Shown here: positions 1-64,000 of the stretch, in pieces
Layout: each line of letters begins with the position of its first letter
How positions within the stretch are numbered: the stretch's first letter is position 1
DNA from: an uncultured bacterium
GTDB taxonomy: Bacteria > Krumholzibacteriota > Krumholzibacteriia > LZORAL124-64-63
Reading direction: 5' to 3'
Assembly (NCBI GenBank): GCA_903912525.1
Contig: CAIWHK010000009.1
Location: 62,001-126,000, forward strand
Length of the DNA: 64,000 bases
Notes under the pieces: generated by a model
Told to the model about the DNA's origin: nothing
What the model saw: only the letters and a program-made list of their open reading frames with translations
Database searches by the model: none
Program-made: the position numbers and the translations under genes

Positions 1-2
1 TC

Positions 3-1112
3 TCAATAGAACGCCACGCCCAGCGCCGCCGAGGGCGCCAGGCCGTACCAGTGATCCGTTTCCACGGGTTGCGCCCACCAGCGCATGGCCTCGACCACGC
101 CGCAGAGCCCGATGCGCACGCCGCGGCCGGCCGCCACCTCGCGGATGGCCACCAGGCGCGCGCCGGCGCCGAACATGCGGTACTCGCGACCGCGATACCT
201 CAACAGCTCGGTGCCGTCGAGCACCGCGCCGGCGCCCACGACGACCGACAGGCTGACCTGCGTGTCGCCGGCGGGACTGAGCCTGCCGATGCCGTAGCCG
301 ACGGTCAGGCGATGGAAGAAGACGTCGCTCTCGCGCCCGGGCGCGAGCACCTGGTCCGTCCGGTAGCGGTTGCCGTCCCAGCCGAGCGTGACCTCGTGGA
401 AGGGCAGCCAGCGCTCGGTCGTGTCGATGCGGTGCGGATAGTGGCTGCGCCAGGCCAGCGCGACGCCCAGCCCGGGGTCGACGCCGTTCACGCCGCCGGC
501 GGCCTCGGTGTCATCCTTGAAGTGGCCGCCCAGCATGAACGGCACGACGGCGCGCCCGACCAGGCGCGGCACCAGCAGCAGCGAGTCGGCGGCGACGATG
601 CGCAGGCGGCCGGCGCGCTCCTCCCAGGCGGGGTTCAGCGTGTTGGCGACCTCGAACGTCAGCCCGCCACCGACCTTGCCGCGGAACTGTGCGTAGACGT
701 TGAACTTGTCGGCATCCAGGAGGATGTCGTAGCCCGGGTCGAAGTCGGCCGGGTCGTAGCGCCAGTCGCGCATCTCGTAGACGACGTCCACATCGGGATC
801 GTAGACCAGGACCTGGTAGAGGCCGTTCGGCACCAGCTTGTCGCCGGGCACGATGAACTGGCCGGGATACCCGCGGTCGATGTCCGCGTACACGCAGTTC
901 CCCCCGTGCAGGCACAATTCGACCTCGCCATGGGGGAAAAATTTGCCATCGGGATCCTGGACGGAGAAGCGCAGGAAGTGGGGCGGCTGGCCATCGACGG
1001 TGCCTGCGCGGACGCCGCCAGGCATGAGCGTGAATACCACCATAAGGGCGGCAAACAGCCCAACAAGGGCTCCCGGCATCATCGATGTCGTCCTGGCGGA
1101 CGGCAACCGCAT
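3..1112 (-). CDS. Secreted beta-barrel-like outer-membrane protein, function unknown
   Basis: 369 residues. I chose the ATG at 1112 because GAGAGGA lies about six bases upstream; an ATG pair at 1079-1082 is an alternative. The N-terminus has a basic stretch, a hydrophobic core (GALVGLFAALMVVFTLM) and a likely signal-peptidase site near GVRAG. A soluble-looking N-terminal part rich in Asp, Gly and Tyr (about residues 35-150) is followed by alternating strands and a final aromatic residue (GVAFY), as in outer-membrane barrels. The gene ends with TGA just inside the window edge. I do not recognise a named family. It diverges from the endonuclease gene at 1303, and the 190 bases between them must hold both promoters. 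Confidence 0.65.
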   Translation of the reverse strand: MRLPSARTTSMMPGALVGLFAALMVVFTLMPGGVRAGTVDGQPPHFLRFSVQDPDGKFFPHGEVELCLHGGNCVYADIDRGYPGQFIVPGDKLVPNGLYQVLVYDPDVDVVYEMRDWRYDPADFDPGYDILLDADKFNVYAQFRGKVGGGLTFEVANTLNPAWEERAGRLRIVAADSLLLVPRLVGRAVVPFMLGGHFKDDTEAAGGVNGVDPGLGVALAWRSHYPHRIDTTERWLPFHEVTLGWDGNRYRTDQVLAPGRESDVFFHRLTVGYGIGRLSPAGDTQVSLSVVVGAGAVLDGTELLRYRGREYRMFGAGARLVAIREVAAGRGVRIGLCGVVEAMRWWAQPVETDHWYGLAPSAALGVAFY

Positions 1113-1302
1113 GGTCGTCCTCTCGGCGCTGGCTGCGTTCGCGGGCGGCCGCTGCGCGCGGCCCGGCCCGGTCGTTCCGGGAATCAAAAGCAAGGCGCGT
1201 TCCATCCCCCCGGGCAGTCGATTCTTGTGGTTGGCCAAATCCCATGTGGCGGGTAGGATCAGCGGGACACGACCCGACCACTCTCCCGGCAGGAGGTCCC
1301 GG

Positions 1303-4300
1303 ATGCGCCCCACGCCTCGCTTCCTCGTTCTGACGCTGATGGTCCTGGCCGCGCTCTTCGGCGGCTGCACCCACGACTCGCCCCTCACCCGACCCGATGC
1401 GCCCGCAGGAAGCCTTGTCGACAAGGGCATCCCGGCCGGCTACTACGACGCGGTCAACACCACGACCGGCGCGGCGCTGCGCGCAAGCGTCCATGCCACG
1501 ATCGACGACCACACCAAGATCCCGTACACCTCCACCGGCACCGACACCTGGATCGTGGTCGAGGCCGCCGACACCGACCCGGCCAACAGCGGGCGCGTGC
1601 TGGACGTGTACCTGAACGCCAGCTTCCCGAAGTACGGCGCGGGCAACCTCGACTACAATCGCGAGCACGTCTGGTGCAAGAGCTTCGGCTTCCCCAACGA
1701 CGGCGCGAGCAACTACCCCTACACCGACTGCCATCACCTGTTCATCTGCAACGACAGCTACAACTCGGCCCGCAACAACAAGCCGTACGGCACCGTCGGC
1801 GGCACGGCGACCGAGTACCCGACGCAGCTTGTCGGTGGCATCGGCGGCGGCAGCGGCGTCTATCCCGGCTGGTCGAACTGGAGCAACACGACGCTCTGGG
1901 AGACGTGGTGGGATCGCCGCGGCGACGTCGCCCGCGCCCTTCTGTATATGGACGTCCGCTACGAGGGCGGCACGCACGGCGCGACCGGCTACGCCGAGCC
2001 CGACCTGATCCTGTCCGACAACCTGGCGCAGATCGAGGGCTCGAACACGGGCGCCAACCTGAGCGTCGCCTACATGGGCCTGCGCGCGACGGTGCTGCAG
2101 TGGCACCTGGACGACCCGGTCGACGACAAGGAGCGCGCGCGCAACGACGCCGTCTACTCCTACCAGGGCAACCGCAACCCGTTCGTCGACCATCCCGAGT
2201 GGGTGGCCTGCATCTTCGTGGACAACTGCGGCGGCGGCACGGGCGACACCACGCCCCCGAGTGCACCCACGGGCCTGCTGGCAACGGCCGGCACCGGCGT
2301 CATCAACCTGGACTGGAACGACAACACCGAGGCCGACCTGGCCGGCTACACGGTCTACCGCGCCACGGCGGCGGCCGGCCCCTACGCCGCGCTGAACGGC
2401 GCGCTGCTGGCGGCCAGTACCTACGCGGACGCCGCGGTCACCGGCGGGACGACGTACTGGTACGTCGTGACGGCCGATGACCAGACCGGCAACGAGTCGG
2501 CGCAGTCGACCAGCGCCTCGGCCACGGCCGCGGGCGGCGGCGGTGGCGGCGGCACGGTTGTCTGGATCAACGAATTCCACTACGACAACGACGGCACCGA
2601 CACGGGCGAGCTGGTCGAGGTGTGCGGCGCGGCCGGCACGTCGCTGGCGGGCTGGTCGGTGGTCGGCTACAACGGCAGCGGCGGCGCGGTGTACGCGACC
2701 GTTGCGCTGTCGGGCACGCTGCCCAACCAGTCGTCGGGCTTCGGCACCGCCAGCTTCGCCTTCGCGGCGATGCAGAACGGCAGCCCCGACGGCCTGGCGC
2801 TGGTCAACGCCTCGGGCACGGTCGTGCAGTTCCTCAGCTACGAGGGCACGTTCACGGGAGTGGGCGGCGCGGCGAACGGCATGGTCGCGACCGATGTCGG
2901 CGTCAGCGAAGGCACCACCTCGCCGGTGGGCTGGACGCTGCAGCTGGCCGGCAGCGGCACCACCTCCGGCGCCTTCACGTGGCAGCCGGCGGCCGCCGGC
3001 ACGGCCGGCCTGGTGAACACGGGCCAGAGCTTCGGCGCGCCGCCGCCCAATACGGCGCCGGTGGCCGAGGCCAACGGTCCGTACGCGGCGCTGACCAATG
3101 CGGCCATCACGTTCTCGTCGACCGGCTCGACCGACAGCGACGGCACGATCACCGGCTGGCTGTGGAACTTCGGCGACGGCGCGACCAGCACGCTGGCCAG
3201 CCCGTCGCACGCGTACGCCGCCGGCGGCACGTACACGGCCACACTGACGGTGACCGACAACGGCGGCGCACAGGCCTCGGATACGGCCACGGTGACGATC
3301 ACCGTCCCGAACGTGGCGCCGGTGGCGCAGGCCAACGGTCCCTACGCGGCGCTGACGACCGTCAGCATCGCGTTCTCGTCGACCGGCTCGACCGACAGTG
3401 ACGGCACGATCACGACCTGGCTGTGGAACTTCGGCGACGGCGCGACCAGCACGCTGGCCAACCCGTCGCACGCCTACGCCACGGCCGGCGCATACACCGC
3501 CACGCTGACGGTGACCGACAACGGCGGCGCGCAGGCCTCCGACACCTCGCCGGTCACAATCACCGCGCCGAACGTGGCGCCGGTGGCGCAGGCCAACGGC
3601 CCCTACAGCGGGATGCGGGGCGCGAACATCGCGTTCTCGTCGGCCGGATCGACCGACAGCGACGGCACCATCACCGCCTGGCTGTGGAACTTCGGCGACG
3701 GCGCGACCAGCACGCTGGCCAACCCGTCGCACGCGTACGCTGCGGCCGGTTCGTACACCGCCACGCTGACGGTGACCGACAACGGCGGCGCGCAGGCCTC
3801 CGACACGTCGCCGGTGACGGTGACGGCGCCGGCGCTGGCCAACGTCTGGATCAACGAGTTCCACTACGACAACGCGGGCACCGACGCGAGCGAGTTCGTC
3901 GAGGTGGCCGGGCCGGCCGGCACGTCGCTGACCGGCTGGACGGTGGTGGGCTACAACGGCGCCAACGGCGCGGTCTACGCGACCAAGTCGCTGTCCGGCA
4001 CCATCGCCAACAAGCAGAACGGCTTCGGCGTGGTCTCGATCACGTTCGCAGGCCTCGAGAACGGCGCGCCCGACGGGCTCGCGCTGGTCAATGCCTCCGG
4101 GCAGGTCGTGCAGTTCCTCAGCTACGAAGGTGCCTTCACGGCCACCGGCGGCGCGGCCAGCGGGATGACGTCGGTCAACATCCCCGTCAGCGAGTCCGAG
4201 GCGACGGTCAAGGGCAACTCGCTGCAGCTGCGGGGCACGGGCGACACCTACGCCGAGTTCACCTGGTACGCGAACGTGAAGGCGTCGGCGGGCGTGAAGA

Positions 4301-4344
4301 ACACCTCGCAGACCTTCGCGACGGTGATCGCGCTGATGCCCTGA
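1303..4344 (+). CDS. Secreted endonuclease I family lipoprotein with FN3, lamin-tail and PKD domains
   Basis: 1013 residues, starting at the ATG with AGGAGG six bases upstream. The signal peptide ends in a lipobox (AALFGGC), so it is probably a lipoprotein. The catalytic part (about residues 45-305) carries the endonuclease I (His-Me finger, EndA/BsmI type) signature: NREHVWCKSFG, then DCHHLF and the N..R.N.PYG stretch. Then come a fibronectin type III module (about 315-410), a lamin-tail-like module opening VWINEFHYDND (about 418-575), three PKD repeats (about 585-845) and a second VWINEFHYDN module to the C-terminus. The likely role is degradation of extracellular DNA or RNA for nutrients. 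No FlgD-like sorting tail is present, unlike other large secreted proteins here, in keeping with lipid anchoring. Confidence 0.88.
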   Translation: MRPTPRFLVLTLMVLAALFGGCTHDSPLTRPDAPAGSLVDKGIPAGYYDAVNTTTGAALRASVHATIDDHTKIPYTSTGTDTWIVVEAADTDPANSGRVLDVYLNASFPKYGAGNLDYNREHVWCKSFGFPNDGASNYPYTDCHHLFICNDSYNSARNNKPYGTVGGTATEYPTQLVGGIGGGSGVYPGWSNWSNTTLWETWWDRRGDVARALLYMDVRYEGGTHGATGYAEPDLILSDNLAQIEGSNTGANLSVAYMGLRATVLQWHLDDPVDDKERARNDAVYSYQGNRNPFVDHPEWVACIFVDNCGGGTGDTTPPSAPTGLLATAGTGVINLDWNDNTEADLAGYTVYRATAAAGPYAALNGALLAASTYADAAVTGGTTYWYVVTADDQTGNESAQSTSASATAAGGGGGGGTVVWINEFHYDNDGTDTGELVEVCGAAGTSLAGWSVVGYNGSGGAVYATVALSGTLPNQSSGFGTASFAFAAMQNGSPDGLALVNASGTVVQFLSYEGTFTGVGGAANGMVATDVGVSEGTTSPVGWTLQLAGSGTTSGAFTWQPAAAGTAGLVNTGQSFGAPPPNTAPVAEANGPYAALTNAAITFSSTGSTDSDGTITGWLWNFGDGATSTLASPSHAYAAGGTYTATLTVTDNGGAQASDTATVTITVPNVAPVAQANGPYAALTTVSIAFSSTGSTDSDGTITTWLWNFGDGATSTLANPSHAYATAGAYTATLTVTDNGGAQASDTSPVTITAPNVAPVAQANGPYSGMRGANIAFSSAGSTDSDGTITAWLWNFGDGATSTLANPSHAYAAAGSYTATLTVTDNGGAQASDTSPVTVTAPALANVWINEFHYDNAGTDASEFVEVAGPAGTSLTGWTVVGYNGANGAVYATKSLSGTIANKQNGFGVVSITFAGLENGAPDGLALVNASGQVVQFLSYEGAFTATGGAASGMTSVNIPVSESEATVKGNSLQLRGTGDTYAEFTWYANVKASAGVKNTSQTFATVIALMP
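3055..3837 (+). repeat. Three tandem 261-bp units encoding PKD domains
   Basis: The string TGTGGAACTTCGGCGACGG recurs at 3162, 3423 and 3684 (about 261 bases apart), and the unit boundary GCGCCGGTGG recurs at 3055, 3316 and 3577. Each unit encodes one 87-residue PKD domain with the WNFGDG core. The near-identity at DNA level points to recent duplication or ongoing homogenisation. Confidence 0.9.
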
Positions 4345-4371
4345 CCGAGGGCAGGCAGTCCGAACGCGACA

Positions 4372-4403
4372 GCGGCCCCCGGGCGACGATGCCCGGGGGC
4401 CGC
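4372..4403 (+). terminator. Hairpin after the endonuclease gene
   Basis: A 13-bp perfect stem (GCGGCCCCCGGGC with its complement) and a 6-base loop begin 27 bases after the stop codon. There is no T-run, so it may need a factor or mainly protect the mRNA end. Confidence 0.6.
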
Positions 4404-4545
4404 GGCCGTCCCGGAAGGCACCAGGCAGCGGAGCCACCCCCCGGAATCAGCACACATTATATCAACTGCTCCCGGCCCCTACACCACAGGAACAGGGACA
4501 AAATCCCACCAATATTGATGTACATTACTGTCAATGAATCAATTA

Positions 4546-4563
4546 TGTGTCTTTGAAAACACA
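4546..4563. promoter_or_regulatory. Inverted repeat in the hyd promoter region
   Basis: TGTGT, eight bases, ACACA. It lies in the AT-rich 4440-4660 stretch upstream of the hydrogenase operon, about 85 bases before the Rex-like site. A second, looser repeat (ATTGA...TCAAT) is at 4514-4535. It could be a second operator; the regulator is unknown. Confidence 0.35.
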
Positions 4564-4597
4564 ACTCAGCTGGGCGCACCATTCGCTAACTCTGCGG

Positions 4598-4648
4598 TTG
4601 ACTTCCTTTTCAGCCCTCACCAAATTAAAACTGTTAATTTTTTCACAG
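4598..4648 (+). promoter_or_regulatory. hyd operon promoter with Rex-like operator
   Basis: A -35-like TTGACT is at 4598-4603, with weak AT-rich -10 candidates around 4621-4626. Directly downstream, CTGTTAATTTTTTCACAG (4631-4648) is an 18-bp near-palindrome. Its half-sites CTGTTAA and CTGTGAA (reverse strand) match Rex operators of the form TTGTGAA-N4-TTCACAA or TTGTTAA-N4-TTAACAA. Rex is a redox repressor that leaves DNA when NADH/NAD+ rises and is known to control hydrogenase and fermentation genes. The overlap with the expected transcription start fits repression. The remaining 4404-4766 leader holds no gene. Confidence 0.6.
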
Positions 4649-4766
4649 TAAGCCGATAGGAGCGGTTGGGGTGGCCGCCCGTCGTGCCAGACGGCACTGG
4701 CGGACCTGCGCAGAAAGCCGCCCGGTTTTGCCAACCGCCCCGGACCTGCCACCAAGGAGCAGCCGC

Positions 4767-5252
4767 ATGCTCGACCTGAAGGACGTTGACCTGATCCTGC
4801 GGGATCATCCCGATGCCGGACGGGATAGCCTCATCCCCATCCTGCAAGAGGTGCAGGCCCAGGACGGCTACCTCTCCCAGCAGGCCATCGCCCGGGTGGG
4901 CGAGGCCCTCAACCTGCCGGCGAGCAAGATCTACGGCGTCGCCACCTTCTACAACATGTTCCGCTTCCAGCCCAAGGGCCTCAACCACGTGATGGTCTGC
5001 CGCGGCACGGCCTGCCACGTGAAGGGATCGGCCAAGGCGCTCGAGCTGGTCACCAAGGCCCTCAGGATCCAGCCGGGCGAGACGACCCGCGACGGCCAGT
5101 TCAGCCTGGAGACGGTGGCGTGCATGGGCGCGTGCGGACTTGCGCCGGTGGTCAATATCAACGGGCAGTTCTACGCGAAGGTCACGCCCATGAAGCTGCA
5201 GCGCATCCTCGAGGAATGCCGCGCGAAGGAGCCGACCCATGTCGACGCGTGA
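4767..5252 (+). CDS. hydC: NADH-linked [FeFe] hydrogenase gamma subunit (NuoE-like)
   Basis: 161 residues, from the ATG preceded by AAGGAG. A thioredoxin-like [2Fe-2S] protein of the NuoE/HydC family: four cysteines in the usual arrangement, CRGTACH near residues 76-82 and CMGACG near 116-121, after the conserved GVATFYNMF segment. In trimeric electron-bifurcating hydrogenases this subunit carries electrons between the flavin subunit and the hydrogenase chain in the cytoplasm. It is the first gene of a nine-gene operon; hydB begins 14 bases before its stop, so translation is probably coupled. The length is normal for the family. Confidence 0.93.
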   Translation: MLDLKDVDLILRDHPDAGRDSLIPILQEVQAQDGYLSQQAIARVGEALNLPASKIYGVATFYNMFRFQPKGLNHVMVCRGTACHVKGSAKALELVTKALRIQPGETTRDGQFSLETVACMGACGLAPVVNINGQFYAKVTPMKLQRILEECRAKEPTHVDA

Positions 5253-8200
5253 TCCAAACCGCTCCTCGTGCTGGGACGCTTCGCCCTTCCCCGCGTCCGT
5301 CCTGCTGAAGTCCCTGCGCTCCGGCCCGTTCGGTGTCGAGGGCGCGCCACTGGAAGCCCTGCTCGCCGGCCTGCGCGGTGAGCGCGTGACGAAGCCCGTC
5401 CTCTTCGTCGGCTCGGGCACCTGCGGCCTGGGCGCCGGCGCCGACAAGACCCTGGCCCGCGCGCAGACGTATTGCGTCGAGCGCAACCTGGATGTGGAGT
5501 TCCGCCGCGTGGGCTGCATCGGCCTGTGCTCGGAAGAACCCGTGCTGGACGTCCAGTTGCCGGGCCGGACCCGCGTCTCCTTCGGCAACGTCACCGCCGA
5601 CAAGGTAGACGCTCTGCTGGACCAGGTCCTGGCCGGCCGGGCGCCCTCGGGCGCGGCGCTGGGGCAGTTCCCCGCCGCGGGCCTGCAGGAATGGGACGGC
5701 ATCCGCGACCTGGGCGACCATCCCTTCCTGGCCATCCAGAAGCGCGTGGTGCTGGCCAACTCGGGGATCATCGACTTCAACTCCATTGACGAGTACATCG
5801 CCCGCGGCGGCTACTCGGCGCTGCACGCGGTCCTGAACGGTCGCAAGCGCGAGGACGTCGTGGAAGACGTGATCGCCAGCGGCCTGCGCGGACGCGGCGG
5901 CGGCGGCTTCCCCACCGGCCGCAAGTGGAAGATGGCCCTCGAGAACCCGAGCGGGCAGAAGTACATGATCTGCAACGCCGACGAGGGCGACCCGGGTGCG
6001 TTCATGGATCGCGCGGTGTGCGAGTCCGACCCGCACCGCCTGCTCGAGGGCATGGTCACCGGCTGCTACGCCATCGGCGCCACCAAGGCCTACATCTACA
6101 TCCGCGCCGAGTACCCGCTGGCCATCGAGAACCTGAAGCTGGCCATCGCGCAGGCCAGGGAATATGGCCTGCTGGGCCAGGACATCCTCGGCAGCGGCTT
6201 CGACCTGGAGATCGTCATCAAGATGGGCGCCGGCGCCTTCGTCTGCGGCGAAGAGACGGCGTTGATGCACTCCATCGAGGGCAAGCGCGGCATGCCGCGG
6301 CCCCGGCCGCCGTACCCGATCCAGTCGGGCCTGTTCGGCAAGCCGACCGTCATCAACAACGTGGAGACCTTCGCCAACGTGCCGGCCATCATGCAGATGG
6401 GCGCCGCCGGCTTCGCCGCGCTGGGCACGGCCGGCAGCAAGGGCACGAAGGTGTTCGCGCTGTCGGGCATGGTGCGCCGCACCGGCCTGGTGGAAGTCCC
6501 CATGGGCACGCCCATCCGCGACGTGGTCTTCGGCGCCGGCGGCGGCATTCCCAACGGCAAGAAGTGCAAGGCTGTACAGATCGGCGGCCCGAGCGGCGGC
6601 TGCATCCCCGAGCCGCACCTGGATCTTGCCTGCGACTACGAGGACCTGAAGAAATTCGGCGCCATCATGGGCTCGGGCGGCCTCGTCGTCCTGGACGAGA
6701 ACACCTGCATGGTGGACCTGGCCAAGTTCTTCATGGAGTTCATCCAGAGCGAGAGCTGCGGCAAGTGCATCCCGTGCCGTGAGGGCACCAAGCGCATGCT
6801 CGAGATCCTCGAGGCCCTCACCCAGGGCCGCAAGCACGAGGAAGGCCTGGACACGCTGCTGCGCGTGCGCGGCGTCATGCACCTGTGGGAACTGGGCGAG
6901 GCCATCCAGAAGAGCTCGCTGTGCGGGCTGGGGCAGACCGCGCCCAACCCCGTGCTGGCCACCCTGCGGTGGTTCCGCGACGAGTACGAAGCGCACCTCT
7001 ACGACCGCCACTGTCCCGCGGGCACCTGTCGCGAACTGGTGGGCGCGCCCTGCCAAACCGGCTGCCCGGTCGGCACCGAGGTGTGGAAGTACGTGGCCCA
7101 CATCAGCCACGGCGAGTACGAGCAGGCCTACCAGGCCATCCGTTCGGCCAATCCGTTCCCCTCGGCCTGCGCGCGCGTCTGCCATCATCCCTGCGAATCG
7201 GCGTGCCGCTGCGGCAGCACGGGCGGCGAGCCCATCGCCATCCGCGACCTGAAGCGCTTCGTGGTGGACAACGTGGACCCCTCGACCTGGAAGCCCACCA
7301 TCAAGCCGGCCAGGGCGGGCAGGCCCAGGGTGGCCGTGATCGGCGCCGGGCCGGCGGGCCTCACCGCTGCGCACGCGCTTTCATTGCTGGGCTACAAGGT
7401 TACGGTGTTCGAGAAGGAGGCCGTGGCCGGCGGCATGCTGGTGGCCGCCATCCCCGCCTACCGCCTGCCGCGCGAGGTGCTGGTCAAGGAGATCGACGGG
7501 CTGCTCAACGAGAACGTCGAACTGGTGACGGGCAAGGCGCTGGGGCGCGACTTCACCATCGAGAGCCTCAAGGCGGACGGCTTCGGCGCCATCTACGTGG
7601 CCATCGGCTCGCAGCAGTCCAAGAAGCTGGGCCTGGCCGGCGATGATGTGGACGGCATCATCCCCGGCATCGAGTTCCTCAAGGCCTACAACCTGCATCA
7701 GGAAGAGACGGCCAGCGGACGCGTCGGCATCGTCGGTGGCGGCAACAGCGCCCTGGACGCGGCCCGCGTGGCGATCCGCGAGAAGGATGTCGAGAGCGTG
7801 ACCGTGTACTACCGCCGCACCCGCGGCGAGATGCCGGCCTACGCGGAGGAGATCGCGGCCGCGCTCGAGGAGGGCGTGACGATCGAGACGCTGGTGGCGC
7901 CCGTGAGCGTGAAATCCGTCGGCGGCAAGCTGTCGGGCATCGAGTTCCAGCGCAACGAACTGGGCGATCGCGACGAGAGCGGCCGGGCGCGCCCCGTGCC
8001 CGTTGCGGGCAGCGAGTTCACGGTCGACCTCGATACGCTCATCGTGGCCATCTCGGAAGAGCCCGAGGCGCAGGTCCTGGGCGGCCTCACCGTGAAGCGC
8101 TGGGGCGGCCTGACGGTGCACCCGGAGTCCATGGTCACGAGCGTGCCGGGCGTCTTCGGCGGCGGCGACGTGGTGACGGGCCCGAGCACGGTGATCGCCG

Positions 8201-8490
8201 CCGTGGCCGCGGGCAAGCAGGCCGCCCTCATGATCGACCGCTTCCTGAACGGCAGGCAGATGAAGCTGATCCCGCGGGTGAAGCTGCCGACGACCTACAT
8301 CCCGCCCGTCGGCACGGACGAAGAGGATGAGGGCGCTGCCGGCCGCGTCGCGGTGGACCACCTGCCGGTGGCCGCCCGCAGCGGCAATTTCCTCGAGGTC
8401 GACCTGTGCATCACCGAGGACCGCGCCCTTTGCGAAGCCCGGCGCTGCCTGCGCTGCGACATCGAATTCACCCTGCCCGCCGGGCACTGA
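5239..8490 (+). CDS. hydB: Hydrogenase flavin subunit: NuoF/HydB fused to a GltD-like NAD(P)H oxidoreductase
   Basis: 1083 residues; AAGGAG lies in the end of hydC. Domains in order: a thioredoxin-like [2Fe-2S] region (about 50-125, with CGLG and CIGLC); the NuoF 51-kDa NADH/FMN domain (about 165-500, GRGGGGFPTG near 220); an SLBB-like region; the NuoF [4Fe-4S] site CGKCIPCREG near 508 with its fourth Cys in CGLGQ; then an unusual C-terminal half. That half has the eight-Cys GltD/DPD N-terminal Fe-S domain (about 595-680), an FAD site GAGPAGLTAAHALSLLG near 700, an NAD(P) site GGGNSALDAARVA near 833, and a closing Cys-rich end. Ordinary HydB stops after the NuoF part (about 600 residues). The fusion suggests a second flavin and possibly NADPH use. 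No frameshift separates the halves. Confidence 0.9.
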   Translation: MSTRDPNRSSCWDASPFPASVLLKSLRSGPFGVEGAPLEALLAGLRGERVTKPVLFVGSGTCGLGAGADKTLARAQTYCVERNLDVEFRRVGCIGLCSEEPVLDVQLPGRTRVSFGNVTADKVDALLDQVLAGRAPSGAALGQFPAAGLQEWDGIRDLGDHPFLAIQKRVVLANSGIIDFNSIDEYIARGGYSALHAVLNGRKREDVVEDVIASGLRGRGGGGFPTGRKWKMALENPSGQKYMICNADEGDPGAFMDRAVCESDPHRLLEGMVTGCYAIGATKAYIYIRAEYPLAIENLKLAIAQAREYGLLGQDILGSGFDLEIVIKMGAGAFVCGEETALMHSIEGKRGMPRPRPPYPIQSGLFGKPTVINNVETFANVPAIMQMGAAGFAALGTAGSKGTKVFALSGMVRRTGLVEVPMGTPIRDVVFGAGGGIPNGKKCKAVQIGGPSGGCIPEPHLDLACDYEDLKKFGAIMGSGGLVVLDENTCMVDLAKFFMEFIQSESCGKCIPCREGTKRMLEILEALTQGRKHEEGLDTLLRVRGVMHLWELGEAIQKSSLCGLGQTAPNPVLATLRWFRDEYEAHLYDRHCPAGTCRELVGAPCQTGCPVGTEVWKYVAHISHGEYEQAYQAIRSANPFPSACARVCHHPCESACRCGSTGGEPIAIRDLKRFVVDNVDPSTWKPTIKPARAGRPRVAVIGAGPAGLTAAHALSLLGYKVTVFEKEAVAGGMLVAAIPAYRLPREVLVKEIDGLLNENVELVTGKALGRDFTIESLKADGFGAIYVAIGSQQSKKLGLAGDDVDGIIPGIEFLKAYNLHQEETASGRVGIVGGGNSALDAARVAIREKDVESVTVYYRRTRGEMPAYAEEIAAALEEGVTIETLVAPVSVKSVGGKLSGIEFQRNELGDRDESGRARPVPVAGSEFTVDLDTLIVAISEEPEAQVLGGLTVKRWGGLTVHPESMVTSVPGVFGGGDVVTGPSTVIAAVAAGKQAALMIDRFLNGRQMKLIPRVKLPTTYIPPVGTDEEDEGAAGRVAVDHLPVAARSGNFLEVDLCITEDRALCEARRCLRCDIEFTLPAGH

Positions 8491-8499
8491 GGTACCGAC

Positions 8500-10221
8500 A
8501 TGTTTGCCATTGAAGTCAACGGACAGAAGCTCGAGGCCGAGAAGGGCGAGACGATCCTCAAGGCCCTGCGGCGCGGAGGCATCCATGTGCCCACCATCTG
8601 CCACCTCGAGGGCCTGTTGCCCTCGGGCACGTGCCGCATGTGCGTGGTGGAAGTCGAGGGGTTCGGCGGCCTGGTCCCGTCGTGTTCATACCCCGTCGCC
8701 GAGGGCATGGTAATCCACACCCGCACGCCGCAGGTGCTGGCCACCCGCAAGATGCTGGTGGAACTGCTCCTGAACAACCATCCCGACGATTGCCTCTACT
8801 GCGCGCGCAACGGCAACTGCGACCTCGCCAAGCTCGCCAAGGAGCACGGGGTGCGCGACCGGCTGTTCCGCGGGCCCCGCACGCCCAGGCAGAAGGACAC
8901 CTCCAGCCCTGCCCTGGTGCGCGACCCGGACAAGTGCATCCTCTGCGGCAAGTGCGTGCGTGTCTGCGAGGAGATCCAGGGCGTCTCGGCCATCGACTTC
9001 ATCAACCGCGGCAGCAAGGCCTTCGTCGGCACCGCCTTCAACCAGGGCCTGAACGTGTCCAGTTGCATCAACTGCGGCCAGTGCATCCTGGTCTGCCCGA
9101 CGGCCGCGCTGACCGAGCGCAGCCACGTGGACGAGGTACTGCGGGCCCTGGCCGATCCCGGCAAGACGGTGATCGTCCAGCACGCGCCGGCCGTCTCCGT
9201 CTCCATCGCCGAGGAGTTCGGCTTCGCCCCCGGCGTGGACTTCGACGGCAAGATGGTGGCGGCCCTGCGCCGCGCGGGCTTCGAGCGCGTCTTCGACACC
9301 TCGTTCGCCGCCGACCTGACCATCATGGAAGAGGGCAGCGAACTGGTGAAGCGCGTCACCGAGGGCGGCGCCCTGCCCATGTTCACGAGCTGCAGTCCCG
9401 GCTGGATCAAGTTCGTGGAGCAGTCCTACCCCGAGTTCCGGGAGAACCTCTCCACCTGCAAGAGCCCCCAGCAGATGATGGGCGCCGTCGTGAAGACATT
9501 CTTCGCCGCCAAGGCCGGCATTGACCCGGCCAACATCGTCAGCGTGTCCATCATGCCCTGCACGGCCAAGAAGTTCGAGGCGGCCCGGCCCGAGATGGGG
9601 CGGGATCACGCCGCGGACGTGGACTACGTCCTGACCACGCGCGAACTGGCCGAGCTCTTCCGCATCACCGGCGTGGACCCGGCGGCCCAGGAGCCCGAAA
9701 CGGCCGACACCCCCTTCGGCGAGCGCTCGAGCGCCGGCAAGCTGTTCGGGGCCTCGGGCGGCGTGATGGAGGCGGCGGTGCGCAGCGCGTACTTCCTCAT
9801 CACCGGCGCCGAGATGAAGGAATACAAGATCCAGGACCTGCGCGGCATGCAGGGCTGCAAGGAGCTGCGGGTCAAGGTCGGCGAACTCGAGATCGGCGCG
9901 GCCGTCGTCTCGAGCCTGGGCCAGGCCCGCAAGCTGATGGAGGAGATCCGGGCCGGGCGCAACGACCTTCACTTCATCGAGGTCATGAGCTGCCCCGGCG
10001 GCTGCATCAACGGCGGCGGCCAGCCTCTTGGCGCCAACCTGGAGGCCGTGAAGGCGCGCATGAACGCACTGTACACCATCGACAGTGACGACCACCTGCG
10101 GGTCAGCCACAGGAACGAGCAGGTCCAGCGCCTGTACCAGGAATTCCTGGGCGCGCCGCTGGGCCCCAAGAGCCACGAACTGCTGCACACGCACTACGAG
10201 AAGCGCGAGGTGCTCGTATGA
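8500..10221 (+). CDS. hydA: [FeFe] hydrogenase catalytic subunit
   Basis: 573 residues. It makes or splits H2 at the H-cluster. Domains: N-terminal [2Fe-2S] (CHLEGLLPSGTCRMC, about 28-42), His-Cys [4Fe-4S] (HPDDCLYCARNGNC), two ferredoxin [4Fe-4S] sites (CILCGKCVRVC and CINCGQCILVC), and the H-cluster domain from about 215. H-cluster motifs: L1 TSCSPGW near 296-302, L2 MPCTAKKFE near 352-360, L3 EVMSCPGGCINGGGQP near 495-510. This is the modular M3 layout of trimeric, electron-bifurcating (group A3-like) enzymes. L1 has Ser where clostridial CpI has a second Cys; from memory this variant is frequent in NAD(P)-linked enzymes. Nine bases separate it from hydB, and its stop overlaps the next gene as ATGA. 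Confidence 0.94.
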   Translation: MFAIEVNGQKLEAEKGETILKALRRGGIHVPTICHLEGLLPSGTCRMCVVEVEGFGGLVPSCSYPVAEGMVIHTRTPQVLATRKMLVELLLNNHPDDCLYCARNGNCDLAKLAKEHGVRDRLFRGPRTPRQKDTSSPALVRDPDKCILCGKCVRVCEEIQGVSAIDFINRGSKAFVGTAFNQGLNVSSCINCGQCILVCPTAALTERSHVDEVLRALADPGKTVIVQHAPAVSVSIAEEFGFAPGVDFDGKMVAALRRAGFERVFDTSFAADLTIMEEGSELVKRVTEGGALPMFTSCSPGWIKFVEQSYPEFRENLSTCKSPQQMMGAVVKTFFAAKAGIDPANIVSVSIMPCTAKKFEAARPEMGRDHAADVDYVLTTRELAELFRITGVDPAAQEPETADTPFGERSSAGKLFGASGGVMEAAVRSAYFLITGAEMKEYKIQDLRGMQGCKELRVKVGELEIGAAVVSSLGQARKLMEEIRAGRNDLHFIEVMSCPGGCINGGGQPLGANLEAVKARMNALYTIDSDDHLRVSHRNEQVQRLYQEFLGAPLGPKSHELLHTHYEKREVLV

Positions 10222-10628
10222 GCCACGGAACTCCCGAACCGATCCGGCCCCTCACCGTCCTCGTCGTCGACGACGACTTCGACCTGCTGGAGCAGGTCGT
10301 CAGCATCCTGGAGGCCGATGGCCACACCGTGGTCAAGGCCCACGGCCAGGTGGAGGGCGAGGAGGCCTTGCTCTCCTGCATGCCGGACCTGGCGGTCCTG
10401 GACCTCATGATGGAGAACATGGACTCGGGCTTCGTGCTCTGCCACCAGATCAAGCGGCTCTTCCCGGAGGTTCCGGTCATCCTGCTTACGGCCGTCAAGT
10501 CGGCCACGGGCCTGGATTTCGCGGCGCGCTCCGAGGAGGCGGCCAGTTGGACCATGGCAGACGTGATCCTGGACAAGCCCGTCCGCCCCGAGCAGCTCCG
10601 GGCCGCGGTCCAGCGGCTACTGAAGTAG
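10218..10628 (+). CDS. Stand-alone response-regulator receiver domain
   Basis: 136 residues, start overlapping the hydA stop (ATGA). A single CheY-like receiver: acidic pocket VVDDD near 16-20, phosphoacceptor Asp in LAVLDLMMEN near 58, Thr in VILLTAVKS near 86, and the conserved Lys in ILDKPVRPEQ near 117. There is no output domain, so it probably passes phosphate on or acts by protein contact. Its place between the hydrogenase and the hydrogenase-like sensor kinase suggests they share one pathway. Confidence 0.88.
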   Translation: MSHGTPEPIRPLTVLVVDDDFDLLEQVVSILEADGHTVVKAHGQVEGEEALLSCMPDLAVLDLMMENMDSGFVLCHQIKRLFPEVPVILLTAVKSATGLDFAARSEEAASWTMADVILDKPVRPEQLRAAVQRLLK

Positions 10629-10660
10629 GGCACCTGCGACTCGAACGCCGGAAGTGAGCC

Positions 10661-12682
10661 GTGAAGCAACCAACGCCGGAACCGCTCATCTGCACGATCA
10701 AGGAGCGCTGCCGCGTCTGCTACACGTGCGTGCGCGAGTGCCCGGCCAAGGCCATCCGCATCACGTCCGGCCAGGCCGCGGTGATCGTCGAGCGCTGCAT
10801 CGGTTGCGGCAACTGCGTCGCGGTGTGCAGCCAGAAGGCCAAGCACGTGCGCAGCACGACGGGCGACGTGGCCGCCCTGCTGGCCGGCCCGCACCCGGTG
10901 GCCGCCTGCGTGGCCCCCAGCTTCCCGGCCGAATTCCCCGAACTGTCGCCCGGACGCCTGGTGGGCCTGCTGCGCGCACTGGGGTTCGACCGGGTCAACG
11001 AGGTCAGCTTCGGCGCCGACCTGGTGGCCGACCGCTACCGCCGGCTGTTCGAAGGGGATCCCGACGGCCGCTACATCGCCTCGACGTGCCCGGCCATGGT
11101 CGCCTACGTCGAGCGCTACCACCCGGACGCGGTGCCCGCGCTGGCGCCCATCGTCTCGCCCATGGTGGCGACGGCGCGCGTGTTGCGCCGCGTGCACGGT
11201 GACGACCTGCGCATCGTCTTCATCGGGCCGTGCATCGCCAAGAAAGCCGAGGCCGACTCCCGGGCGATGGCCGGCGAGATCGACGCGGCGCTGACTTTCG
11301 CCGAGATCAGGCAGATGATCGCGGATGCGGACCTGGACCCGGCCGCGGTGGAATCGACCGACTTCGACCCGCCGCGCGGCGGTCTGGGCGCGCTGTTCCC
11401 CATCAGCCGCGGGCTGCTGCAGGCGGCGCGCATCCAGGAAGACCTGGTCGACGGCGACATCGTCGTGGCCGACGGCCGCCGCAACTTCGTCGAGGCCATC
11501 TGCGAGTTCGAGTCGGGCGACATGCAGGCGCGCCTGCTGGAGGTGCTCTGCTGCAAGGGCTGCATCGTGGGCCCGGGCATGACCTCCGAGGCGCCGCTGT
11601 TCAAGCGCCGCGAGCAGGTCAGCCGCTACGTGCGCGAGCGGTGGAACACGCTGAACGAGGGTGCGGTCCGCGCCGAGGTGGACCACTTCGCCGACCTTCC
11701 GCTGGGGCGGACCTTCGCGGCCGACGACCAGCGCTTCGTGGCGCCGTCGCGCGGCGAGATGGCCGATATCCTGAGGCGGATGGGCAAGGAGTCGCGACAG
11801 GACGAGCTCGACTGCGGCGCCTGCGGCTACGACACCTGCCTGGCGCACGCCGTCGCCATCGACAAGGGACTGGCCGAGAGCGAGATGTGCCTGCCCTACA
11901 CCATCGACCAGCTGAAGCGCACCGTCGGCGAGTTGGCCGTCTCGAATACGCAGCTGGCCACGGCGCAGGAAGCGCTGATGCACTCGGAGCGGCTGGCCAG
12001 CATGGGCCAGCTGGCGGCCGGCATCGCGCACGAGGTGAACAACCCGCTGGGCGTGGTGCTGATGTACACGCACCTCCTGCTGGACGAGCACGGCGCCACC
12101 GACATCCCCGGCGACGCGCGCCTGCGCGAGGACCTCGCCGTCATCGTCGAGCAGACCGACCGCTGCAAGAAGATCGTCGCGGGCCTGCTCAACTTCGCGC
12201 GCCAGAACAAAGTGGCTTTGGCGCCGACCGACGTGCGCAAGCTGGTCGACCTGAGCCTTCGCGTGCTGGTCCCGGCCACGGACGTCGCCGTGATCTCGAT
12301 CCACGACGAGGTCGACCCCGTGGCCGAGCTGGACGGCGACCAGATCACGCAGGTGCTGACCAACCTCGTCGAGAACGCCTATGCTGCAATGCCGAAGGGC
12401 GGCACGCTGACCGTGCGCACCGGGGGCGACGCCGCCCGCGTGACCATCACCGTGGCCGACACCGGCGTGGGTATCGCGCGGGAGAACCTGGGCAAGGTCT
12501 TCGAGCCCTTCTTCACCACGAAGCAGATCGGCAAGGGCACCGGGCTGGGGCTGGCGGTCAGCTACGGCATCATCAAGATGCACCGCGGCGACCTGGAGGT
12601 AGCCTCCAACGCCGATCCCGACGCCGGGCCGACCGGCACCACCTTCACGATCACCATCCCGCGCAAGGGCCAGCTTGAATGA
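10661..12682 (+). CDS. [FeFe]-hydrogenase-like sensory histidine kinase
   Basis: 673 residues, GTG start. Two [4Fe-4S] ferredoxin sites open the protein ([20 protein letters not shown]). An H-cluster-like domain follows (about 70-310) with degenerate motifs: STCPAM at the L1 position near 142, GPCIAKKAE (L2) near 190, and [14 protein letters not shown] (L3) near 294. Next is a [4Fe-4S] domain with CGACGYDTC near 386, and then a histidine kinase: H-box [11 protein letters not shown] near 454, N-box [10 protein letters not shown] near 567, DTGVGI and [11 protein letters not shown]. No membrane segment is seen, so it is cytoplasmic. It resembles the sensory (group C/D-like) [FeFe] proteins, probably sensing H2 or redox state rather than turning over H2. 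The stop overlaps the next gene (ATGA). Confidence 0.88.
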
Positions 12683-13875
12683 CCGCCGGCCGGGATGAAA
12701 GGACGATGGCGATGGAGCAGCTGCGGATCCTGATCGTCGACGACGAGTCCGGAATGCGCGCCGCGGTGACGCGGGCGCTCGACGGGTTCGCGTTTACGAT
12801 CCCGGAGCTCGAGGCTGACGTGACATTCACGGTCGAGCAGGCCGGCAGCGGCGAGGAAGCGCTCGCGATGATCGCGGCCTCGGCCCCCGACCTGCTGCTG
12901 CTGGACCACAAGCTGCCCGGCATCTCGGGGCTCGAGGTGCTGGCGGCGCTGGCCGAGGCGCCGGCCGACAAGCCTCTCGACCTGCTGACGGTGATGATCA
13001 CCGCCTACGCCTCGCTGGAGACCGCGGTGGTGGCCACCAAGCGCGGCGCCTACGATTTCCTGGCCAAGCCGTTCACGCCCGAGGAACTGCGCACTACCGT
13101 GCGCAAGACGACCAAGCACCTGCTGCTGCAGCGGCAGGCGCGGCGGCTGGCCCAGGAGAAGCGCCAGATCCGCTTCCAGTTCATCTCGGTGCTGGTGCAC
13201 GAACTGAAGGCGCCGCTGGCGGCCATCGAGGGCTACCTGAACCTGATGGAGGACCACGCGCTGGGCGACGAGCTCGCCGCCTACGACGGCCCGGTGGGGC
13301 GCTCGAAGCTGCGGGTCGAGGGCATGCGCAAGCTCATCATGGACCTGCTCGACCTCACAAGGCTGGAGTCGGGCCAGAAGCAGCGCGACCTGACGATCGT
13401 CGACGTTGGTGTCATGGCCCGCAAGGCCATCGAGACGGTGGCCGCCGAGGCTGCCGCGCGCGCCATCACCATCGACCTGCGCGCGGGCGGCGACGTTTCG
13501 ATGTCCGCCGACCCCGGCGAGATCGAGATCGTCCTGAACAACCTGGTGACCAACGCCGTGAAGTACAACCGCGACGGCGGCAGCGTCACCGTGACGCTGG
13601 CGGCGGACGACGAGCGCGTGACCATCACCGTGGCCGACACCGGCATCGGGCTGGCGCCCGAGGAGTCGGCGCGGCTGTTCGGCGAGTTCGTGCGCATCAA
13701 GAACGACAAGACGCGCTCCATCCTGGGCAGCGGCCTCGGACTGTCGATCGTCAAGCGCCTGGCGCAGGTGTACGGCGGCGACGTCGGCCTGGTGAGCGAG
13801 CCGGATGTCGGCACGACGTTCACCGTGACCCTCGGGCGCGCGGGCGTGGCGCAGGAAGCGGCGGTGCTGCCGTGA
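12679..13875 (+). CDS. Receiver-histidine kinase, phosphorelay partner
   Basis: 398 residues. An N-terminal receiver (about 15-140; DDE near 23, phosphoacceptor Asp in LLLLDHKLPG, Lys in FLAKPFTPEE) is joined to a HisKA domain (HELKAPLAAIEGYL near 174) and an HATPase domain (NNLVTNAVKYN, DTGIGLAPEE, GSGLGLSIVKRL). The receiver-first order suits a relay: sensor kinase to receiver, then a second kinase output. ATGA and GTGA overlaps tie it to the sensor kinase before it and hydE after it. Neither this protein nor the lone receiver has a DNA-binding domain. Confidence 0.87.
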   Translation: MTAGRDERTMAMEQLRILIVDDESGMRAAVTRALDGFAFTIPELEADVTFTVEQAGSGEEALAMIAASAPDLLLLDHKLPGISGLEVLAALAEAPADKPLDLLTVMITAYASLETAVVATKRGAYDFLAKPFTPEELRTTVRKTTKHLLLQRQARRLAQEKRQIRFQFISVLVHELKAPLAAIEGYLNLMEDHALGDELAAYDGPVGRSKLRVEGMRKLIMDLLDLTRLESGQKQRDLTIVDVGVMARKAIETVAAEAAARAITIDLRAGGDVSMSADPGEIEIVLNNLVTNAVKYNRDGGSVTVTLAADDERVTITVADTGIGLAPEESARLFGEFVRIKNDKTRSILGSGLGLSIVKRLAQVYGGDVGLVSEPDVGTTFTVTLGRAGVAQEAAVLP

Positions 13876-14900
13876 TCACGCGCGCGGAGATTGTCGACTG
13901 GCTGCACGAGGACGACCCGGTCCGCCTGGCGGAACTCTGGCGCCGCGCCGACGATGTGCGTCGCCGGGTCATGGGCGACGAGGTGCAGTTGCGCGGCCTG
14001 GTCGAGGTCTCGAACCACTGCGTGCGCCGCTGCACGTACTGCGGCATCCGCGCCGGCGCCCCGGTAACGCGCTACCGCATGTCGCCCCTTGAGATCTTCG
14101 AGTGCGCGATGCAGGCGACCGCGCTGGGCTACGGCACCGTCGTGCTGCAGGCCGGCGAGGACCCCGGGCTGGAACTGGACATCGTCTCCGAGACCATCCG
14201 CGCGATCCGCAAGCGCACCGAACTGGCGATCACGCTCAGTCTTGGCGAGCGGTCCGGTGCGGAGCTGGCCGCCTGGCGACAGGCCGGCGCCGACCGCTAC
14301 CTGCTGCGGTTCGAGACGTCCAACCGCGAACTGTACGAGCGCATCCACCCCGCGCGCGCCGACGAACCGTCCGATCGCATCGCCATGCTGGGCCGCCTGC
14401 GCGCGCTCGGCTACGAGATCGGCGGCGGCGTCATGGTCGGCCTGCCCGGCCAGACCCGCGACGACCTGGCCGACGACGTGGAGATGTTCGCGCGCCTGGA
14501 CCTCGACATGATCGGCGTGGGACCCTACCTGCCCCACCCCGCCACCCCGCTGGCCGGCGAGGCGCGCCCCGACTGGGACAGCGAGCTGATGACGTACCGC
14601 ATGGTCGCGCTGGCGAGGCTGGCCTGCCCCGGCGCCAACATCCCCGGCACGACGGCGCTGGCCACGGTCAACCGCGCGGATGGGCGTGAACTGGCCCTCG
14701 CGCGCGGCGCGAACGTATTGATGCCCAACCTGACGCCCACGCGCTACCGCGAGCACTACGAGATCTACCCCGACAAGGCCTGCCTGCGCGAGACCGCACC
14801 CGTGTGCGACGGTTGCCTGCGCGGCCGCCTGCAGACGATCGGCCGCACCGTCGGCAGCGGTCGGGGCGATGCGCGCCGGACGGCGGTGGGCGAGCCATGA
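13872..14900 (+). CDS. hydE: [FeFe] hydrogenase maturase, radical SAM
   Basis: 342 residues, GTG start overlapping the previous stop. Radical SAM Cys motif CVRRCTYCG near 50-58, followed by a TIM-barrel with the HydE/BioB-like GYGTVVLQAGED segment. HydE helps build the dithiolate/diiron part of the H-cluster from SAM and a cysteine-derived precursor. Downstream conserved blocks (GGGVMVGLPGQT, IGVGPYLPHP, GTTALATVN) and the length are normal. Its stop overlaps hydG (ATGA). Confidence 0.93.
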   Translation: MITRAEIVDWLHEDDPVRLAELWRRADDVRRRVMGDEVQLRGLVEVSNHCVRRCTYCGIRAGAPVTRYRMSPLEIFECAMQATALGYGTVVLQAGEDPGLELDIVSETIRAIRKRTELAITLSLGERSGAELAAWRQAGADRYLLRFETSNRELYERIHPARADEPSDRIAMLGRLRALGYEIGGGVMVGLPGQTRDDLADDVEMFARLDLDMIGVGPYLPHPATPLAGEARPDWDSELMTYRMVALARLACPGANIPGTTALATVNRADGRELALARGANVLMPNLTPTRYREHYEIYPDKACLRETAPVCDGCLRGRLQTIGRTVGSGRGDARRTAVGEP

Positions 14901-16321
14901 CCAGGCTGCCGGACCTGCAGCCCGGCCCCGGCGCCGTCGACTTCATCGACGACGCCGCAATGCGCGGCTTGCTCTCGGCCGGCATCGCCGACCCGGCCCA
15001 GGTGCGCGAGGTGCTCGCCAAGAGCCTGGAGCTGGCGCCTCTGACCGTGGCGGAAACGGCCGTGCTGCTGCGCGCCGAGGATCCCGTCCTGGTCGAGGAG
15101 ATCCATGAGACGGCGCGCGCCCTGAAGCAGCGTGTCTACGGCGACCGCATCGTCCTGTTCGCCCCGCTCTACGTCGGCAACGACTGCGTGAACGACTGCG
15201 CGTACTGCGGCTTCCGGCGCTCGAACCCGGACATCGTGCGGCGCACGCTGGACGAGGGCGAAGTGCGCGCCCAGGCGCTGGCGCTGGAGGCCGCGGGTCA
15301 CAAGCGCCTGGTCGTGGTCTTCGGCGAGCACCCGCGATACGATGCCGAGGCGATCGCCGCCACGGTGCGCGCGATCTACGACACGCACAACGGCCACGGC
15401 GAGATCCGCCGCGTCAACGTGAACGCCGCGCCGCTGGACGACGCCGGCTACCGCCTCGTCAAGGAAGCGGGCATCGGCACCTACCAGATCTTCCACGAGA
15501 CCTACGACCACGCCGCCTACGCGCGACTGCACCCGCAGGGCACCCGCAAGGCCGACTACCTCTGGCGCCTGGACGGGCCGGGCCGGGCCATCGACGCCGG
15601 TTGCGACGACGTGGGCCTGGGCGTCCTGTTCGGCCTGGCCGACTGGCGATTCGACACGCTGGGCCTGGTCGCGCACGCGCGGCACCTGCAGGAGCGCCAC
15701 GGCGTGGGCCCGCACACGCTCAGCTTCCCGCGCCTGCGTCCGGCGCAGGGCGTCGACTTCGGCGGCATGCACCCGGTCAGCGACGCCGAACTGATGCGCG
15801 TGATCGCCGTGCTGCGCGTGGCCGTGCCCTACACGGGACTGATCCTGACCGCGCGCGAGACGGCCGCCGTGCGGCGCGCGGCGCTCGACTTCGGCGTCTC
15901 GCAGATCGACGGCGGCAGCCGGCTGGAACTGGGCGGCTACACCGAGGCCCCCGCGGCGCAGGCCATCGAGCGCGAGCAGTTCACCCTCGGCGACACGCGC
16001 CCGCTGGACGAGGTGGCGCGCGAACTGCTCGAGATGGGCCACCTCCCCAGCTTCTGCACGGCCTGCTACCGCATGGGCCGCACGGGCGAGGTGTTCATGG
16101 AGTACGCCATCCCCGGGTTCATCGAGAAGTTCTGCTCGCCCAACGCGCTGACCTCGCTGGTGGAGTACCTGGTCGACCACGCCTCGCCGGCGACGCGCGT
16201 GGCGGGGCTGGCGCGGGTCGAGAAGGAACTGGCGCTGATGGACGACGACACGCGGAAGAGCGAACTGGTCGAACGTTTGCGCCGGATCCGCGAGGACGGC
16301 GCGCGGGATCTGCACTACTGA
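14897..16321 (+). CDS. hydG: [FeFe] hydrogenase maturase, tyrosine lyase
   Basis: 474 residues; start chosen at the ATGA overlap with hydE. A radical SAM enzyme that cleaves tyrosine to give the CO and CN ligands of the H-cluster. It shows the radical SAM triad CVNDCAYCG near 97-105 and the C-terminal auxiliary cluster CTACYRMG near 386 with its third Cys in IEKFC about 22 residues later, the CX2CX22C pattern diagnostic of HydG against ThiH. The length matches the family. Thirty bases separate it from hydF. Confidence 0.94.
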   Translation: MTRLPDLQPGPGAVDFIDDAAMRGLLSAGIADPAQVREVLAKSLELAPLTVAETAVLLRAEDPVLVEEIHETARALKQRVYGDRIVLFAPLYVGNDCVNDCAYCGFRRSNPDIVRRTLDEGEVRAQALALEAAGHKRLVVVFGEHPRYDAEAIAATVRAIYDTHNGHGEIRRVNVNAAPLDDAGYRLVKEAGIGTYQIFHETYDHAAYARLHPQGTRKADYLWRLDGPGRAIDAGCDDVGLGVLFGLADWRFDTLGLVAHARHLQERHGVGPHTLSFPRLRPAQGVDFGGMHPVSDAELMRVIAVLRVAVPYTGLILTARETAAVRRAALDFGVSQIDGGSRLELGGYTEAPAAQAIEREQFTLGDTRPLDEVARELLEMGHLPSFCTACYRMGRTGEVFMEYAIPGFIEKFCSPNALTSLVEYLVDHASPATRVAGLARVEKELALMDDDTRKSELVERLRRIREDGARDLHY

Positions 16322-16350
16322 GAATCGACGGCACCCGACCCGAGGATGGG

Positions 16351-17583
16351 ATGATGAAGGCTGCCCCCCGCTCGCTGCGACTGCACATCGGCATCTTCGG
16401 GCGCCGCAACGTCGGCAAGTCGTCGTTGCTGAACGCGCTGACGCGGCAGGGCGTGTCCATCGTCTCGGATGTGGCCGGCACGACCACCGATCCGGTCGAG
16501 AAGCCGATGGAGATGCTGCCGCTGGGCCCGGTCGTGTTCATCGACACGGCGGGCCTCGACGACTCCGGCGCCCTGGGCGAGCAGCGCATGGCGAAGACGC
16601 GCGGCATCCTCGACCGCACCGACGTGGCCCTGCTGGTGGCCGAGGCCGGCGGCTGGACGGATTTCGAGGACCGGCTGCTGGCCGAATTGCGCGGCCGCGC
16701 GATCCCGGCCATCGTCGTCTTCAACAAGAGCGACCTCGGCGAGCCGGCCCGGGACCTGCGGGCCCGCCTCGAGACCGCAGGCGTGCCCTGGGTGCCCGCC
16801 CGCGCGCGCGACGACGTCGGCGTCGTGGAAGTGCGCGAGGCCCTGGTCGCGGTGGTCCCCGACGACCTGCTGAACGCACCCCCCATCCTGGCCGACCTGG
16901 TGCCGCCCGGCGAGCTGGCCGTGCTGGTGGTCCCCATCGACAAGGAAGCGCCCAAGGGGCGGATCATCCTGCCGCAGGTGCAGGCCATCCGCGACCTGCT
17001 CGACCATGACGCCGGCTGCCTCGTCGTCAAGGAAGACGGCCTGGCCCGGGCGCTGGACGGCTTGAAGACCCCGCCGGCGCTGGTCGTGACCGACTCGCAG
17101 GCGTTCGCCGCGGTGGCCGCCGCGACGCCGCCCGGGGTGCCGATGACCTCGTTCTCGATCCTCTTCTCGCGGTACAAGGGCGACCTCGCCGAGTTCGTGC
17201 GGGGCGCGCTGACGATCGCCGACCTGCGGCCCGGCGACCGCGTCCTGGTGGCCGAGGCCTGTTCGCACCACCCCATCTCGGGCGACATCGGGCGCGAGAA
17301 GATCCCCGCCTGGCTGAACGGGCGGGTGGGCGGCCCGCTCGCATTCACCACCGTCCAGGGGCACGATTTCCCAGCCGACCTCTTGTCGTTCCGGCTGGTA
17401 GTGCACTGCGGGTCGTGCATGATCACGCGGCGCGAGATGCTGACCCGGGTCCTGCGCTGCCGCGAGGCCGGCGTGCCGGTGACCAACTACGGCATGGCGA
17501 TCGCCTGGTCGCTGGGCGTGTTCGAGCGCGCGCTGGCGCCATTCCCGGAGGCGCTCGCGGCGGCGACCGGGACGCCCCGCTGA
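16351..17583 (+). CDS. hydF: [FeFe] hydrogenase maturation GTPase/scaffold
   Basis: 410 residues from ATG 16351 (ATG 16354 is equally possible behind GAGGA). N-terminal TrmE-like GTPase: P-loop GRRNVGKSS near 17-25, DTAGLDD, NKSD. A dimerisation region follows, and then the C-terminal [4Fe-4S] site with the CxH (EACSHH near 303) and CxxC (HCGSC near 352) pattern. HydF carries the diiron subcluster made by HydE and HydG and delivers it to HydA. Having all three maturases with the structural genes in one operon is unusual and makes it potentially self-sufficient. The 171 bases after it separate this operon from serC; I saw no clear terminator there. Confidence 0.93.
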   Translation: MMKAAPRSLRLHIGIFGRRNVGKSSLLNALTRQGVSIVSDVAGTTTDPVEKPMEMLPLGPVVFIDTAGLDDSGALGEQRMAKTRGILDRTDVALLVAEAGGWTDFEDRLLAELRGRAIPAIVVFNKSDLGEPARDLRARLETAGVPWVPARARDDVGVVEVREALVAVVPDDLLNAPPILADLVPPGELAVLVVPIDKEAPKGRIILPQVQAIRDLLDHDAGCLVVKEDGLARALDGLKTPPALVVTDSQAFAAVAAATPPGVPMTSFSILFSRYKGDLAEFVRGALTIADLRPGDRVLVAEACSHHPISGDIGREKIPAWLNGRVGGPLAFTTVQGHDFPADLLSFRLVVHCGSCMITRREMLTRVLRCREAGVPVTNYGMAIAWSLGVFERALAPFPEALAAATGTPR

Positions 17584-17754
17584 CGCCACCCATACTTGAC
17601 TGATTTCATCCACCAATGTCATGGTCGGCGCGGCCCGGGCCCGGCAGCGCCCATGGCGCCATCCAGTGACGGCGCAGGTTGCGATTTCCCGCGCCAGATG
17701 GCTTTTTTGAAGGGCACCGGCCGATCGCGGACCAACCAGCGGGGAGAACAGGAA

Positions 17755-18921
17755 ATGGAAAAGCCGACACGCAAACCCAGTTGCCCGAATTTCTCTTCCG
17801 GTCCCTGCGCCAAGCGCCCCGGCTGGACCGTCGACGCGCTGAAGGATGCGCTCGTCGGTCGCTCGCATCGCTCGAAGGAAGGCAAGGCGCGCCTGCAGGA
17901 ATGCTCCGACCGCATGAAGAAGCTGCTTGAGCTGCCCGAAGGCTATCGCATCGGCATCGTCGCCGGCTCGGACACCGGCGCGGTTGAACTGGCGATGTGG
18001 ACGATGCTCGGGCCGCGCCCCGTCGACATCTTCGGCTGGGAGTCGTTCGGCAAGGGCTGGATGACCGACGCCATCAAGTACCTGAAGCTGCCGCAGGTGA
18101 ACGAGTACAAGGCCGACTATGGAAAGTTGCCCGACCTGTCGAAGGCCGACCGCACGCACGACATCATCTTCACGATGAACGGCACCACCTCGGGCGTGAA
18201 GGTGCCGAACCTGGACTGGATCGCCGCCGACCGCGAAGGCCTGGCCATCTGCGACGCCACCTCGGGCGTGTTCGCGATGCCGATGGACTTCACGAAGCTC
18301 GACGTCGTCACCTTCTCGTGGCAGAAGGTGCTGGGCGGCGAGGCGGCGCACGGCGTCATCATCCTGTCGCCCCGCGCCGTGGCCCGCATGGAAGAGAACG
18401 AGTCGAAGGTGCCCTGGCCGCTGCCCAAGACCTTCCGCCTGCACGCCGAGGGCAAGCTGAAGCCGGGCGAGCTGGAATACAACACGGTCAACACGCCATC
18501 GATGCTGTGCGTCGAGGACGCGATCGACGCCCTGAAGTGGGCCGAGTCGGTCGGCGGCCTGCCGGGCCTGTACAAGCGCTCGAACGCCAACCTGGCTGAG
18601 TTCGAGAAGTGGGTCGCGGCTTCGAACTGGATCGACTTCCTGGCCGAGTCCAAGGAGATCCGCTCGAACACGTCGGTGTGCTTCAAGATCAAGAGCGACT
18701 GGTTCCTCAAGCTGCCCGACGAGGACAAGACGGCCGCCGCCAAGAAGATCACCGGCCTGCTGGACAAGGAAGGCGTGGCCCACGACATCAACTCGTACGG
18801 CAAGGCCCCTGTCGGCATCCGCGTCTGGTGCGGCGCCACGGTCGAGTCGTCCGACATCGCGGCCCTGACGCAGTGGCTCGACTGGGCGCATGCGACGGTG
18901 GCCGAGGGCTTCAACAAGTAA
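17755..18921 (+). CDS. serC: Phosphoserine aminotransferase
   Basis: 388 residues from the ATG behind GGAGAACAGGA. A class V, PLP-dependent aminotransferase making 3-phosphoserine from 3-phosphohydroxypyruvate. The N-terminus ([12 protein letters not shown]) and the PLP lysine context ([10 protein letters not shown] near 185) match the variant found in Alphaproteobacteria and Methanosarcina rather than the E. coli form. It is followed 25 bases later by serA, so both first steps of serine synthesis are co-transcribed. A -35-like TTGACT is at 17596, but no convincing -10 was seen. Confidence 0.9.
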
Positions 18922-18946
18922 CGTACCAGCCTCAGGAGGCGACGGG

Positions 18947-19903
18947 ATGAAGAAGGTGCTGATCGCCGACAAGGCGGACAAGCTGTGCGAGACGGTCCTG
19001 CGTGACCGCGGTCTCGAGCCCATCGTGAAGACCGGCATGACGCCGGCCGAGCTGAAGGCCTGCATCGCCGAGTACGACGCGATCATCGTGCGCTCGGCCA
19101 CGACGCTGACCCGCGAGCTGGTCGAGGCGGCCGTGAACCTGAAGGCCGTCGCGCGCGCCGGCTCGGGCGTCGACAACATCGACGTGCCGGCCTGCTCCGA
19201 GAAGGGCGTCATCGTGATGAACACGCCGTTCGGCAACACCGTGTCGACGGGCGAGCACGCCGTCGCCATGATGATGGCCCTGGCGCGGCACATCCCCCAG
19301 GCCAACGCCTCGACGCACGCCGGCAAGTGGGAGAAGAAGAAGTTCGAGGGCGTCGAGATCACCGGCAAGACGCTGGGCGTCATCGGCTGCGGCAACATCG
19401 GCGCCGTGGTGGCCGAGCGCGGCCTGGGCCTGAAGATGAACGTCGTCGCCTTCGACCCGGTGCTGACGGCCGAGCGCGCGAAGGAACTGGGCGTGCGCCA
19501 GGTCACGAACATCGACGAGCTCTACGCCGCCGCCGACTTCATCACCTACCACGTGGCGATGAACCCGGCCACCAAGGGCATGCTCAACGCCGAGGCCATC
19601 GGCAAGATGAAGAAGGGCGTGCGCATCATCAACTGTGCGCGCGGCGGCATCATGGTCGAGGCCGACGTCAAGGCCGCGCTGGACAGCGGCCACATCGCGG
19701 GCCTGGCCTGCGACGTGTACGTGACCGAGCCCGCGACCGAGCACATGTTCTTCGGCCTGGAGAACGTCGTGGCGACGCCGCACATCGCCGCCTCCACGAA
19801 GGACGCGCAGGTGACGGTGGCGCGGCAGGCGGCCGAGCAGATCGCCGACTACCTGCTGAACGGCGTGCGCAAGCATGCCGTCAACGGCGACAAGGTGGCC
19901 TAG
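18947..19903 (+). CDS. serA: D-3-phosphoglycerate dehydrogenase, short form
   Basis: 318 residues, AGGAGG seven bases before the ATG. A D-2-hydroxyacid dehydrogenase: NAD-binding GVIGCGNIGAVVAERG near 145-160, the catalytic Arg (NCARGGI), Glu and His (TPHIAAST) of the family. It oxidises 3-phosphoglycerate to 3-phosphohydroxypyruvate. It lacks the C-terminal ACT or intervening domain of long SerA forms, so allosteric serine feedback through ACT is not expected. Co-operonic with serC, which supports SerA over other hydroxyacid dehydrogenases. Confidence 0.88.
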   Translation: MKKVLIADKADKLCETVLRDRGLEPIVKTGMTPAELKACIAEYDAIIVRSATTLTRELVEAAVNLKAVARAGSGVDNIDVPACSEKGVIVMNTPFGNTVSTGEHAVAMMMALARHIPQANASTHAGKWEKKKFEGVEITGKTLGVIGCGNIGAVVAERGLGLKMNVVAFDPVLTAERAKELGVRQVTNIDELYAAADFITYHVAMNPATKGMLNAEAIGKMKKGVRIINCARGGIMVEADVKAALDSGHIAGLACDVYVTEPATEHMFFGLENVVATPHIAASTKDAQVTVARQAAEQIADYLLNGVRKHAVNGDKVA

Positions 19904-19904
19904 G

Positions 19905-21173
19905 ATGACCATGGACCCGAAGAAGCTCCCGCTGTTCACGCCCATCCGCGGCATCCGCCCCGCGCCCGGCAAGGCGCAGGACGTCATCGCCCCGCCGTAC
20001 GACGTGCTCGACTCCGACGAAGCGCGCGCGTTGGCCGCCGGCAAGCCGCTCAGCTTCCTGCACGTCTCCAAGGCCGAGATCGACCTGCCGGCGGGCACCG
20101 ACGTGCACGCGCCGGCGGTGTACGAGAAGGCCGCGGAGAACTTCCGGAAGATGCTGGACGACGGCATTTTGGTGCAGGACGGCACGCCTTGCTTCTACGT
20201 GTACCGCCTGCAGATGGGCGACCACGTGCAGACGGGCCTGGTCGTGGGCGCCAGCGTGGACGCGTACGATGCCGGACGCATCCGCCGGCACGAGTTCACC
20301 CGCCCGGTGAAGGAAGACGACCGCGTCAACCAGATCCGCTACGTTCGCGCGCAGACCGGACCCGGCCTGATCGCCTACAAGCAGATCGCGGCGGCCGACA
20401 CCGTCATCTGTCGCGTGGCGGCCGGCACGCCGGAGTTCTCGGCTGTCGGCCAGGGCGATGTCATCCACACGCTGTGGGTGGTCAGCGACCAGGCCGACAT
20501 CGACGCGCTAGTGGCGGCCTTCGACACGGCCGAGACGGTGTACATCGCCGACGGCCACCACCGCAGCGCGGCGGCCAGCCGGGTCAAGAAGCTGATGGTG
20601 GAAGAGCGCGGCGCCGCCCACACCGGCACCGAGCCCTACAACACCTACCTCGCGGTGGCGTACCCGGTGAACGAGATGAAGATCTGGGACTACAACCGCG
20701 TCGTGAAGGACCTGAACGGGCTGTCGCCCGAGGCGTTCCTGGCGAAGGTCGGCGAGAGCTTCAGCGTCACCAAGGTGAACGGCCAGGCGAAGCCCGCGGC
20801 GCGCCGCGAGTTCGGCCTCTACCTGGGCGGCCACTGGTACCTGCTGAAGCCGACGGTGGCGACGCCGACGCGCGACGAGGACCCGGTCGGCACGCTGGAC
20901 GTCAGCGTGCTGTCAAACCTGGTGCTCGACCGCATCCTTGGCATCAAGGACCTGCGCAAGAGCGACCGCGTGGACTTCGTGGGCGGCATTCGCGGGCTGG
21001 GCGGCCTGGAGAAGCGCGTCGACTCGGGCGAGATGGCGGCCGGCTTCGCGCTGTTTGCGACCTCGTTGGAGGACCTGACCGCGGTGGCGGATACCAACCA
21101 GGTGATGCCGCCGAAGTCGACGTGGTTCGAGCCGAAGCTGGCCGATGGGGTGGTGTCGAATCCGCTGCTGTAG
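19905..21173 (+). CDS. DUF1015 family protein, serine-operon associated
   Basis: 422 residues, one base after serA (ATG 19905; a second ATG at 19911 is possible). Matches the DUF1015 family: the start FTPIRGIRP....VIAPPYDVLD, the central IADGHHRSAAASR near 215, and the C-terminal PKSTWFEPK. Biochemical function is not established to my knowledge, but this family very often follows serC/serA. Cytoplasmic, no signal. The stop is followed 25 bases later by the first copy of the repeated palindrome. Confidence 0.85.
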   Translation: MTMDPKKLPLFTPIRGIRPAPGKAQDVIAPPYDVLDSDEARALAAGKPLSFLHVSKAEIDLPAGTDVHAPAVYEKAAENFRKMLDDGILVQDGTPCFYVYRLQMGDHVQTGLVVGASVDAYDAGRIRRHEFTRPVKEDDRVNQIRYVRAQTGPGLIAYKQIAAADTVICRVAAGTPEFSAVGQGDVIHTLWVVSDQADIDALVAAFDTAETVYIADGHHRSAAASRVKKLMVEERGAAHTGTEPYNTYLAVAYPVNEMKIWDYNRVVKDLNGLSPEAFLAKVGESFSVTKVNGQAKPAARREFGLYLGGHWYLLKPTVATPTRDEDPVGTLDVSVLSNLVLDRILGIKDLRKSDRVDFVGGIRGLGGLEKRVDSGEMAAGFALFATSLEDLTAVADTNQVMPPKSTWFEPKLADGVVSNPLL

Positions 21174-21194
21174 CGCCGGCCCTGGCGCGGGATG

Positions 21195-21220
21195 GGGCAC
21201 TTGCGCCGGCGCAAGTGCCC
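21195..21220. repeat. Repeated palindrome, copy 1
   Basis: Perfect 26-bp palindrome whose 18-base core ACTTGCGCCGGCGCAAGT (21199-21216) recurs at three other places. The core starts 25 bases after the DUF1015 stop. It could fold as a GC-rich terminator hairpin, with AACG-poor flanks and a weak TTTT downstream. Confidence 0.85.
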
Positions 21221-21327
21221 GGACCTCACGATTTTCAGGGAATTAGGAGAAAGAACCGCTCCTCCCGCCCCTCACGGACACATCGCCCCACCCGCGGGTC
21301 TGCTGCACGCGCGGCACTATCTCCCGC

Positions 21328-21651
21328 TCACCTGACTCGTGGATCTACTCCCAGCCCCCGCTCTGCCCCACCGACTGGGCCATCTCCGGCCAGGCAGCGG
21401 TCACAGGCGGCTGGTCAAACCCGCATGCGCAGCCGCGCTGCGATGCGCCTTGCCGCTGGACACTGGACTATCCGCTGGCGGACGGCACGAAGGTGACCTT
21501 GCAGCCGACCGCGGCGGCCAGTTACTGTCCCCATTCGGGCGATGTCATCATCGAAGGCAAGCCGCCGACGATCGATTGCCCCATGTACCCGACGCGCGCG
21601 AACGCCGACTCCCTGCTGGATTCCGTGCCGGTGGCGGTGGGCTGGGAATAG
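21328..21651 (+). pseudogene. Orphan C-terminal fragment of a Cys-containing protein
   Basis: An open frame of 107 codons ending in TAG has protein-like composition (SPDSWIYSQPPLCPTDW, then LDYPLADGTKVTLQP, ending PVAVGWE) with six Cys, but no convincing start codon or ribosome site. It reads like the C-terminus of a lost secreted protein. Everything else between 21221 and 21668 looks non-coding. I do not recognise the family. Confidence 0.35.
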
Positions 21652-21668
21652 CCTGGAAAGGAAGCAGC

Positions 21669-23078
21669 ATGCCCGCCGGTAACGAACAGGGACAACGGGG
21701 AGCGGGCCGCTGGCAGGCGGGTCGCGCGGCCGTCCTTGTCGCCGTGGGCGTCAGCACGTTCATGTCCGCCCTCGACGGGAGCATCGTCAACACGCTCCTG
21801 CCCCTGCTCGGCCGGTCGCTCGGCGCGAGCGTCGCCGATGTCGAGTGGGTGGTGACGGTCTACCTGCTCGTGGTCAGCGGCCTGCTGCTCGCGGCCGGTC
21901 GCCTCGGCGACCTGCGCGGGCACAAGGTCATCTTCCTGTCCGGGTACGCCGGCTTCACGCTCAGTTCCGGATTGTGCGGCCTGGCGCCGACGCTCGGCTG
22001 GCTCGTCGCCGCCCGCGCGCTTCAAGCCCTGTTTGCGTCACTCCTGTACGCCACGGCGCCCGCGATCCTGAGCGCGAGCTTTCCTCCCGCCGAGCGCGGC
22101 CGCGTGCTCGGGCTCCAGGCCATGATGACCTATCTCGGCCTGGCCGTCGGCCCACCTCTCGGCGGATTCCTGTCCACGCACTTCGGCTGGGCCTCGGTCT
22201 TCTACGTGAATCTCCCGGTCGGTGCGGTCGGTTGCTGGCTGGCGTGGCGGGCCGTGGAGGCGGACCGCCCGGTCGCGGCACGCGTACGCTTCGACGTTGC
22301 GGGAGCCGTCCTGTTCTTCGTCGGCCTGCTGGCGCTGCTCCTCGCGCTCAACAAGGGGCACGACTGGGGTTGGGCGTCGTTGCCGATCATCGGGTTCTCC
22401 GCCCTTGCCGTTGCCTTGATGGGAACCTTCATCGCCGTGGAACGCCGGTTGCATGAACCGATGCTCGACCTCTCGCTCTTCCGCAGCCCGCAGTTCTCGG
22501 GGGCGGTCTGGACGGCCATGCTCACCTACGTGACCATCTTCGCCGTCCTGTTCCTGCTTCCCTACTACCTTGCCTGGCGGGGCTATGCGCCCGGAACCGC
22601 GGGGCTGCTGCTCATGTGCCAGCCGCTCGTGATGATGGCGACCGCGCCGGTGGCGGGCACGCTCTCCGACCGCTACGGCACGCGCATCCTTGTCGTGGCC
22701 GGCCTGCTGTTCCTCGCAACCGGGCTCGGGATCCTGTCCACGCTGGGAGCCGCATCGCCGGTGCGGGTCGTGATCCTCGGGATGGTCGTGCTCGGCTTCG
22801 GCGTCGGCCTGTTCGTGGCGCCCAACAACAGCCAGCTGCTTGGCGCGGCACCGGCCCATCGGCGGGGCATCGCCTCCGGCGTCCTGGCGGCGTCGCGCAA
22901 CGTGGGCATGGTCCTGGGCGTGGGGCTTGCCGGCGCCTTCTACACCACTGCGCTGGCGAATCACGGCCCGGACGCGGTCCCCGTCGGCATCTCGTGGACG
23001 CTGCGGCTCATGGCGACGCTGGCCGTCCTGGCTGCGCTTGTGAACTGGCGTCTGAGACAGCATCCGCAGGCCGCTTGA
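21669..23078 (+). CDS. MFS drug-efflux transporter, DHA2 family
   Basis: 469 residues from the ATG behind GGAAAGGAAG. About 14 hydrophobic segments, the DHA2 (EmrB/QacA-like) pattern: an early Asp in STFMSALDGSIVNTLLP and motif A AGRLGDLRGHKV near 80. The motif C-like segment GLAVGPPLGGFLSTHFGW lies near 160. It probably exports drugs or metabolites using the proton gradient. A MerR-type regulator fragment lies 68 bases downstream, suggesting that the transporter once had a local regulator. Confidence 0.88.
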   Translation: MPAGNEQGQRGAGRWQAGRAAVLVAVGVSTFMSALDGSIVNTLLPLLGRSLGASVADVEWVVTVYLLVVSGLLLAAGRLGDLRGHKVIFLSGYAGFTLSSGLCGLAPTLGWLVAARALQALFASLLYATAPAILSASFPPAERGRVLGLQAMMTYLGLAVGPPLGGFLSTHFGWASVFYVNLPVGAVGCWLAWRAVEADRPVAARVRFDVAGAVLFFVGLLALLLALNKGHDWGWASLPIIGFSALAVALMGTFIAVERRLHEPMLDLSLFRSPQFSGAVWTAMLTYVTIFAVLFLLPYYLAWRGYAPGTAGLLLMCQPLVMMATAPVAGTLSDRYGTRILVVAGLLFLATGLGILSTLGAASPVRVVILGMVVLGFGVGLFVAPNNSQLLGAAPAHRRGIASGVLAASRNVGMVLGVGLAGAFYTTALANHGPDAVPVGISWTLRLMATLAVLAALVNWRLRQHPQAA

Positions 23079-23079
23079 C

Positions 23080-23096
23080 TCTCCCCCCGGGGGAGA
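23080..23096 (+). terminator. Short hairpin after the MFS gene
   Basis: TCTCCCCC and its exact complement around one central base, directly after the transporter stop. It lacks a T-run and is a weak candidate. Confidence 0.3.
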
Positions 23097-23146
23097 CTCC
23101 ATGGTTGTCCGCGCAGGCTTGCGCAGTCCCCATCCGGGAGGGGCAT

Positions 23147-23314
23147 GTGTTCAGGATCGGTGAGTTCTCAAGGCTGGCGCAGGTGACGGTCAAGGCGCTG
23201 CGGCTGTACGACGAGCGTGGCCTGCTCGTCCCGGCCCGCCGCCGTGCGCAACACCGGCGGAACCCGCACCTCATCCAATCCTTGTCACTCAGCGCACCAG
23301 GGTCATGCGCCTGA
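23147..23314 (+). pseudogene. Truncated MerR-family regulator
   Basis: GTG start behind GGGAGGGG. The first 32 codons encode a typical MerR winged-helix start (FRIGEFSRLAQVTVKALRLY, then DERGLLVPAR). The similarity stops abruptly near 23245, and the frame ends after 55 codons by running into the end of the convergent gene at 23289. The rest of the DNA-binding and effector domains are gone, so this is a remnant, probably of the regulator of the adjacent exporter. Confidence 0.7.
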
Positions 23315-26078
23315 CCTCGTCGACGTCCCCACACTTGAGATGGTAGAGGTACACACCCGACCCGACGGAGCGACCGGCATCATCGTCCCCGAGCCACTCC
23401 ACCGCATGCGCGCCGGCGGCCATGTCTTCCGCCGCCAGGGTCCGCACCCGGCGTCCCGCCGCATCGAACACCACCAGGCTCACGTGGCCGCCTGCCGGCA
23501 AGGTGAACGCGATGCTGGTCTTCGGGTTGAACGGGTTCGGCACATTCTGCTGCAACACCTTCGCCGCAGCCGGCACGCCATCACTAACGGAGGTCGTGGC
23601 CGGGATCGTCATCCCGTAGACACCACGACCGTGCGTGGCGGCAACAACCACCCCGTCGGCCGGACGCACCTTCACCTCGTCGACCACGACGTTGCCGATC
23701 ATGCCCGCCGCTTCCTGCGTCCACACGGTCGCCGCGCCGTTCAGCGCGTAGGTCGAGTACAGGCCCGTGCTCGTGCCGGCGAAGCAGATCGTGGCGTAGT
23801 TGTAACGGGCGATCGCGACCGCGCGCACCGAGGGGCCTTCGGCGCCGGCCAGGTTGCCCTCGACCGCGCTCCAGGTTGCGCCGCCATCGGAGGAATGGAA
23901 GATGCTGCTGACGTTGTAGTTCGACACGCAGACCAGCAAGCGCTGGTTGTCATTCGGGTCGATGGCGATGGACGACACGTAGGTGCCCCCGCTCCAACCG
24001 GCCCCCACCGTCAGCAAGGTCGGCACCGTCGAGGCCGGCGCGGTATTGGCGTTGTCAAGCCGGTACAGCTGCCCCGACGACGTGCCGTAGTACAGTGTTC
24101 GCGCGGCGCCGCGCGTCATCGCCATTGCCGTCACGGACGCCGACGGCAACGTCGTCACGTGCGTCCAGTTCAGGCTCGTCGTGCTGTTGGACCAGTAGGG
24201 GACGACCGTCATGTCGCTGTTGCGCCAGACGCCCGCGTTGCTGCCGATCCAGAACTGGCGCGTGTCCACGGGGTCCACGATCAGGGGATTGATGAACAGG
24301 TAGCTGCCGCCACCCGTCGGATCGACTCGAGTCCAGGTCTGCCAGGCACCGCTGGCGTTGTCGACCCCCATGCGGTACACGACGCCGTTCTGGAAGGAGA
24401 TCAGGTAGCGGCCCACGGCGCCCGATGCGTCCGCCACGGCACAGTGGGAGCCGTCGCCACCCAGGATTTCCACCCAGGGCTGTTGACCGTCGGCGGTTCC
24501 CGTGAACCAGGTTCCGTTGTCCTGCATGCCGCCGATCACGACGTTGCTGCCGGGCAGGTTCTGGTCGATGGCAACCGTATAGAATTGGCTGGTGTTGTAG
24601 CCATTGCTCAGCGGAATCCAGGCGACGGTCCCGGCGTTCGCGTTCAACGTCTTGTGCACGCCGCCGTCGGTGCCGGTATAGGCCACCACCGAGGACCCCG
24701 GGCGGAACACCATCATGTGTTGGTCGGCATGGTGGTTGGTGTACTGCCAGCCGCCGACCCAGGTCTCAAAGCCGCTGGTGGCGAATCCGTCCGTGCTGCG
24801 GATCAAATGCATGCCGCCGACATAGACGATGTTCGGGTTGGCGGGATTCACCGTCACCACCTGGCAATAGCTGTTGTAGCATTGCATGGCCTCGAACCCG
24901 CTCGGGCCGGGCATGGACGCCATCTGCGCACTGCGGTCGGACCAGGTGCCCCCGACGCCGCTGCCATCGCCACTGAGGTATGTGTACCGGTAGAACCCCG
25001 CATTCGCGGTCCCGTTGCGGTCGGACACGAGCATGTACAGGATCGATTCGTCCGAAGGCGCGAGCGCCAGTACGATGCGGCCGTTCGACGTCAGTCCGGA
25101 CGGGGTGATGTTGGCCCAGGTGATCCCGTCGGTTGAACGGTACACGCCGCTGGGGAACCCGTCGCTGCTGAGGCTGGCGTACACGACTCCGGTGCTCGAG
25201 ACCACGACGTCGGTATAGGCGGAGCGCCCGGCGACGGAGCCCAGGACGCGCGTCCACGATGTGCCGCCATCGGTGGACCGCTCGATGAAACCCTGCACCG
25301 CGGCATAGACCTCGGCGGACACGACCTCGCTGGGATCGATCGCGAGCCGGTACACGAACTGCCACTCGCCGCTGTAGACGGCGGCGGTGCCGCCGGCCGT
25401 CGACGGGATCTGCGACCACGAAACACCGCCATCGACCGACCGGAACACGCCGTCGCCCCGGTATGGCGCGCCACCTGCATCGGCGGAGTTGCCGCGATAC
25501 TCTCCCGTCCCGTAATACCAAACCTGGGTATGGCCGGGCCGCGTGTCCTGGGCAACGCTCGAAACAGCGTGCAACTGAGTGCTGCCTGTGGTGAGCGTCC
25601 AGTTTGCGCCATCGTCAGTCGAGCGCCACATGCCACCGCTGATGCCGCCAGCCAGCAGGGTCTGATACGCAGGATCGGCGACATCAATGGCCAGTGCCCG
25701 GGTTCGACCGCCGATGTTCCGGGGTCCGCGGTAGCCCCAGCCGGCGAACTTGTCGACGCCGATTTTGGCGGCGGTTGCCCACACAGCCGAACCCCGGTCC
25801 CAACGTGGCAACGCCGCAGCGAACTGCTGTTCGCGACGGGACATGTCGGCCGGAATGCGACCGGTCGCAGGGTCGGCAAGGCGTTGCGTCTCCCAGGCCA
25901 GGCGCTCGTCGGGACCTCCGGTCTCGCGGCGACTGGGCACGCCCTCGGGCGGCGCCGGGGCCGCGGTGACCGGGGCCACGCGCGCCGGCGCCGAACCTGG
26001 CGCGGAGAACGTCAACAACAAGACAGCAGCGGCGAGGCCGCCCGCTGCGACAGCAACCAGGATGGAACGGAGTTTCAT
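23289..26078 (-). CDS. Secreted BNR/sortilin-like beta-propeller protein with FlgD-like tail
   Basis: 929 residues from ATG 26078 (GGGGTG upstream; longer starts lack a ribosome site). Signal peptide in residues 1-30. The body holds repeated BNR/Asp-box-like units (RSTDDGANW, RSVDGGVSW, RSTDGGTSW, HSSDGGATW), the pattern of VPS10/sortilin and sialidase-type propellers. The C-terminal 85 residues are a FlgD-Ig-like sorting tail: VPNPFNPKTSIAFTLP, then SGVYLYHL and the ending RRMTLVR. Such tails are used for type-IX-like or related secretion to the cell surface. No enzyme residues can be assigned. It converges on the truncated MerR gene and overlaps its end. Confidence 0.8.
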   Translation of the reverse strand: MKLRSILVAVAAGGLAAAVLLLTFSAPGSAPARVAPVTAAPAPPEGVPSRRETGGPDERLAWETQRLADPATGRIPADMSRREQQFAAALPRWDRGSAVWATAAKIGVDKFAGWGYRGPRNIGGRTRALAIDVADPAYQTLLAGGISGGMWRSTDDGANWTLTTGSTQLHAVSSVAQDTRPGHTQVWYYGTGEYRGNSADAGGAPYRGDGVFRSVDGGVSWSQIPSTAGGTAAVYSGEWQFVYRLAIDPSEVVSAEVYAAVQGFIERSTDGGTSWTRVLGSVAGRSAYTDVVVSSTGVVYASLSSDGFPSGVYRSTDGITWANITPSGLTSNGRIVLALAPSDESILYMLVSDRNGTANAGFYRYTYLSGDGSGVGGTWSDRSAQMASMPGPSGFEAMQCYNSYCQVVTVNPANPNIVYVGGMHLIRSTDGFATSGFETWVGGWQYTNHHADQHMMVFRPGSSVVAYTGTDGGVHKTLNANAGTVAWIPLSNGYNTSQFYTVAIDQNLPGSNVVIGGMQDNGTWFTGTADGQQPWVEILGGDGSHCAVADASGAVGRYLISFQNGVVYRMGVDNASGAWQTWTRVDPTGGGSYLFINPLIVDPVDTRQFWIGSNAGVWRNSDMTVVPYWSNSTTSLNWTHVTTLPSASVTAMAMTRGAARTLYYGTSSGQLYRLDNANTAPASTVPTLLTVGAGWSGGTYVSSIAIDPNDNQRLLVCVSNYNVSSIFHSSDGGATWSAVEGNLAGAEGPSVRAVAIARYNYATICFAGTSTGLYSTYALNGAATVWTQEAAGMIGNVVVDEVKVRPADGVVVAATHGRGVYGMTIPATTSVSDGVPAAAKVLQQNVPNPFNPKTSIAFTLPAGGHVSLVVFDAAGRRVRTLAAEDMAAGAHAVEWLGDDDAGRSVGSGVYLYHLKCGDVDEVRRMTLVR

Positions 26079-26167
26079 GCGGCACCCCATGCGCAGTCGT
26101 GACAAATGATTTTCGGTTGGCGCCAATCTTACCACGCCGCAGCGCTATTGTGGATGCCCTTTGACAG

Positions 26168-26224
26168 TCAGGCGGACGGCGGAACGCGCCTGTAGTTGTT
26201 GGCCACCAACGTCACGGTCGCGGT
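26168..26224 (-). pseudogene. Tiny remnant of a UPF0178/YaiI gene
   Basis: Reads TATVTLVANNYRRVPPSA-stop on the minus strand. The intact YaiI-like protein at 36702-37160 has SVTLVANSYMRVP at the same motif. Only about 18 codons remain, abutting an unrelated tail remnant on the other strand. Confidence 0.45.
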
Positions 26225-26259
26225 CATCGACGACGGCGACGCGGGGCGCGCGGCGCGCG

Positions 26260-26343
26260 GCGCCGAGCGGCGCGTACTTCTGCCGGCTGGTGCTCGCCGG
26301 CGAGGATCTGTACCGGGCGCTCAGGCTGCAGTTGGTGCGGTAG
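26260..26343 (+). pseudogene. Orphan FlgD-like C-terminal tail
   Basis: Encodes APSGAYFCRLVLAGEDLY and RALRLQLVR-stop, the last strand pair of the secretion tail seen on the large secreted proteins here. Upstream, a frame-shifted VTVAVIDDGDAGRAARG may be more of the same tail (26196-26255). No body of the protein survives. Confidence 0.6.
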
Positions 26344-26413
26344 GGATCGGTGGGGAATTCCGGAGGCGCCGCCATCAGGAACCGCTGGGGGTCACTCAAG
26401 AGTGCGGCTTGAG

Positions 26414-26433
26414 GACTTGCGCCGGCGCAAGTC
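26414..26433. repeat. Repeated palindrome, copy 2
   Basis: 20-bp perfect palindrome with the core ACTTGCGCCGGCGCAAGT at 26415-26432, 71 bases after the orphan tail stop. A second small inverted repeat (CTCAAG...CTTGAG) lies just upstream at about 26396. The rest of 26344-26535 shows no gene. Confidence 0.85.
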
Positions 26434-26535
26434 ACGCCTGTTCTCCCCTGGTCGCCCGAGGATCGCCCCTCGTTCCTGCCCCCCAAGGATGGCGTCTAAA
26501 AATGCGTGCTCCGACCCATTGGCAACCCCACACAC

Positions 26536-26561
26536 CATGTGTAATATAATTATGACACATG
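26536..26561 (+). promoter_or_regulatory. Promoter/operator of the ArsR-family gene
   Basis: CATGTGT and ACACATG flank 12 bases; the span contains a perfect -10 hexamer TATAAT at 26545-26550. A -35-like TTGGCA at 26519 is spaced too far (20 bases). An operator placed over the -10 suggests autorepression by the ArsR-like protein 18 bases downstream. Confidence 0.55.
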
Positions 26562-26578
26562 AATCAGGACGGTGACAC

Positions 26579-26914
26579 GTGGACGCGCAATCAACGTCGG
26601 CAGAAGAACTTAGCATGCGCTTGACCGCTATTTCCAGTGTGCAGCGCATGCGCATCATCGCACTGCTGGCTGGTGAGAAGCTGCATGTGAGTGAACTCGC
26701 CCGGCGGGTGGGGATGTCGCGGGCACTGCTGTACATGCACCTGACGAAGCTCGAGGACGCCGGGTTCGTGTGCGGCCATCTGGAACTCAGTGGCGACGGC
26801 AAGGCCCTCAAGTACTTCGAAGTCGTCCCGTTCGCCCTCGGCATCGACACCGCAACCCTCGTCGCGGCGGTTGCCCGGGGCGAGTCCAACGCACAAGAAG
26901 GAGAAAAGTCGTGA
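26579..26914 (+). CDS. ArsR-like winged-helix regulator
   Basis: 111 residues, GTG start. HTH region from about 20 to 85: RLTAISSVQRMRIIALL, then HVSELARRVGMSRALLYMHL and LEDAGFV. The metal-binding Cys box of classic ArsR repressors is absent, so the ligand is unknown. The stop overlaps the next start (GTGA), with AAGGAG before it. It probably regulates the downstream SPFH genes and itself. Confidence 0.82.
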   Translation: MDAQSTSAEELSMRLTAISSVQRMRIIALLAGEKLHVSELARRVGMSRALLYMHLTKLEDAGFVCGHLELSGDGKALKYFEVVPFALGIDTATLVAAVARGESNAQEGEKS

Positions 26915-27131
26915 GCATGTTCGGGTACATTCCGTAGTTTGCCTGGATCGTCATCGTGGCCATCGCCTCATGGGGCATCGTGACGGTGTCCTCGAATCTC
27001 GGGGGCCGCAACAAGGCCATCGCCAAGGCGCTCGAGGAGAATACCGCCGTCAGCGAAACGATCAGGCAGCGACTTGAGGCCATCGACGGTCGACTGAGCG
27101 CCGTCGAGAGACGCTCAACGACATCCCCTGA
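26911..27131 (+). pseudogene. Small membrane protein gene broken by an amber codon and a frameshift
   Basis: From the GTG overlapping the ArsR stop, the frame reads MSMFGYIP, then TAG (26935-26937), then FAWIVIVAIASWGIVTV (one membrane helix) and an amphipathic part (LEENTAVSETIRQRLEAID). Near 27112 a one-base loss seems to shift the natural ending VE-TLNDIP-stop (TGA 27129-27131) out of frame. Two lesions in about 200 bases suggest decay, though assembly error is possible. With an intact codon 9 it would be a membrane-anchored coiled-coil partner of the SPFH proteins. Confidence 0.5.
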
Positions 27132-27236
27132 CAAGTCCCTACGCCCACGGGTCCCCGCCGCGGGTGAATACCTGTTCGTCATTCGGGCCGGGCGCGCTAT
27201 GATGGGCCGATTCCGTCATCGACAAGGAGACGTCCC

Positions 27237-28214
27237 ATGAATTATCCGGTCGGTATCCTGGTCGGGCTCGCGGCCTGGTTCATCGTGCGCACCATCCTGA
27301 CCGCGCTGTACACCGTCGACCAGAACGAACGCGCCGTGAAGACGATCTTCGGCCGCGCCGAACGGGTGGGCACGGCCCGCACCATCGATTCGCCGCTGGG
27401 TGAAACGCTCAGCGAAGAGAACAAGACGCGCTACAACTATCCCCAGGTGCGGGTCATCCAGCCGGGCGGTCCCTACTTCAAGTGGCCGTGGGAGCAGATC
27501 TACAAGGTTTCCATCGCCACCCAGACCATCAACATGGCGACCGATCCCGAGGACCCGCACGCCAACGCCGGGGGCACCCTGCTGGAGGCCGTCACCAAGG
27601 ACCAGTTGAACACCGGCCTGACCGGCCAGATCCGCTACCGCGTGGCCGACAACAACCTGTACGCCTACCTGTTCGGCGTGAAGCGGCCCATCCTGCACGT
27701 CATGGGCTATTTCGTCTCGGTGCTGCGCGAGCGCATCGCCAGCTTCGAGGCTCCGCAGCCGGACGCGGCCCGCGGCGAGGAGATGAGCATCGTGACCGGC
27801 GTGTCGATCAACGACCTGCGCAAGAACCTGCGCGACCTGAACGAGCACATGGAGCGCGAGTGCGGTTCGTCGGCCGCGCGCTACGGCATCGTGCTGGATG
27901 CCTCTCTGATCACGGGCATCGACCCGCCGGTCGACGTCGAATCGGCGCTGGCCGCCATCAACACCGCGCACAACCAGGTGTCCTCCGACATCAGCCTGGC
28001 GCAGGCCTCGGCGGACCAGCGGATCGTGCAGTCCAAGCGCGCGGTCGAGATCGAGACGCTGAACGCCCAGGCCGAAGTCGAACCGCTGACGGCGCTGTCC
28101 GAGCAGCTGTACACCCTTCAGCAGAGCGGGCCCGACGCCCTGCAGGCCTACCTGCGCAACGTGCGCCTGAAGCTGTACACCCATGCCCAGCAGATCATCC
28201 GCGAGGTGCGATAA
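27237..28214 (+). CDS. SPFH/band 7 membrane protein 1
   Basis: 325 residues, AAGGAG before the ATG. An N-terminal membrane helix (about 4-26), then a band 7 domain (VDQNERAVKTIFGRAER, VRVIQPGGPYFKWPW), and a C-terminal helical region with QASADQRIVQSKRAVEIE. SPFH proteins form membrane-attached cages or scaffolds. The next gene starts on the last base of its stop (TAATG), so the two are a translationally coupled HflK/HflC-like pair. A weak promoter (TATGAT at 27198) lies upstream. Confidence 0.85.
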   Translation: MNYPVGILVGLAAWFIVRTILTALYTVDQNERAVKTIFGRAERVGTARTIDSPLGETLSEENKTRYNYPQVRVIQPGGPYFKWPWEQIYKVSIATQTINMATDPEDPHANAGGTLLEAVTKDQLNTGLTGQIRYRVADNNLYAYLFGVKRPILHVMGYFVSVLRERIASFEAPQPDAARGEEMSIVTGVSINDLRKNLRDLNEHMERECGSSAARYGIVLDASLITGIDPPVDVESALAAINTAHNQVSSDISLAQASADQRIVQSKRAVEIETLNAQAEVEPLTALSEQLYTLQQSGPDALQAYLRNVRLKLYTHAQQIIREVR

Positions 28215-29122
28215 TGGACAACCTCCTGCAGATCCTGATCCCGGCGGCGGCTGCGTTCGTCGGCATGTGGTTCGCCCTGCCGATCGCGCTGTTCCTGCTG
28301 CGCATGATGGGCCTGTACACGATCGTCCAGGAAGGCACCTGCCAGGTGTTCATGCTGTTCGGCAAGGTGGCGGGCATCATCAACGAGCCGGGCCTGCACT
28401 TCCTGCTGCCGAAGCTGGGCCCGAAGGCCCTCGTCGTGAACTGGCTGGGCAGCCGGCGCGTGCTGGACATGCGCCTGGACCAGCAGTACCTGCGCAGCAA
28501 CCCGGTCAACTCCGAGGAAGGCGCCCCGATGGGCGTCGGCATCTGGTACGAGATGTACATCAGCGAACCGGTGTCCTACCTGTTCAAGAACGCCGACCCG
28601 CGCGGCTCGCTGGCGGCCAACGTCAGCAACGCCGTGGTGCGCTCGTTGAGCAACCTGCCGCTGGAGAAGATGCTCGTGGACCGGCACGCGATGAGCCGCA
28701 CGGTGCGCGAAGAAGTCTCGCCGCGTTCGCAGGAGTGGGGCTACAAGCTGGGCTCGGTCTACATCCGCAAGGTGCACTTCCGCGACGTGGGCATGATCCA
28801 CCAGATCGAGGCCAAGGTGGTCAATCGCTTGCGCCAGGTGACCTCGGCCATCAAGCAGGACGGCGCGAACCAGGTCAACATCATCACCAGCACCGCCGAC
28901 CGGCAGGCGGCCACCGAGTTCGCCAAGGCGGGCGCCATCCGGCCGCGCGTGGTCGGGCAGGCGATGCAGGCCATCACCGCCAACCCCGAGGTGGCCGCCG
29001 CGGTCTTCGAGATCCTCGAGACGCAGAAGATCCTGGAGAGCAAGAGCAAGCTCACGCTGATCCCCAAGGGCAGCGAGCTGCTCGGCCAGTTGCTGGTTTC
29101 CGGACAGAACCCCGCGGTGTAG
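28214..29122 (+). CDS. SPFH/band 7 membrane protein 2
   Basis: 302 residues. A membrane segment at about 6-32 is followed by a band 7 domain (YTIVQEGTCQVFMLFGKVAG, PGLHFLLPKLGP) and a C-terminal segment with repeated AK/AI helices. It probably co-assembles with the previous protein, like HflK with HflC, but there is no adjacent FtsH gene. It ends 10 bases from the convergent gene at 29133. Confidence 0.85.
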   Translation: MDNLLQILIPAAAAFVGMWFALPIALFLLRMMGLYTIVQEGTCQVFMLFGKVAGIINEPGLHFLLPKLGPKALVVNWLGSRRVLDMRLDQQYLRSNPVNSEEGAPMGVGIWYEMYISEPVSYLFKNADPRGSLAANVSNAVVRSLSNLPLEKMLVDRHAMSRTVREEVSPRSQEWGYKLGSVYIRKVHFRDVGMIHQIEAKVVNRLRQVTSAIKQDGANQVNIITSTADRQAATEFAKAGAIRPRVVGQAMQAITANPEVAAAVFEILETQKILESKSKLTLIPKGSELLGQLLVSGQNPAV

Positions 29123-29132
29123 GCCGCCGGTT

Positions 29133-29672
29133 CTACTTGAACCGGGCCTTCACGGAGCCCCAGTTCTCGTCCTCGCTGGGCACCGCCCCGCCGCAGGCCG
29201 GGCAGCCGGTCAGGCCCATCGTCTCGGCCTGCACGCAGGTCAGGCACGTCAGGCCCATGTTGAGGATGGCGCCGGGCGCCGTCGTGTGCGCCGCGACGAC
29301 GAAGGTGTGCGTGCCGGGTTCGAGGCAGACGTCCAGCTGGGCCACGCCCGTGGACTGCTCGCTGGCCAGGCAGGTGCCGGCCGCGCAGTCGTCCATCAGG
29401 ATCACCGCCGTGGCCACCGCCGCCCCCGGGCCGGTGCCGGCGACGGCGGCGAAGTCCACCCAGCCGCCCGTGGTCACGGTCACGTTGACGACCTTCAGCG
29501 TCCAGCCGGTGTAGTCGACGCCGCAGATGACCTCGCCGGGCTGGCCGGTCAGCACATTGAAGAAACCGTTCGAGGCGCAGGTCCAGCTTTGGGAGGGCGT
29601 GCAGTCGAGGGCCAGGGCGGCGGCCGGCAGCAGCAGCAGCGCCAACAGGGCGGTAAGGATCAACGGGCGCAT
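29133..29672 (-). CDS. Small secreted Cys-rich protein, unknown
   Basis: 179 residues, AGGAG upstream. Signal peptide (MRPLILTALLALLLLPAAALAL). The mature part has paired Cys residues (CTPSQSWTC, CAAGTC, CLTC, CPAC), suggesting disulfides, and a jelly-roll-like beta pattern (WVDFAAVAGTG, THTFVVAAHT). No family recognised. Its 5' side faces a 294-base divergent region shared with the CotH-type gene. Confidence 0.65.
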   Translation of the reverse strand: MRPLILTALLALLLLPAAALALDCTPSQSWTCASNGFFNVLTGQPGEVICGVDYTGWTLKVVNVTVTTGGWVDFAAVAGTGPGAAVATAVILMDDCAAGTCLASEQSTGVAQLDVCLEPGTHTFVVAAHTTAPGAILNMGLTCLTCVQAETMGLTGCPACGGAVPSEDENWGSVKARFK

Positions 29673-29966
29673 GGCGATCTCCTGGGGTCGGGGGTGGGGC
29701 CCGGGGCAATTCCGACTATTTTACACGGTTTTTTGGCCGGGACACCGGAAATCTGCCCCCGCGCCCCCCGATATCCGTCCCGTTGCGGGGACCGATGGTC
29801 GAAATTCGCAAAAAAATCACCGTATGTGTGTTATCATCAACACTTGGGGATGAGTCCGGTGGGGACGATTACGGTGGCGTTCCAGCCCCCGCGGTACGCC
29901 GTTCGCCTCTCACCCCCGCCCGCACTCGGCATATCGATGTGACCCCATCGCGGTCAAGGGAGAACC

Positions 29967-32900
29967 ATGTCCATGCGCCGCGCCCTGCTCTGGCTCGCCG
30001 TGCTTTTTCTGTGGGTGTCCCCGGTGGCGGCCCAGACCTTGGTCATCAACGAGATCATGGCCGCGAACGCGACGACGATCGCCGATGACTTCGGCGTCTA
30101 CTCCGACTGGGTCGAACTCCACAACCCCGGCGCCGCGCCCGTCAACCTGACCGGCTACTACCTGACCGACGACCCGACCCTGCCCCAGAAATGGCGGTTC
30201 CCTTCGGGGAGCATTGCCGCGCACGGGTACCTGCTGGTGTGGGCCTCCGACCGGAACCTGGTCTCGCCGGCGGGGCAGTTCCACGCGAACTTCAAGCTCA
30301 GTGCGACCGGCGAGGCCGTACGGCTGACGCTTCCCGACGGCTTCACCATCGTGGACCAGGCGCCGGCGCAGGCACTCGCCTCCGACCAGTCGTTCGCGCG
30401 GTTGCCCGACGGCGGCGCCGCCTGGACCGTGGTCTCCGTGGCCACGCCGGGGACGACGAACACGCCGCCCGTGCCCACCGTGCCCACGCCGGAGTTCTCG
30501 GCATCGCCGGGCACCTACGCCAACCCGGTCTCGCTGGGCCTGACCGTGGCCCAGCCCGGCGCCGTCATCCACTACACGCTGGACGGCAGCGATCCGACCG
30601 AGCTGTCGCCGACCTTCACGGCCCCGCTCACGCTGACCGACCGCGCCGGCCAGGCGGCGGTGTATGCGCTGATCCGGACGAACCCCCTGACGACCGGCAT
30701 GTACGCCTGGCGGCTGCCGCGGGGCGAGATCACCAAGATCAACGTGGTCCGTGCACGCGCCTTCGCCGCCGGCTGCCTGCCCAGCGAGATCCGCACGGGC
30801 TCGTTCATCGTCGGCACGCCCGTGCAGTCCAACGGGCCGTACCCGATCGTGTCGCTGGCCACGCAGCCGGACAACCTGTTCGCGCACGACACCGGGATCT
30901 ACGTGCCGGGCGTCCACTACACGGTGGGCGAAACCGGGAACTACTTCCAGGAGGGCGATGCCTGGGAGCGCCCGGTCCACGTCGAGATCTTCAACCAGGA
31001 CGGTTCGCTCGCGCTGGCGCAGGACACCGGGATGCGGATCTCGGGCGGCATGACCGTCAGCTACCCGCAGAAGACCCTCAAGCTCTACGCGCGGAGCGAG
31101 TACGGCGCCTCGACCTTTGACCTGCCGCTGTTCCCGGACGTGCCCCTGACGTCGTACAAGCGCTTCCGGCTGCGCAACGCCGGCAACGACTGGGCCCTCC
31201 GCGGCTTCTGCGACCTGGCGAGCCACGAGGCGTTCAAGTGCATGGGCCTCGACACGCAGGCAGGGCGCCCGGCGATCCATTTCCTGAACGGCGAGTACTG
31301 GGGCATGGCGAACCTTCGCGAGGAGTACAGCCGGTTCTACTACGAGGGCCACTACGGCATCGCCGCGGCCGACGTGGTCGTCCTCGAGAACAACGGTACG
31401 ATTGATGACGGCCCCCTCGACGCCGCCGTCCCCTATTTCGCCATGCTCGACTACATCGACCAGCACGACATGGCGGACCCTGCCGTGTACGAGCACGTCG
31501 GCACGTTGATGGACGTCGACAACTTCATGCGCTACGTCACGGCGCAGATCTACGTCGCCAACCGCGACTGGCCCGGCAACAACATCACCTACTGGCGGAA
31601 GAACGTCGACGCGTACGACCCCACGGCCCTGCCCGGCCACGACGGTCGCTGGCGCTGGTCGCTCAAGGACCTGGACCTGAGTTGGAGCGACTCGGGCCTC
31701 AATGCCCTGGCCCTGGCCACGGCCACGAACGGACCCGCCTGGCCCAATCCGCCCTGGTCGACGCGCCTGCTGCGCGGCCTGCTCAGGAATCCGACCTTCA
31801 AGCGGGACCTGATCAACTGTTTCGCCGACCACCTGAACTCGACGTTCCAGCCGAACCGGCTGCAGGCGATCTTCAACGGGTATGCGGCCACTTACCGCCC
31901 GGGGAAGGCGGCCTGGCTGGCCCGCTGGGACGCGCAGGATACGTTCGAGGCGGCCCTGAACACCATGAAGGCCTTCCCCCTCTACCGCGCCAACTCGATG
32001 CGCGGCCACATCAACACGCAGTTCGGTCTGGCGGGGACGATGACCGTCACGCTGAACGTGAACAACGCGGCGTACGGCAAGGTCCGCGTCAACTCGCTGC
32101 TCGTCGACGCGAACCTGCCGGGGCTGGCGAATGCGCTGCAGCCGTATCCCTGGAGCGGCGTCTACTTCCAGGGCAATCCGGTGACGGTGACCGCCGTGCC
32201 GGAACCGGGCTACGAGTTCGTCAGCTGGCAGGGCTCCGCCTCGACACAGCCGACGCTGACCTTCACGCCCGGCGCCGCCGCGGTGTCGCTGACGGCGGTG
32301 TTCGCGCCGGACCCGAACCCGCCGGTGCTGGTCCACGCCTGGAACTTCAACGCGCTGCCGGCCGTCGGGGCGCTGAGCGCGGTCGCCGCCGATATCGCTG
32401 CGGTCGGCCAGCCGCTCATCACCTATCCGGGCTCCGGGACCGGCTACCTGGACGCCGTCGAAGGCACGGCGGTCGGGGCCGAAGCGGGCGTCGCGGCCGG
32501 CACGGGCCTGCGCGTCCGCAACCCGTCCGACACGCGCGAACTGCTGCTCGCGCTGCCGCTGAACGGCTACGAACTCCCCCGTCTCGAGATGACCGTCTGG
32601 CGGAGCGCCGAGGGGCCGCGGGATGTCGCGCTGCAGTACGCCTGCGACGCGGCGGGCGTCGACTGGCATGCGCTCGGCAGCGCGATCGCGCCGACGGAGG
32701 CGCCCGCGCGCTTTGTCTGGGATTTCAGCGGCGTCGGCGCGGCGGCGAACAACCCGCACTTCCGGGTGCGCCTGCTGTTCCGGGGAACGCAGGCGGCCGC
32801 GCTCAGCGGCAACACGCGGCTCGACAACATCGCCGTCCGGGCACGCCCGCTCGTCGGCTCGGCGGCGCCGGACCCGTCCGTGCCGGCCGCCGTGGCCGGG

Positions 32901-33170
32901 CTCGGCCTGTCGGCCTCGCCGAATCCGTTCAACCCCGTCACCACGATCCGGCTGCGGGTGCCGCAAGCCGGTCCGGTGGACGTGGCGATCTACGACGTGG
33001 CGGGGCGCCGGCTGCGGACGCTCCACGAGGGGCACGCGGAAGCCGGGTCGCTGTCCCTGGCCTGGGACGGGCGGACGGACAACGGGTCGGCCGTGGCCAG
33101 CGGGGTCTACCTGTGCCGCGGCCGCGCCGCCGGCCTCGAGGAAGTGGTCAAGCTCCAGATCGTGAAGTGA
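29967..33170 (+). CDS. Secreted CotH-kinase-like/lamin-tail protein with FlgD-like tail
   Basis: 1067 residues; ATG behind AAGGGAGAACC. Signal peptide 1-22 ending VAAQ. Domains: lamin-tail (LVINEIMAANATTIADDFG, about 24-160); chitobiase C-terminal-like IHYTLDGSDPT near 195; CotH kinase-like region (about 270-680) with the conserved GNDWALRG, FLNGEYWGMANLREEYS and WRWSLKDLDLSW blocks; a bacterial repeat (VTVTAVPEPGYEFVSWQGSA); a lectin-like stretch; and the tail (SPNPFNPVTTIRLRVP, SGVYLCR). CotH proteins are atypical protein kinases of spore coats, but many secreted CotH-like proteins have no known role. Confidence 0.85.
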   Translation: MSMRRALLWLAVLFLWVSPVAAQTLVINEIMAANATTIADDFGVYSDWVELHNPGAAPVNLTGYYLTDDPTLPQKWRFPSGSIAAHGYLLVWASDRNLVSPAGQFHANFKLSATGEAVRLTLPDGFTIVDQAPAQALASDQSFARLPDGGAAWTVVSVATPGTTNTPPVPTVPTPEFSASPGTYANPVSLGLTVAQPGAVIHYTLDGSDPTELSPTFTAPLTLTDRAGQAAVYALIRTNPLTTGMYAWRLPRGEITKINVVRARAFAAGCLPSEIRTGSFIVGTPVQSNGPYPIVSLATQPDNLFAHDTGIYVPGVHYTVGETGNYFQEGDAWERPVHVEIFNQDGSLALAQDTGMRISGGMTVSYPQKTLKLYARSEYGASTFDLPLFPDVPLTSYKRFRLRNAGNDWALRGFCDLASHEAFKCMGLDTQAGRPAIHFLNGEYWGMANLREEYSRFYYEGHYGIAAADVVVLENNGTIDDGPLDAAVPYFAMLDYIDQHDMADPAVYEHVGTLMDVDNFMRYVTAQIYVANRDWPGNNITYWRKNVDAYDPTALPGHDGRWRWSLKDLDLSWSDSGLNALALATATNGPAWPNPPWSTRLLRGLLRNPTFKRDLINCFADHLNSTFQPNRLQAIFNGYAATYRPGKAAWLARWDAQDTFEAALNTMKAFPLYRANSMRGHINTQFGLAGTMTVTLNVNNAAYGKVRVNSLLVDANLPGLANALQPYPWSGVYFQGNPVTVTAVPEPGYEFVSWQGSASTQPTLTFTPGAAAVSLTAVFAPDPNPPVLVHAWNFNALPAVGALSAVAADIAAVGQPLITYPGSGTGYLDAVEGTAVGAEAGVAAGTGLRVRNPSDTRELLLALPLNGYELPRLEMTVWRSAEGPRDVALQYACDAAGVDWHALGSAIAPTEAPARFVWDFSGVGAAANNPHFRVRLLFRGTQAAALSGNTRLDNIAVRARPLVGSAAPDPSVPAAVAGLGLSASPNPFNPVTTIRLRVPQAGPVDVAIYDVAGRRLRTLHEGHAEAGSLSLAWDGRTDNGSAVASGVYLCRGRAAGLEEVVKLQIVK

Positions 33171-33405
33171 GCGGCGGGGTCCGTCGGCCCGGAGCGGAGC
33201 GGACCGCGGGCGGCAGGCAGTTGCCGCGCCGCAATTGCAATTTCGAAAGGTTTTTGGTAGACTCCCGGGACGCTGCGTTCGCCCGCGGCGGCGCTCTTGT
33301 TTATCGATCCTGAATTCCAGGACTCCAGGGACCCGAAATCGACGCCGGAAACCCGTCCTTGCCGCTCGGGGGAGCGCTGGAGGTTCCGTGCCGAGGAAGA
33401 TCAAA

Positions 33406-36400
33406 ATGTCGCGCAACTCTCTGCGATCAATCACGTTGATGGTGGCTCTGGCCGTTCTGGCCGCCGCTGCGCCCGGCTTTGCGATGAAAATCGACCCGGA
33501 ATTGGCCGCCGCCCTGGCCGGCAAGGATCCCCAGACGCGGGTCCAGGTGCTGGTCATCTTCGACGGCGAGAACCGTGTCCCGGGCAAAATCCTGTCCGAC
33601 CTCGACCAGAGCTCGCCCCAGGTGCGGCGCGGTCAGGTGCTCGCGTCCCTCAAGACGCGGATGAGCGTGACGGCGAACGGCGCCATGGCGGTGCTGACGA
33701 ATCCGGCCTTCAGCGGAGATGTCGCGAATGTGCGCGAACTCTACCTGGCCGGCGCCATTTCGTTCGAAGGCACGGCCGCGGTCGTCAACGCACTGAACGC
33801 CCTGCCCGACAACGCGGTCTTGTTCCACGACAACATGCGCGCCACTCACGACGCCTCGCAGGCCCAGGCGCCCGGCGGCGCCAAGCTGATGCCCGCGGCC
33901 ACCGACACAGCCTGGGGCGTCAAGTGGGTCAACGCCCACAAGGTGTGGAGCCAGCTGGGATTCGACGGCACCGGCGTCATCGTCGGTCATATCGACACGG
34001 GCGTCTGGTTGGCGCACCCCGACCTGGCCGGCGGCATCTGGAACAACCCCGGCGAGATCGTCGGCAACGGCATCGATGACGACGGCAACGGCTTCATCGA
34101 CGACTTCCGCGGCTGGGACTTCGGCGACAACGACAACAACCCCGACGACAACTCGCCCACCGGCGGCCACGGCACGCACACGGCCGGCACGGTGATCGGC
34201 GACGGCACCGGCACCACGCTGACCGGCGTGGCTCCCGGCGCCAAGCTCATCCCGATCAAGGTCTGGAACACCGCCGGCAGCGGCGGCACGCTCGGCATGG
34301 TCTGGGCTTCGGAGCAGTACTGCGTCGAGATGGGCGCGCGCGTCATCACGATGTCGCTCGGGTTCCCCGGCGCCGTCCCGCCTTCCTTCATGCGTGCCGA
34401 GCGCGACAATTGCACGAACCTCCGCGATGCCGGCGTGCTGCTGTGCAACTCGGCCGGCAACGACCACGCCACCTACGATCCGCCGATCGAGTTGGGCCTG
34501 ACCGCGCGCGTGCCCGCGCCCTGGAACCCGCTGGCGGTTCCCTATTCGAGCACCGGCGGCGTGCTGTCGGTTGGCGGCACCGCCTACAAGAACAACGCTG
34601 TCTATTCCGGCTCTTCGTGGGGCCCGGCCAAGTGGAACGATGTGGATCCCTACAACGACTGGGCGTACCTGCCCGGCGCGGGCCTGACCAAGCCCGACAT
34701 CGCGGCGCCCGGCGTGAATGTGAACTCGACCACCGTCGGCGGCGGCTACAGCGGCGACACCTGGACCGGCACCTCGATGTCCTGCCCCCACGTGGCCGGC
34801 GTCGCGGCGCTGATGCTGCAGAAGAACCCCTCGCTCTCGCCGGCGGGCCTCGACTCGTTGATGGAGCAGACCGCGCTGGGCCTGGGCGCTGTGGGCAAGG
34901 ACAACGTCTTCGGTTCGGGCCTGGTCAACGCGCTGGCGGCCGTGCAGGCCGTGCCGGCCGTGCAGCGGCCCGACATCAGCTGGACTGCGGTGCTGCCCGA
35001 TCCGTCAGCCGACCGTGTGCTGGACCCGGGCCAGGTCAGCCCCGTCGCCATCGAACTGCGCAACGCCAGTCACGTCGTGACCGGCACCTCGGTCAGCGCA
35101 AGCCTGGCTGTCGTGGCGAATCCGTGGGTCACCGTCGCCGACGGCGCCGCGGTGTTCCCGAATCTGGCCGTGAACGACGGTACCGGCGACAACCTGGCCG
35201 ACACCTTCAGCCTGAATGTGGCCGCCGGCGCTCCCCAGGGCTATGTGTTCACGATGCTGCTGACCGTGACGGCGGACGGCGGCTTCCAACGCACGTTCGA
35301 CATCGAATGGTATGTGGGCCTGCCCGCGTTCCGCACGCACAACCTGGGCGGCATCGCGTTGACGGTGACCGATCAGGGCATCATCGGCTTCATGTCCGAC
35401 GCCGGCGTCGAAGGCGAAGGCATGAGCTACCAGGGCAGCGCCAGTGGGCTGTTCCTGGGTTCGTTCTGGGCCGGCACCGACGCCAACTACGTGTGCGCGC
35501 GCGACTACAGCGGCACGACGCCCGAGACGTTCGAGTGGCAGGTGACTGCGGCGCCGAACGGGCGCATGAGGGACCTGGGCGTCACCGGTTCGGACCAGAC
35601 GTTCCAGTCCGTGTTCAGCGACGCCGGCCATGCCCTTCCGAAACCGCTGAAGGTGGAACAGACGAGCATGACCTTCGCCATGCCGGACAACGACCGTTTC
35701 GTCATCCTGGAATACCGCCTGACGAACAACGGCGCGGCGGCGCTGCCGGCCCTGTACAACGGCGTGTACTGCGACTTCGACATCAATGATTCCGCGGCCA
35801 ACTTCGGCAACACCGATGCCACGCGGAAACTGTCCTACATGTACAGTGCCGGCGGCCCGTACTACGGCATTGCGCTGCTCGGGAGCACGCCGACCACCAG
35901 CATGAAGATCATCAGCAACACGACCTATGTGTACCCGCTCGCCACCATCGACAACGGCAACCGGAATCGCATGATGCGCGGGACGATGGGCGTGGGCACG
36001 GCGGCCACGGCCGGCGACTGGTCGGCGATCACCGCCAGCGTCGCCAACCTGCCCGCCAACGGCGGCCAGGCGATCGTGGCCTACGCGCTGGTGTATGGCA
36101 GCACGCTGGCCGAACTCGAGCAGGCCGTCGATGCCGCCAACACCCTGTATTCGCCGGTCGCGCCGGTGACCGGCGAGGTGCCGGTGAAGGTCCTGCATCT
36201 CGCGCAGAACCACCCGAACCCGTTCAACCCGGCCACGACCATCGAGTACATGGTGGAGCGTGACGGTCCGGTGCGGCTCGAGGTCTTCGACATGGCCGGT
36301 CACCGCATCCGCTCCCTGGTCGACGAATCGCTCCAGGCCGGCACGCACAGCGTGACCTGGGATGGCCTCGACGACGCGGGCAGCCAGGCGGCCTCGGGGA

Positions 36401-36465
36401 CCTACTTCTGCCGCATGACGGCGGCGGGGGAGACCTCGGCGCGCAAGATGACCCTGGTGAAGTAA
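33406..36465 (+). CDS. Secreted subtilisin-like serine protease with FlgD-like tail
   Basis: 1019 residues, start set by GAGGAAGA seven bases upstream and a signal peptide (1-26, ending GFA). Propeptide-like region to about 165. Peptidase S8 triad: Asp in GHIDTGVW near 198, His in GGHGTHTAG near 258, Ser in GTSMSCPHVAG near 455. After about residue 520 come beta-sandwich regions and the sorting tail (HPNPFNPATTIEYMVE, SGTYFCRM, KMTLVK). Probably a cell-surface or extracellular protease for protein scavenging. The upstream 33171-33405 region is AT-enriched just before the gene (GCAATTTCGAAAGG), a possible promoter. Confidence 0.92.
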   Translation: MSRNSLRSITLMVALAVLAAAAPGFAMKIDPELAAALAGKDPQTRVQVLVIFDGENRVPGKILSDLDQSSPQVRRGQVLASLKTRMSVTANGAMAVLTNPAFSGDVANVRELYLAGAISFEGTAAVVNALNALPDNAVLFHDNMRATHDASQAQAPGGAKLMPAATDTAWGVKWVNAHKVWSQLGFDGTGVIVGHIDTGVWLAHPDLAGGIWNNPGEIVGNGIDDDGNGFIDDFRGWDFGDNDNNPDDNSPTGGHGTHTAGTVIGDGTGTTLTGVAPGAKLIPIKVWNTAGSGGTLGMVWASEQYCVEMGARVITMSLGFPGAVPPSFMRAERDNCTNLRDAGVLLCNSAGNDHATYDPPIELGLTARVPAPWNPLAVPYSSTGGVLSVGGTAYKNNAVYSGSSWGPAKWNDVDPYNDWAYLPGAGLTKPDIAAPGVNVNSTTVGGGYSGDTWTGTSMSCPHVAGVAALMLQKNPSLSPAGLDSLMEQTALGLGAVGKDNVFGSGLVNALAAVQAVPAVQRPDISWTAVLPDPSADRVLDPGQVSPVAIELRNASHVVTGTSVSASLAVVANPWVTVADGAAVFPNLAVNDGTGDNLADTFSLNVAAGAPQGYVFTMLLTVTADGGFQRTFDIEWYVGLPAFRTHNLGGIALTVTDQGIIGFMSDAGVEGEGMSYQGSASGLFLGSFWAGTDANYVCARDYSGTTPETFEWQVTAAPNGRMRDLGVTGSDQTFQSVFSDAGHALPKPLKVEQTSMTFAMPDNDRFVILEYRLTNNGAAALPALYNGVYCDFDINDSAANFGNTDATRKLSYMYSAGGPYYGIALLGSTPTTSMKIISNTTYVYPLATIDNGNRNRMMRGTMGVGTAATAGDWSAITASVANLPANGGQAIVAYALVYGSTLAELEQAVDAANTLYSPVAPVTGEVPVKVLHLAQNHPNPFNPATTIEYMVERDGPVRLEVFDMAGHRIRSLVDESLQAGTHSVTWDGLDDAGSQAASGTYFCRMTAAGETSARKMTLVK

Positions 36466-36502
36466 GATCGAACGGCTCGTCCACTAGCGACGTGTCTTTC
36501 CG

Positions 36503-36532
36503 AAGGCCCCGGCCGGCAACGGCCGGGGCCTT
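36503..36532 (+). terminator. Terminator after the protease gene
   Basis: 12-bp perfect stem (AAGGCCCCGGCC and its complement), 6-base loop, and TTCTG after it, 38 bases beyond the protease stop. Confidence 0.7.
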
Positions 36533-36701
36533 CTGCCCCACGCCGCGCCGGCGGCAACTTCCTGCCGTTTTCGGTTTCCCACACCACGACCCACAGGAAC
36601 CAGCAGTGCGGGCGCACTGACGCCGTGGTTGCTGGGTTCGTTGGATTGGTCCGCGACAGATGCTGGGGCCGGCGTTCGGTGAAGCTCGCAGGCAGGAGGC
36701 G

Positions 36702-37160
36702 TCAGGCAGGACGGACCCGCCGCACCGCCTGGATCATCTGGTCCAGCTGCTGCAGGAACAGCGACCGGTCCTTCTGTGAGAACGGCGGCGGCCCGCCCAT
36801 CATGATCCCCTGCTCGCGCAACTGCTTCAGCAGCTGCCGCGTCGCCAGCGAGTCGCCCACGTTCTCGGGCGTGAACGGCTTGCCGCCGTGGCCAAGCACG
36901 CGCGCCTCCTTGTCCAGGCAGCGCGCGGCCAGCGGGATGTCGCCGGTGATGACGATGTCGTCCTTCTCCGCGTGCTCGACGATCCAGTCGTCGGCGCCGT
37001 CCAGGCCCTGGTCCACGACGACCAGCTTCAGCCACTCGGTGGACGGCACGCGCATATAGCTGTTGGCCACCAGCGTCACCGACAGCTTGTAGCGCTGGGC
37101 GACCTTGTAGGTCTCGTCCTTGACGGGACAGGCGTCGCCGTCGATGTAGATGTGGAGCAT
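36702..37160 (-). CDS. yaiI: UPF0178/DUF188 protein (YaiI/YqxD-like)
   Basis: 152 residues from ATG 37160. The family signature is clear: IYIDGDACPVKDE at the start, VTLVANSYMRVP, DDWIVEHAEKDDIVITGDIPLA, and GGPPPFSQKDRSLFLQQLD. The fold is PIN/NYN nuclease-like with an acidic pocket (D7, D9, D75, D80 region), so RNase activity is suspected but unproven. Cytoplasmic, monocistronic. A decayed copy of one motif lies at 26168-26224. Confidence 0.88.
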   Translation of the reverse strand: MLHIYIDGDACPVKDETYKVAQRYKLSVTLVANSYMRVPSTEWLKLVVVDQGLDGADDWIVEHAEKDDIVITGDIPLAARCLDKEARVLGHGGKPFTPENVGDSLATRQLLKQLREQGIMMGGPPPFSQKDRSLFLQQLDQMIQAVRRVRPA

Positions 37161-37253
37161 GGACCGCACCCCGTTGCGCGCCGATGGAAAAGCAGGAGCC
37201 GCCGGGCTAACGCTCGCGGCGGCTCCACAGTAACGCAACCGGGCGATGGTGCG

Positions 37254-37365
37254 CTACTGGACGATCACGACCTTGCCGGCGGCCTGCACGCGGCCGTCGT
37301 CCCACTTCAGGAAGTACACGCCCGACGGCACGTCGCGGAAGCCCACCCCTGCCGCCCGCATCCAT
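37254..37365 (-). pseudogene. Orphan FlgD-like C-terminal tail
   Basis: Encodes GVGFRDVPSGVYFLKW, DDGRVQAAGKVVIVQ-stop: the last two strands of a secretion tail with no protein body. Upstream it runs into the promoter of the plus-strand gene at 37422 (TATGCT near 37367). Confidence 0.65.
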
Positions 37366-37421
37366 GCTATGCTCAGGAACTCCCGGTCCGGACCGCAACC
37401 CCGCATCCAGGAAGCGACTCG

Positions 37422-39086
37422 ATGAAGGCCAGCCCGTTCCCGCACCATCCCCGTGCCCACACACGCTCCGCGGGCGTCGTCGTCGTCCTGTTCGCCGTCC
37501 TGGCCCTGGCCGCCGCACCAGCCCCGGCGGCGCTGGAGTACCTGGACAACGGCATCGTGCGGGTGGGCGTCGACATGGTTCGCGGCGGGGCGATCGGCTA
37601 CCTGAGCCTGTCCGGCACGACCGACAACGTCGTCAACACGCGTGACCTCGGCCGCTACATCCAGCAGTCCTACTACGCCGGTCCGCTCCCCTACATCCCC
37701 GCCGGCGCGCTCCAGCATCCGGCGTACGCGGGCTGGGGCTGGAATCCCGTCCAGGCCGGCGACGTGTACGGCTACCAGGGACTCGTGACCGCCTCGAGCA
37801 ACGACGGGACGACACTATACGTCCAGGCGCGACCGAAACAGTGGGCCCTGCGGAACGTCAACGCGGACGGCCTCGTCGAGCAGTGGCTCACCCTCGACGC
37901 CAACCGCGTCCACGTGCACTGCCGGCTGACCAACGCCCGCGCCGATTCCACGCGGTACCCGGCCCGGCATCAGGAACTCCCCGCCGTCTACACGATCGGC
38001 CGCCTGTCGCGCCTGTTCAGCTACACCGGGAGCGCGCCGTTCACCGGCGGCACGGTGACGCAGATCACCAACAGCGGACCGCCGTGGGCCTACTGGTCCG
38101 CAACGGAGAACTGGTCGGCACTGGTCGATGCGAACGGCTGGGGCCTGGGCGTCGTCCATGCCGGCGCCACCCTGACCGTCGGCGGCTTCCATGGCACGCC
38201 CGGCAGTGGCGGCCCGCTCGACGACGCCACCGGCTACATCGCGCCACTGCAGACCGACGTGCTGGACCAGGCCATCGTCTACGACTACGACTACACGCTC
38301 ATCCTGGGCAACCTCGACGCCGACATCCGCGCCTGGGCCGTCGCGCACGCGCCGACGCCGGGTCCCAACTTCGTGTTCACCACCGGTCGCGCCCATGGCA
38401 CCACCGGCAATCTCACCGACGCCCGCGCGCCGTTCAGCGGCTTCTGGCCGCTGTCGCTGGATGCCGCCGATCCGCAGGTCCTGCTGCCGCCATCGCTGTG
38501 GCAGGCTGCGGATGCGCCATGCGTCCTGGTCACCGGCGCCTGGCGCACACAGGGCGCCACGGCCGAGATGTTCTTCGCCGGCGCCGACGGCGTCTTCAGC
38601 GGCGCGAAACGCGTGGAATTCCCGGTGATCCCGGACGGGCAGGTGCGATCCTATCGCGTCGACCTGACGGCCAATCTGCTGTACACTGGGCCCATCTCGC
38701 GGCTGCGACTCGATCCGATTATCGCACAGGCCGCGGGCGACGCTGTCGACCTCTACGCCATCACGACCGCATCCCCCGCTGCGGCGCCGGGAGTGCCGTC
38801 GGCAGATCGTCTGGCCATCATCGCGACGGCGGCGCCGAACCCGTTCAATCCCGGGACAACCATCAGCTTCGATGTCGCCCTTGAAGGGCGCGCACGCGTC
38901 GATCTGTTCGACATGAGAGGCCAACTGGTGCGCACTCTGCTGGATCAGTCGCTCCCGACCGGACACGCTGCTGTGGCTTGGGACGGCCTCGACGGCTCGG
39001 GACGGCGCGCTGCTTCGGGCGCATACCATGTGCGCGTGCAGGCTGGGGGGCAGTCGGGACTGGTGCGGTTGACGCTCCTGAAATGA
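37422..39086 (+). CDS. Large secreted protein of unknown function with FlgD-like tail
   Basis: 554 residues; ATG preceded by CCAGGAAGCG. Basic N-terminus and signal peptide (VVVVLFAVLALAAAPAPAA). The main domain (about 40-415) has conserved-looking blocks: LDNGIVRVGVDMVRGGAIGY, LGRYIQQSYYAGP, WGWNPVQAGD, HQELPAVYTIGRLSRL, YWSATENWSALVD, ATGYIAPLQ. I recall similar uncharacterised proteins in bacteria and some eukaryotes; the pattern suggests a carbohydrate-active beta-sandwich, which is not proven. The C-terminus is the sorting tail (APNPFNPGTTISFDVA, SGAYHVRV, LTLLK). Confidence 0.7.
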   Translation: MKASPFPHHPRAHTRSAGVVVVLFAVLALAAAPAPAALEYLDNGIVRVGVDMVRGGAIGYLSLSGTTDNVVNTRDLGRYIQQSYYAGPLPYIPAGALQHPAYAGWGWNPVQAGDVYGYQGLVTASSNDGTTLYVQARPKQWALRNVNADGLVEQWLTLDANRVHVHCRLTNARADSTRYPARHQELPAVYTIGRLSRLFSYTGSAPFTGGTVTQITNSGPPWAYWSATENWSALVDANGWGLGVVHAGATLTVGGFHGTPGSGGPLDDATGYIAPLQTDVLDQAIVYDYDYTLILGNLDADIRAWAVAHAPTPGPNFVFTTGRAHGTTGNLTDARAPFSGFWPLSLDAADPQVLLPPSLWQAADAPCVLVTGAWRTQGATAEMFFAGADGVFSGAKRVEFPVIPDGQVRSYRVDLTANLLYTGPISRLRLDPIIAQAAGDAVDLYAITTASPAAAPGVPSADRLAIIATAAPNPFNPGTTISFDVALEGRARVDLFDMRGQLVRTLLDQSLPTGHAAVAWDGLDGSGRRAASGAYHVRVQAGGQSGLVRLTLLK

Positions 39087-39304
39087 ACCCGACCGGACGT
39101 TCCACGCCAAGTCGGCCGGACACCCCCATTCGACCTCGAGACTGAACGTGCAGCAAATCCAGGATTCTTCCGATCTCGTATTTCATTGCAGGACATACGT
39201 TTTCGATTGCGCGCCACTCGATCATCGCCGACCATGCTGACACACTACGCCGTGTCGTCGAGTGCGAACGGCGCCGATCGAACCCCGCGTTCCGGGAGGT
39301 TATC

Positions 39305-39916
39305 ATGAAGAGGACCATGTCGCTGATCGCCTGCGTGGCGATGATCGCGATCGTTGCGGGCGCCATGCCTGCGCAGGCACAATCAGCCAAGGGCCTGAAG
39401 GCCGGCCTGACGATGACGACGTTCACCGGCGACGACACGACCATGGAAACGATCGACCCCAGTTACAAGATGGGGTTCGCCTTCGGCGGCTACCTGAACC
39501 ACGCGTTTACCCCGCAGTTCTCGTTCCAGCCCGAGGCCTATTTTGCGCTGAAGGGCGCCAAGTACGAAGAGGGCAGCGACTCCATCACGATGAAGCTCAA
39601 CTACCTGTCCATTCCCCTGCTGCTGAAGATGCAGACGAACCCCGATTCGGGCCTGTTCTTCGTGGCCGGGCCCGAAATTGCGTTCACGATGAGCGCCAAG
39701 TCGAAGATCGACGTCAGCGGCGAGTCGCTGGACGTGGACATTAAGGACGACGTCAAGGGCATGGACTACGGCCTGGTCGTGGGCGCCGGCGTCAACCTCA
39801 CGAAGATGTCCATCGAGGCGCGCTATTCGATGGGCCTGACGACGATCGACGACACCGTCGACGAGACCGACGTCAAGAACAGCGGCTTCACTGTCCTGTT
39901 CGGCATCGGCCTCTAG
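39305..39916 (+). CDS. Outer-membrane beta-barrel protein (OMP_b-brl_2-like)
   Basis: 203 residues, GGGAGG before the ATG. Signal peptide ending AQAQS. It has the eight-stranded barrel pattern of small Bacteroidota-type porin-like proteins: GLKAGLTMTTF, MGFAFGGYLNHAF, FSFQPEAYFALKGAKY, LNYLSIPLLLKMQ, FFVAGPEIAF, YGLVVGAGVN, and a terminal strand FTVLFGIGL. Role unknown; such proteins are often structural or adhesive. Followed by a strong bidirectional terminator. Confidence 0.85.
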   Translation: MKRTMSLIACVAMIAIVAGAMPAQAQSAKGLKAGLTMTTFTGDDTTMETIDPSYKMGFAFGGYLNHAFTPQFSFQPEAYFALKGAKYEEGSDSITMKLNYLSIPLLLKMQTNPDSGLFFVAGPEIAFTMSAKSKIDVSGESLDVDIKDDVKGMDYGLVVGAGVNLTKMSIEARYSMGLTTIDDTVDETDVKNSGFTVLFGIGL

Positions 39917-39949
39917 GCTCCGCCCCGGGGACTGGACCTCCCTCCGGCA

Positions 39950-39981
39950 AAGGGCCCGGCCTCACTTGAGGCCGGGCCCTT
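39950..39981. terminator. Bidirectional terminator between convergent genes
   Basis: 15-bp perfect stem (AAGGGCCCGGCCTCA and its complement) with a 2-base centre, between the OMP gene and the convergent nucleoside transporter gene. Confidence 0.8.
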
Positions 39982-40016
39982 GCGTTTGACGCTGCCGTCG
40001 CCGTTGCTCCTGGACG

Positions 40017-41561
40017 TCAGTCGATCAGCATCCCCGCCACGTTCGCCGTCATGAACGTCGCGATCGACCCCACGATCATCGCCTTCATCCCCAGCTTCGC
40101 CAGGTCGTGGCGCCGGGTCGGCGCAATGGCCGAGATGCCGCCGATCTGGATCGCGATCGACGAGAAGTTCGAGAACCCGGACAGCGCGTACGAGGCGATG
40201 ACGACCGAGCGGTACGACAGACCGCTGTCCGTCTTCAGCAGGTCGGCCAGTTGCAGGTAGGCCACGAACTCGTTCACGCCCGTCTTGACGCCGATCAGCT
40301 TGCCCACCACCCAGCAGTCGTGCAGCGGCACGCCCATCAGCCAGGCGAAGGGCACGCCGACGAACCCGAGCAGGCGCTCGATGGTCAGCGCGGGGCCGCC
40401 CACCAGCACCGAGACCTTCGTCAGGATGGCGTTCGCCAGCGCGATCAGGCCGATGAAGGCCAGCAGCATGGCGCCCACGTTGAAGGCCAGCGCCATGCCC
40501 TCGGAGGCGCCGCGCGCGGCGGCGTCCAGGGCGTTGGCGTCGAGGTTCTCCTTCGGCATGCGCACGTTCTCGCCGCTGGTCAGCGGCTTGCCCATTTCCG
40601 GCATCACGATCTTGGCGCAGACCAGGGCCGCCGGCGCCGACATCACCGACTGCGCGATGAGGTGCCCCGCGATGTCCGGGAAGAAGTTGTGGAGCATGCC
40701 TACGTAGGCCGCCAGCACGCTGCCGGCCGTGTTGGCGAAGCCGCCGACCATGATGCACAGCAACTCGCTGTTGGTCATGTCCTTGACGTAGGGCTTGATG
40801 ACCAGCGGCGCCTCGGTCTGGCCGACGAAGATGTTGGCCGCCGTCGACAGGCTCTCGGCGCCGGAGCACTTCATCGTCTTCTGCATGATCGACGAGAAGA
40901 AGTTGACGATGACCTGCATGATGCCCAGGTAGTAGCCCAGGGTCATCAGCGACGAGAAGAAGATGATCGTCGGCAGCACGTTCACGGCGAAGTTGACCAG
41001 CGCCGACTCGATCTTGCCGCTGCCGTACGAGGCGAACAGGAAGTTCGTGCCCTGCTGCCCGAAGCCGATCACCGCGAGCGTCGCCAGGTTCAGCTTCTCG
41101 AACACCCACATGCCCGGCCCGGTCTTCAGCACGATGACGCCGAAGACCAGCTGCAGCGCCATGCCCCAGGCGACCAGCTTCCAGTTGACCTTCCGCTTGT
41201 TGTCGGACATCAGCCAGCAGATGCCGATCAGGCCGAACAGGCCGAAGAACGACACCGCGCGGCTGCCGAAGCTGGACGGCTCCTGCTGGCGACGGAGCTC
41301 CTCGATGCGGCCCGTGACTGATCCCTGGGCTTCGGCCGCAGCGACAGGTTCGGCCGTCGTCGCCGCGGCCACGGCCAGGCCGGAATCGACCGGCGCCGCC
41401 GCGGTAGTGTCGGTCGCCGACACGGCCACCGCCGTCGAGTCGACCTTGCCCGCCCTCGCAGCCGGCGAGAACGCGAAGACGGCCAGGCTGCCGATCACAC
41501 CGAGGACGATGTAGAGGGCCCAGACCTTGAACAGGCGCGAGGCGCCCGGGACGCGAATCAT
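40017..41561 (-). CDS. nupC: Concentrative nucleoside transporter (NupC family)
   Basis: 514 residues, GGAGACAGC before the ATG. CNT family features: the core motif IFVGQTEAPLVIKPYV near 262, GGFANTAGSVLAAYVG, GASEGMALAFNVGAMLLAF, and GVKTGVNEFVAYLQL followed by ALSGFSNFSSIAIQIGG. It imports nucleosides with Na+ or H+. Unlike typical NupC (about 400 residues), it has an N-terminal membrane helix and a 70-residue Ala/Thr/Ser-rich linker before the core, as in some Planctomycetes/FCB homologues. Orientation continues the minus-strand run, but a hairpin separates it from dus. Confidence 0.9.
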   Translation of the reverse strand: MIRVPGASRLFKVWALYIVLGVIGSLAVFAFSPAARAGKVDSTAVAVSATDTTAAAPVDSGLAVAAATTAEPVAAAEAQGSVTGRIEELRRQQEPSSFGSRAVSFFGLFGLIGICWLMSDNKRKVNWKLVAWGMALQLVFGVIVLKTGPGMWVFEKLNLATLAVIGFGQQGTNFLFASYGSGKIESALVNFAVNVLPTIIFFSSLMTLGYYLGIMQVIVNFFSSIMQKTMKCSGAESLSTAANIFVGQTEAPLVIKPYVKDMTNSELLCIMVGGFANTAGSVLAAYVGMLHNFFPDIAGHLIAQSVMSAPAALVCAKIVMPEMGKPLTSGENVRMPKENLDANALDAAARGASEGMALAFNVGAMLLAFIGLIALANAILTKVSVLVGGPALTIERLLGFVGVPFAWLMGVPLHDCWVVGKLIGVKTGVNEFVAYLQLADLLKTDSGLSYRSVVIASYALSGFSNFSSIAIQIGGISAIAPTRRHDLAKLGMKAMIVGSIATFMTANVAGMLID

Positions 41562-41586
41562 GCTGTCTCCATGTTCCTGGGGGACG

Positions 41587-41606
41587 GGCAGGCGACGTCG
41601 CCTGCC
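41587..41606 (-). terminator. Hairpin between dus and nupC
   Basis: A 20-bp perfect palindrome, GGCAGGCGACGTCGCCTGCC, 36 bases downstream of the dus stop on the minus strand. Likely the end of the dsrC-dus transcript; no T-run. Confidence 0.5.
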
Positions 41607-41642
41607 GTAAGGGGTGATTGTGGCACGCGCAGCCGCGCAGCG

Positions 41643-42629
41643 TCAATCGGAGCCGGTCCCGCCGCCGAAGAGCAACGCCGTCACCCGGTCGGGGTCCTCC
41701 ACCTCGCGCACCAGGACCCACGCCGCCTCGGCCTCGGGAAAGCGCCGGCGCAGCAGGTTCAGCCACTGCTTCAGGCGTCCGGCCCTGGCCCGCGGCGCGA
41801 TGGTCTCGCCCAGCCGCGACCAGAAGGTCGCCACCAGCGGCAGCAGGTCGTCCCAGGCCAGCGGCGGCGCGTCCGGCCGCCGGATCGCCAGCGCCAGCCC
41901 CGGGTCGGCCACCATGCCACGGCCGAGCATCAGCGCGTCGCAGCCGCTCTGGGCCAGGCAGCGGCGAGCATCGTCCACGGTCCACATCTCGCCGTTGGCC
42001 ACCACCGGCAGCGACACCGCCTCGCGGATCAGCGCCAGGCGATCCCAGTACGCCGGCGGCCGGTAGCCGTGCACCTTCGTGCGCGCATGCACCACCAGCT
42101 CGGCGGCGCCGGCGGTGTCGATGGCGCGCGCGCAGTCGAGCATGCGCGACTCGTCGCGATGACCCAGGCGCATCTTCGCCGAGACGGGCACCTCGGCCGG
42201 CACCGCGCGCCGCACGGCGGCCACGATCTCGTGCACCAGTTCGGGTTCATCCAGCAGCACGGCGCCCCCGCGGTGGCGGTTCACCGTCGGCGCCGGGCAG
42301 CCGAAGTTCAGGTCGACGCCCTCGGCCCCCAGCCGCGCCAAAGCAACGGCATTGGCCGCCAGCATCGCCGGATCCGAGCCCAGCAACTGGGCGCGCACGG
42401 GAACGCCCGCGCCGGTGCGGCTGCCGTGGTTCAACTCGGGAATGCGTCGCAGGAAGACATGGTCGGGCAGCAGCGTGTCGGTGACGCGGATGAACTCGGA
42501 CACGCAGCGGTCGACGCCGCCCACCTGCGTGATGATGTCGCGCAACAGGTGGTCGAGCAGCCCCTCCATCGGGGCCAGCAGGATGCGGGGCGCGGCTGGG
42601 CCTTCGCGCGGCGGCGTCTGCATGCTCAC
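41643..42629 (-). CDS. dus: tRNA-dihydrouridine synthase
   Basis: 328 residues from GTG 42629, or 326 from ATG 42623. FMN-dependent TIM barrel reducing uridine in tRNA D-loops: LLAPMEGLLDHLLRD at the start, NFGCPAPTVNRHRGGAVLL with the catalytic Cys, VSAKMRLGHRD, VVHARTK, VANGEMW and GRGMVADPG. Closest in feel to DusC. It follows yjbQ by 7 bases at the end of a sulfur-related gene run, and tRNA modification fits a thiol-relay neighbourhood loosely. Confidence 0.9.
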   Translation of the reverse strand: MSMQTPPREGPAAPRILLAPMEGLLDHLLRDIITQVGGVDRCVSEFIRVTDTLLPDHVFLRRIPELNHGSRTGAGVPVRAQLLGSDPAMLAANAVALARLGAEGVDLNFGCPAPTVNRHRGGAVLLDEPELVHEIVAAVRRAVPAEVPVSAKMRLGHRDESRMLDCARAIDTAGAAELVVHARTKVHGYRPPAYWDRLALIREAVSLPVVANGEMWTVDDARRCLAQSGCDALMLGRGMVADPGLALAIRRPDAPPLAWDDLLPLVATFWSRLGETIAPRARAGRLKQWLNLLRRRFPEAEAAWVLVREVEDPDRVTALLFGGGTGSD

Positions 42630-42636
42630 GCGCTGC

Positions 42637-43056
42637 TCACTCGCCGATGATCTTCACGAGCACGCGCTTGCGCCGCCGCCCGTCGAACTCGCCGTAGAAG
42701 ATCTGCTCCCAGCGGCCGAAGTCGAGCCGCCCGTCGGTGACGGCGACCACGACCTCGCGCCCCATCACCTGGCGCTTGAGGTGGGCGTCGGCATTGTCCT
42801 CGCCGGTCAGGTTGTGGCGATACTGGTCGGTGGGGGCGTGCGGGGCCAGCTTCTCCAGCCACTTCTCGTAGTCGTGGTGCAGGCCGCCCTCGTCGTCGTT
42901 GATGAAGACCGAGGCGGTGATGTGCAGCGCGTTGACCAGGCAGAGTCCCTCGCGGATGCCGCTGCGGGCCAGGGCGGCCTCAACCTGCGGCGTGATGTTG
43001 ACGAAGCCGCGGCGCGCCGGGACCTCCATCATGATCTCTTCGCGGTGGCTCTTCAC
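42637..43056 (-). CDS. yjbQ: YjbQ/UPF0047 family protein
   Basis: 139 residues from GTG 43056 with GGGAGAG upstream. Family signature: [38 protein letters not shown] with the metal-like His and Asp, [19 protein letters not shown], and RVLVKIIG. Homologues have weak thiamine-phosphate synthase activity in vitro, but the true role is unclear. It starts 11 bases after the desulfurase-like gene ends and is probably co-transcribed. Confidence 0.88.
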
Positions 43057-43066
43057 GTTGCTCTCC

Positions 43067-44266
43067 CTATCCCTGCCGCGAGCGCGCCAGCTCGGCGATC
43101 TCCCCGACCGCGCGCACCGCCAGGTCGGCGTGCGCCTCGGTGTTGAACGGCCCGACGCCGAACCGCACCGCGCCGTGGATCTGGTCGGTGCCGATGTGCT
43201 CGTGCACCATCGGCGCGCAGTGCAGGCCCGTGCGGCAGGCGATGCCGTAGTCGACGTCCAGCATCGTGCCCACGTCGGCCGCCTCGAAGCCGGCCACGTT
43301 GAACGACAGCACACTGATGCGCTCCTGGCCCGCCACGTCGTCGGCGCAGTACAGGGTAACGCCGGGAGTCGCCCGCAGCCCGTCGCGCAGCCGCCGCCAC
43401 AGGCCCATCTCGTGCGCGTGGATCGCGGCCACACCGCGCTCCTGCACCCACTTGACGCCCGCGTTCAGCCCGGCGATGCCCGGCAGGTTCGGCGTGCCGT
43501 ACTCCATGCGGTACGGGTATTCCTCGAGGTGGCTGCGCTGCGCGCTGCGCACGCCCGTGCCGCCGGCGCGCACCTGGCGCAGCTCGACCGACGGGTGCAC
43601 GTACATGCCACCGATGCCCATCGGGCCCATCAGCGACTTGTGCCCGGTGAAGCAGATGACCCCCGCGCCCAGCGACTCCATGTCCAGCGGCAGCATCCCG
43701 GCGGTCTGCGAGACGTCGAGCACCAGCGGGATGCCCCGCTCGCGGCACGCCTTGCCGATGGGCGCCACCGGCTGCACGGTGCCGATGACGTTCGAGCCGT
43801 GGTTGATGACGACGGCCTTCGTCGCCGGCCTTAGGCGCGCGATGACCTCGTCGGGATCGATATAGCCGTGCTGGTCGAAGTCGACCCAGTCGACGTCGAC
43901 GCCGCGCTGCTGCAGCGTCCACAGCGGCCGCAGCGACGAGTTGTGCTCCAGGTGCGTCGTGACCGCGTGGTCGCCAGGCTGCAGCAGGCCGAAGATGGCC
44001 AGGTTCAGCGCGTCGGTGGCGTTGTAGCCGAAGACCAGCCGCGACGGGTCGGCGCCGCCGAAGAAGGTGCAGAGCAGGCGCCGCGTTTCCTCGACCAGGT
44101 CGCCCGACTCGATGCACAGGTCGTAGCCCGAACGCCCCGGGTTCACGCCGTAGCGACGGTAGAACTCGTCCATGAACCGGTAGACGGACTCCGGCTTCGG
44201 GTACGAGGTGGCGCCGTTGTCCAGATAGACGAGGTCGGTGGCGTTGGCGTCAGCTTGTGACATCAT
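43067..44266 (-). CDS. Cysteine desulfurase-like class V aminotransferase
   Basis: 399 residues from ATG 44266 (ATG 44263 possible) behind GGGGAGGACC, overlapping the dsrK end by 17 bases. PLP enzyme: [13 protein letters not shown], the PLP Lys in [13 protein letters not shown] near 212, and a desulfurase-type Cys loop [15 protein letters not shown] near 350. It should release sulfur (or selenium) from cysteine (or selenocysteine) as an enzyme persulfide. It resembles the CsdA-like subgroup TIGR01977, which I recall as linked in some genomes to selenium metabolism. The position beside dsrC/M/K suggests it feeds a sulfur relay. Confidence 0.85.
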
Positions 44267-45617
44267 GGTCCTCCCCGGCCGGCGGCGTGATCGTCGGCAG
44301 GACCAGGGCATCAGCCACGATCTCCGCCACGGTTTTGATGACGACGCCGAGCTTGTACTCGCGGTTCAGTTCCATCAATTGGTCGATGCAGTTGTGGCAC
44401 GGCGCGACGACGACGCGCGCGCCCGTGGCGCGGATCTGCTCCGCCTTCACGCCGCCGGCCTGCAGGCGCCGGTCCCGGTACTGTGCCATCGCCAGCTGCC
44501 CGCCCCCGCCGCCGCAGCAGAAGTTCTCGGCGCGGTTGGGCGTCATCTCCACGAAGTCCGTCACGCAGCGGCGCAGGATCGAGCGCTGCGGCTCGCTGAT
44601 GCCGCCCTGGCGCACCGTGTTGCACGGGTCGTGCAGCGTCACGCGATCGGTGAGGCGCGACGGGTCCACCTTCAGGCGGCCCTGGCGGAAGTAGTCCTCC
44701 ATCAACTCCAGGAAGCTGATGATACGAAAGCCCGGCCTTTCCCGCAGCCATTCGGCCGCTTCCCAGCGCGCGGACGCGAATCCGTGCCCGCACTCGCCGA
44801 TGACCAGCGTGCGGCAGCCCAGGCGGTCCATCGAGTCCAGCAGGTTGCGGGCGATGGCGCCGCCCTCGGCGTTGTTGCCGCTGAACAGGCCGTAGTTCGT
44901 CAGGTCCCAGCCCTCGCTGGCCACGGTCCAGTCCTCGCCCGCAGCGTAAAACACCGTCGCGCTGGCCTGCATGCCCAGCGGGAAGAACTTTGGCTCGCGC
45001 GGGTTCACGGTGAACAGGATGTTGGCGCCGTGCTTGTCGACGGGGATGCGGGCAGCCGGGTCGTTCACCGCGCCCTGCGTCTCCTCCTCGATCCACTGCA
45101 CCGTGTCCAGCCAGTCCTCGCGCGTGATCGCCATGTTGTTGCCGGTCTCCAGCGCGGTGGTGACCACCTGCTGCAGGTCGGCGGGGATCAGGCCCATCTC
45201 CGTCAGCGTAGCGCGGGCCGCCCGCATCACGGCCGGCACGTTGACGCCGGTGGTGCAGTTCAGGCTGCAGCGCCCGCACGTCGAGCAGCGCCCGAACGCG
45301 GCGTCGACCCAGGCGCGCACCAGGTCGCGGTCGAAGGGCCGCGCGCCCGTCAGCGCCGGCGCCAGGCGCCCGACCAGCGTGTAGCGTCCGCGAAACGCCG
45401 AGGCCACCTGCTCCAGCTTGTGGGCGGGGATCGACTGCGGTTCGTGGTCGGTCAGAAAGTAGTGGCACGACTCGGCGCACAGCCCGCAGTGCACGCAGGT
45501 CTGCAGCCACAGGGCGCCGGCCGCGCCCAGTTTTTGACGAAAGATGTCGAGGCCGCGCGCCAACTCTTCAGCGGTCAGCGCCTCGATCTTCGCGTCCAGC
45601 GTCTCGTTGTCGGCCAC
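44250..45617 (-). CDS. dsrK: DsrK/HdrD-like Fe-S protein
   Basis: 455 residues, GTG start behind GGAGGTGAGG. Two [4Fe-4S] ferredoxin motifs near the N-terminus (CVHCGLCAESC near 41, CSTCGRCSLNC near 110), then a CCG-type catalytic half: HDPCN near 345, FCCGGGGGQ near 382, CHNC near 418. That Cys set holds the non-cubane [4Fe-4S] cluster of HdrB/HdrD-type disulfide reductases. With the DsrM-like membrane protein it should oxidise menaquinol and reduce the DsrC trisulfide or disulfide in the cytoplasm. Sulfite reductase genes (dsrAB) are not in this window. Confidence 0.82.
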   Translation of the reverse strand: MADNETLDAKIEALTAEELARGLDIFRQKLGAAGALWLQTCVHCGLCAESCHYFLTDHEPQSIPAHKLEQVASAFRGRYTLVGRLAPALTGARPFDRDLVRAWVDAAFGRCSTCGRCSLNCTTGVNVPAVMRAARATLTEMGLIPADLQQVVTTALETGNNMAITREDWLDTVQWIEEETQGAVNDPAARIPVDKHGANILFTVNPREPKFFPLGMQASATVFYAAGEDWTVASEGWDLTNYGLFSGNNAEGGAIARNLLDSMDRLGCRTLVIGECGHGFASARWEAAEWLRERPGFRIISFLELMEDYFRQGRLKVDPSRLTDRVTLHDPCNTVRQGGISEPQRSILRRCVTDFVEMTPNRAENFCCGGGGGQLAMAQYRDRRLQAGGVKAEQIRATGARVVVAPCHNCIDQLMELNREYKLGVVIKTVAEIVADALVLPTITPPAGEDHDVTS

Positions 45618-45637
45618 GTTGCCTCACCTCCCCCGGC

Positions 45638-46276
45638 TCAATGCCGCAGCGGGAACGTGCCCCGCCGCCCGTAGTGCCGTCCCAGGTTCCAGCGCGCCGG
45701 GAAGAAGAACAGGCAGTGCCGGATCTTCCCCAGCGGGATGTAGAGCAGCAGCAGCATCGCGCCCACCAGCAGCGCGCGCTCCAGGCTGCCGGCCAGCAGG
45801 CGCAGGCCCGCCAGCGCGATGAACGCGGTCGTCAGCAGGTTGGCCAGGTAGTCGTCGGGGATGCTGATCGCCCGCAGCAGCGGCCCGCGCGCGCGCCGGA
45901 CGAGCAGCGAGATCCCGCCGATCATCCCGAGCGCCGTCAGCACCAGCGCTACCTGGCGCACGGGCGCCGGCGGCAACGCGCTGCCGGCCGCCGCGTCGCG
46001 CATCGACCAGACGAGCACGCCGAACGCGGTGAAGATGCCGAGGTGGTAGCCGACGCCGAGCGCGTAGACGACGGGATGCGTGCGGGTGCTTTCCTTGGCC
46101 GACGGCGCCATGCCCGGGCCGAAGGCGTAGAGGATGCCGCGCAGGGCGCTGCCCTGGGCCTCGGCCATGGGCGGCCGCGTGCCGAACGAACGGGTGCGCA
46201 CGACCTGCAGGAGCAGCGCCACGGCCGCAAGGACGGCGCAGATCGCCACGCCCAGCCGCAGGCCCGCGTCACCCAT
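45638..46276 (-). CDS. dsrM: DsrM/NarI-like membrane cytochrome b
   Basis: 212 residues; ATG overlaps the dsrC stop (TGATG). Five likely membrane helices with His residues at helix ends (THPVVYALGVGYHLGIF, HCLFFFPARW), as in the cytochrome b subunits that pair with DsrK, TmcB or HdrD. It binds heme b and exchanges electrons with menaquinone. It is shorter than classical DsrM (about 300-330), so closer in size to the TmcC/NarI type. Order dsrC-dsrM-dsrK supports the assignment. Confidence 0.78.
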   Translation of the reverse strand: MGDAGLRLGVAICAVLAAVALLLQVVRTRSFGTRPPMAEAQGSALRGILYAFGPGMAPSAKESTRTHPVVYALGVGYHLGIFTAFGVLVWSMRDAAAGSALPPAPVRQVALVLTALGMIGGISLLVRRARGPLLRAISIPDDYLANLLTTAFIALAGLRLLAGSLERALLVGAMLLLLYIPLGKIRHCLFFFPARWNLGRHYGRRGTFPLRH

Positions 46277-46596
46277 CACACACAACCATCCGGCTTGGGC
46301 AGGCCCGCCAGCTTGCACGCTCCGCGCGCCGGGCCCGACGGGAACAGTTCGTAGACGCGCTTGAGCGGCAGGCCGGTGGCCTTGCAGACGGCGCGCACCA
46401 TCGGGGCGCCGTGCGTCTGTTCGAAGTGCGAACGGATGAAACGGATGACGGCCCAGTGTTCGTCGGTCAGCGTCTCGAGGCCTTCCTCGGCGCGGGCCAG
46501 AAACGTCGCGAGCTCCTCGTCCCACTGCTCGGGATGGAGCAGGAAACCTTCCTCGTTGACGTCCAGCTGGCGTCCACCGCAATCGATCGTCGGCAT
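46276..46596 (-). CDS. dsrC: DsrC-family sulfur carrier with both C-terminal cysteines
   Basis: 106 residues from ATG 46596 (GGGGGAC upstream). The DsrC/TusE fold signature is present: VNEEGFLLHPEQWDEELA, LTDEHWAVIRFIRSHFEQ, and the C-terminal arm GACKLAGLPKPDGCV. The arm has both CysB and the penultimate CysA, the hallmark of true DsrC, which forms a trisulfide; TusE usually keeps only one. It would carry sulfane sulfur between desulfurase/TusA/DsrE-type partners and DsrMK. First gene of the minus-strand run that continues through dus. Confidence 0.9.
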   Translation of the reverse strand: MPTIDCGGRQLDVNEEGFLLHPEQWDEELATFLARAEEGLETLTDEHWAVIRFIRSHFEQTHGAPMVRAVCKATGLPLKRVYELFPSGPARGACKLAGLPKPDGCV

Positions 46597-46930
46597 GGCG
46601 TTGTCCCCCGGCGCGCAGGTTCGGGCGGCGCCCGGTGCCTGTGCCCGGGCCGCGATACACGCCAAAGGTAAGGCATCTCTGCGGGATTTCGAAACCCGAA
46701 GATGGTTACCCATCAGGACTTTCAGAGTCGATCACTCAACTTATCGGCCTTGCCGGGGCCGCATGTGAACGTCCGGTTCCTGGTGCGCCACAAACACATA
46801 CAAAAAGACCCCGCACCCGCGGCCTCGGGGATGTTAGTTAACGTCTCACCTCGCGATTCCGGGGCGAGAGAGGATTGGCTCCCCGGTCGGGGCGCGCAGC
46901 GTGACTGCAAAGAGAGATATCGGACTAAAC
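46597..46930. other. Intergenic region upstream of dsrC
   Basis: 334 bases without a credible gene. It must hold the dsrC promoter (minus strand; nothing close to consensus seen) and, at 46802-46830, the terminator of the beta-helix gene. Composition is closer to 60% GC than the surroundings. Confidence 0.5.
46802..46830 (-). terminator. Terminator of the beta-helix gene
   Basis: On the minus strand CCCCG ... CGGGG with a CCGCGG centre, followed by TCTTTTTG: a Rho-independent terminator with a T-run, about 100 bases after the beta-helix stop. Confidence 0.6.
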
Positions 46931-48079
46931 TTAGCGGAATAGGGCCTTCAAGTCCCCCCATGTGGTGGTCTCGGAGGGGACGGACTGGCCGGCGAAGGGG
47001 GTGTAGAGGACGGTGGCGTAGATACTCGAGTCGTCGTTGCTGTCGATGATCCAGGATTGGATTTCCGCTTCGTCGGTTGTCCCCCAGTAGTTGTTGGTCA
47101 GGTCATACGTGACCGCGCCCCAAGCGGCAGGCCGCGAGCTGCGAATGACCGGGCCCGTACCCTTGTGGAAGTCGCACCCGTGAATGGTGAGCGCGTTGGA
47201 ATCCCTAGCCAAGACGACGGAGTTGCTACCGCCGGTGAGTGAGGAACCATCCACAGTCGCACTTGTCCTCTGGTCGATCGTCAGGGCACTTGCAGTGCCT
47301 TGTATGCGCGAGTTGTGTATTTCGCATGTAGATCCCGACGCGAACGTCTTCAGGCCAATTCCGACGTCAGTAATATCACAATCCCAAAGCTGGCAATGCG
47401 CCCCGTCGGCCACCTCAAGACCAATGACAGAACCACTTAAACGGCAACTGCGAAAAGTGATCTCGGCATTCCCGACATATGGAAATGCATTGGCGAATTC
47501 GCAGTTCTCCAGAACGCTCCTGCCCCCACCGGCGGTTCGAATCCCGGTCGGAGGATAGGGGTCTGTACCAGAAAAACGCGAATCACGGATCACGCCACCT
47601 GCTGATACGGTGTTCCATCCGATGCCATAGTCGTTGTTCTTCAGCTCGCAGCGATCCATCCAGAGTGCACCCCAGAAATAGAGGCCAGAAAAACAGTTTC
47701 TAATCGTGATATCCGATATCTTGAGATCATGAGCAATACGATCAAAAGTGAGTCCCTGTGGACCCTGCGTGCCGTCGAAATTGTAGTTCACTGGTCCAAT
47801 GATCGTGTTGCCGGCTCCAGCTCCGACGATGACCAAATTCGCGACCATCACATCGCCGTAGGTCCGCACGTCCCACGTCCAGCCAGGTAGTCGCACCATC
47901 TTGTAGTCTGTGTACTCACCCGGTCCGATCAGAATAGTGTCCCCATTCGCCGCCGCATCCAATGCCTGCTGGATCACCGAGTAATTCCCGGTCCCGTCCT
48001 TGCGCACGGTGATCGTCGCTCCCCACGCCCCCGTTGCCAGGGACAGGATCAGCAGCAGGCAAAGGACGCAGCGCGGCAT
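46931..48079 (-). CDS. Secreted right-handed beta-helix protein
   Basis: 382 residues; signal peptide MPRCVLCLLLILSLATGAWG. Pectate-lyase-like parallel beta-helix: the start TITVRKDGTGNYSVIQQALD with DTILIGPGEY, then coils with buried Asn/Asp-rich turns (ISDITIRNCFSGLYF, ENCEFANAF, FRSCRLSGSV, LWDCDITDVGIGL). Could be a surface polysaccharide-binding or lyase-like protein; no catalytic residues assigned. Codon use is clearly less GC-biased than neighbours, so it may be a later arrival. The tail remnant just upstream (48098-48295) is a separate broken gene. Confidence 0.78.
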   Translation of the reverse strand: MPRCVLCLLLILSLATGAWGATITVRKDGTGNYSVIQQALDAAANGDTILIGPGEYTDYKMVRLPGWTWDVRTYGDVMVANLVIVGAGAGNTIIGPVNYNFDGTQGPQGLTFDRIAHDLKISDITIRNCFSGLYFWGALWMDRCELKNNDYGIGWNTVSAGGVIRDSRFSGTDPYPPTGIRTAGGGRSVLENCEFANAFPYVGNAEITFRSCRLSGSVIGLEVADGAHCQLWDCDITDVGIGLKTFASGSTCEIHNSRIQGTASALTIDQRTSATVDGSSLTGGSNSVVLARDSNALTIHGCDFHKGTGPVIRSSRPAAWGAVTYDLTNNYWGTTDEAEIQSWIIDSNDDSSIYATVLYTPFAGQSVPSETTTWGDLKALFR

Positions 48080-48097
48080 CAGTTTTGGGCTCCCCGG

Positions 48098-48295
48098 TCA
48101 CTTGATGAGCAACAGCTTCCTGGTCAGCTTCTGGTCATCTGTTTCGGCCGACACCAAGTATACACCACTGGCGACGGCTTGACCGGAATCGTCCCGCCCC
48201 TGCCAGGTGAAGGTGTTCTGGCCCTTCACCAACGGTCCTTGGTAGAGCTCGGTCACCAAGTAACCCCTTATGTCGAAGACTCTAACCGAACCGAG
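48098..48295 (-). pseudogene. Orphan FlgD-like C-terminal tail
   Basis: Encodes LGSVRVFDIRGYLVTELY, then TFTWQGRDDSGQAVASGVYL and a KLTRKLLLIK-stop ending: an almost complete tail lacking the NPFNP start and any body. Upstream frames carry stop codons. The lower GC matches the beta-helix gene beside it, so they may have arrived together. Confidence 0.75.
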
Positions 48296-48398
48296 AAGGG
48301 AATGGGATGGTCAGTACCGGCGACTCAGGAGGTCGCCGCGCGGCCCGCAAGGAAACCGCGCAAACACAAGGCAGGTGAACCCATACGAATCACGAACC

Positions 48399-48416
48399 AC
48401 TTGCGCCGGCGCAAGT
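48399..48416. repeat. Repeated palindrome, copy 3
   Basis: Exact ACTTGCGCCGGCGCAAGT, 22 bases downstream of the MetE-like stop codon on the minus strand. Confidence 0.85.
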
Positions 48417-48438
48417 CCCGCCCCTGACGGCGCGCTCC

Positions 48439-49599
48439 TCAATCCCCATGCCGCTGCCGCAGTTCGCGCGCCGCCGCCGTCATCGCCCCCAGCTTCGCCG
48501 CCGCCGTCTCGTGGTCGTTGACGCACCGGTTCGCAAAACACCCGAAGCCGCAGTCGGGATTCAGCGCCACCTGCCCCGGCGCGAACCACCTCAACGCCGC
48601 CTCCGCGCGAGCGATGATCTCCGCCGGCGACTCGACCTCGGCCGTGCGCGGGTTGACGACACCCAGGCCGATCTCGCGGCCGCCCAGCGCCTCGCCCACC
48701 ACCGCGATGTCGCCCGCGCGCGGCGTCGCGTACTCCAGCACGAACTGGCGCACGCGCATCTCCCGGAAGGCAGGGACAAGCTTCGCGTAGTCGCCGGTCA
48801 GCAGCACGTCCTCACGGCGGCTCCAGTTGCCGCGGCAGACGTGCAGACCGGTGCGCACGCCCGTAACCCCCTCGACCACGCGGTTGAGGAGGGCGGCGGC
48901 GTATGTGAGCTCGGCACCCGCGTCACGGCGGGTGGCAAGGGTGGCTCACATGAAGGTGCGGCGGTCGCACTCCTCGCTCATGACGATCTCGGTCAGCACC
49001 GGCTCGTCGAACTGCACGAAGGCGGCGCCGGCCGCGGCCAGTTCGAGCAGCTCCTCGCGCAGGATGCGCACCACGTCCTCGCCCATCTCGGTCTTGTCCG
49101 CGTAGGCGCCCTTCGTGAACGCGCCCACCCACATCGAGCGCGTCAGCAGGTACGGCCCCGGCAGCGTGATCTTGACGGGCTTGTCGGTCAGCTGCTGCAC
49201 GAACTTCAGCTCGTCGACGGCCAGCGGCTCGCGCCGCGCCAGCCGGCCGATGCAGGTCGGGTTGCGGATGGCCGAGGCGGGCACGTCCAGCGTGTCGAGC
49301 ATCTCCTCGAAGCCGGACTTGTCCTCGACGGTGTCGAGCATCTCGGCCAGCGACATCAGCCGCGTGCCGTCCAGTTTGTCGGTGACGAACGAGTAGAAGT
49401 TGTCGCGGCGCTGCTCGCCGTCCACGACGATGTCGACGCCGGCCTCCAGCTGCGCCGCCACGCAACGGCGCACCTCGTCGTCGGCCACGCGGTCGAAGCC
49501 GGCGCGGTCGAGCCGCCCCTGCTGGCGGTCGCGCAGCGCCCGCAGCAGCTCGCGCGAGCGCGGCCAACTGCCCACCTGGGTCACGGAAAACGGGATCAC
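48439..49599 (-). CDS. MetE-like methyltransferase with an in-frame UGA, candidate selenoprotein
   Basis: 387 codons from GTG 49599 (AGGAGAAGG upstream) to the stop at 48439, interrupted only by TGA at 48946-48948 (codon 218). The frame continues unchanged across it: ECDRRTFM-[UGA]-ATLATRRDAGAELTYA. Both sides match cobalamin-independent methionine synthase core proteins: VTQVGSWPRS, DGEQRRDNFYSF and FDEPVLTEIV before; LHVCRGNW (Zn His-x-Cys), LEYATPRAG and NPDCGFGCF (third Zn ligand) after. Homologues, as I recall them, have Cys after TFM, so TGA replaces TGC/TGT. Read-through as selenocysteine is plausible given the hairpin at 48911-48938; a nonsense mutation or sequence error is the alternative. 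Last gene of the tusA-dsrE-osmC run. Confidence 0.72.
48911..48938 (-). promoter_or_regulatory. Candidate bacterial SECIS hairpin
   Basis: After the UGA, 18 bases lead to a six-base loop CGUGAC on a perfect 7-bp stem (CACCCGC with GCGGGUG), extended by three more pairs beyond one C-C mismatch. G is the second loop base. Spacing (16-37 bases) and the loop G fit the bacterial SECIS rules as I remember them. In a GC-rich genome chance hairpins are common. Confidence 0.45.
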
Positions 49600-49612
49600 G
49601 GCCTTCTCCTGT

Positions 49613-50356
49613 TCAGATCGTCGACAGTTGCACATCCAGTCGCGTCGCCTTGGCCAGCGTCATGGCCACCGGCGAGCGCCGCCAGGTCTCTTCCCACACG
49701 GCGCGCACCTTGGTCTCGTCCTCCAGCGTCGAGGCGAAGACCTTCAGCACGACCGACTCCAGCGAAGGGTCGCCCTCTTCCAGCCCCAGGTGCGCCAGCA
49801 CGTTGACCAGCTTCGCGCGCGCGGTGATCTCCACATCGTCCACCTGCAGCCCGGCCCGCGCGCAGGCCGTGAAGAAGCCCGTCGCCAGGTCGCCGGCCAG
49901 CGCGCCCAGCAGCACCTCGACGGCCGACGGATGCTCGTCCTTCTCCTCGAAGCTGGCCGGCTGCCCGACCGTGAACGAGAAGTTGCGGCAGTACGCCGTC
50001 GTGCGCATGCCGCCGGTCGAGCGCGCGCGCAGCCGCCACTCGTACTGGCGGGCGCGGGCCTTGTCGTCGGCCAATGCCGCCACCTCGGCCGCCACCGCCT
50101 GCGCCGCCCCGCGCCGCACGAAGAACCGCTTCTCGACGTCCGTCGCCCCCGGCAGCTGGCCGAGGTACTCGTGGCCCACCATGCGGCACCACGGCGGCAG
50201 GTCGTCGCAGACGGTGCGTTCGCGGCTGCGCAGCTCCAGCACGCCGCCCTCGGGCACGCGCTGCATGTGCTCGCGGATCAGCAGCACCAGCCCCGACCCG
50301 CAGTCGAGGTCGCCCCCGTCCAGCCGGTGGTCGGGGGCCAGGCCCTCGAGATCCAC
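49613..50356 (-). CDS. TusA-OsmC fusion protein
   Basis: 247 residues from GTG 50356, two bases after the dsrE-like stop. N-terminal TusA-like sulfur-carrier domain (about 5-70): LDGGDLDCGSGLVLLI with the carrier Cys, RVPEGGVLEL, LPPWCRMVGHEYL. C-terminal OsmC-like domain (about 105-247): ARSTGGMRTTAYCRNFSF, DEHPSAVEVLLGALAGDLATGF, and FFTACARAGL. OsmC proteins reduce peroxides or handle thiols by paired Cys. The fusion joins a persulfide carrier to a thiol-active partner. Fourteen bases separate it from the MetE-like start. Confidence 0.85.
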   Translation of the reverse strand: MDLEGLAPDHRLDGGDLDCGSGLVLLIREHMQRVPEGGVLELRSRERTVCDDLPPWCRMVGHEYLGQLPGATDVEKRFFVRRGAAQAVAAEVAALADDKARARQYEWRLRARSTGGMRTTAYCRNFSFTVGQPASFEEKDEHPSAVEVLLGALAGDLATGFFTACARAGLQVDDVEITARAKLVNVLAHLGLEEGDPSLESVVLKVFASTLEDETKVRAVWEETWRRSPVAMTLAKATRLDVQLSTI

Positions 50357-50358
50357 CG

Positions 50359-50724
50359 CTAGTATCCCACGCAGGGCGAGCCCTGCGACAGCCACTCGAC
50401 CAGCGCCGCGCCGCCGGCCGCCGTCGCGCCCTCGACCAGCATGTCCTCGGTGATGCCGCGCTTCTTCAGGCACGGCGAGCAGACGAGGATCTTGCCGCCG
50501 TTGGCGGTGAACTTCCCGACCAGCTCGCTCAGCGGCGCGAACGGGGCGCCCACCGACACCTTCTCCATCTCGCCCTTCACCGCGGCCCAGACGCCGTCGG
50601 CGCTCAGGAAGACCATCGTCTCCTTGTCGCTGCCCACCGCGGCGTTCGCCACGACGAAGCCCAGGGTCGCCTTGTCCTCGTTCGTCCTGCACTCGGTGAC
50701 GGTCACGCAGAATTTCCCGGCCAT
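50359..50724 (-). CDS. DsrE-like sulfur-relay protein
   Basis: 121 residues from ATG 50724 with GAAGGGA upstream. DsrE/DsrF fold: VTVTECRTNEDKATLGFVVA, ETMVFLSADGVWAAVKG, FTANGGKILVCSPCLKKRGI with a CxxC pair near 84-87, and ending SPCVGY. Such proteins accept and pass sulfane sulfur. Six bases separate it from the tusA-like gene before it. Confidence 0.85.
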   Translation of the reverse strand: MAGKFCVTVTECRTNEDKATLGFVVANAAVGSDKETMVFLSADGVWAAVKGEMEKVSVGAPFAPLSELVGKFTANGGKILVCSPCLKKRGITEDMLVEGATAAGGAALVEWLSQGSPCVGY

Positions 50725-50729
50725 GATGG

Positions 50730-50972
50730 TCAGTCCCTTCGTTTCTCGATGAGGAAGAACGGAGGCTCGGCCTCCAGGAGGTGGTGCCCGGTCAGGCGGC
50801 ACCAAGCCGGCACCTCGATGGGCGCGCCGGCGTCGCGGCTGGCGACCATCAGTACGGCGCCCGCGGGCAGGCCGGCCAAATGGGCGCGCAGCTCGAGGAT
50901 GAAGTCGCCGCAGCCGCGATCGACGCTGTCGAACACGTCGTCGAACTGCCAGTGACGGGGAAAGCCGCTCAT
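50730..50972 (-). CDS. Stand-alone TusA-like sulfur carrier
   Basis: 80 residues, AGGAGG before the ATG. SirA/TusA fold: DSVDRGCGDFILELRAHL with Cys near 21, GLPAGAVLMVASRDAGAP, VPAWCRLTGHHLLEAE, ending with a conserved-type FFLIEK. The usual Cys-Pro is Cys-Gly here. First gene of the four-gene relay run. The 230 bases upstream to 51203 hold the likely promoter; nothing close to consensus was seen. Confidence 0.8.
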   Translation of the reverse strand: MSGFPRHWQFDDVFDSVDRGCGDFILELRAHLAGLPAGAVLMVASRDAGAPIEVPAWCRLTGHHLLEAEPPFFLIEKRRD

Positions 50973-51202
50973 GGGCGGCCTCCTGCACGAATGACAAAGG
51001 GAAGAAGCCTACCCCTGCAGGGGAAGGCGATCAGCAGGCGAGCGGTGCGGAAACCCGACGGACCGCCGGGCATGGGCGCGCCATTCATAGGCGGCGCCGG
51101 AAGCAACAGGGCATGATCCCGGTCCTTTCGACGGGAGGCAGGATAGCATGGTGAGCGGCGGGACACAACCCGCCGTGAACCGCACGCTTCCCGAAGACGG
51201 CT

Positions 51203-53134
51203 TCACCGCTGATCGAGGGACTCGAAATAGCGGCTCAGCTCCGCCGCCCCGAAGGGCTTGGGCAGAAGCGTGACACCAGGATACGCCGCAACAAGGTCCA
51301 GCGTGTGCTGGTCGACGCATCCCGTGGAGAGAAGGACCGGCACTGCCGGGTTCAACCCGCGAAGGCGCGGCAGCGTCCCTTGACCACCCAACCCTGGCAT
51401 GTTCATGTCGAGGATGACGAGGTCGGGGGCAAACCCGCCTTCCAGTTTCGCCAGGGCCTCCTCACCGCTCGAAGCCAGGTGGACCCGGTGACCGAGGGTC
51501 TTCACGATCGTCCGCAGGGCCATGCGGACGAGGTCGTCGTCGTCCACGAGCAGCACATCCCTGACGCCGCCTTCAGTCGAGGCTTCGGACCCGGCCGGCG
51601 GCGTTGGCGCGTGCTCGCCCTTCGCACAGGCCGGGAATCGCAGCGTCACCCGCGTGCCCTGACCGGGCGTGCTCTCGATTTCCATCCGGCCATGGTGATC
51701 CGACACGGTGCTGTACGCCATCGACAAGCCCAGCCCCGTGCCCTTGCCGACGGCCTTGGTGGTGAAGAAGGGGTCCAGGGCCCTGGCAAGGACATCCCGC
51801 GACATGCCGGTCCCGGTGTCCTCCACCGCGACCTCGATCCAGTCACTGTCCAGGTTGCGCGTGCGCAGGGTGAGGACGCCGTTGCCCGACATGGCATCCG
51901 CGGCATTGACGCAAAGATTCATGATGGCGCGACTCAGGGCGCCGGCGTCCCCCGGCACGGGACGAAGCTCGCCTTCCAGGTCCAGGTGCACCTGGATCGA
52001 CGCCAGGCAGGTCTGCTTCAGGAGACTGATCTCGTCCTTGAGGATCCCATTCAGGTTCACCTCGGAGAACGCGACCGGGCTCTGGCGAGCGAAGCTCAGC
52101 AGGCTCTTGACCATCTCCCCGCCCCGTTCAGCGGCTTTGCAGATGGTGCCCAGCGACTGGTGGAGGGGCGTGCCCTCGGGCTGGGCGACGAGGTGCGCGG
52201 AGGCCAGGCCGAGGATGGCCCCCAGCACGTTGTTCATGTCGTGCGCCACGCCCCCGGCCAGGAGCCCGAGGCTTTCCATCTTCTGGGATCGCTGGAGTTG
52301 GACCTGGAGCCTGTGCTTTTCCTCCTCGGCCTGCTTCTTCCCGGTGATGTCGCTGAAGGTGGCGCAGACGATGCGCGGCGAGGCCCCGTCCGGATGGGTT
52401 TCCGGCAGGGCGTCCAGGAGGATCCAGGTGGGGCCATCACCGATACCCATCAGGACGCCAAGCTGGGATTGGCCGGTGCGCAGGGCATGGATCACGGGAT
52501 GGCTTTCGCGCGCGAGGATATGGCCATCCTCGCCGGTCGCCCTCATCAGGCAATCCTGCGCGCAGGAAAGTTCGGCCTGCCCCATGATGCGCATGGCGGC
52601 GGGATTGGCTTCAAGGAGCCGGCCCTCGTCATTGAACCAGACCATCCCCTGGTCCGTGGTCTCGACCAGCAGCTTGTACCGCAATTCCAACTGGTCCTGG
52701 GCGCGTTTCGACTCGCGGTATTTCCGCTGCCCTTCCCGGTTCAACCGGGCCAGTTCGTTGGTGGTGGCGCTGACCATGTCGAGGGCGTCGGACGACGTCG
52801 GATGCAGGCACTCGCCGATCAGCACAGAACCGCCGTCGGCAGGCACATGGATGCCGCGGATCCTCGTCCCGGACACCATGCTCCCCCGCAACCGGTAGAT
52901 CGCCGGGGTCGTCGGCGGGGCTTGACCAGCGCCGGGCTCGCTGGGCTCCAGGAAATCCTGCAGCCCGCGGCCGTCGCCCTCGCACCAGGTCGGGAACAAG
53001 GCACTAAAGGCGGGATTGGCGTCGAGGATCTCACCGCCAGGCCCCAGGCGGACCATCACGACGGACGTCACCGAACCGGCCAGGAAATCCGTCATCAACC
53101 GGGCGGCTTCAGGCTCCCCGATCTCCCAACTCAT
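51203..53134 (-). CDS. Hybrid histidine kinase with two PAS domains and a receiver
   Basis: 643 residues from ATG 53134, overlapping the upstream B12 gene (ATGA). PAS-like 1 (about 15-125; GGEILDANPAFSALF), a helical linker, PAS 2 (about 155-275; DQGMVWFNDEGRLLEANPAA), HisKA (LAGGVAHDMNNVLGAILG near 300), HATPase (NLCVNAADAMSG, DTGTGM, GTGLGLSMAYS) and a C-terminal receiver (LLVDDDDLVRMAL, Asp in LVILDMNMPG, TLLPKPFG). No membrane segment is seen. It probably senses together with the adjacent B12-binding protein. The relay target is not in view. Confidence 0.88.
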   Translation of the reverse strand: MSWEIGEPEAARLMTDFLAGSVTSVVMVRLGPGGEILDANPAFSALFPTWCEGDGRGLQDFLEPSEPGAGQAPPTTPAIYRLRGSMVSGTRIRGIHVPADGGSVLIGECLHPTSSDALDMVSATTNELARLNREGQRKYRESKRAQDQLELRYKLLVETTDQGMVWFNDEGRLLEANPAAMRIMGQAELSCAQDCLMRATGEDGHILARESHPVIHALRTGQSQLGVLMGIGDGPTWILLDALPETHPDGASPRIVCATFSDITGKKQAEEEKHRLQVQLQRSQKMESLGLLAGGVAHDMNNVLGAILGLASAHLVAQPEGTPLHQSLGTICKAAERGGEMVKSLLSFARQSPVAFSEVNLNGILKDEISLLKQTCLASIQVHLDLEGELRPVPGDAGALSRAIMNLCVNAADAMSGNGVLTLRTRNLDSDWIEVAVEDTGTGMSRDVLARALDPFFTTKAVGKGTGLGLSMAYSTVSDHHGRMEIESTPGQGTRVTLRFPACAKGEHAPTPPAGSEASTEGGVRDVLLVDDDDLVRMALRTIVKTLGHRVHLASSGEEALAKLEGGFAPDLVILDMNMPGLGGQGTLPRLRGLNPAVPVLLSTGCVDQHTLDLVAAYPGVTLLPKPFGAAELSRYFESLDQR

Positions 53135-54231
53135 CGCTGAACCTCCTCCCACCAGCCCTCGGCCAACAGGGCGGCGCTCCGGGCATCCGGAGCGTAGCCA
53201 TCGGCGCCGATCGCCGTCGCCAGGCTCGCATCCATCGCGAACGCCTGGCCCCCGACCATGATCCTGAGGTCCTCAAGGCCCGGACGCCGGCGCACGGATT
53301 CGATCAGCTGCGCCGCATCCCGCAAGTGGAAGGGAACGGTGACCGAAAGCGCCAGGACGGCAGGCCTGAATTCGTCGAGCAGGCTCAGCAGTCCCTCCGG
53401 CGAAGGATCCGCTCCCAGGAGTCGCGCATCCCAACCGCGCGCCTCCAGCAGGTCGGACACCATCCAGGCCCCGATCTGGTGCTGCTCATGAGGACCAGAG
53501 CAGGCAACGACCCGCTTGCCCAGGGTCGGGCCCCTGTCGATCCGGGAGTAGGCGACGCTCATCATGCGCGTCACCAGCGCCGAGGCGACATGTTCCTGGG
53601 CCGATGAAACCAGGGAGTGCTCCCAAAGCCGCCCGATTTCCCGCATCACCGGATCGAGAATCCAGAGGTAGAACTCCTCCAGTTCCGGACTCTCGCCCAG
53701 GGCCTCCTTCGTCAACCGCTCGGCGGCCTTGAAATCACCCTCGAGGAAGACGCCGACGAAACGACCCAGATCGACCGAGAGGGCCGGCGACGTTGCTGCC
53801 GCATCAGGAAGGCGCGCCTGTTCGGCAAAATCGCCGTGGTGCCGGATCATCCATGCGTAGACGTTCAGGATGGGCTCCGACAGGTGCGACGGCAGGCGGT
53901 TCCCGATGGCATCCGCCCAGGCCTGGAGTTCGACCGGGAAGTAGTCCAGGGAGAAGCCGCGCGCGGTGTAGACGCGGTAGACCCAGGGCACGATGCGCGC
54001 GAGCAGCTTGAAATTGCCGAGGAAGAAAACGTTGTCCATGAAGGACGCGTGATTGGCGTGGTTGTCCCGCATCAGGTCCAGGTTGTCCACGCCGATCAGG
54101 CCGGCCAGGTCGGGCCGCGCCTCCAGCGTGCGGTTCACGTCGTCCGTCAGGGTGCCGAGGGACTGATGGAACGCAAGGCGGGCTGCCGTCGGCACGGCTG
54201 ACAGGACGCCGGCTCCAACCACGGGGTCCAT
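53131..54231 (-). CDS. B12-binding sensor-like protein
   Basis: 366 residues, GGAGGA before the ATG. An uncharacterised N-terminal helical domain (about 1-140), a B12-cap-like helical region (about 145-235, VFLEGDFKAAERLTKEALG ... WEHSLVSSAQEHVAS) and a Rossmann B12-binding domain (about 235-365) with GPHEQHQIGAWMVSDLLEARG. The E-x-H-x-x-G form and the cap are those of CarH-type photoreceptors rather than methyltransferases. No HTH is seen, so the signal likely goes to the overlapping kinase gene. It could sense cobalamin or light. Confidence 0.82.
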   Translation of the reverse strand: MDPVVGAGVLSAVPTAARLAFHQSLGTLTDDVNRTLEARPDLAGLIGVDNLDLMRDNHANHASFMDNVFFLGNFKLLARIVPWVYRVYTARGFSLDYFPVELQAWADAIGNRLPSHLSEPILNVYAWMIRHHGDFAEQARLPDAAATSPALSVDLGRFVGVFLEGDFKAAERLTKEALGESPELEEFYLWILDPVMREIGRLWEHSLVSSAQEHVASALVTRMMSVAYSRIDRGPTLGKRVVACSGPHEQHQIGAWMVSDLLEARGWDARLLGADPSPEGLLSLLDEFRPAVLALSVTVPFHLRDAAQLIESVRRRPGLEDLRIMVGGQAFAMDASLATAIGADGYAPDARSAALLAEGWWEEVQR

Positions 54232-54425
54232 TGGGATCCTCCAAGTGCTTGCAATCCCTACCCACTAGATGGCCCGGACGCATGATGGCCGGGCGACCGT
54301 CGCGACGCAAGACTTTCCCGGTGAAAAATGGCAAATTTTGTCCGGGATGGGGTGGCCACCCGATCGTCCTGTGGTAGTATCAGGATCGACATCCATCAAA
54401 CGTCAGACCGTCAGGAGATATCCAC

Positions 54426-55064
54426 ATGGCTCAGTTGAAATCCGGCGTGGTCCTCGCAGCCATCCTGGTCACCGGCCTGGCGCTCAACGCCGAAGCCCAG
54501 TGGCCGAGCGACTGCGCGACGGCAACCACGGCGGCGCCCGCCGGTTCGTCGCCGGTCCTGTACAACCTGCCCGACGGCCACGGCTCGCCGCTCACTCAGG
54601 CTCGCGTGAACGGCGGCATTGTGGACGCGACGATCACCCTGACCCTGCTCGACAACGGCTGCCTGCCGATCGCCAACTTCGCGGCCGCCGACATGTGGCT
54701 CCAGAAGTCCGTTGCGGCGGGAACGGGCAATTTCGAATCTTGCATCGGCGGCACCATCGCCGACGCCAACACCGACGACGCCGGCATCACCAGGTGGACC
54801 AACCCGCTGCGCGCCGGCGGCTGGTCGACGTCCAGGACGCTCGTCGTCATCGCCGGGTCGCCGCTGATCAGCAACGACGGGCTCGTCCTGCGCCACAACA
54901 GCGCCGACATCAACGGCGATCGCGTCGTCGACCTGATGGACATCCCGTTGTTCGCGGCGGATTTCGGCACGACCGCGTTCCGCTCGGACCTGAAGTTCGA
55001 CGGCGTGGTGAATATCAGCGATATCCCCGTGATGGCCTCTGGGATCGGTGCGGTTTGCCCGTGA
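54426..55064 (+). CDS. Small secreted protein with dockerin-like calcium repeats
   Basis: 212 residues, AGGAG then ATG. Signal peptide ending LNAEAQ. A beta-rich N-terminal domain (about 25-155) with two Cys pairs, then two dockerin-type Ca-binding loops: ADINGDRVVDLMDIPLF and DLKFDGVVNISDIPVM, the D.N.D....DI pattern. It could dock to a cohesin-like partner or simply bind calcium. Its upstream 194 bases are partly AT-rich (TAGTAT at 54375 as a possible -10). The repeated palindrome begins 23 bases after its stop. Confidence 0.75.
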   Translation: MAQLKSGVVLAAILVTGLALNAEAQWPSDCATATTAAPAGSSPVLYNLPDGHGSPLTQARVNGGIVDATITLTLLDNGCLPIANFAAADMWLQKSVAAGTGNFESCIGGTIADANTDDAGITRWTNPLRAGGWSTSRTLVVIAGSPLISNDGLVLRHNSADINGDRVVDLMDIPLFAADFGTTAFRSDLKFDGVVNISDIPVMASGIGAVCP

Positions 55065-55087
55065 TTTGATCGTGGCCTGATGCGGTG

Positions 55088-55105
55088 ACTTGCGCCGGCG
55101 CAAGT
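55088..55105. repeat. Repeated palindrome, copy 4
   Basis: Exact ACTTGCGCCGGCGCAAGT, 23 bases after the stop of the dockerin-like gene; it also lies 115 bases downstream of the convergent small membrane gene. Confidence 0.85.
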
Positions 55106-55220
55106 GCTGCGCCCCCCGCGGACCGGCCGGCCGGCGCCACACCTCCCGACCCGGACCCCCTCCGGACCAGGATGTGCGCGCCGGCCACCGATGCGGTCGA
55201 CACAAGCCCACCGTCGTTTG

Positions 55221-55493
55221 TCAGGCCTGCGGCGACGACGCGTCGTCCTTCTTCTTCTCCTGCTCCACCGGCTCGCCACCATCGGTCATCGTCGCGCCGA
55301 GCATCATGTCGGGAACGAAGACACCCATGCTGTGGCGATGCGCGACACGGCGACGCTCGGTCACGGTCGCGGCCAGCTCGCGGATGACTTCACGGGCGAA
55401 GGCAGCGACGAAGACCAGGAACATCACCCCGCCGATGATGTGATAGCGACCGTTGAAGAGGATCTCCCCGAAGGTCATGTTGCCGGTGTCCAT
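55221..55493 (-). CDS. Small membrane protein, unknown
   Basis: 90 residues, AGGAG before the ATG. One membrane helix (YHIIGGVMFLVFVAAFA), then a basic segment and an acidic, Lys-rich C-terminus (EPVEQEKKKDD). Divergent from the menaquinone-reductase operon, and its first helix resembles short anchor subunits of electron-transfer complexes. That link is only positional. Confidence 0.6.
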   Translation of the reverse strand: MDTGNMTFGEILFNGRYHIIGGVMFLVFVAAFAREVIRELAATVTERRRVAHRHSMGVFVPDMMLGATMTDGGEPVEQEKKKDDASSPQA

Positions 55494-55853
55494 GTTCGCT
55501 CCTGACTCGTGCGTGATGGGCGTTGTCGAATCGTGTCCTGCAACTCCCTAACAGCAATTGCCCTGCCAGACCCGTGAACCATCTCCGAAGACGCCTTGCC
55601 GCAATCGGTTGCGGCGGTGTGACGGCGCACGCATGCCTCCAGTCGTCCCTCCTGTCGCGAAATCCGTGTGGGGATTCCCTACGCTCAGTCGCGATTCCCT
55701 ACACAAGCCTTCGCGCGCCGCCGCGCACCTCGCCGTGAACACCGCGCGCATTCGCCGAAAGGCCTGCAAATACGGGCGATTCGACGCGGCCGCGCGGACT
55801 GGTCCTGCTCTTGCTGTTAAGGGACCGACCGAAGCCGTGAAGGAGGCGATCCC
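55494..55853. other. Divergent regulatory region before the qrc-like operon
   Basis: 360 bases with no credible gene. GATTCCCTAC occurs twice in direct repeat at 55673-55682 and 55693-55702, exactly 20 bases (two helix turns) apart, a typical layout for a response regulator. AAGGAGG for the first qrc-operon gene is at 55839-55845. Confidence 0.45.
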
Positions 55854-56810
55854 ATGCTGTGTCCATTTCTCCGCAAGCTGAACGTGAAATACTGTGGCCT
55901 CTACGGCATGAAGATGATCCCGCTCAGCGCCGGCAGCAGCGCCATCGAACGTTGCCTCAGCCGCGAGTACCTCGAGTGCCGGTTGATGCGCGACAAGGCC
56001 GCCGTCGCCGTCCAGGACCACTGCCCCAACCTCTGCGTCGAGGACGTCCACTACTGCGACCTGGCCCCGGTGCGGAAGCTGATCCCCTGCAACAAGGCCG
56101 CCACCACCCGTTGCGGCGGCGACGGCCACCGGTACTGCGACCTCTACCTGGCGCTGGCCGAGCCGCGCGCCCACTCGACGTCGCCCGATGCCGACGGTCC
56201 GTCCGCAGACCCGGCCCTGGCCCTGCCCGACGAGTTGGCCTACGCGCCCAACCACATGTGGCTGGACGACGGCGACGCCGATCGGGTCCACATCGGCGTC
56301 GATGCCTTCTTCTGCCACACGCTCGGCGCCGTCGAGGCGGTCACCTTCCCCACCCGGCGCGACGAGGCCCGGCCCTCGGCCCTCATCCGCATCGGGGGCA
56401 TGGATCTCGAGATGGTTTTCCCGCTGGCGCTGCGGGAATTCGAGACGAACGCCCGTGTGGCGGCGTCACCGGGCACCGTCTCGCAGGACCCCTACGGCCG
56501 CGGCTGGCTGTTCGCCGGCGTGCCGGTGGTCCCGGGCGCCGTGGCCGACGACGCCAGTCCTGTCGGCGCCCATCTCCTGCTGCGCGGCGTGGCGGCGCGT
56601 CGCTGGCTGCAGCGCGAGCGCGACCGGCTGGCGCAGTTCGTCCACACGTGCCTGGACGAGCGGCACGGCAACGACATGACGACCGGCGGCCATTTGGCGA
56701 CCGATGGCGGCCACGCCGACGGACGACTGTCCGAGGTGCTGGACCGCCGCACCCTGATCCGATTGCACCACGAGTTCTTTTCCTATCGTGACGGAGGCGC
56801 ATCCGCGTGA
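55854..56810 (+). CDS. Cys-rich protein with degenerate GcvH-like domain
   Basis: 318 residues, AAGGAGG upstream. The N-terminal 100 residues hold 13 Cys (CPFLRKLNVKYC, CPNLCVEDVHYC, CNKAATTRC) and may bind metal or an Fe-S cluster. Residues about 125-235 follow the glycine-cleavage H-protein fold (YAPNHMWLDDGDADRVHIGV, SQDPYGRGWLF), but the lipoyl-Lys site reads GGMDLE, so it cannot be lipoylated there. The stop overlaps the multiheme cytochrome gene (GTGA). It is probably an accessory factor of the Qrc-like complex, not part of glycine cleavage. Confidence 0.72.
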   Translation: MLCPFLRKLNVKYCGLYGMKMIPLSAGSSAIERCLSREYLECRLMRDKAAVAVQDHCPNLCVEDVHYCDLAPVRKLIPCNKAATTRCGGDGHRYCDLYLALAEPRAHSTSPDADGPSADPALALPDELAYAPNHMWLDDGDADRVHIGVDAFFCHTLGAVEAVTFPTRRDEARPSALIRIGGMDLEMVFPLALREFETNARVAASPGTVSQDPYGRGWLFAGVPVVPGAVADDASPVGAHLLLRGVAARRWLQRERDRLAQFVHTCLDERHGNDMTTGGHLATDGGHADGRLSEVLDRRTLIRLHHEFFSYRDGGASA

Positions 56811-57475
56811 ACGACAACGACCGCGACCCGAAACCTCGCATCGAGATCATCCCCACGACGAACCCTGAACAGGAGCGCAGCGCCCGCCGCAATACGGTGT
56901 GGGGCCGCGTCTGGCTGGCGCTGGGCATCTCGGCCGGCCTGTTCATCGGCTGGGTGGCCCTGCCGTTCTTCCTGTACGAACGCCAGGAACAGCCGCTGGC
57001 CTTCAACCACAGCGTGCACACGAAGGACGCCGGCATGGCGTGCGCCGACTGCCACGGCTTCAAGGCCGACGGCAGCTTTGCCGGCATCCCGCCGACCAGT
57101 TCGTGCGTCGACTGCCACAGCGAGGCGCAGGGCACCTCGAAGGCCGAGCGCAGGCTGGTCGACGAATTCGTCACGCCTGGCGTCGAGATCCCCTGGCTCG
57201 TCTACGCGCGCCAGCCGGACAACGTCTACTTCTCCCACGCCCCCCACGTGCGGCGGGCCGGCATCGAGTGCCGACGCTGCCACGGGGACCAGGGACTGGC
57301 GACCGCCACGCCGGTCTACCAAGTCAACCGGATCAGCACGTACAGCCGCAACATCTGGGGCCCGCGCATCAGCGGGGGCGGCCCGAATCCATGGGATTCA
57401 ATGAAGATGAGCGACTGCACCGACTGCCACCGCGAACGCGGTGTCCGGGACCATTGCCTGATGTGCCACAAATAG
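56807..57475 (+). CDS. qrcA: Membrane-anchored multiheme cytochrome c (QrcA-like)
   Basis: 222 residues, GTG start. A membrane anchor at about 32-55 (VWLALGISAGLFIGWVALPF) is followed by five CXXCH heme sites (CADCH, CVDCH, CRRCH, CTDCH, CLMCH) with further His as axial ligands. Desulfovibrio QrcA has six hemes; here I count five. It would take electrons from periplasmic cytochromes or other donors and pass them to the Qrc core. Gene order with the three following genes matches qrcABCD. Confidence 0.85.
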   Translation: MNDNDRDPKPRIEIIPTTNPEQERSARRNTVWGRVWLALGISAGLFIGWVALPFFLYERQEQPLAFNHSVHTKDAGMACADCHGFKADGSFAGIPPTSSCVDCHSEAQGTSKAERRLVDEFVTPGVEIPWLVYARQPDNVYFSHAPHVRRAGIECRRCHGDQGLATATPVYQVNRISTYSRNIWGPRISGGGPNPWDSMKMSDCTDCHRERGVRDHCLMCHK

Positions 57476-57500
57476 GATCGCAACGACGGAGGCCGACGCG

Positions 57501-59720
57501 GTGACGCTGGACCTTACGAGACGGAGTCTGCTGAAATTCATGGGCGGGGCCGCGGTGGGCTCGATGCTCTCCCCCCTGCCATGGAAGCTGCTCGACGACG
57601 CCGCCATCTGGACGCAGAACTGGTCATGGATCGCGCGCCCGCCCCGCGGGCCGGTCAGCCACAAATACACGACGTGCCAACTGTGCCCGATCGGCTGCGG
57701 CATGCGCGCGCGCCTGATCGGCGCGTCGTTCGTGTCGGCGTGGCCCGTGGCCGGCCACCCGGCCGCCGGCATGCTGTGCCCGCTCGGCCTGGCCGCCGCG
57801 CAGATGCGCTACCACCCGTCGCGCGTGCGCGGCGTGGCGCGGCGCGACCGCACCGGTGCGGATCCCGCGTGGCGGATCGTCGATGCCGACGCCACGATCG
57901 GCGAGCTCGGGCAGCGCCTGGCGGCCTGCCGCAGCCGCGGCGCCGCGGACAGCGTCGCCATCGTCGACCTGCGTCCGGGCCGCTCGATGTCGCGCCTCTA
58001 CCGCGAGTTCCTCGCGCGCCAGGGCGGCGGCCTGTACGTCACGGCCCCGGATGGGTGGCAGGCCTCGGCCGCCGCGTTCGCCGGCCTGGCGACCGTCGCC
58101 GCACTGGCCCCGGCGCCCGACCCGGCGCGCGCGCGCACGGTACTGAACTTCGGCGCGCCGCTGACCGCCGGCTGGCGCGGCCACGCGATCACTCCGCATG
58201 CCGCCGGCGGCCCGCTCCTGATCCAGGTCGATCCCGCAGCCTCCATCACCGCGGCGCGCGCCGACCGCTGGCTGCCGGCGCGACCGGGCAGCGAGGCGCC
58301 GGTGGCGCTGGCGCTGGCGCACGTGCTGGTCTTCGAGGCGCTGGCGAGCGATGCACGCGTGAACGCGCTGGCCGATCTGCCGCACCAGAACGGCAGCACC
58401 CTGCGCATGGCGCTGGCCGACTTCGCGCCCGAGCGCGTCGCCGAAGTCAGCGGCCTGACGCCCGCGCAACTGCGCGACACCGCGCGCGAACTTGCGGCCG
58501 GCCGCCCCGCGCTGGTGCTGGGCGTGGGCGACGCCGGCGGCGGCCCCCTGGGCGCCGAAGAGGAAGCCGCCATCTGGAACCTGAACCTGCTGCTCGGCGC
58601 GGTCGGCCCCGACGGCGCACTCGGCGTTCGCCCGGCCGACACCGCGCTGTTCGACGAGCCGGCCGCGCCGGCGGCACGTTCGCTGTCCGACATCCCCGAT
58701 GGTTCGCTCGACGTGCTGCTGGTCGACGGCTCGTTCCCCGGCGCCCCGGTGTCCGCGGAACAGCTGCGCCGCAAGCTGCGCGGCGCGGGCGGCCTGCTCG
58801 TCGCGCTGTCGCCGTACGCCGGCGGCGCCGCGGGCACGCCCGCCGATGTGGTGCTGCCCACCTTCGCCCCCGGCGAGTGGGTCGATGACGTGCCGGCGCC
58901 CGCCCTGTCGGCGCGCGCCTCGTACGCGTGGGCGACGGCGGTGGCCGTGCCCGCTCCCTTCGCGCTGCATCCGGCCGAATGGCTGGCGCGCCTGGAAGCC
59001 GCCTCGGGCCTGGTCGTCCCGGTCGAGGGCGGCAAGGCCGGCCACGAGGCCGAGCTCAAGCGCCGCGCCGGCGTGCTGCAGGCACGCGGCAGCGGCCAGG
59101 TCTTCGACCCGGCCGACGGCAACACGACCGACGTCGCGGCCATGAGCGATCCCGACATGCTGGCCGGCGCGCTGGCCCGCGGCGCCCACTGGTCCGACAA
59201 GGCCACGCTCACGCTCGCCGACCGCGACCTGCGCCCGCTGGGCACGGACGGCGCCATGGCGGCGCACTGGCGTTCGCTGGCTGGCGGCCGTGTCGAAGCA
59301 GCGCACACTGCCGGTTCCGCAGGATCCCTGGTGCTGATGGCCGGCGGCGGACTCGCGCCGACGGCCGGCGCCATCACCGCGCCGGTGCTGAACAAGCTCT
59401 ACCGCGAGTCCGGCCTGCAGCCCGGATCGCGCCAGCTGGCCATCAGCGCGACCACGGCCCTCGCACACGGCCTGAAGGAAGGCGCCCCTGCCCTGTTGAC
59501 GACGCCGCACGGCCGTCGCCGCGTCAGGGTCCGGTTTGACAACTCACTGCCCCCCGACGTGGCGCGGCTGGCCGCGGGCCCCGACCCGTCGGACATGGGT
59601 GATCCCGCCGCGTCCCCGGACGACCGCACCGACATCCCCGACCTGTGCGGGGCCGCTGACCGCCCCGTGTGGCGCCTGGTCCGCGCGGACCTGCAGGAGG
59701 CCCATGATGGAAACGCATAG
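57501..59720 (+). CDS. qrcB: Molybdopterin-oxidoreductase-like subunit (QrcB-like)
   Basis: 739 residues from GTG 57501 with GGAGG upstream. Tat-type signal (TRRSLLKFMGGAAVGSML). N-terminal [4Fe-4S] motif CQLCPIGC with the fourth Cys in MLCPLG. The body is a shortened DMSO-reductase-family fold with a C-terminal beta-barrel-like region. No catalytic Cys/Sec-His pair or clear Mo-ligand loop is visible, as in QrcB of sulfate reducers, where no molybdenum is bound. Role: structural electron conduit of a menaquinone reductase facing the periplasm. Confidence 0.83.
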   Translation: MTLDLTRRSLLKFMGGAAVGSMLSPLPWKLLDDAAIWTQNWSWIARPPRGPVSHKYTTCQLCPIGCGMRARLIGASFVSAWPVAGHPAAGMLCPLGLAAAQMRYHPSRVRGVARRDRTGADPAWRIVDADATIGELGQRLAACRSRGAADSVAIVDLRPGRSMSRLYREFLARQGGGLYVTAPDGWQASAAAFAGLATVAALAPAPDPARARTVLNFGAPLTAGWRGHAITPHAAGGPLLIQVDPAASITAARADRWLPARPGSEAPVALALAHVLVFEALASDARVNALADLPHQNGSTLRMALADFAPERVAEVSGLTPAQLRDTARELAAGRPALVLGVGDAGGGPLGAEEEAAIWNLNLLLGAVGPDGALGVRPADTALFDEPAAPAARSLSDIPDGSLDVLLVDGSFPGAPVSAEQLRRKLRGAGGLLVALSPYAGGAAGTPADVVLPTFAPGEWVDDVPAPALSARASYAWATAVAVPAPFALHPAEWLARLEAASGLVVPVEGGKAGHEAELKRRAGVLQARGSGQVFDPADGNTTDVAAMSDPDMLAGALARGAHWSDKATLTLADRDLRPLGTDGAMAAHWRSLAGGRVEAAHTAGSAGSLVLMAGGGLAPTAGAITAPVLNKLYRESGLQPGSRQLAISATTALAHGLKEGAPALLTTPHGRRRVRVRFDNSLPPDVARLAAGPDPSDMGDPAASPDDRTDIPDLCGAADRPVWRLVRADLQEAHDGNA

Positions 59721-60486
59721 CAAGGCCACCGTCGCCTACGCGATGGTGATCGACCTGGACAAGTGCGTCGGCTGCGGCACGTGCAACGTGGCCTGCGCGA
59801 TCGAGAACAACGTGTCGGTGCCGCCGTCCGAGGCCCTCGAGAACCGCGGCCTGACGTGGATGCGCACGCAGCGCGTTGACAACGGCAAGGCCTGGCCCGA
59901 CCACCGCACGGTCACCGTGCCCATCCCCTGCCAGCACTGCGAGCACGCGCCGTGCATCCACGTCTGCCCGGTCACCGCCGTGCAGCTGGACGAGTCGACG
60001 GGCATCATCGGCCAGATCCCCACGCGCTGCATGGGCTGCCGCTACTGCATGGCGGCCTGCCCCTACCACGCGCGCTACTTCAACTGGTTCGACCCAACGT
60101 GGCCCGAGGGCCTGCAGGACACGCTGAACCCGGACGTCGCGCCGCGCATGCGCGGGGTGGCCGAGAAGTGCAACTTCTGCCACGGCCGCCTCGACCGCGC
60201 GCGCGAACTGGCCGCCGCCGAGGGCCGCCCCGCCGACGAGCCCGTGCACTACACGCCGGCCTGCGCCGAGGCCTGCCCCCACGGCGCCATCACGTTCGGC
60301 AACCGCCTCGAAGAAGGCGGCCCCATCGCCGCGCTCGAAAAGAAACCCGAGGCCTTCCTCCTCCTGGAAGCCCTCGGCACCGCACCCAAGGTCACGTACC
60401 TGTCCCGTGAACCGTGGATCCGCCGGATCGGCCTGAGCCGTCTGGACCGGGTGCGCGGCCATGGCGACGGCCCGGAAGGAGCCTGA
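59707..60486 (+). CDS. qrcC: Four-cluster ferredoxin subunit (QrcC-like)
   Basis: 259 residues; ATG 59707 is six bases from AGGAGG inside the end of qrcB (ATG 59704 also possible). Four [4Fe-4S] sites of the NrfC/HmcB/DmsB type: CVGCGTCNVAC, CQHCEHAPCIHVCP, CMGCRYCMAACP, and CNFCHG with a later CAEACP. No own signal, so it is probably exported with the Tat-signal subunit. Carries electrons between the cytochrome/QrcB part and the membrane subunit. Confidence 0.9.
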   Translation: METHSKATVAYAMVIDLDKCVGCGTCNVACAIENNVSVPPSEALENRGLTWMRTQRVDNGKAWPDHRTVTVPIPCQHCEHAPCIHVCPVTAVQLDESTGIIGQIPTRCMGCRYCMAACPYHARYFNWFDPTWPEGLQDTLNPDVAPRMRGVAEKCNFCHGRLDRARELAAAEGRPADEPVHYTPACAEACPHGAITFGNRLEEGGPIAALEKKPEAFLLLEALGTAPKVTYLSREPWIRRIGLSRLDRVRGHGDGPEGA

Positions 60487-60490
60487 CGAC

Positions 60491-61735
60491 ATGGACCGGC
60501 ATCTCATCCAGCGCGGCCTCGACCGCACCACCCTGCCCCGCTTCCTGCTGTGGCTGCTGCCCTGGCTGCTGCTGGCGGCGTGGGGCGGCACGTCGGCCAC
60601 GCAGCTGTTCCGCGACGGCCTCTACCACACGAACATGGACAACCGGTTCGCGTTCGGCCTGTGGATCATCCTCGACCTGGCGATCATCGCGCTGGGCGCG
60701 GGCGCCTTCTTCCTGGGCTTCATGACCTACCTGCTGCGCCGCCACGAGTTCAAGCAGGTGCTCAACACGGCGGTGATCGTCGGTTTCGTCTGCTACAGCG
60801 GCGCCATCGTGACACTGGCCATCGACGTCGGCCAGCCCATCCGCGCCTGGTTCGCCTTCTGGCACGCCAATGTCCACTCGATGCTGACCGAGGTGACCTT
60901 CTGCATCACCTGCTACCTGCTGGTGCTGCTGATCGAGTACATCCCCATCGTGCTGAAAAACCGCCGCCTGCGCACGGTGCCCGGCGCGGCGGTCCTCGAG
61001 TTCAACCTGCACAAGCTGATGGTGGTCTTCGCCGGCGTCGGCGCCTTCCTCAGCTTCTTCCACCAGGGCTCGCTGGGCGGGATGTTCGGCGTGCTGAACG
61101 GCCGCCCGTTCGCGTACCGGGAAGGCGTCGGCATCTGGCCGACCACGTTCTTCCTGTTCATCTGGTCGGCCATCTCGGCCGGGCCCTCGTTCATCATGCT
61201 GATCACGATGATCGTCCAGGCCGTCACGCGGAAGAAGCTGGTCGACGACTTCGTGCTCAGCCGCCTGGGCCGCCTCTCGGGCATCCTGCTGTCGACCTAC
61301 ATCATCGCCAAGGTGGCCGACACGGTGGTCTGGATCATGGTCACGCTGCCCGGCAAGGGCTTCGACGCCGCCGAGTTCTACCGCAGCGACATGTTCGGCG
61401 CCTGGGTGCTTTTCCTGGAACTGACCGTCTTCGGCCTGCTGCCGGCGACGATCCTGCTGAACCGCCGCCGCGTCGAGAAGATGCCCTGGCTGATCGCCGG
61501 CGGCTTCCTGACCTGCTTCGGCGTCGCTTTCAACCGCTTCGTCTTCACGTTGCAGACGCTGTCGGTGCCGACGATGTCGTTCGACCGCTTCATGATCTAC
61601 TGGCCCTCGCAGCAGGAGTGGGGCGTGCTGGCCGGCGTCTTCGCCTACGGCGTCATTCTCTATTCACTGTCGTTCCGTTACCTGAACCTGTTCCCGCGCG
61701 AGCGGGAGCTCCAAACCACCACCGGGGGAAACTGA
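60491..61735 (+). CDS. qrcD: NrfD/PsrC-like menaquinone-binding membrane subunit (QrcD-like)
   Basis: 414 residues, AAGGAG before the ATG. About ten membrane helices of the NrfD/PsrC family (WIILDLAIIALGAGAFFLGF, VIVGFVCYSGAIVTLAID, MLITMIVQAVTRKK, LLSTYIIAKVADTVVWIM). It binds menaquinone near the periplasmic side. Four bases separate it from qrcC and three from the last gene, so the operon is tight. Confidence 0.9.
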   Translation: MDRHLIQRGLDRTTLPRFLLWLLPWLLLAAWGGTSATQLFRDGLYHTNMDNRFAFGLWIILDLAIIALGAGAFFLGFMTYLLRRHEFKQVLNTAVIVGFVCYSGAIVTLAIDVGQPIRAWFAFWHANVHSMLTEVTFCITCYLLVLLIEYIPIVLKNRRLRTVPGAAVLEFNLHKLMVVFAGVGAFLSFFHQGSLGGMFGVLNGRPFAYREGVGIWPTTFFLFIWSAISAGPSFIMLITMIVQAVTRKKLVDDFVLSRLGRLSGILLSTYIIAKVADTVVWIMVTLPGKGFDAAEFYRSDMFGAWVLFLELTVFGLLPATILLNRRRVEKMPWLIAGGFLTCFGVAFNRFVFTLQTLSVPTMSFDRFMIYWPSQQEWGVLAGVFAYGVILYSLSFRYLNLFPRERELQTTTGGN

Positions 61736-61738
61736 GCC

Positions 61739-62572
61739 ATGCTGCCCACCGCCTACGAGTTCCACTGGGATACCGGACACATCGTGTTCCTGGGCATCTT
61801 CTACTCCGTCCTGACGGTCGTCATGAGCACCCTGATCATCGCTTCACTGCGCGCGCGGCGTGACATGAACAAGCGGCGCGAGGCCGACATCGCCTGGCAC
61901 GAGTCGTTCTCCGAGCTGGCGACCGAGCGCCGCCACTGCCGCCACGAGTTCGACGGCACGTTCGACGCCAAGGTCTGCGGCCACGAGTTCGCCTGCGGCA
62001 ACTGCGAACAGCACCGCGCCCTGGCCGCCGCGGCCGGCGGCGACGACAGCATCCGCGTGCCCCCCGCGCAGGACGCCCCCGCCACCTCGCCCGAGGGCCG
62101 CCTCTACCACCGCGGCCACACCTGGGTCGAGGCCCGCCACGACGGCACCTACGACGTCGGCGTCGACGACCTGCTCCGCTCCTGCGTCGGCAACCCCGAC
62201 CGCGTGACGGTGCCCGGCGTCGGCACCCGCCTGATGGCCGGCACGCCGGTGGCCGACCTGCAGCGCGGCCGCGTCCACGCCCGCGTCGCGACGCCCATCT
62301 CCGGCACCGTCGTGGCTGTCGGCGACTACGAGGGCGGCCGCCTCTACCGCCTGCGCCCGGACGACGGCAAGGCCCGGCTGGACCAGTTGCTGCGCGCCAC
62401 CGAGGCCCGGGTCTGGATGCTGCGCGAGCTGGAACTGCTGCAGGCCCGGCTGACCCTGCCGGGCGAGGCCCTGGCGCTGGCCGACGGCGGCGAACTGGTC
62501 GGCGACCTCATGGGCGCCTACCCGGACGCCGACTGGGACGCCATCCTGGCCGACCTCTGCCTCGAGCCGTAG
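61739..62572 (+). CDS. Membrane-anchored, degenerate GcvH-like accessory protein
   Basis: 277 residues. One N-terminal membrane helix (IVFLGIFYSVLTVVMSTLIIA), a Cys/His cluster (CRHEFDGTFDAKVCGHEF, ACGNCEQH), then a GcvH-like beta-barrel (about 118-205: LYHRGHTWVEARHDGTYDVG ... VATPISGTVVAVG). At the lipoyl-lysine position it reads LQRGRV, so no lipoylation is possible, as in the first gene of the operon. Two such proteins bracketing a Qrc-like complex suggest a dedicated assembly or electron-transfer role. A strong terminator follows. Confidence 0.7.
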   Translation: MLPTAYEFHWDTGHIVFLGIFYSVLTVVMSTLIIASLRARRDMNKRREADIAWHESFSELATERRHCRHEFDGTFDAKVCGHEFACGNCEQHRALAAAAGGDDSIRVPPAQDAPATSPEGRLYHRGHTWVEARHDGTYDVGVDDLLRSCVGNPDRVTVPGVGTRLMAGTPVADLQRGRVHARVATPISGTVVAVGDYEGGRLYRLRPDDGKARLDQLLRATEARVWMLRELELLQARLTLPGEALALADGGELVGDLMGAYPDADWDAILADLCLEP

Positions 62573-62592
62573 GACTCGCGCAAGGCCATCGA

Positions 62593-62626
62593 AAGGGCCC
62601 GGCGTCCATTGCGACACCGGGCCCTT
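62593..62626. terminator. Bidirectional terminator after the qrc-like operon
   Basis: 10-bp perfect stem (AAGGGCCCGG and its complement) with a 14-base loop between convergent genes. Confidence 0.7.
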
Positions 62627-62668
62627 CGTCGTGTGCCTGTACATGTGCCTGCCGCGCGGCGCGCCCGC

Positions 62669-64000
62669 CTAACGCGGGATGTTGTGCCGCCGCACCATGG
62701 CGTACAGCGTCGAGCGGTCGACGCCCAGGATCTCCGAAGCCAGCTTGATGTTGCCGCCCGTGCGGTCGAGCACCGACTCGACGGCGTGCTTCTCGATCTC
62801 GGCCAGCGACATCCCGTCCGGCGCGTTCCACTTCGAGCCGCCGCGGGGCGACTGCATCAGGAAGTCGAAGTCGGCCACGTCCAGCGTCTCGCCGCGGGCC
62901 GTGACGATGGCCCGTTCGACCGTGTTCTCCAGCTCGCGCACGTTGCCGGGCCAGTCGTGGTCCATCAGCAGCTTCAGCGCCGCCTTCGTGACGTCGCGCA
63001 CGGGCTTGCCGGCCTCGAGCGCCAGACGCTCGATGAAGTGGTTGACCAGCAGCGGGATGTCCTCGCGCCGCTCGCACAGGCTCGGCAGGCGGATGTTGAT
63101 CACGTTCAGGCGATAGAACAGGTCCTCGCGGAAGTCGCCCTTCTCGACGGCCTCCTGCAGGTTGCGGTTGGTGGCGGCGATGATGCGCGCCTCCATCGGG
63201 ATCTCCTCGGTGCCGCCCAGCCGGAAGAACCGGCGCTCCTGCAGCACCCGCAGCAGGTCCATCTGCAGCTTGGGCGAGATGTCGCCGATCTCGTCCAGGA
63301 AGATCGAGCCGCCGCCCGCCACCTCGAACTTGCCGCGCTTGCGCGCGACGGCCCCGGTGAAGGCGCCCTTCTCGTGGCCGAACAGCTCGGATTCCAGCAG
63401 CGTCTCGGCCAGCGCCGCGCAGGAGACGCCCACGAACGGCCGGGAAGCCCGCCCGCCCGCCTCGTGCAGCGCCCGGGCCACCAACTCCTTGCCCGTGCCG
63501 CTGGCGCCCTGGATCAGCACCGTGCTGCGCTGGCTGGCCACTTCCTTGATCAGGTCGAAGATCGCGTGCATCGCCGCGTTCTTGCTCACGATGTCCTGGA
63601 ACGAGTAGTGCCGGGTCAGCTTCTGCCTGAGGTACTGGTTCTCGCGCTGCAGGTTCTTCACCTCGATCGTCCGCTTGACGAACAGCGAGATCTCCTCGGG
63701 GTTGCAGGGCTTGACCATGTACTCCTGCGCGCCCTCCTTCAGGGCGTTGATCGCGGTGTCCACGGTCGCATAGGCGGTGATGATGACCACCGTCGCCTCG
63801 GGCTGCAGCTTGCGGATCTCGATCATGGTCTCGATGCCGCCGATGCCGGGCGGCATCTTCAGGTCCAGGAAGTAGATGTCGTAGGGCGCGCCGCGCGCCA
63901 TCTCGACCGCCTCACGGCCCGACGCCGCCCCGTCGACGACGTAACCGTCCTCGCGCAACCAGGCCGCCAGCGACTCGCGCATGGCCACCTCGTCGTCCAC
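62669..64000 (-). CDS. NtrC-type sigma-54 response regulator, 5' end outside the window
   Basis: 444 codons visible including stop; the receiver starts at DDEVAMRES, so the first few codons lie beyond position 64000. Receiver (about 1-115; Asp in IYFLDLKMPP, Lys in YMVKPCNPEE), AAA+ sigma-54 domain (about 135-370) with Walker A GASGTGKE, GAFTGA loop, Walker B IFLDEIGD and the R-finger region, then a Fis-type HTH (LASEILGVDRSTLYAMV). It would activate sigma-54 promoters when phosphorylated. It converges on the qrc-like operon, and its partner kinase is probably just upstream, outside the window. Confidence 0.9.
   Translation of the reverse strand: MDDEVAMRESLAAWLREDGYVVDGAASGREAVEMARGAPYDIYFLDLKMPPGIGGIETMIEIRKLQPEATVVIITAYATVDTAINALKEGAQEYMVKPCNPEEISLFVKRTIEVKNLQRENQYLRQKLTRHYSFQDIVSKNAAMHAIFDLIKEVASQRSTVLIQGASGTGKELVARALHEAGGRASRPFVGVSCAALAETLLESELFGHEKGAFTGAVARKRGKFEVAGGGSIFLDEIGDISPKLQMDLLRVLQERRFFRLGGTEEIPMEARIIAATNRNLQEAVEKGDFREDLFYRLNVINIRLPSLCERREDIPLLVNHFIERLALEAGKPVRDVTKAALKLLMDHDWPGNVRELENTVERAIVTARGETLDVADFDFLMQSPRGGSKWNAPDGMSLAEIEKHAVESVLDRTGGNIKLASEILGVDRSTLYAMVRRHNIPR

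Follow-up and report, generated by a model that had tools for sequence, protein, structure and literature searches.

The locus considered here lies in a window of 64,000 nucleotides, the whole stretch of DNA that was analysed, from an uncultured bacterium (contig CAIWHK010000009.1), and it raises the question of whether an in-frame UGA in a gene for a MetE-like protein is read as selenocysteine (Sec) and, if so, in what process such a protein might act. An earlier note on this DNA had proposed a MetE-type selenoprotein at 48439-49599 with one in-frame UGA, at codon 218. Direct reading of the window sequence bears out both the span and the single UGA (48946-48948), and supplies the strand, which the note had left unstated: the gene lies on the minus strand and runs from a GTG at 49599 to a stop at 48441-48439 (Table 1). 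The TGA at 48948-48946 is the sole internal stop of the frame, which is open on either side of it, as had been claimed, and yields 386 residues. Since the gene itself also terminates with TGA, the genetic code is not changed globally. In a profile search residues 5-378 match PF01717 with 110.8 bits (E=1.1e-31; cut-off 21). Annotation would render this gene as a pseudogene or as two fragments in genomes of at least 10 phyla. Based on the conservation of the UGA, its equivalence to cysteine in homologues, the presence of a SECIS hairpin and the presence of the Sec machinery, all of which lend support to the proposal of the earlier note, we regard the product as a near-certain selenoprotein, as judged from sequence evidence.

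Table 1. Features of the locus in window coordinates
Feature	Position	Strand	Basis
MetE-like gene, Meth_synt_2 (PF01717)	48439..49599	minus	386 residues if TGA = Sec
In-frame TGA, codon 218, read as selenocysteine	48946..48948	minus	TGA at 54 distinct loci; otherwise Cys
Ribosome-binding site AGGAGA of MetE-like gene	49605..49610	minus	read directly; 5 nt before GTG 49599
bSECIS hairpin, loop CGUGAC (6 nt), 7-bp stem (6 bp conserved)	48915..48934	minus	exact pairing and model R1
Zn-site codons His253 and Cys255 (LHVCRGNW; MetE HxC)	48835..48843	minus	invariant in 45 aligned homologues
Zn-site codon Glu289 (VLEYATPRAG)	48733..48735	minus	invariant; aligned with MetE Glu stretch
Zn-site codon Cys350 (NPDCGFG)	48550..48552	minus	invariant; aligned with NPDCG of MetE
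TusA-like protein, 80 aa, first of four-gene operon	50730..50972	minus	PF01206 29.8 bits; conserved
DsrE family protein, 121 aa, with CxxC	50359..50724	minus	PF02635 53.8 bits; conserved in operon
TusA-OsmC fusion, 247 aa, directly upstream of MetE-like gene	49613..50356	minus	PF02566 36.8 bits, weak PF01206
Cysteine desulfurase-type PLP enzyme, possibly selenocysteine lyase	43067..44266	minus	TIGR01977 400.8 bits (cut-off 377)

Codon 218 is TGA at 54 distinct loci from at least 10 phyla, each free of any further internal stop. A scan of a genome collection recovered 80 loci: 45 contain a single internal TGA, at codon 218 in every case, and the remaining 35 are stop-free with cysteine at that codon. 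Genomes of the Pirellulaceae family (n=241) furnish 12 loci of the TGA form, including four new ones, and eight stop-free forms, seven of which were read to have cysteine at the site. Within the phylum of the window the gene occurs in 9 of 80 genomes, as the TGA form in eight (the window's own and one partial copy included) and as the cysteine form in one. No residue other than Sec (TGA) or cysteine was seen at this codon among the homologues read: every TGA-free one (35 in the main set) has cysteine, so the position is what the earlier note had taken it to be, and scattered further stops, which would have told against the proposal, were found in none. The three residues directly preceding Sec218 (T-F-M) are all invariant and the flanking RTFM-U-ATLATR stretch is nearly so. 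In a tree of 79 proteins the 44 Sec rows and one cysteine row (L063) form a single group with support of 100/100, and the Sec/Cys labels require two changes on this tree, which together suggest that Sec was gained once, spread by transfer and was lost again in one reversion. Going by record titles, in which errors of MAG binning or naming are possible, the Sec group spans Latescibacterota, Planctomycetota, Verrucomicrobiota, Thermodesulfobacteriota, Pseudomonadota, Myxococcota, Acidobacteriota, Armatimonadota, Chloroflexota, Bacteroidota and Eiseniibacteriota; among the carriers of the Sec form is Fundidesulfovibrio agrisoli SG106 (L067), a sulfate-reducing bacterium available as a named strain. 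The nested cysteine form, from a verrucomicrobial genome (L063, 8001-9146), has lost the SECIS stem (2/6 pairs) and is, by its sequence and placement, a natural Sec-to-Cys reversion; the Sec, Cys and reverted forms thereby constitute a natural test set. Homologues of about 45% identity also occur on the plasmids NZ_CP035287.1 and NZ_CP038196.1 (Paracoccus versutus), where they are absent from the (incomplete) plasmid gene table; a pattern scan of viral contigs found nothing.

The SECIS-like hairpin had likewise been described accurately: the six-nucleotide loop CGUGAC begins 18 nt past the UGA and has G in its second position, and the 7-bp stem is perfect. The minimum free energy of the hairpin is -17.0 kcal/mol. 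Counted from the T of the TGA, positions 16-21 pair with 28-33 around a loop at 22-27, and the window adds the pair 15-34. The published bSECIS model specifies a loop of 3-9 nt, a stem of 4-16 bp, a loop 16-37 nt from the UGA, a minimum free energy of at most -7.5 and a G as the first or second base of the loop, with G or U after it in most cases; the window hairpin, with its loop of 6 starting CG, stem of 7, spacing of 18 nt and energy of -17.0, fits this model. Of the 46 Sec genes, 43 form all six core pairs and none forms fewer than five, whereas synonymous shuffling would give a mean of 3.7 core pairs (median P per gene 0.02); five core pairs are reached in none of the 35 cysteine homologues. 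Because pairing in the Sec genes exceeds that in the shuffles and the cysteine genes lack the stem, the hairpin is beyond chance. Codon usage carries the same imprint: in a ranking by codon freezing over 96 conserved positions with at least four-fold degeneracy, the stem codons T223, R224 and G228 take ranks 1, 2 and 3 and the loop codon R225 is fifth. Thr223 is ACC in 45/46 Sec genes, Arg224 is CGC in 45/46 and Gly228 is GGT in 43/46, and nearly all available codons are in use at Ala219, Thr220, Leu221 and Ala222, which adjoin the stem. At loop codon 225, 45/46 genes have CGU or CGG, fitting the G[G/U] rule; the exception is TCT in L053, a Marinifilum-like Bacteroidota MAG, whose SECIS (8649-8690) has the loop UCUGAU with no G in its first two positions and an A-U closing pair, against the published rule, possibly reflecting a different SelB preference in Bacteroidota. 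Covariation is weak, the stem hardly varying: there is one double change, in L053, where a C-G pair has been exchanged for A-U with compensation, and one pair shows GU wobbles. The z-scores of the free energies against synonymous shuffles are modest (mean -0.76) because GC-rich codons fold anyway, and the exact-pair test and codon freezing were preferred over them. The covariance model R1 scores the window site at 64.9 bits and finds no other site within the window; an Rfam scan of the window gave no match at the gathering threshold.

The Sec machinery is encoded in the window's own genome, which has a tRNA-Sec with anticodon UCA (67.5 bits; gathering score 47), SelA (448.6 bits; cut-off 267.9) and SelB (318.6 bits; cut-off 242.25). 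A SelA search recovered selA, whole or in part, in 42 of the 45 genomes with the TGA form, above the cut-off in 39, and SelA also in 28 of 34 cysteine-type genomes of the main set. Within the own phylum a co-occurrence test is powerless because SelA is present in 77/80 genomes; in the Pirellulaceae family SelA occurs in 18/20 genomes with the MetE-like gene versus 107/221 without it (Fisher p=2e-4, a statistic that ignores shared ancestry). In a Paenibacillaceae-type family of 105 genomes the MetE-like gene is found in three and SelA in three, with both in only one genome, and distant cysteine forms may therefore lie outside selenium metabolism.

These observations bear directly on the two readings in which codon 218 is not Sec. 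If the TGA were a real stop, the locus would be a pseudogene, the result of a sequencing error, or a pair of half-proteins, the last being suggested by a GTG-led ORF of 146 aa that begins 23 codons past the TGA. However, a one-base error cannot recur across dozens of assemblies, and the recurrence of TGA at 54 distinct loci with an intact frame and a nearly invariant RTFM-U-ATLATR stretch, in the company of the Sec machinery in the genome, leaves this reading with next to no probability; the pseudogene in particular was rejected on the conserved TGA and the conserved frame. Insertion of an ordinary amino acid through an altered code or a suppressor, to which the open frame lends itself and nothing more, is just as negligible: a genetic-code change was rejected given that the gene's own terminator is TGA, that its neighbours are normal under table 11, that the aligned residue is always cysteine and that a SECIS is located there.

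The motifs noted earlier downstream of the UGA, the His-x-Cys of LHVCRGNW and NPDCGFG, are both present and their Zn-site residues are invariant. An AlphaFold model from 45 sequences (pLDDT 88.9, pTM 0.91) retrieved, by Foldseek, best PDB matches that are all MetE, the top one being 3rpd, which was solved with selenomethionine. Sequence and model together predict a TIM barrel of the core-MetE type whose Zn site, formed by His253, Cys255, Glu289 and Cys350, is intact. Gly10-Ser11, Glu62 and Asp198 are also invariant and align with the VGS, GE and DEP motifs of MetE; in MetE structures this Gly-Ser, Glu and Asp bind homocysteine. The stretch around Sec218 falls in a gap of the alignment to the Neurospora MetE 4ztx, i.e. 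it is an insertion relative to 4ztx, and we infer from the model that Sec218 is situated in a flexible inserted loop on the catalytic face, between the DEP strand and helix 227-242. Model confidence in this loop is low (blocks of 54 and 69, with residues 219-222 below 50) and the Sec218-Zn distance is not fixed by it. The DIHSP motif of MetE is replaced by NPRT, with an invariant Pro317-Arg318 that puts Arg318 at the place of the MetE histidine; 3rpd likewise lacks the DIHSP histidine, so this loss is not decisive. The protein thus resembles core-MetE (PF01717; the Dehalococcoides core-MetE, Shewanella 3rpd and T. maritima 1t7l) in its TIM barrel, its Zn ligands His-x-Cys/Glu/Cys, its VGS, GE and DEP motifs and its want of an N-terminal half. 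It differs in the extra loop with an invariant Cys/Sec218, in the NPRT arginine for the DIHSP histidine and in its adjoining TusA, DsrE and OsmC genes; a Sec form of core-MetE was not found in the literature.

In the window the TusA, DsrE, TusA-OsmC and MetE-like genes follow one another nearly without gaps on one strand. The TusA, DsrE and OsmC neighbours of the earlier note are real and belong to a conserved operon, with the refinement that the OsmC gene is a TusA-OsmC fusion. This fusion gene adjoins the MetE-like gene at about 77/80 loci, OsmC is present at 45 Sec-type and 32 Cys-type loci, and the order TusA - DsrE - TusA/OsmC - MetE is kept at most Sec loci and some Cys loci. Judged by eye from its GALAGDLATGFF and RSPVAM stretches, the OsmC domain of the window protein (49613-50356) seems to be without the customary catalytic cysteines and may therefore serve in binding and not in the reduction of peroxide. 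The most extensive linkage to selenium genes is in L053, where, on the plus strand and with every gap below 90 nt, selA, selB, a cysteine desulfurase/Sec-lyase-type gene, yedF, a Se/S carrier (PF11823) and selD are continued by TusA, DsrE, TusA/OsmC and MetE(Sec). In Paenibacillus thalictri (L095) two selenium-metabolism LysR regulators flank the Cys-form operon, followed by selB and selA; such a regulator also scores over the cut-off in L042, L081 and L066. A selD of the Sec form (525-1613), marked by a TGA in frame close to the N-terminus, lies 3 kb upstream of the Cys-type MetE-like gene of L090, yedF is found in L058 and a yedF C-terminal-like gene in L077. In L029 a cysteine desulfurase (8843-10030) directly follows the MetE-like gene; its window homologue lies further downstream and reaches 294 bits against the model for the selenocysteine lyase SclA, under the cut-off of 525. 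Such further selenium genes are linked at about 9/80 loci, most loci showing the four-gene operon alone. From this context a selenium-metabolism role for the TusA-DsrE-TusA/OsmC-MetE operon is a well-supported prediction.

Comparable carrier domains, TusA-like and DsrE-like, are found near selenium genes in YedF (TIGR03527) and the DUF3343 Se/S carrier, and a true yedF occurs near the present operon in L053 and L058. However, TusA and DsrE are here separate genes, with TusA/OsmC and the MetE-like gene coming after them, and the window DsrE and TusA do not score as YedF. Similarly, the OsmC domain weakly matches the OsmC-related (seleno)protein model NF041052 (scoring 21.6 bits for the window and about 40 for L053 and L095), but this is under the curated cut-off of 95, and in distinction from that family and the Sec-containing DsrE-like and OsmC-like families the domain is fused to TusA and the window subunits contain no Sec.

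Two alternatives accept Sec218 and assign the protein elsewhere. It might be a Sec-containing methionine synthase that methylates homocysteine, perhaps from a methyl-corrinoid as core-MetE, the sulfur-carrier operon being incidental; the retained fold, Zn ligands and VGS/GE/DEP substrate-site motifs are compatible with this, as is the activity of the Dehalococcoides core-MetE without an N-terminal half (PMC7005905). Yet MetH is present in 23/27 Sec genomes, the window's own included, and for this reason the protein, though of the MetE superfamily, is probably not the methionine synthase of the cell. Furthermore, the best score with the NCBIfam methionine-synthase equivalog models is 182.5 bits, far under the cut-off of 406, NPRT with its Arg318 replaces DIHSP and the MetE histidine, the Sec/Cys loop is missing from standard MetE in the alignment, and the operon partners are S/Se carriers; we accordingly hold a methionine synthase to be quite improbable. 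A detoxification or redox enzyme, in which Sec218 would demethylate or capture organo-arsenic, -mercury or -selenium compounds or reduce a sulfur compound, with no part in selenium supply, is somewhat less improbable, if still unlikely. DsrE and TusA function in sulfur oxidation too, and the window has a DsrC/DsrK-like cluster downstream of the gene. Several recently listed selenoproteins act on organometals or arsenic (PMC13188914). Against this, the linked genes are selA, selB, selD, yedF, a lyase and the selenium LysR regulator, and the DsrC/DsrK cluster is no conserved neighbour.

We therefore return to a selenoprotein of selenium metabolism and propose that it very probably founds an undescribed family, namely a core-MetE-type protein with a SelB/tRNA-Sec-decoded Sec218, encoded in an operon belonging to that metabolism. 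The earlier note did not count MetE among the established selenoprotein families, and neither MetE nor PF01717 is among the 119 prokaryotic families and subfamilies in Table 1 of a 2026 selenoprotein review (PMC13188914). MetE or methionine synthase is likewise unmentioned in the deep-Sep paper, the GOS selenoproteome and a 2022 review, although unpublished annotation may exist, and no model of NCBIfam release 20 fits the protein above its cut-off. Known selenoproteins are mostly thioredoxin-like, and the MetE barrel would add a fold to the selenoproteome. The operon would also connect a Zn thiol-methyltransferase fold and S/Se carriers with the sel genes, pointing to an uncharacterised selenium-handling step.

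As to how such a system might work, SelB and tRNA-Sec would decode the UGA of codon 218 as Sec under the direction of the hairpin whose loop begins 18 nt downstream. The Zn and the retained homocysteine-type pocket could then accommodate a small thiol, selenol or selenoether amino acid, selenomethionine or selenohomocysteine for instance, with Sec218 as the nucleophile that takes up an alkyl group or selenium. From there a chalcogen relay might pass via the TusA cysteine, the DsrE CxxC and the TusA part of the TusA-OsmC protein to a supply line of Sec lyase and SelD. The Zn pocket, the Sec218 nucleophile and the relay, taken jointly, are the likeliest mechanism among those considered, but in these specifics a tentative suggestion drawn from anatomy and neighborhood. 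Still more tentatively, and on balance rather unlikely, the operon could constitute an unrecognised route of selenium acquisition, in which the Zn/Sec enzyme dealkylates selenomethionine or a methylselenol adduct and the carriers feed Sec lyase/SelD; were this so, Sec would serve in the making of Sec. The 2026 review (PMC13188914) regards the in vivo delivery of selenium to SelD as unsettled. A precedent is offered by the Sec form of SelD, where Sec in a mobile N-terminal loop similarly replaces a conserved cysteine in a selenoprotein serving selenium metabolism, although its fold and chemistry are unrelated to those of the present MetE barrel.

At many Cys-type loci relatives of the M. tuberculosis Rv1679 and Rv1680 families (NF049984, NF049985) are found between the OsmC and MetE-like genes; they score below the cut-off, and only 2/46 Sec-type loci (L061 and L072) have them. 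The Cys-type loci in question are L073-L093, Rv1679 being FadE16 and Rv1680 a substrate-binding-like protein that resembles a putative selenate-binding protein (TIGR04553), which hints at a selenium link for the mycobacterial pair. Downstream in the window, on the minus strand at 46713-42637, DsrC (46713-46276) is followed by a NarI/DsrM-type cytochrome b-like membrane protein without a Pfam match (46270-45638), a DsrK/HmcF/TmcB-like FeS protein (45617-44250), the cysteine desulfurase (44266-43067) and a YjbQ family protein. This is a possible DsrC-linked electron-transfer cluster for sulfur or selenium; as a partner of the MetE-like gene it was rejected, not being conserved beside it. Between the two, at 48079-46931 on the minus strand, lies a gene for a right-handed beta-helix protein (PF13229) that is probably exported.
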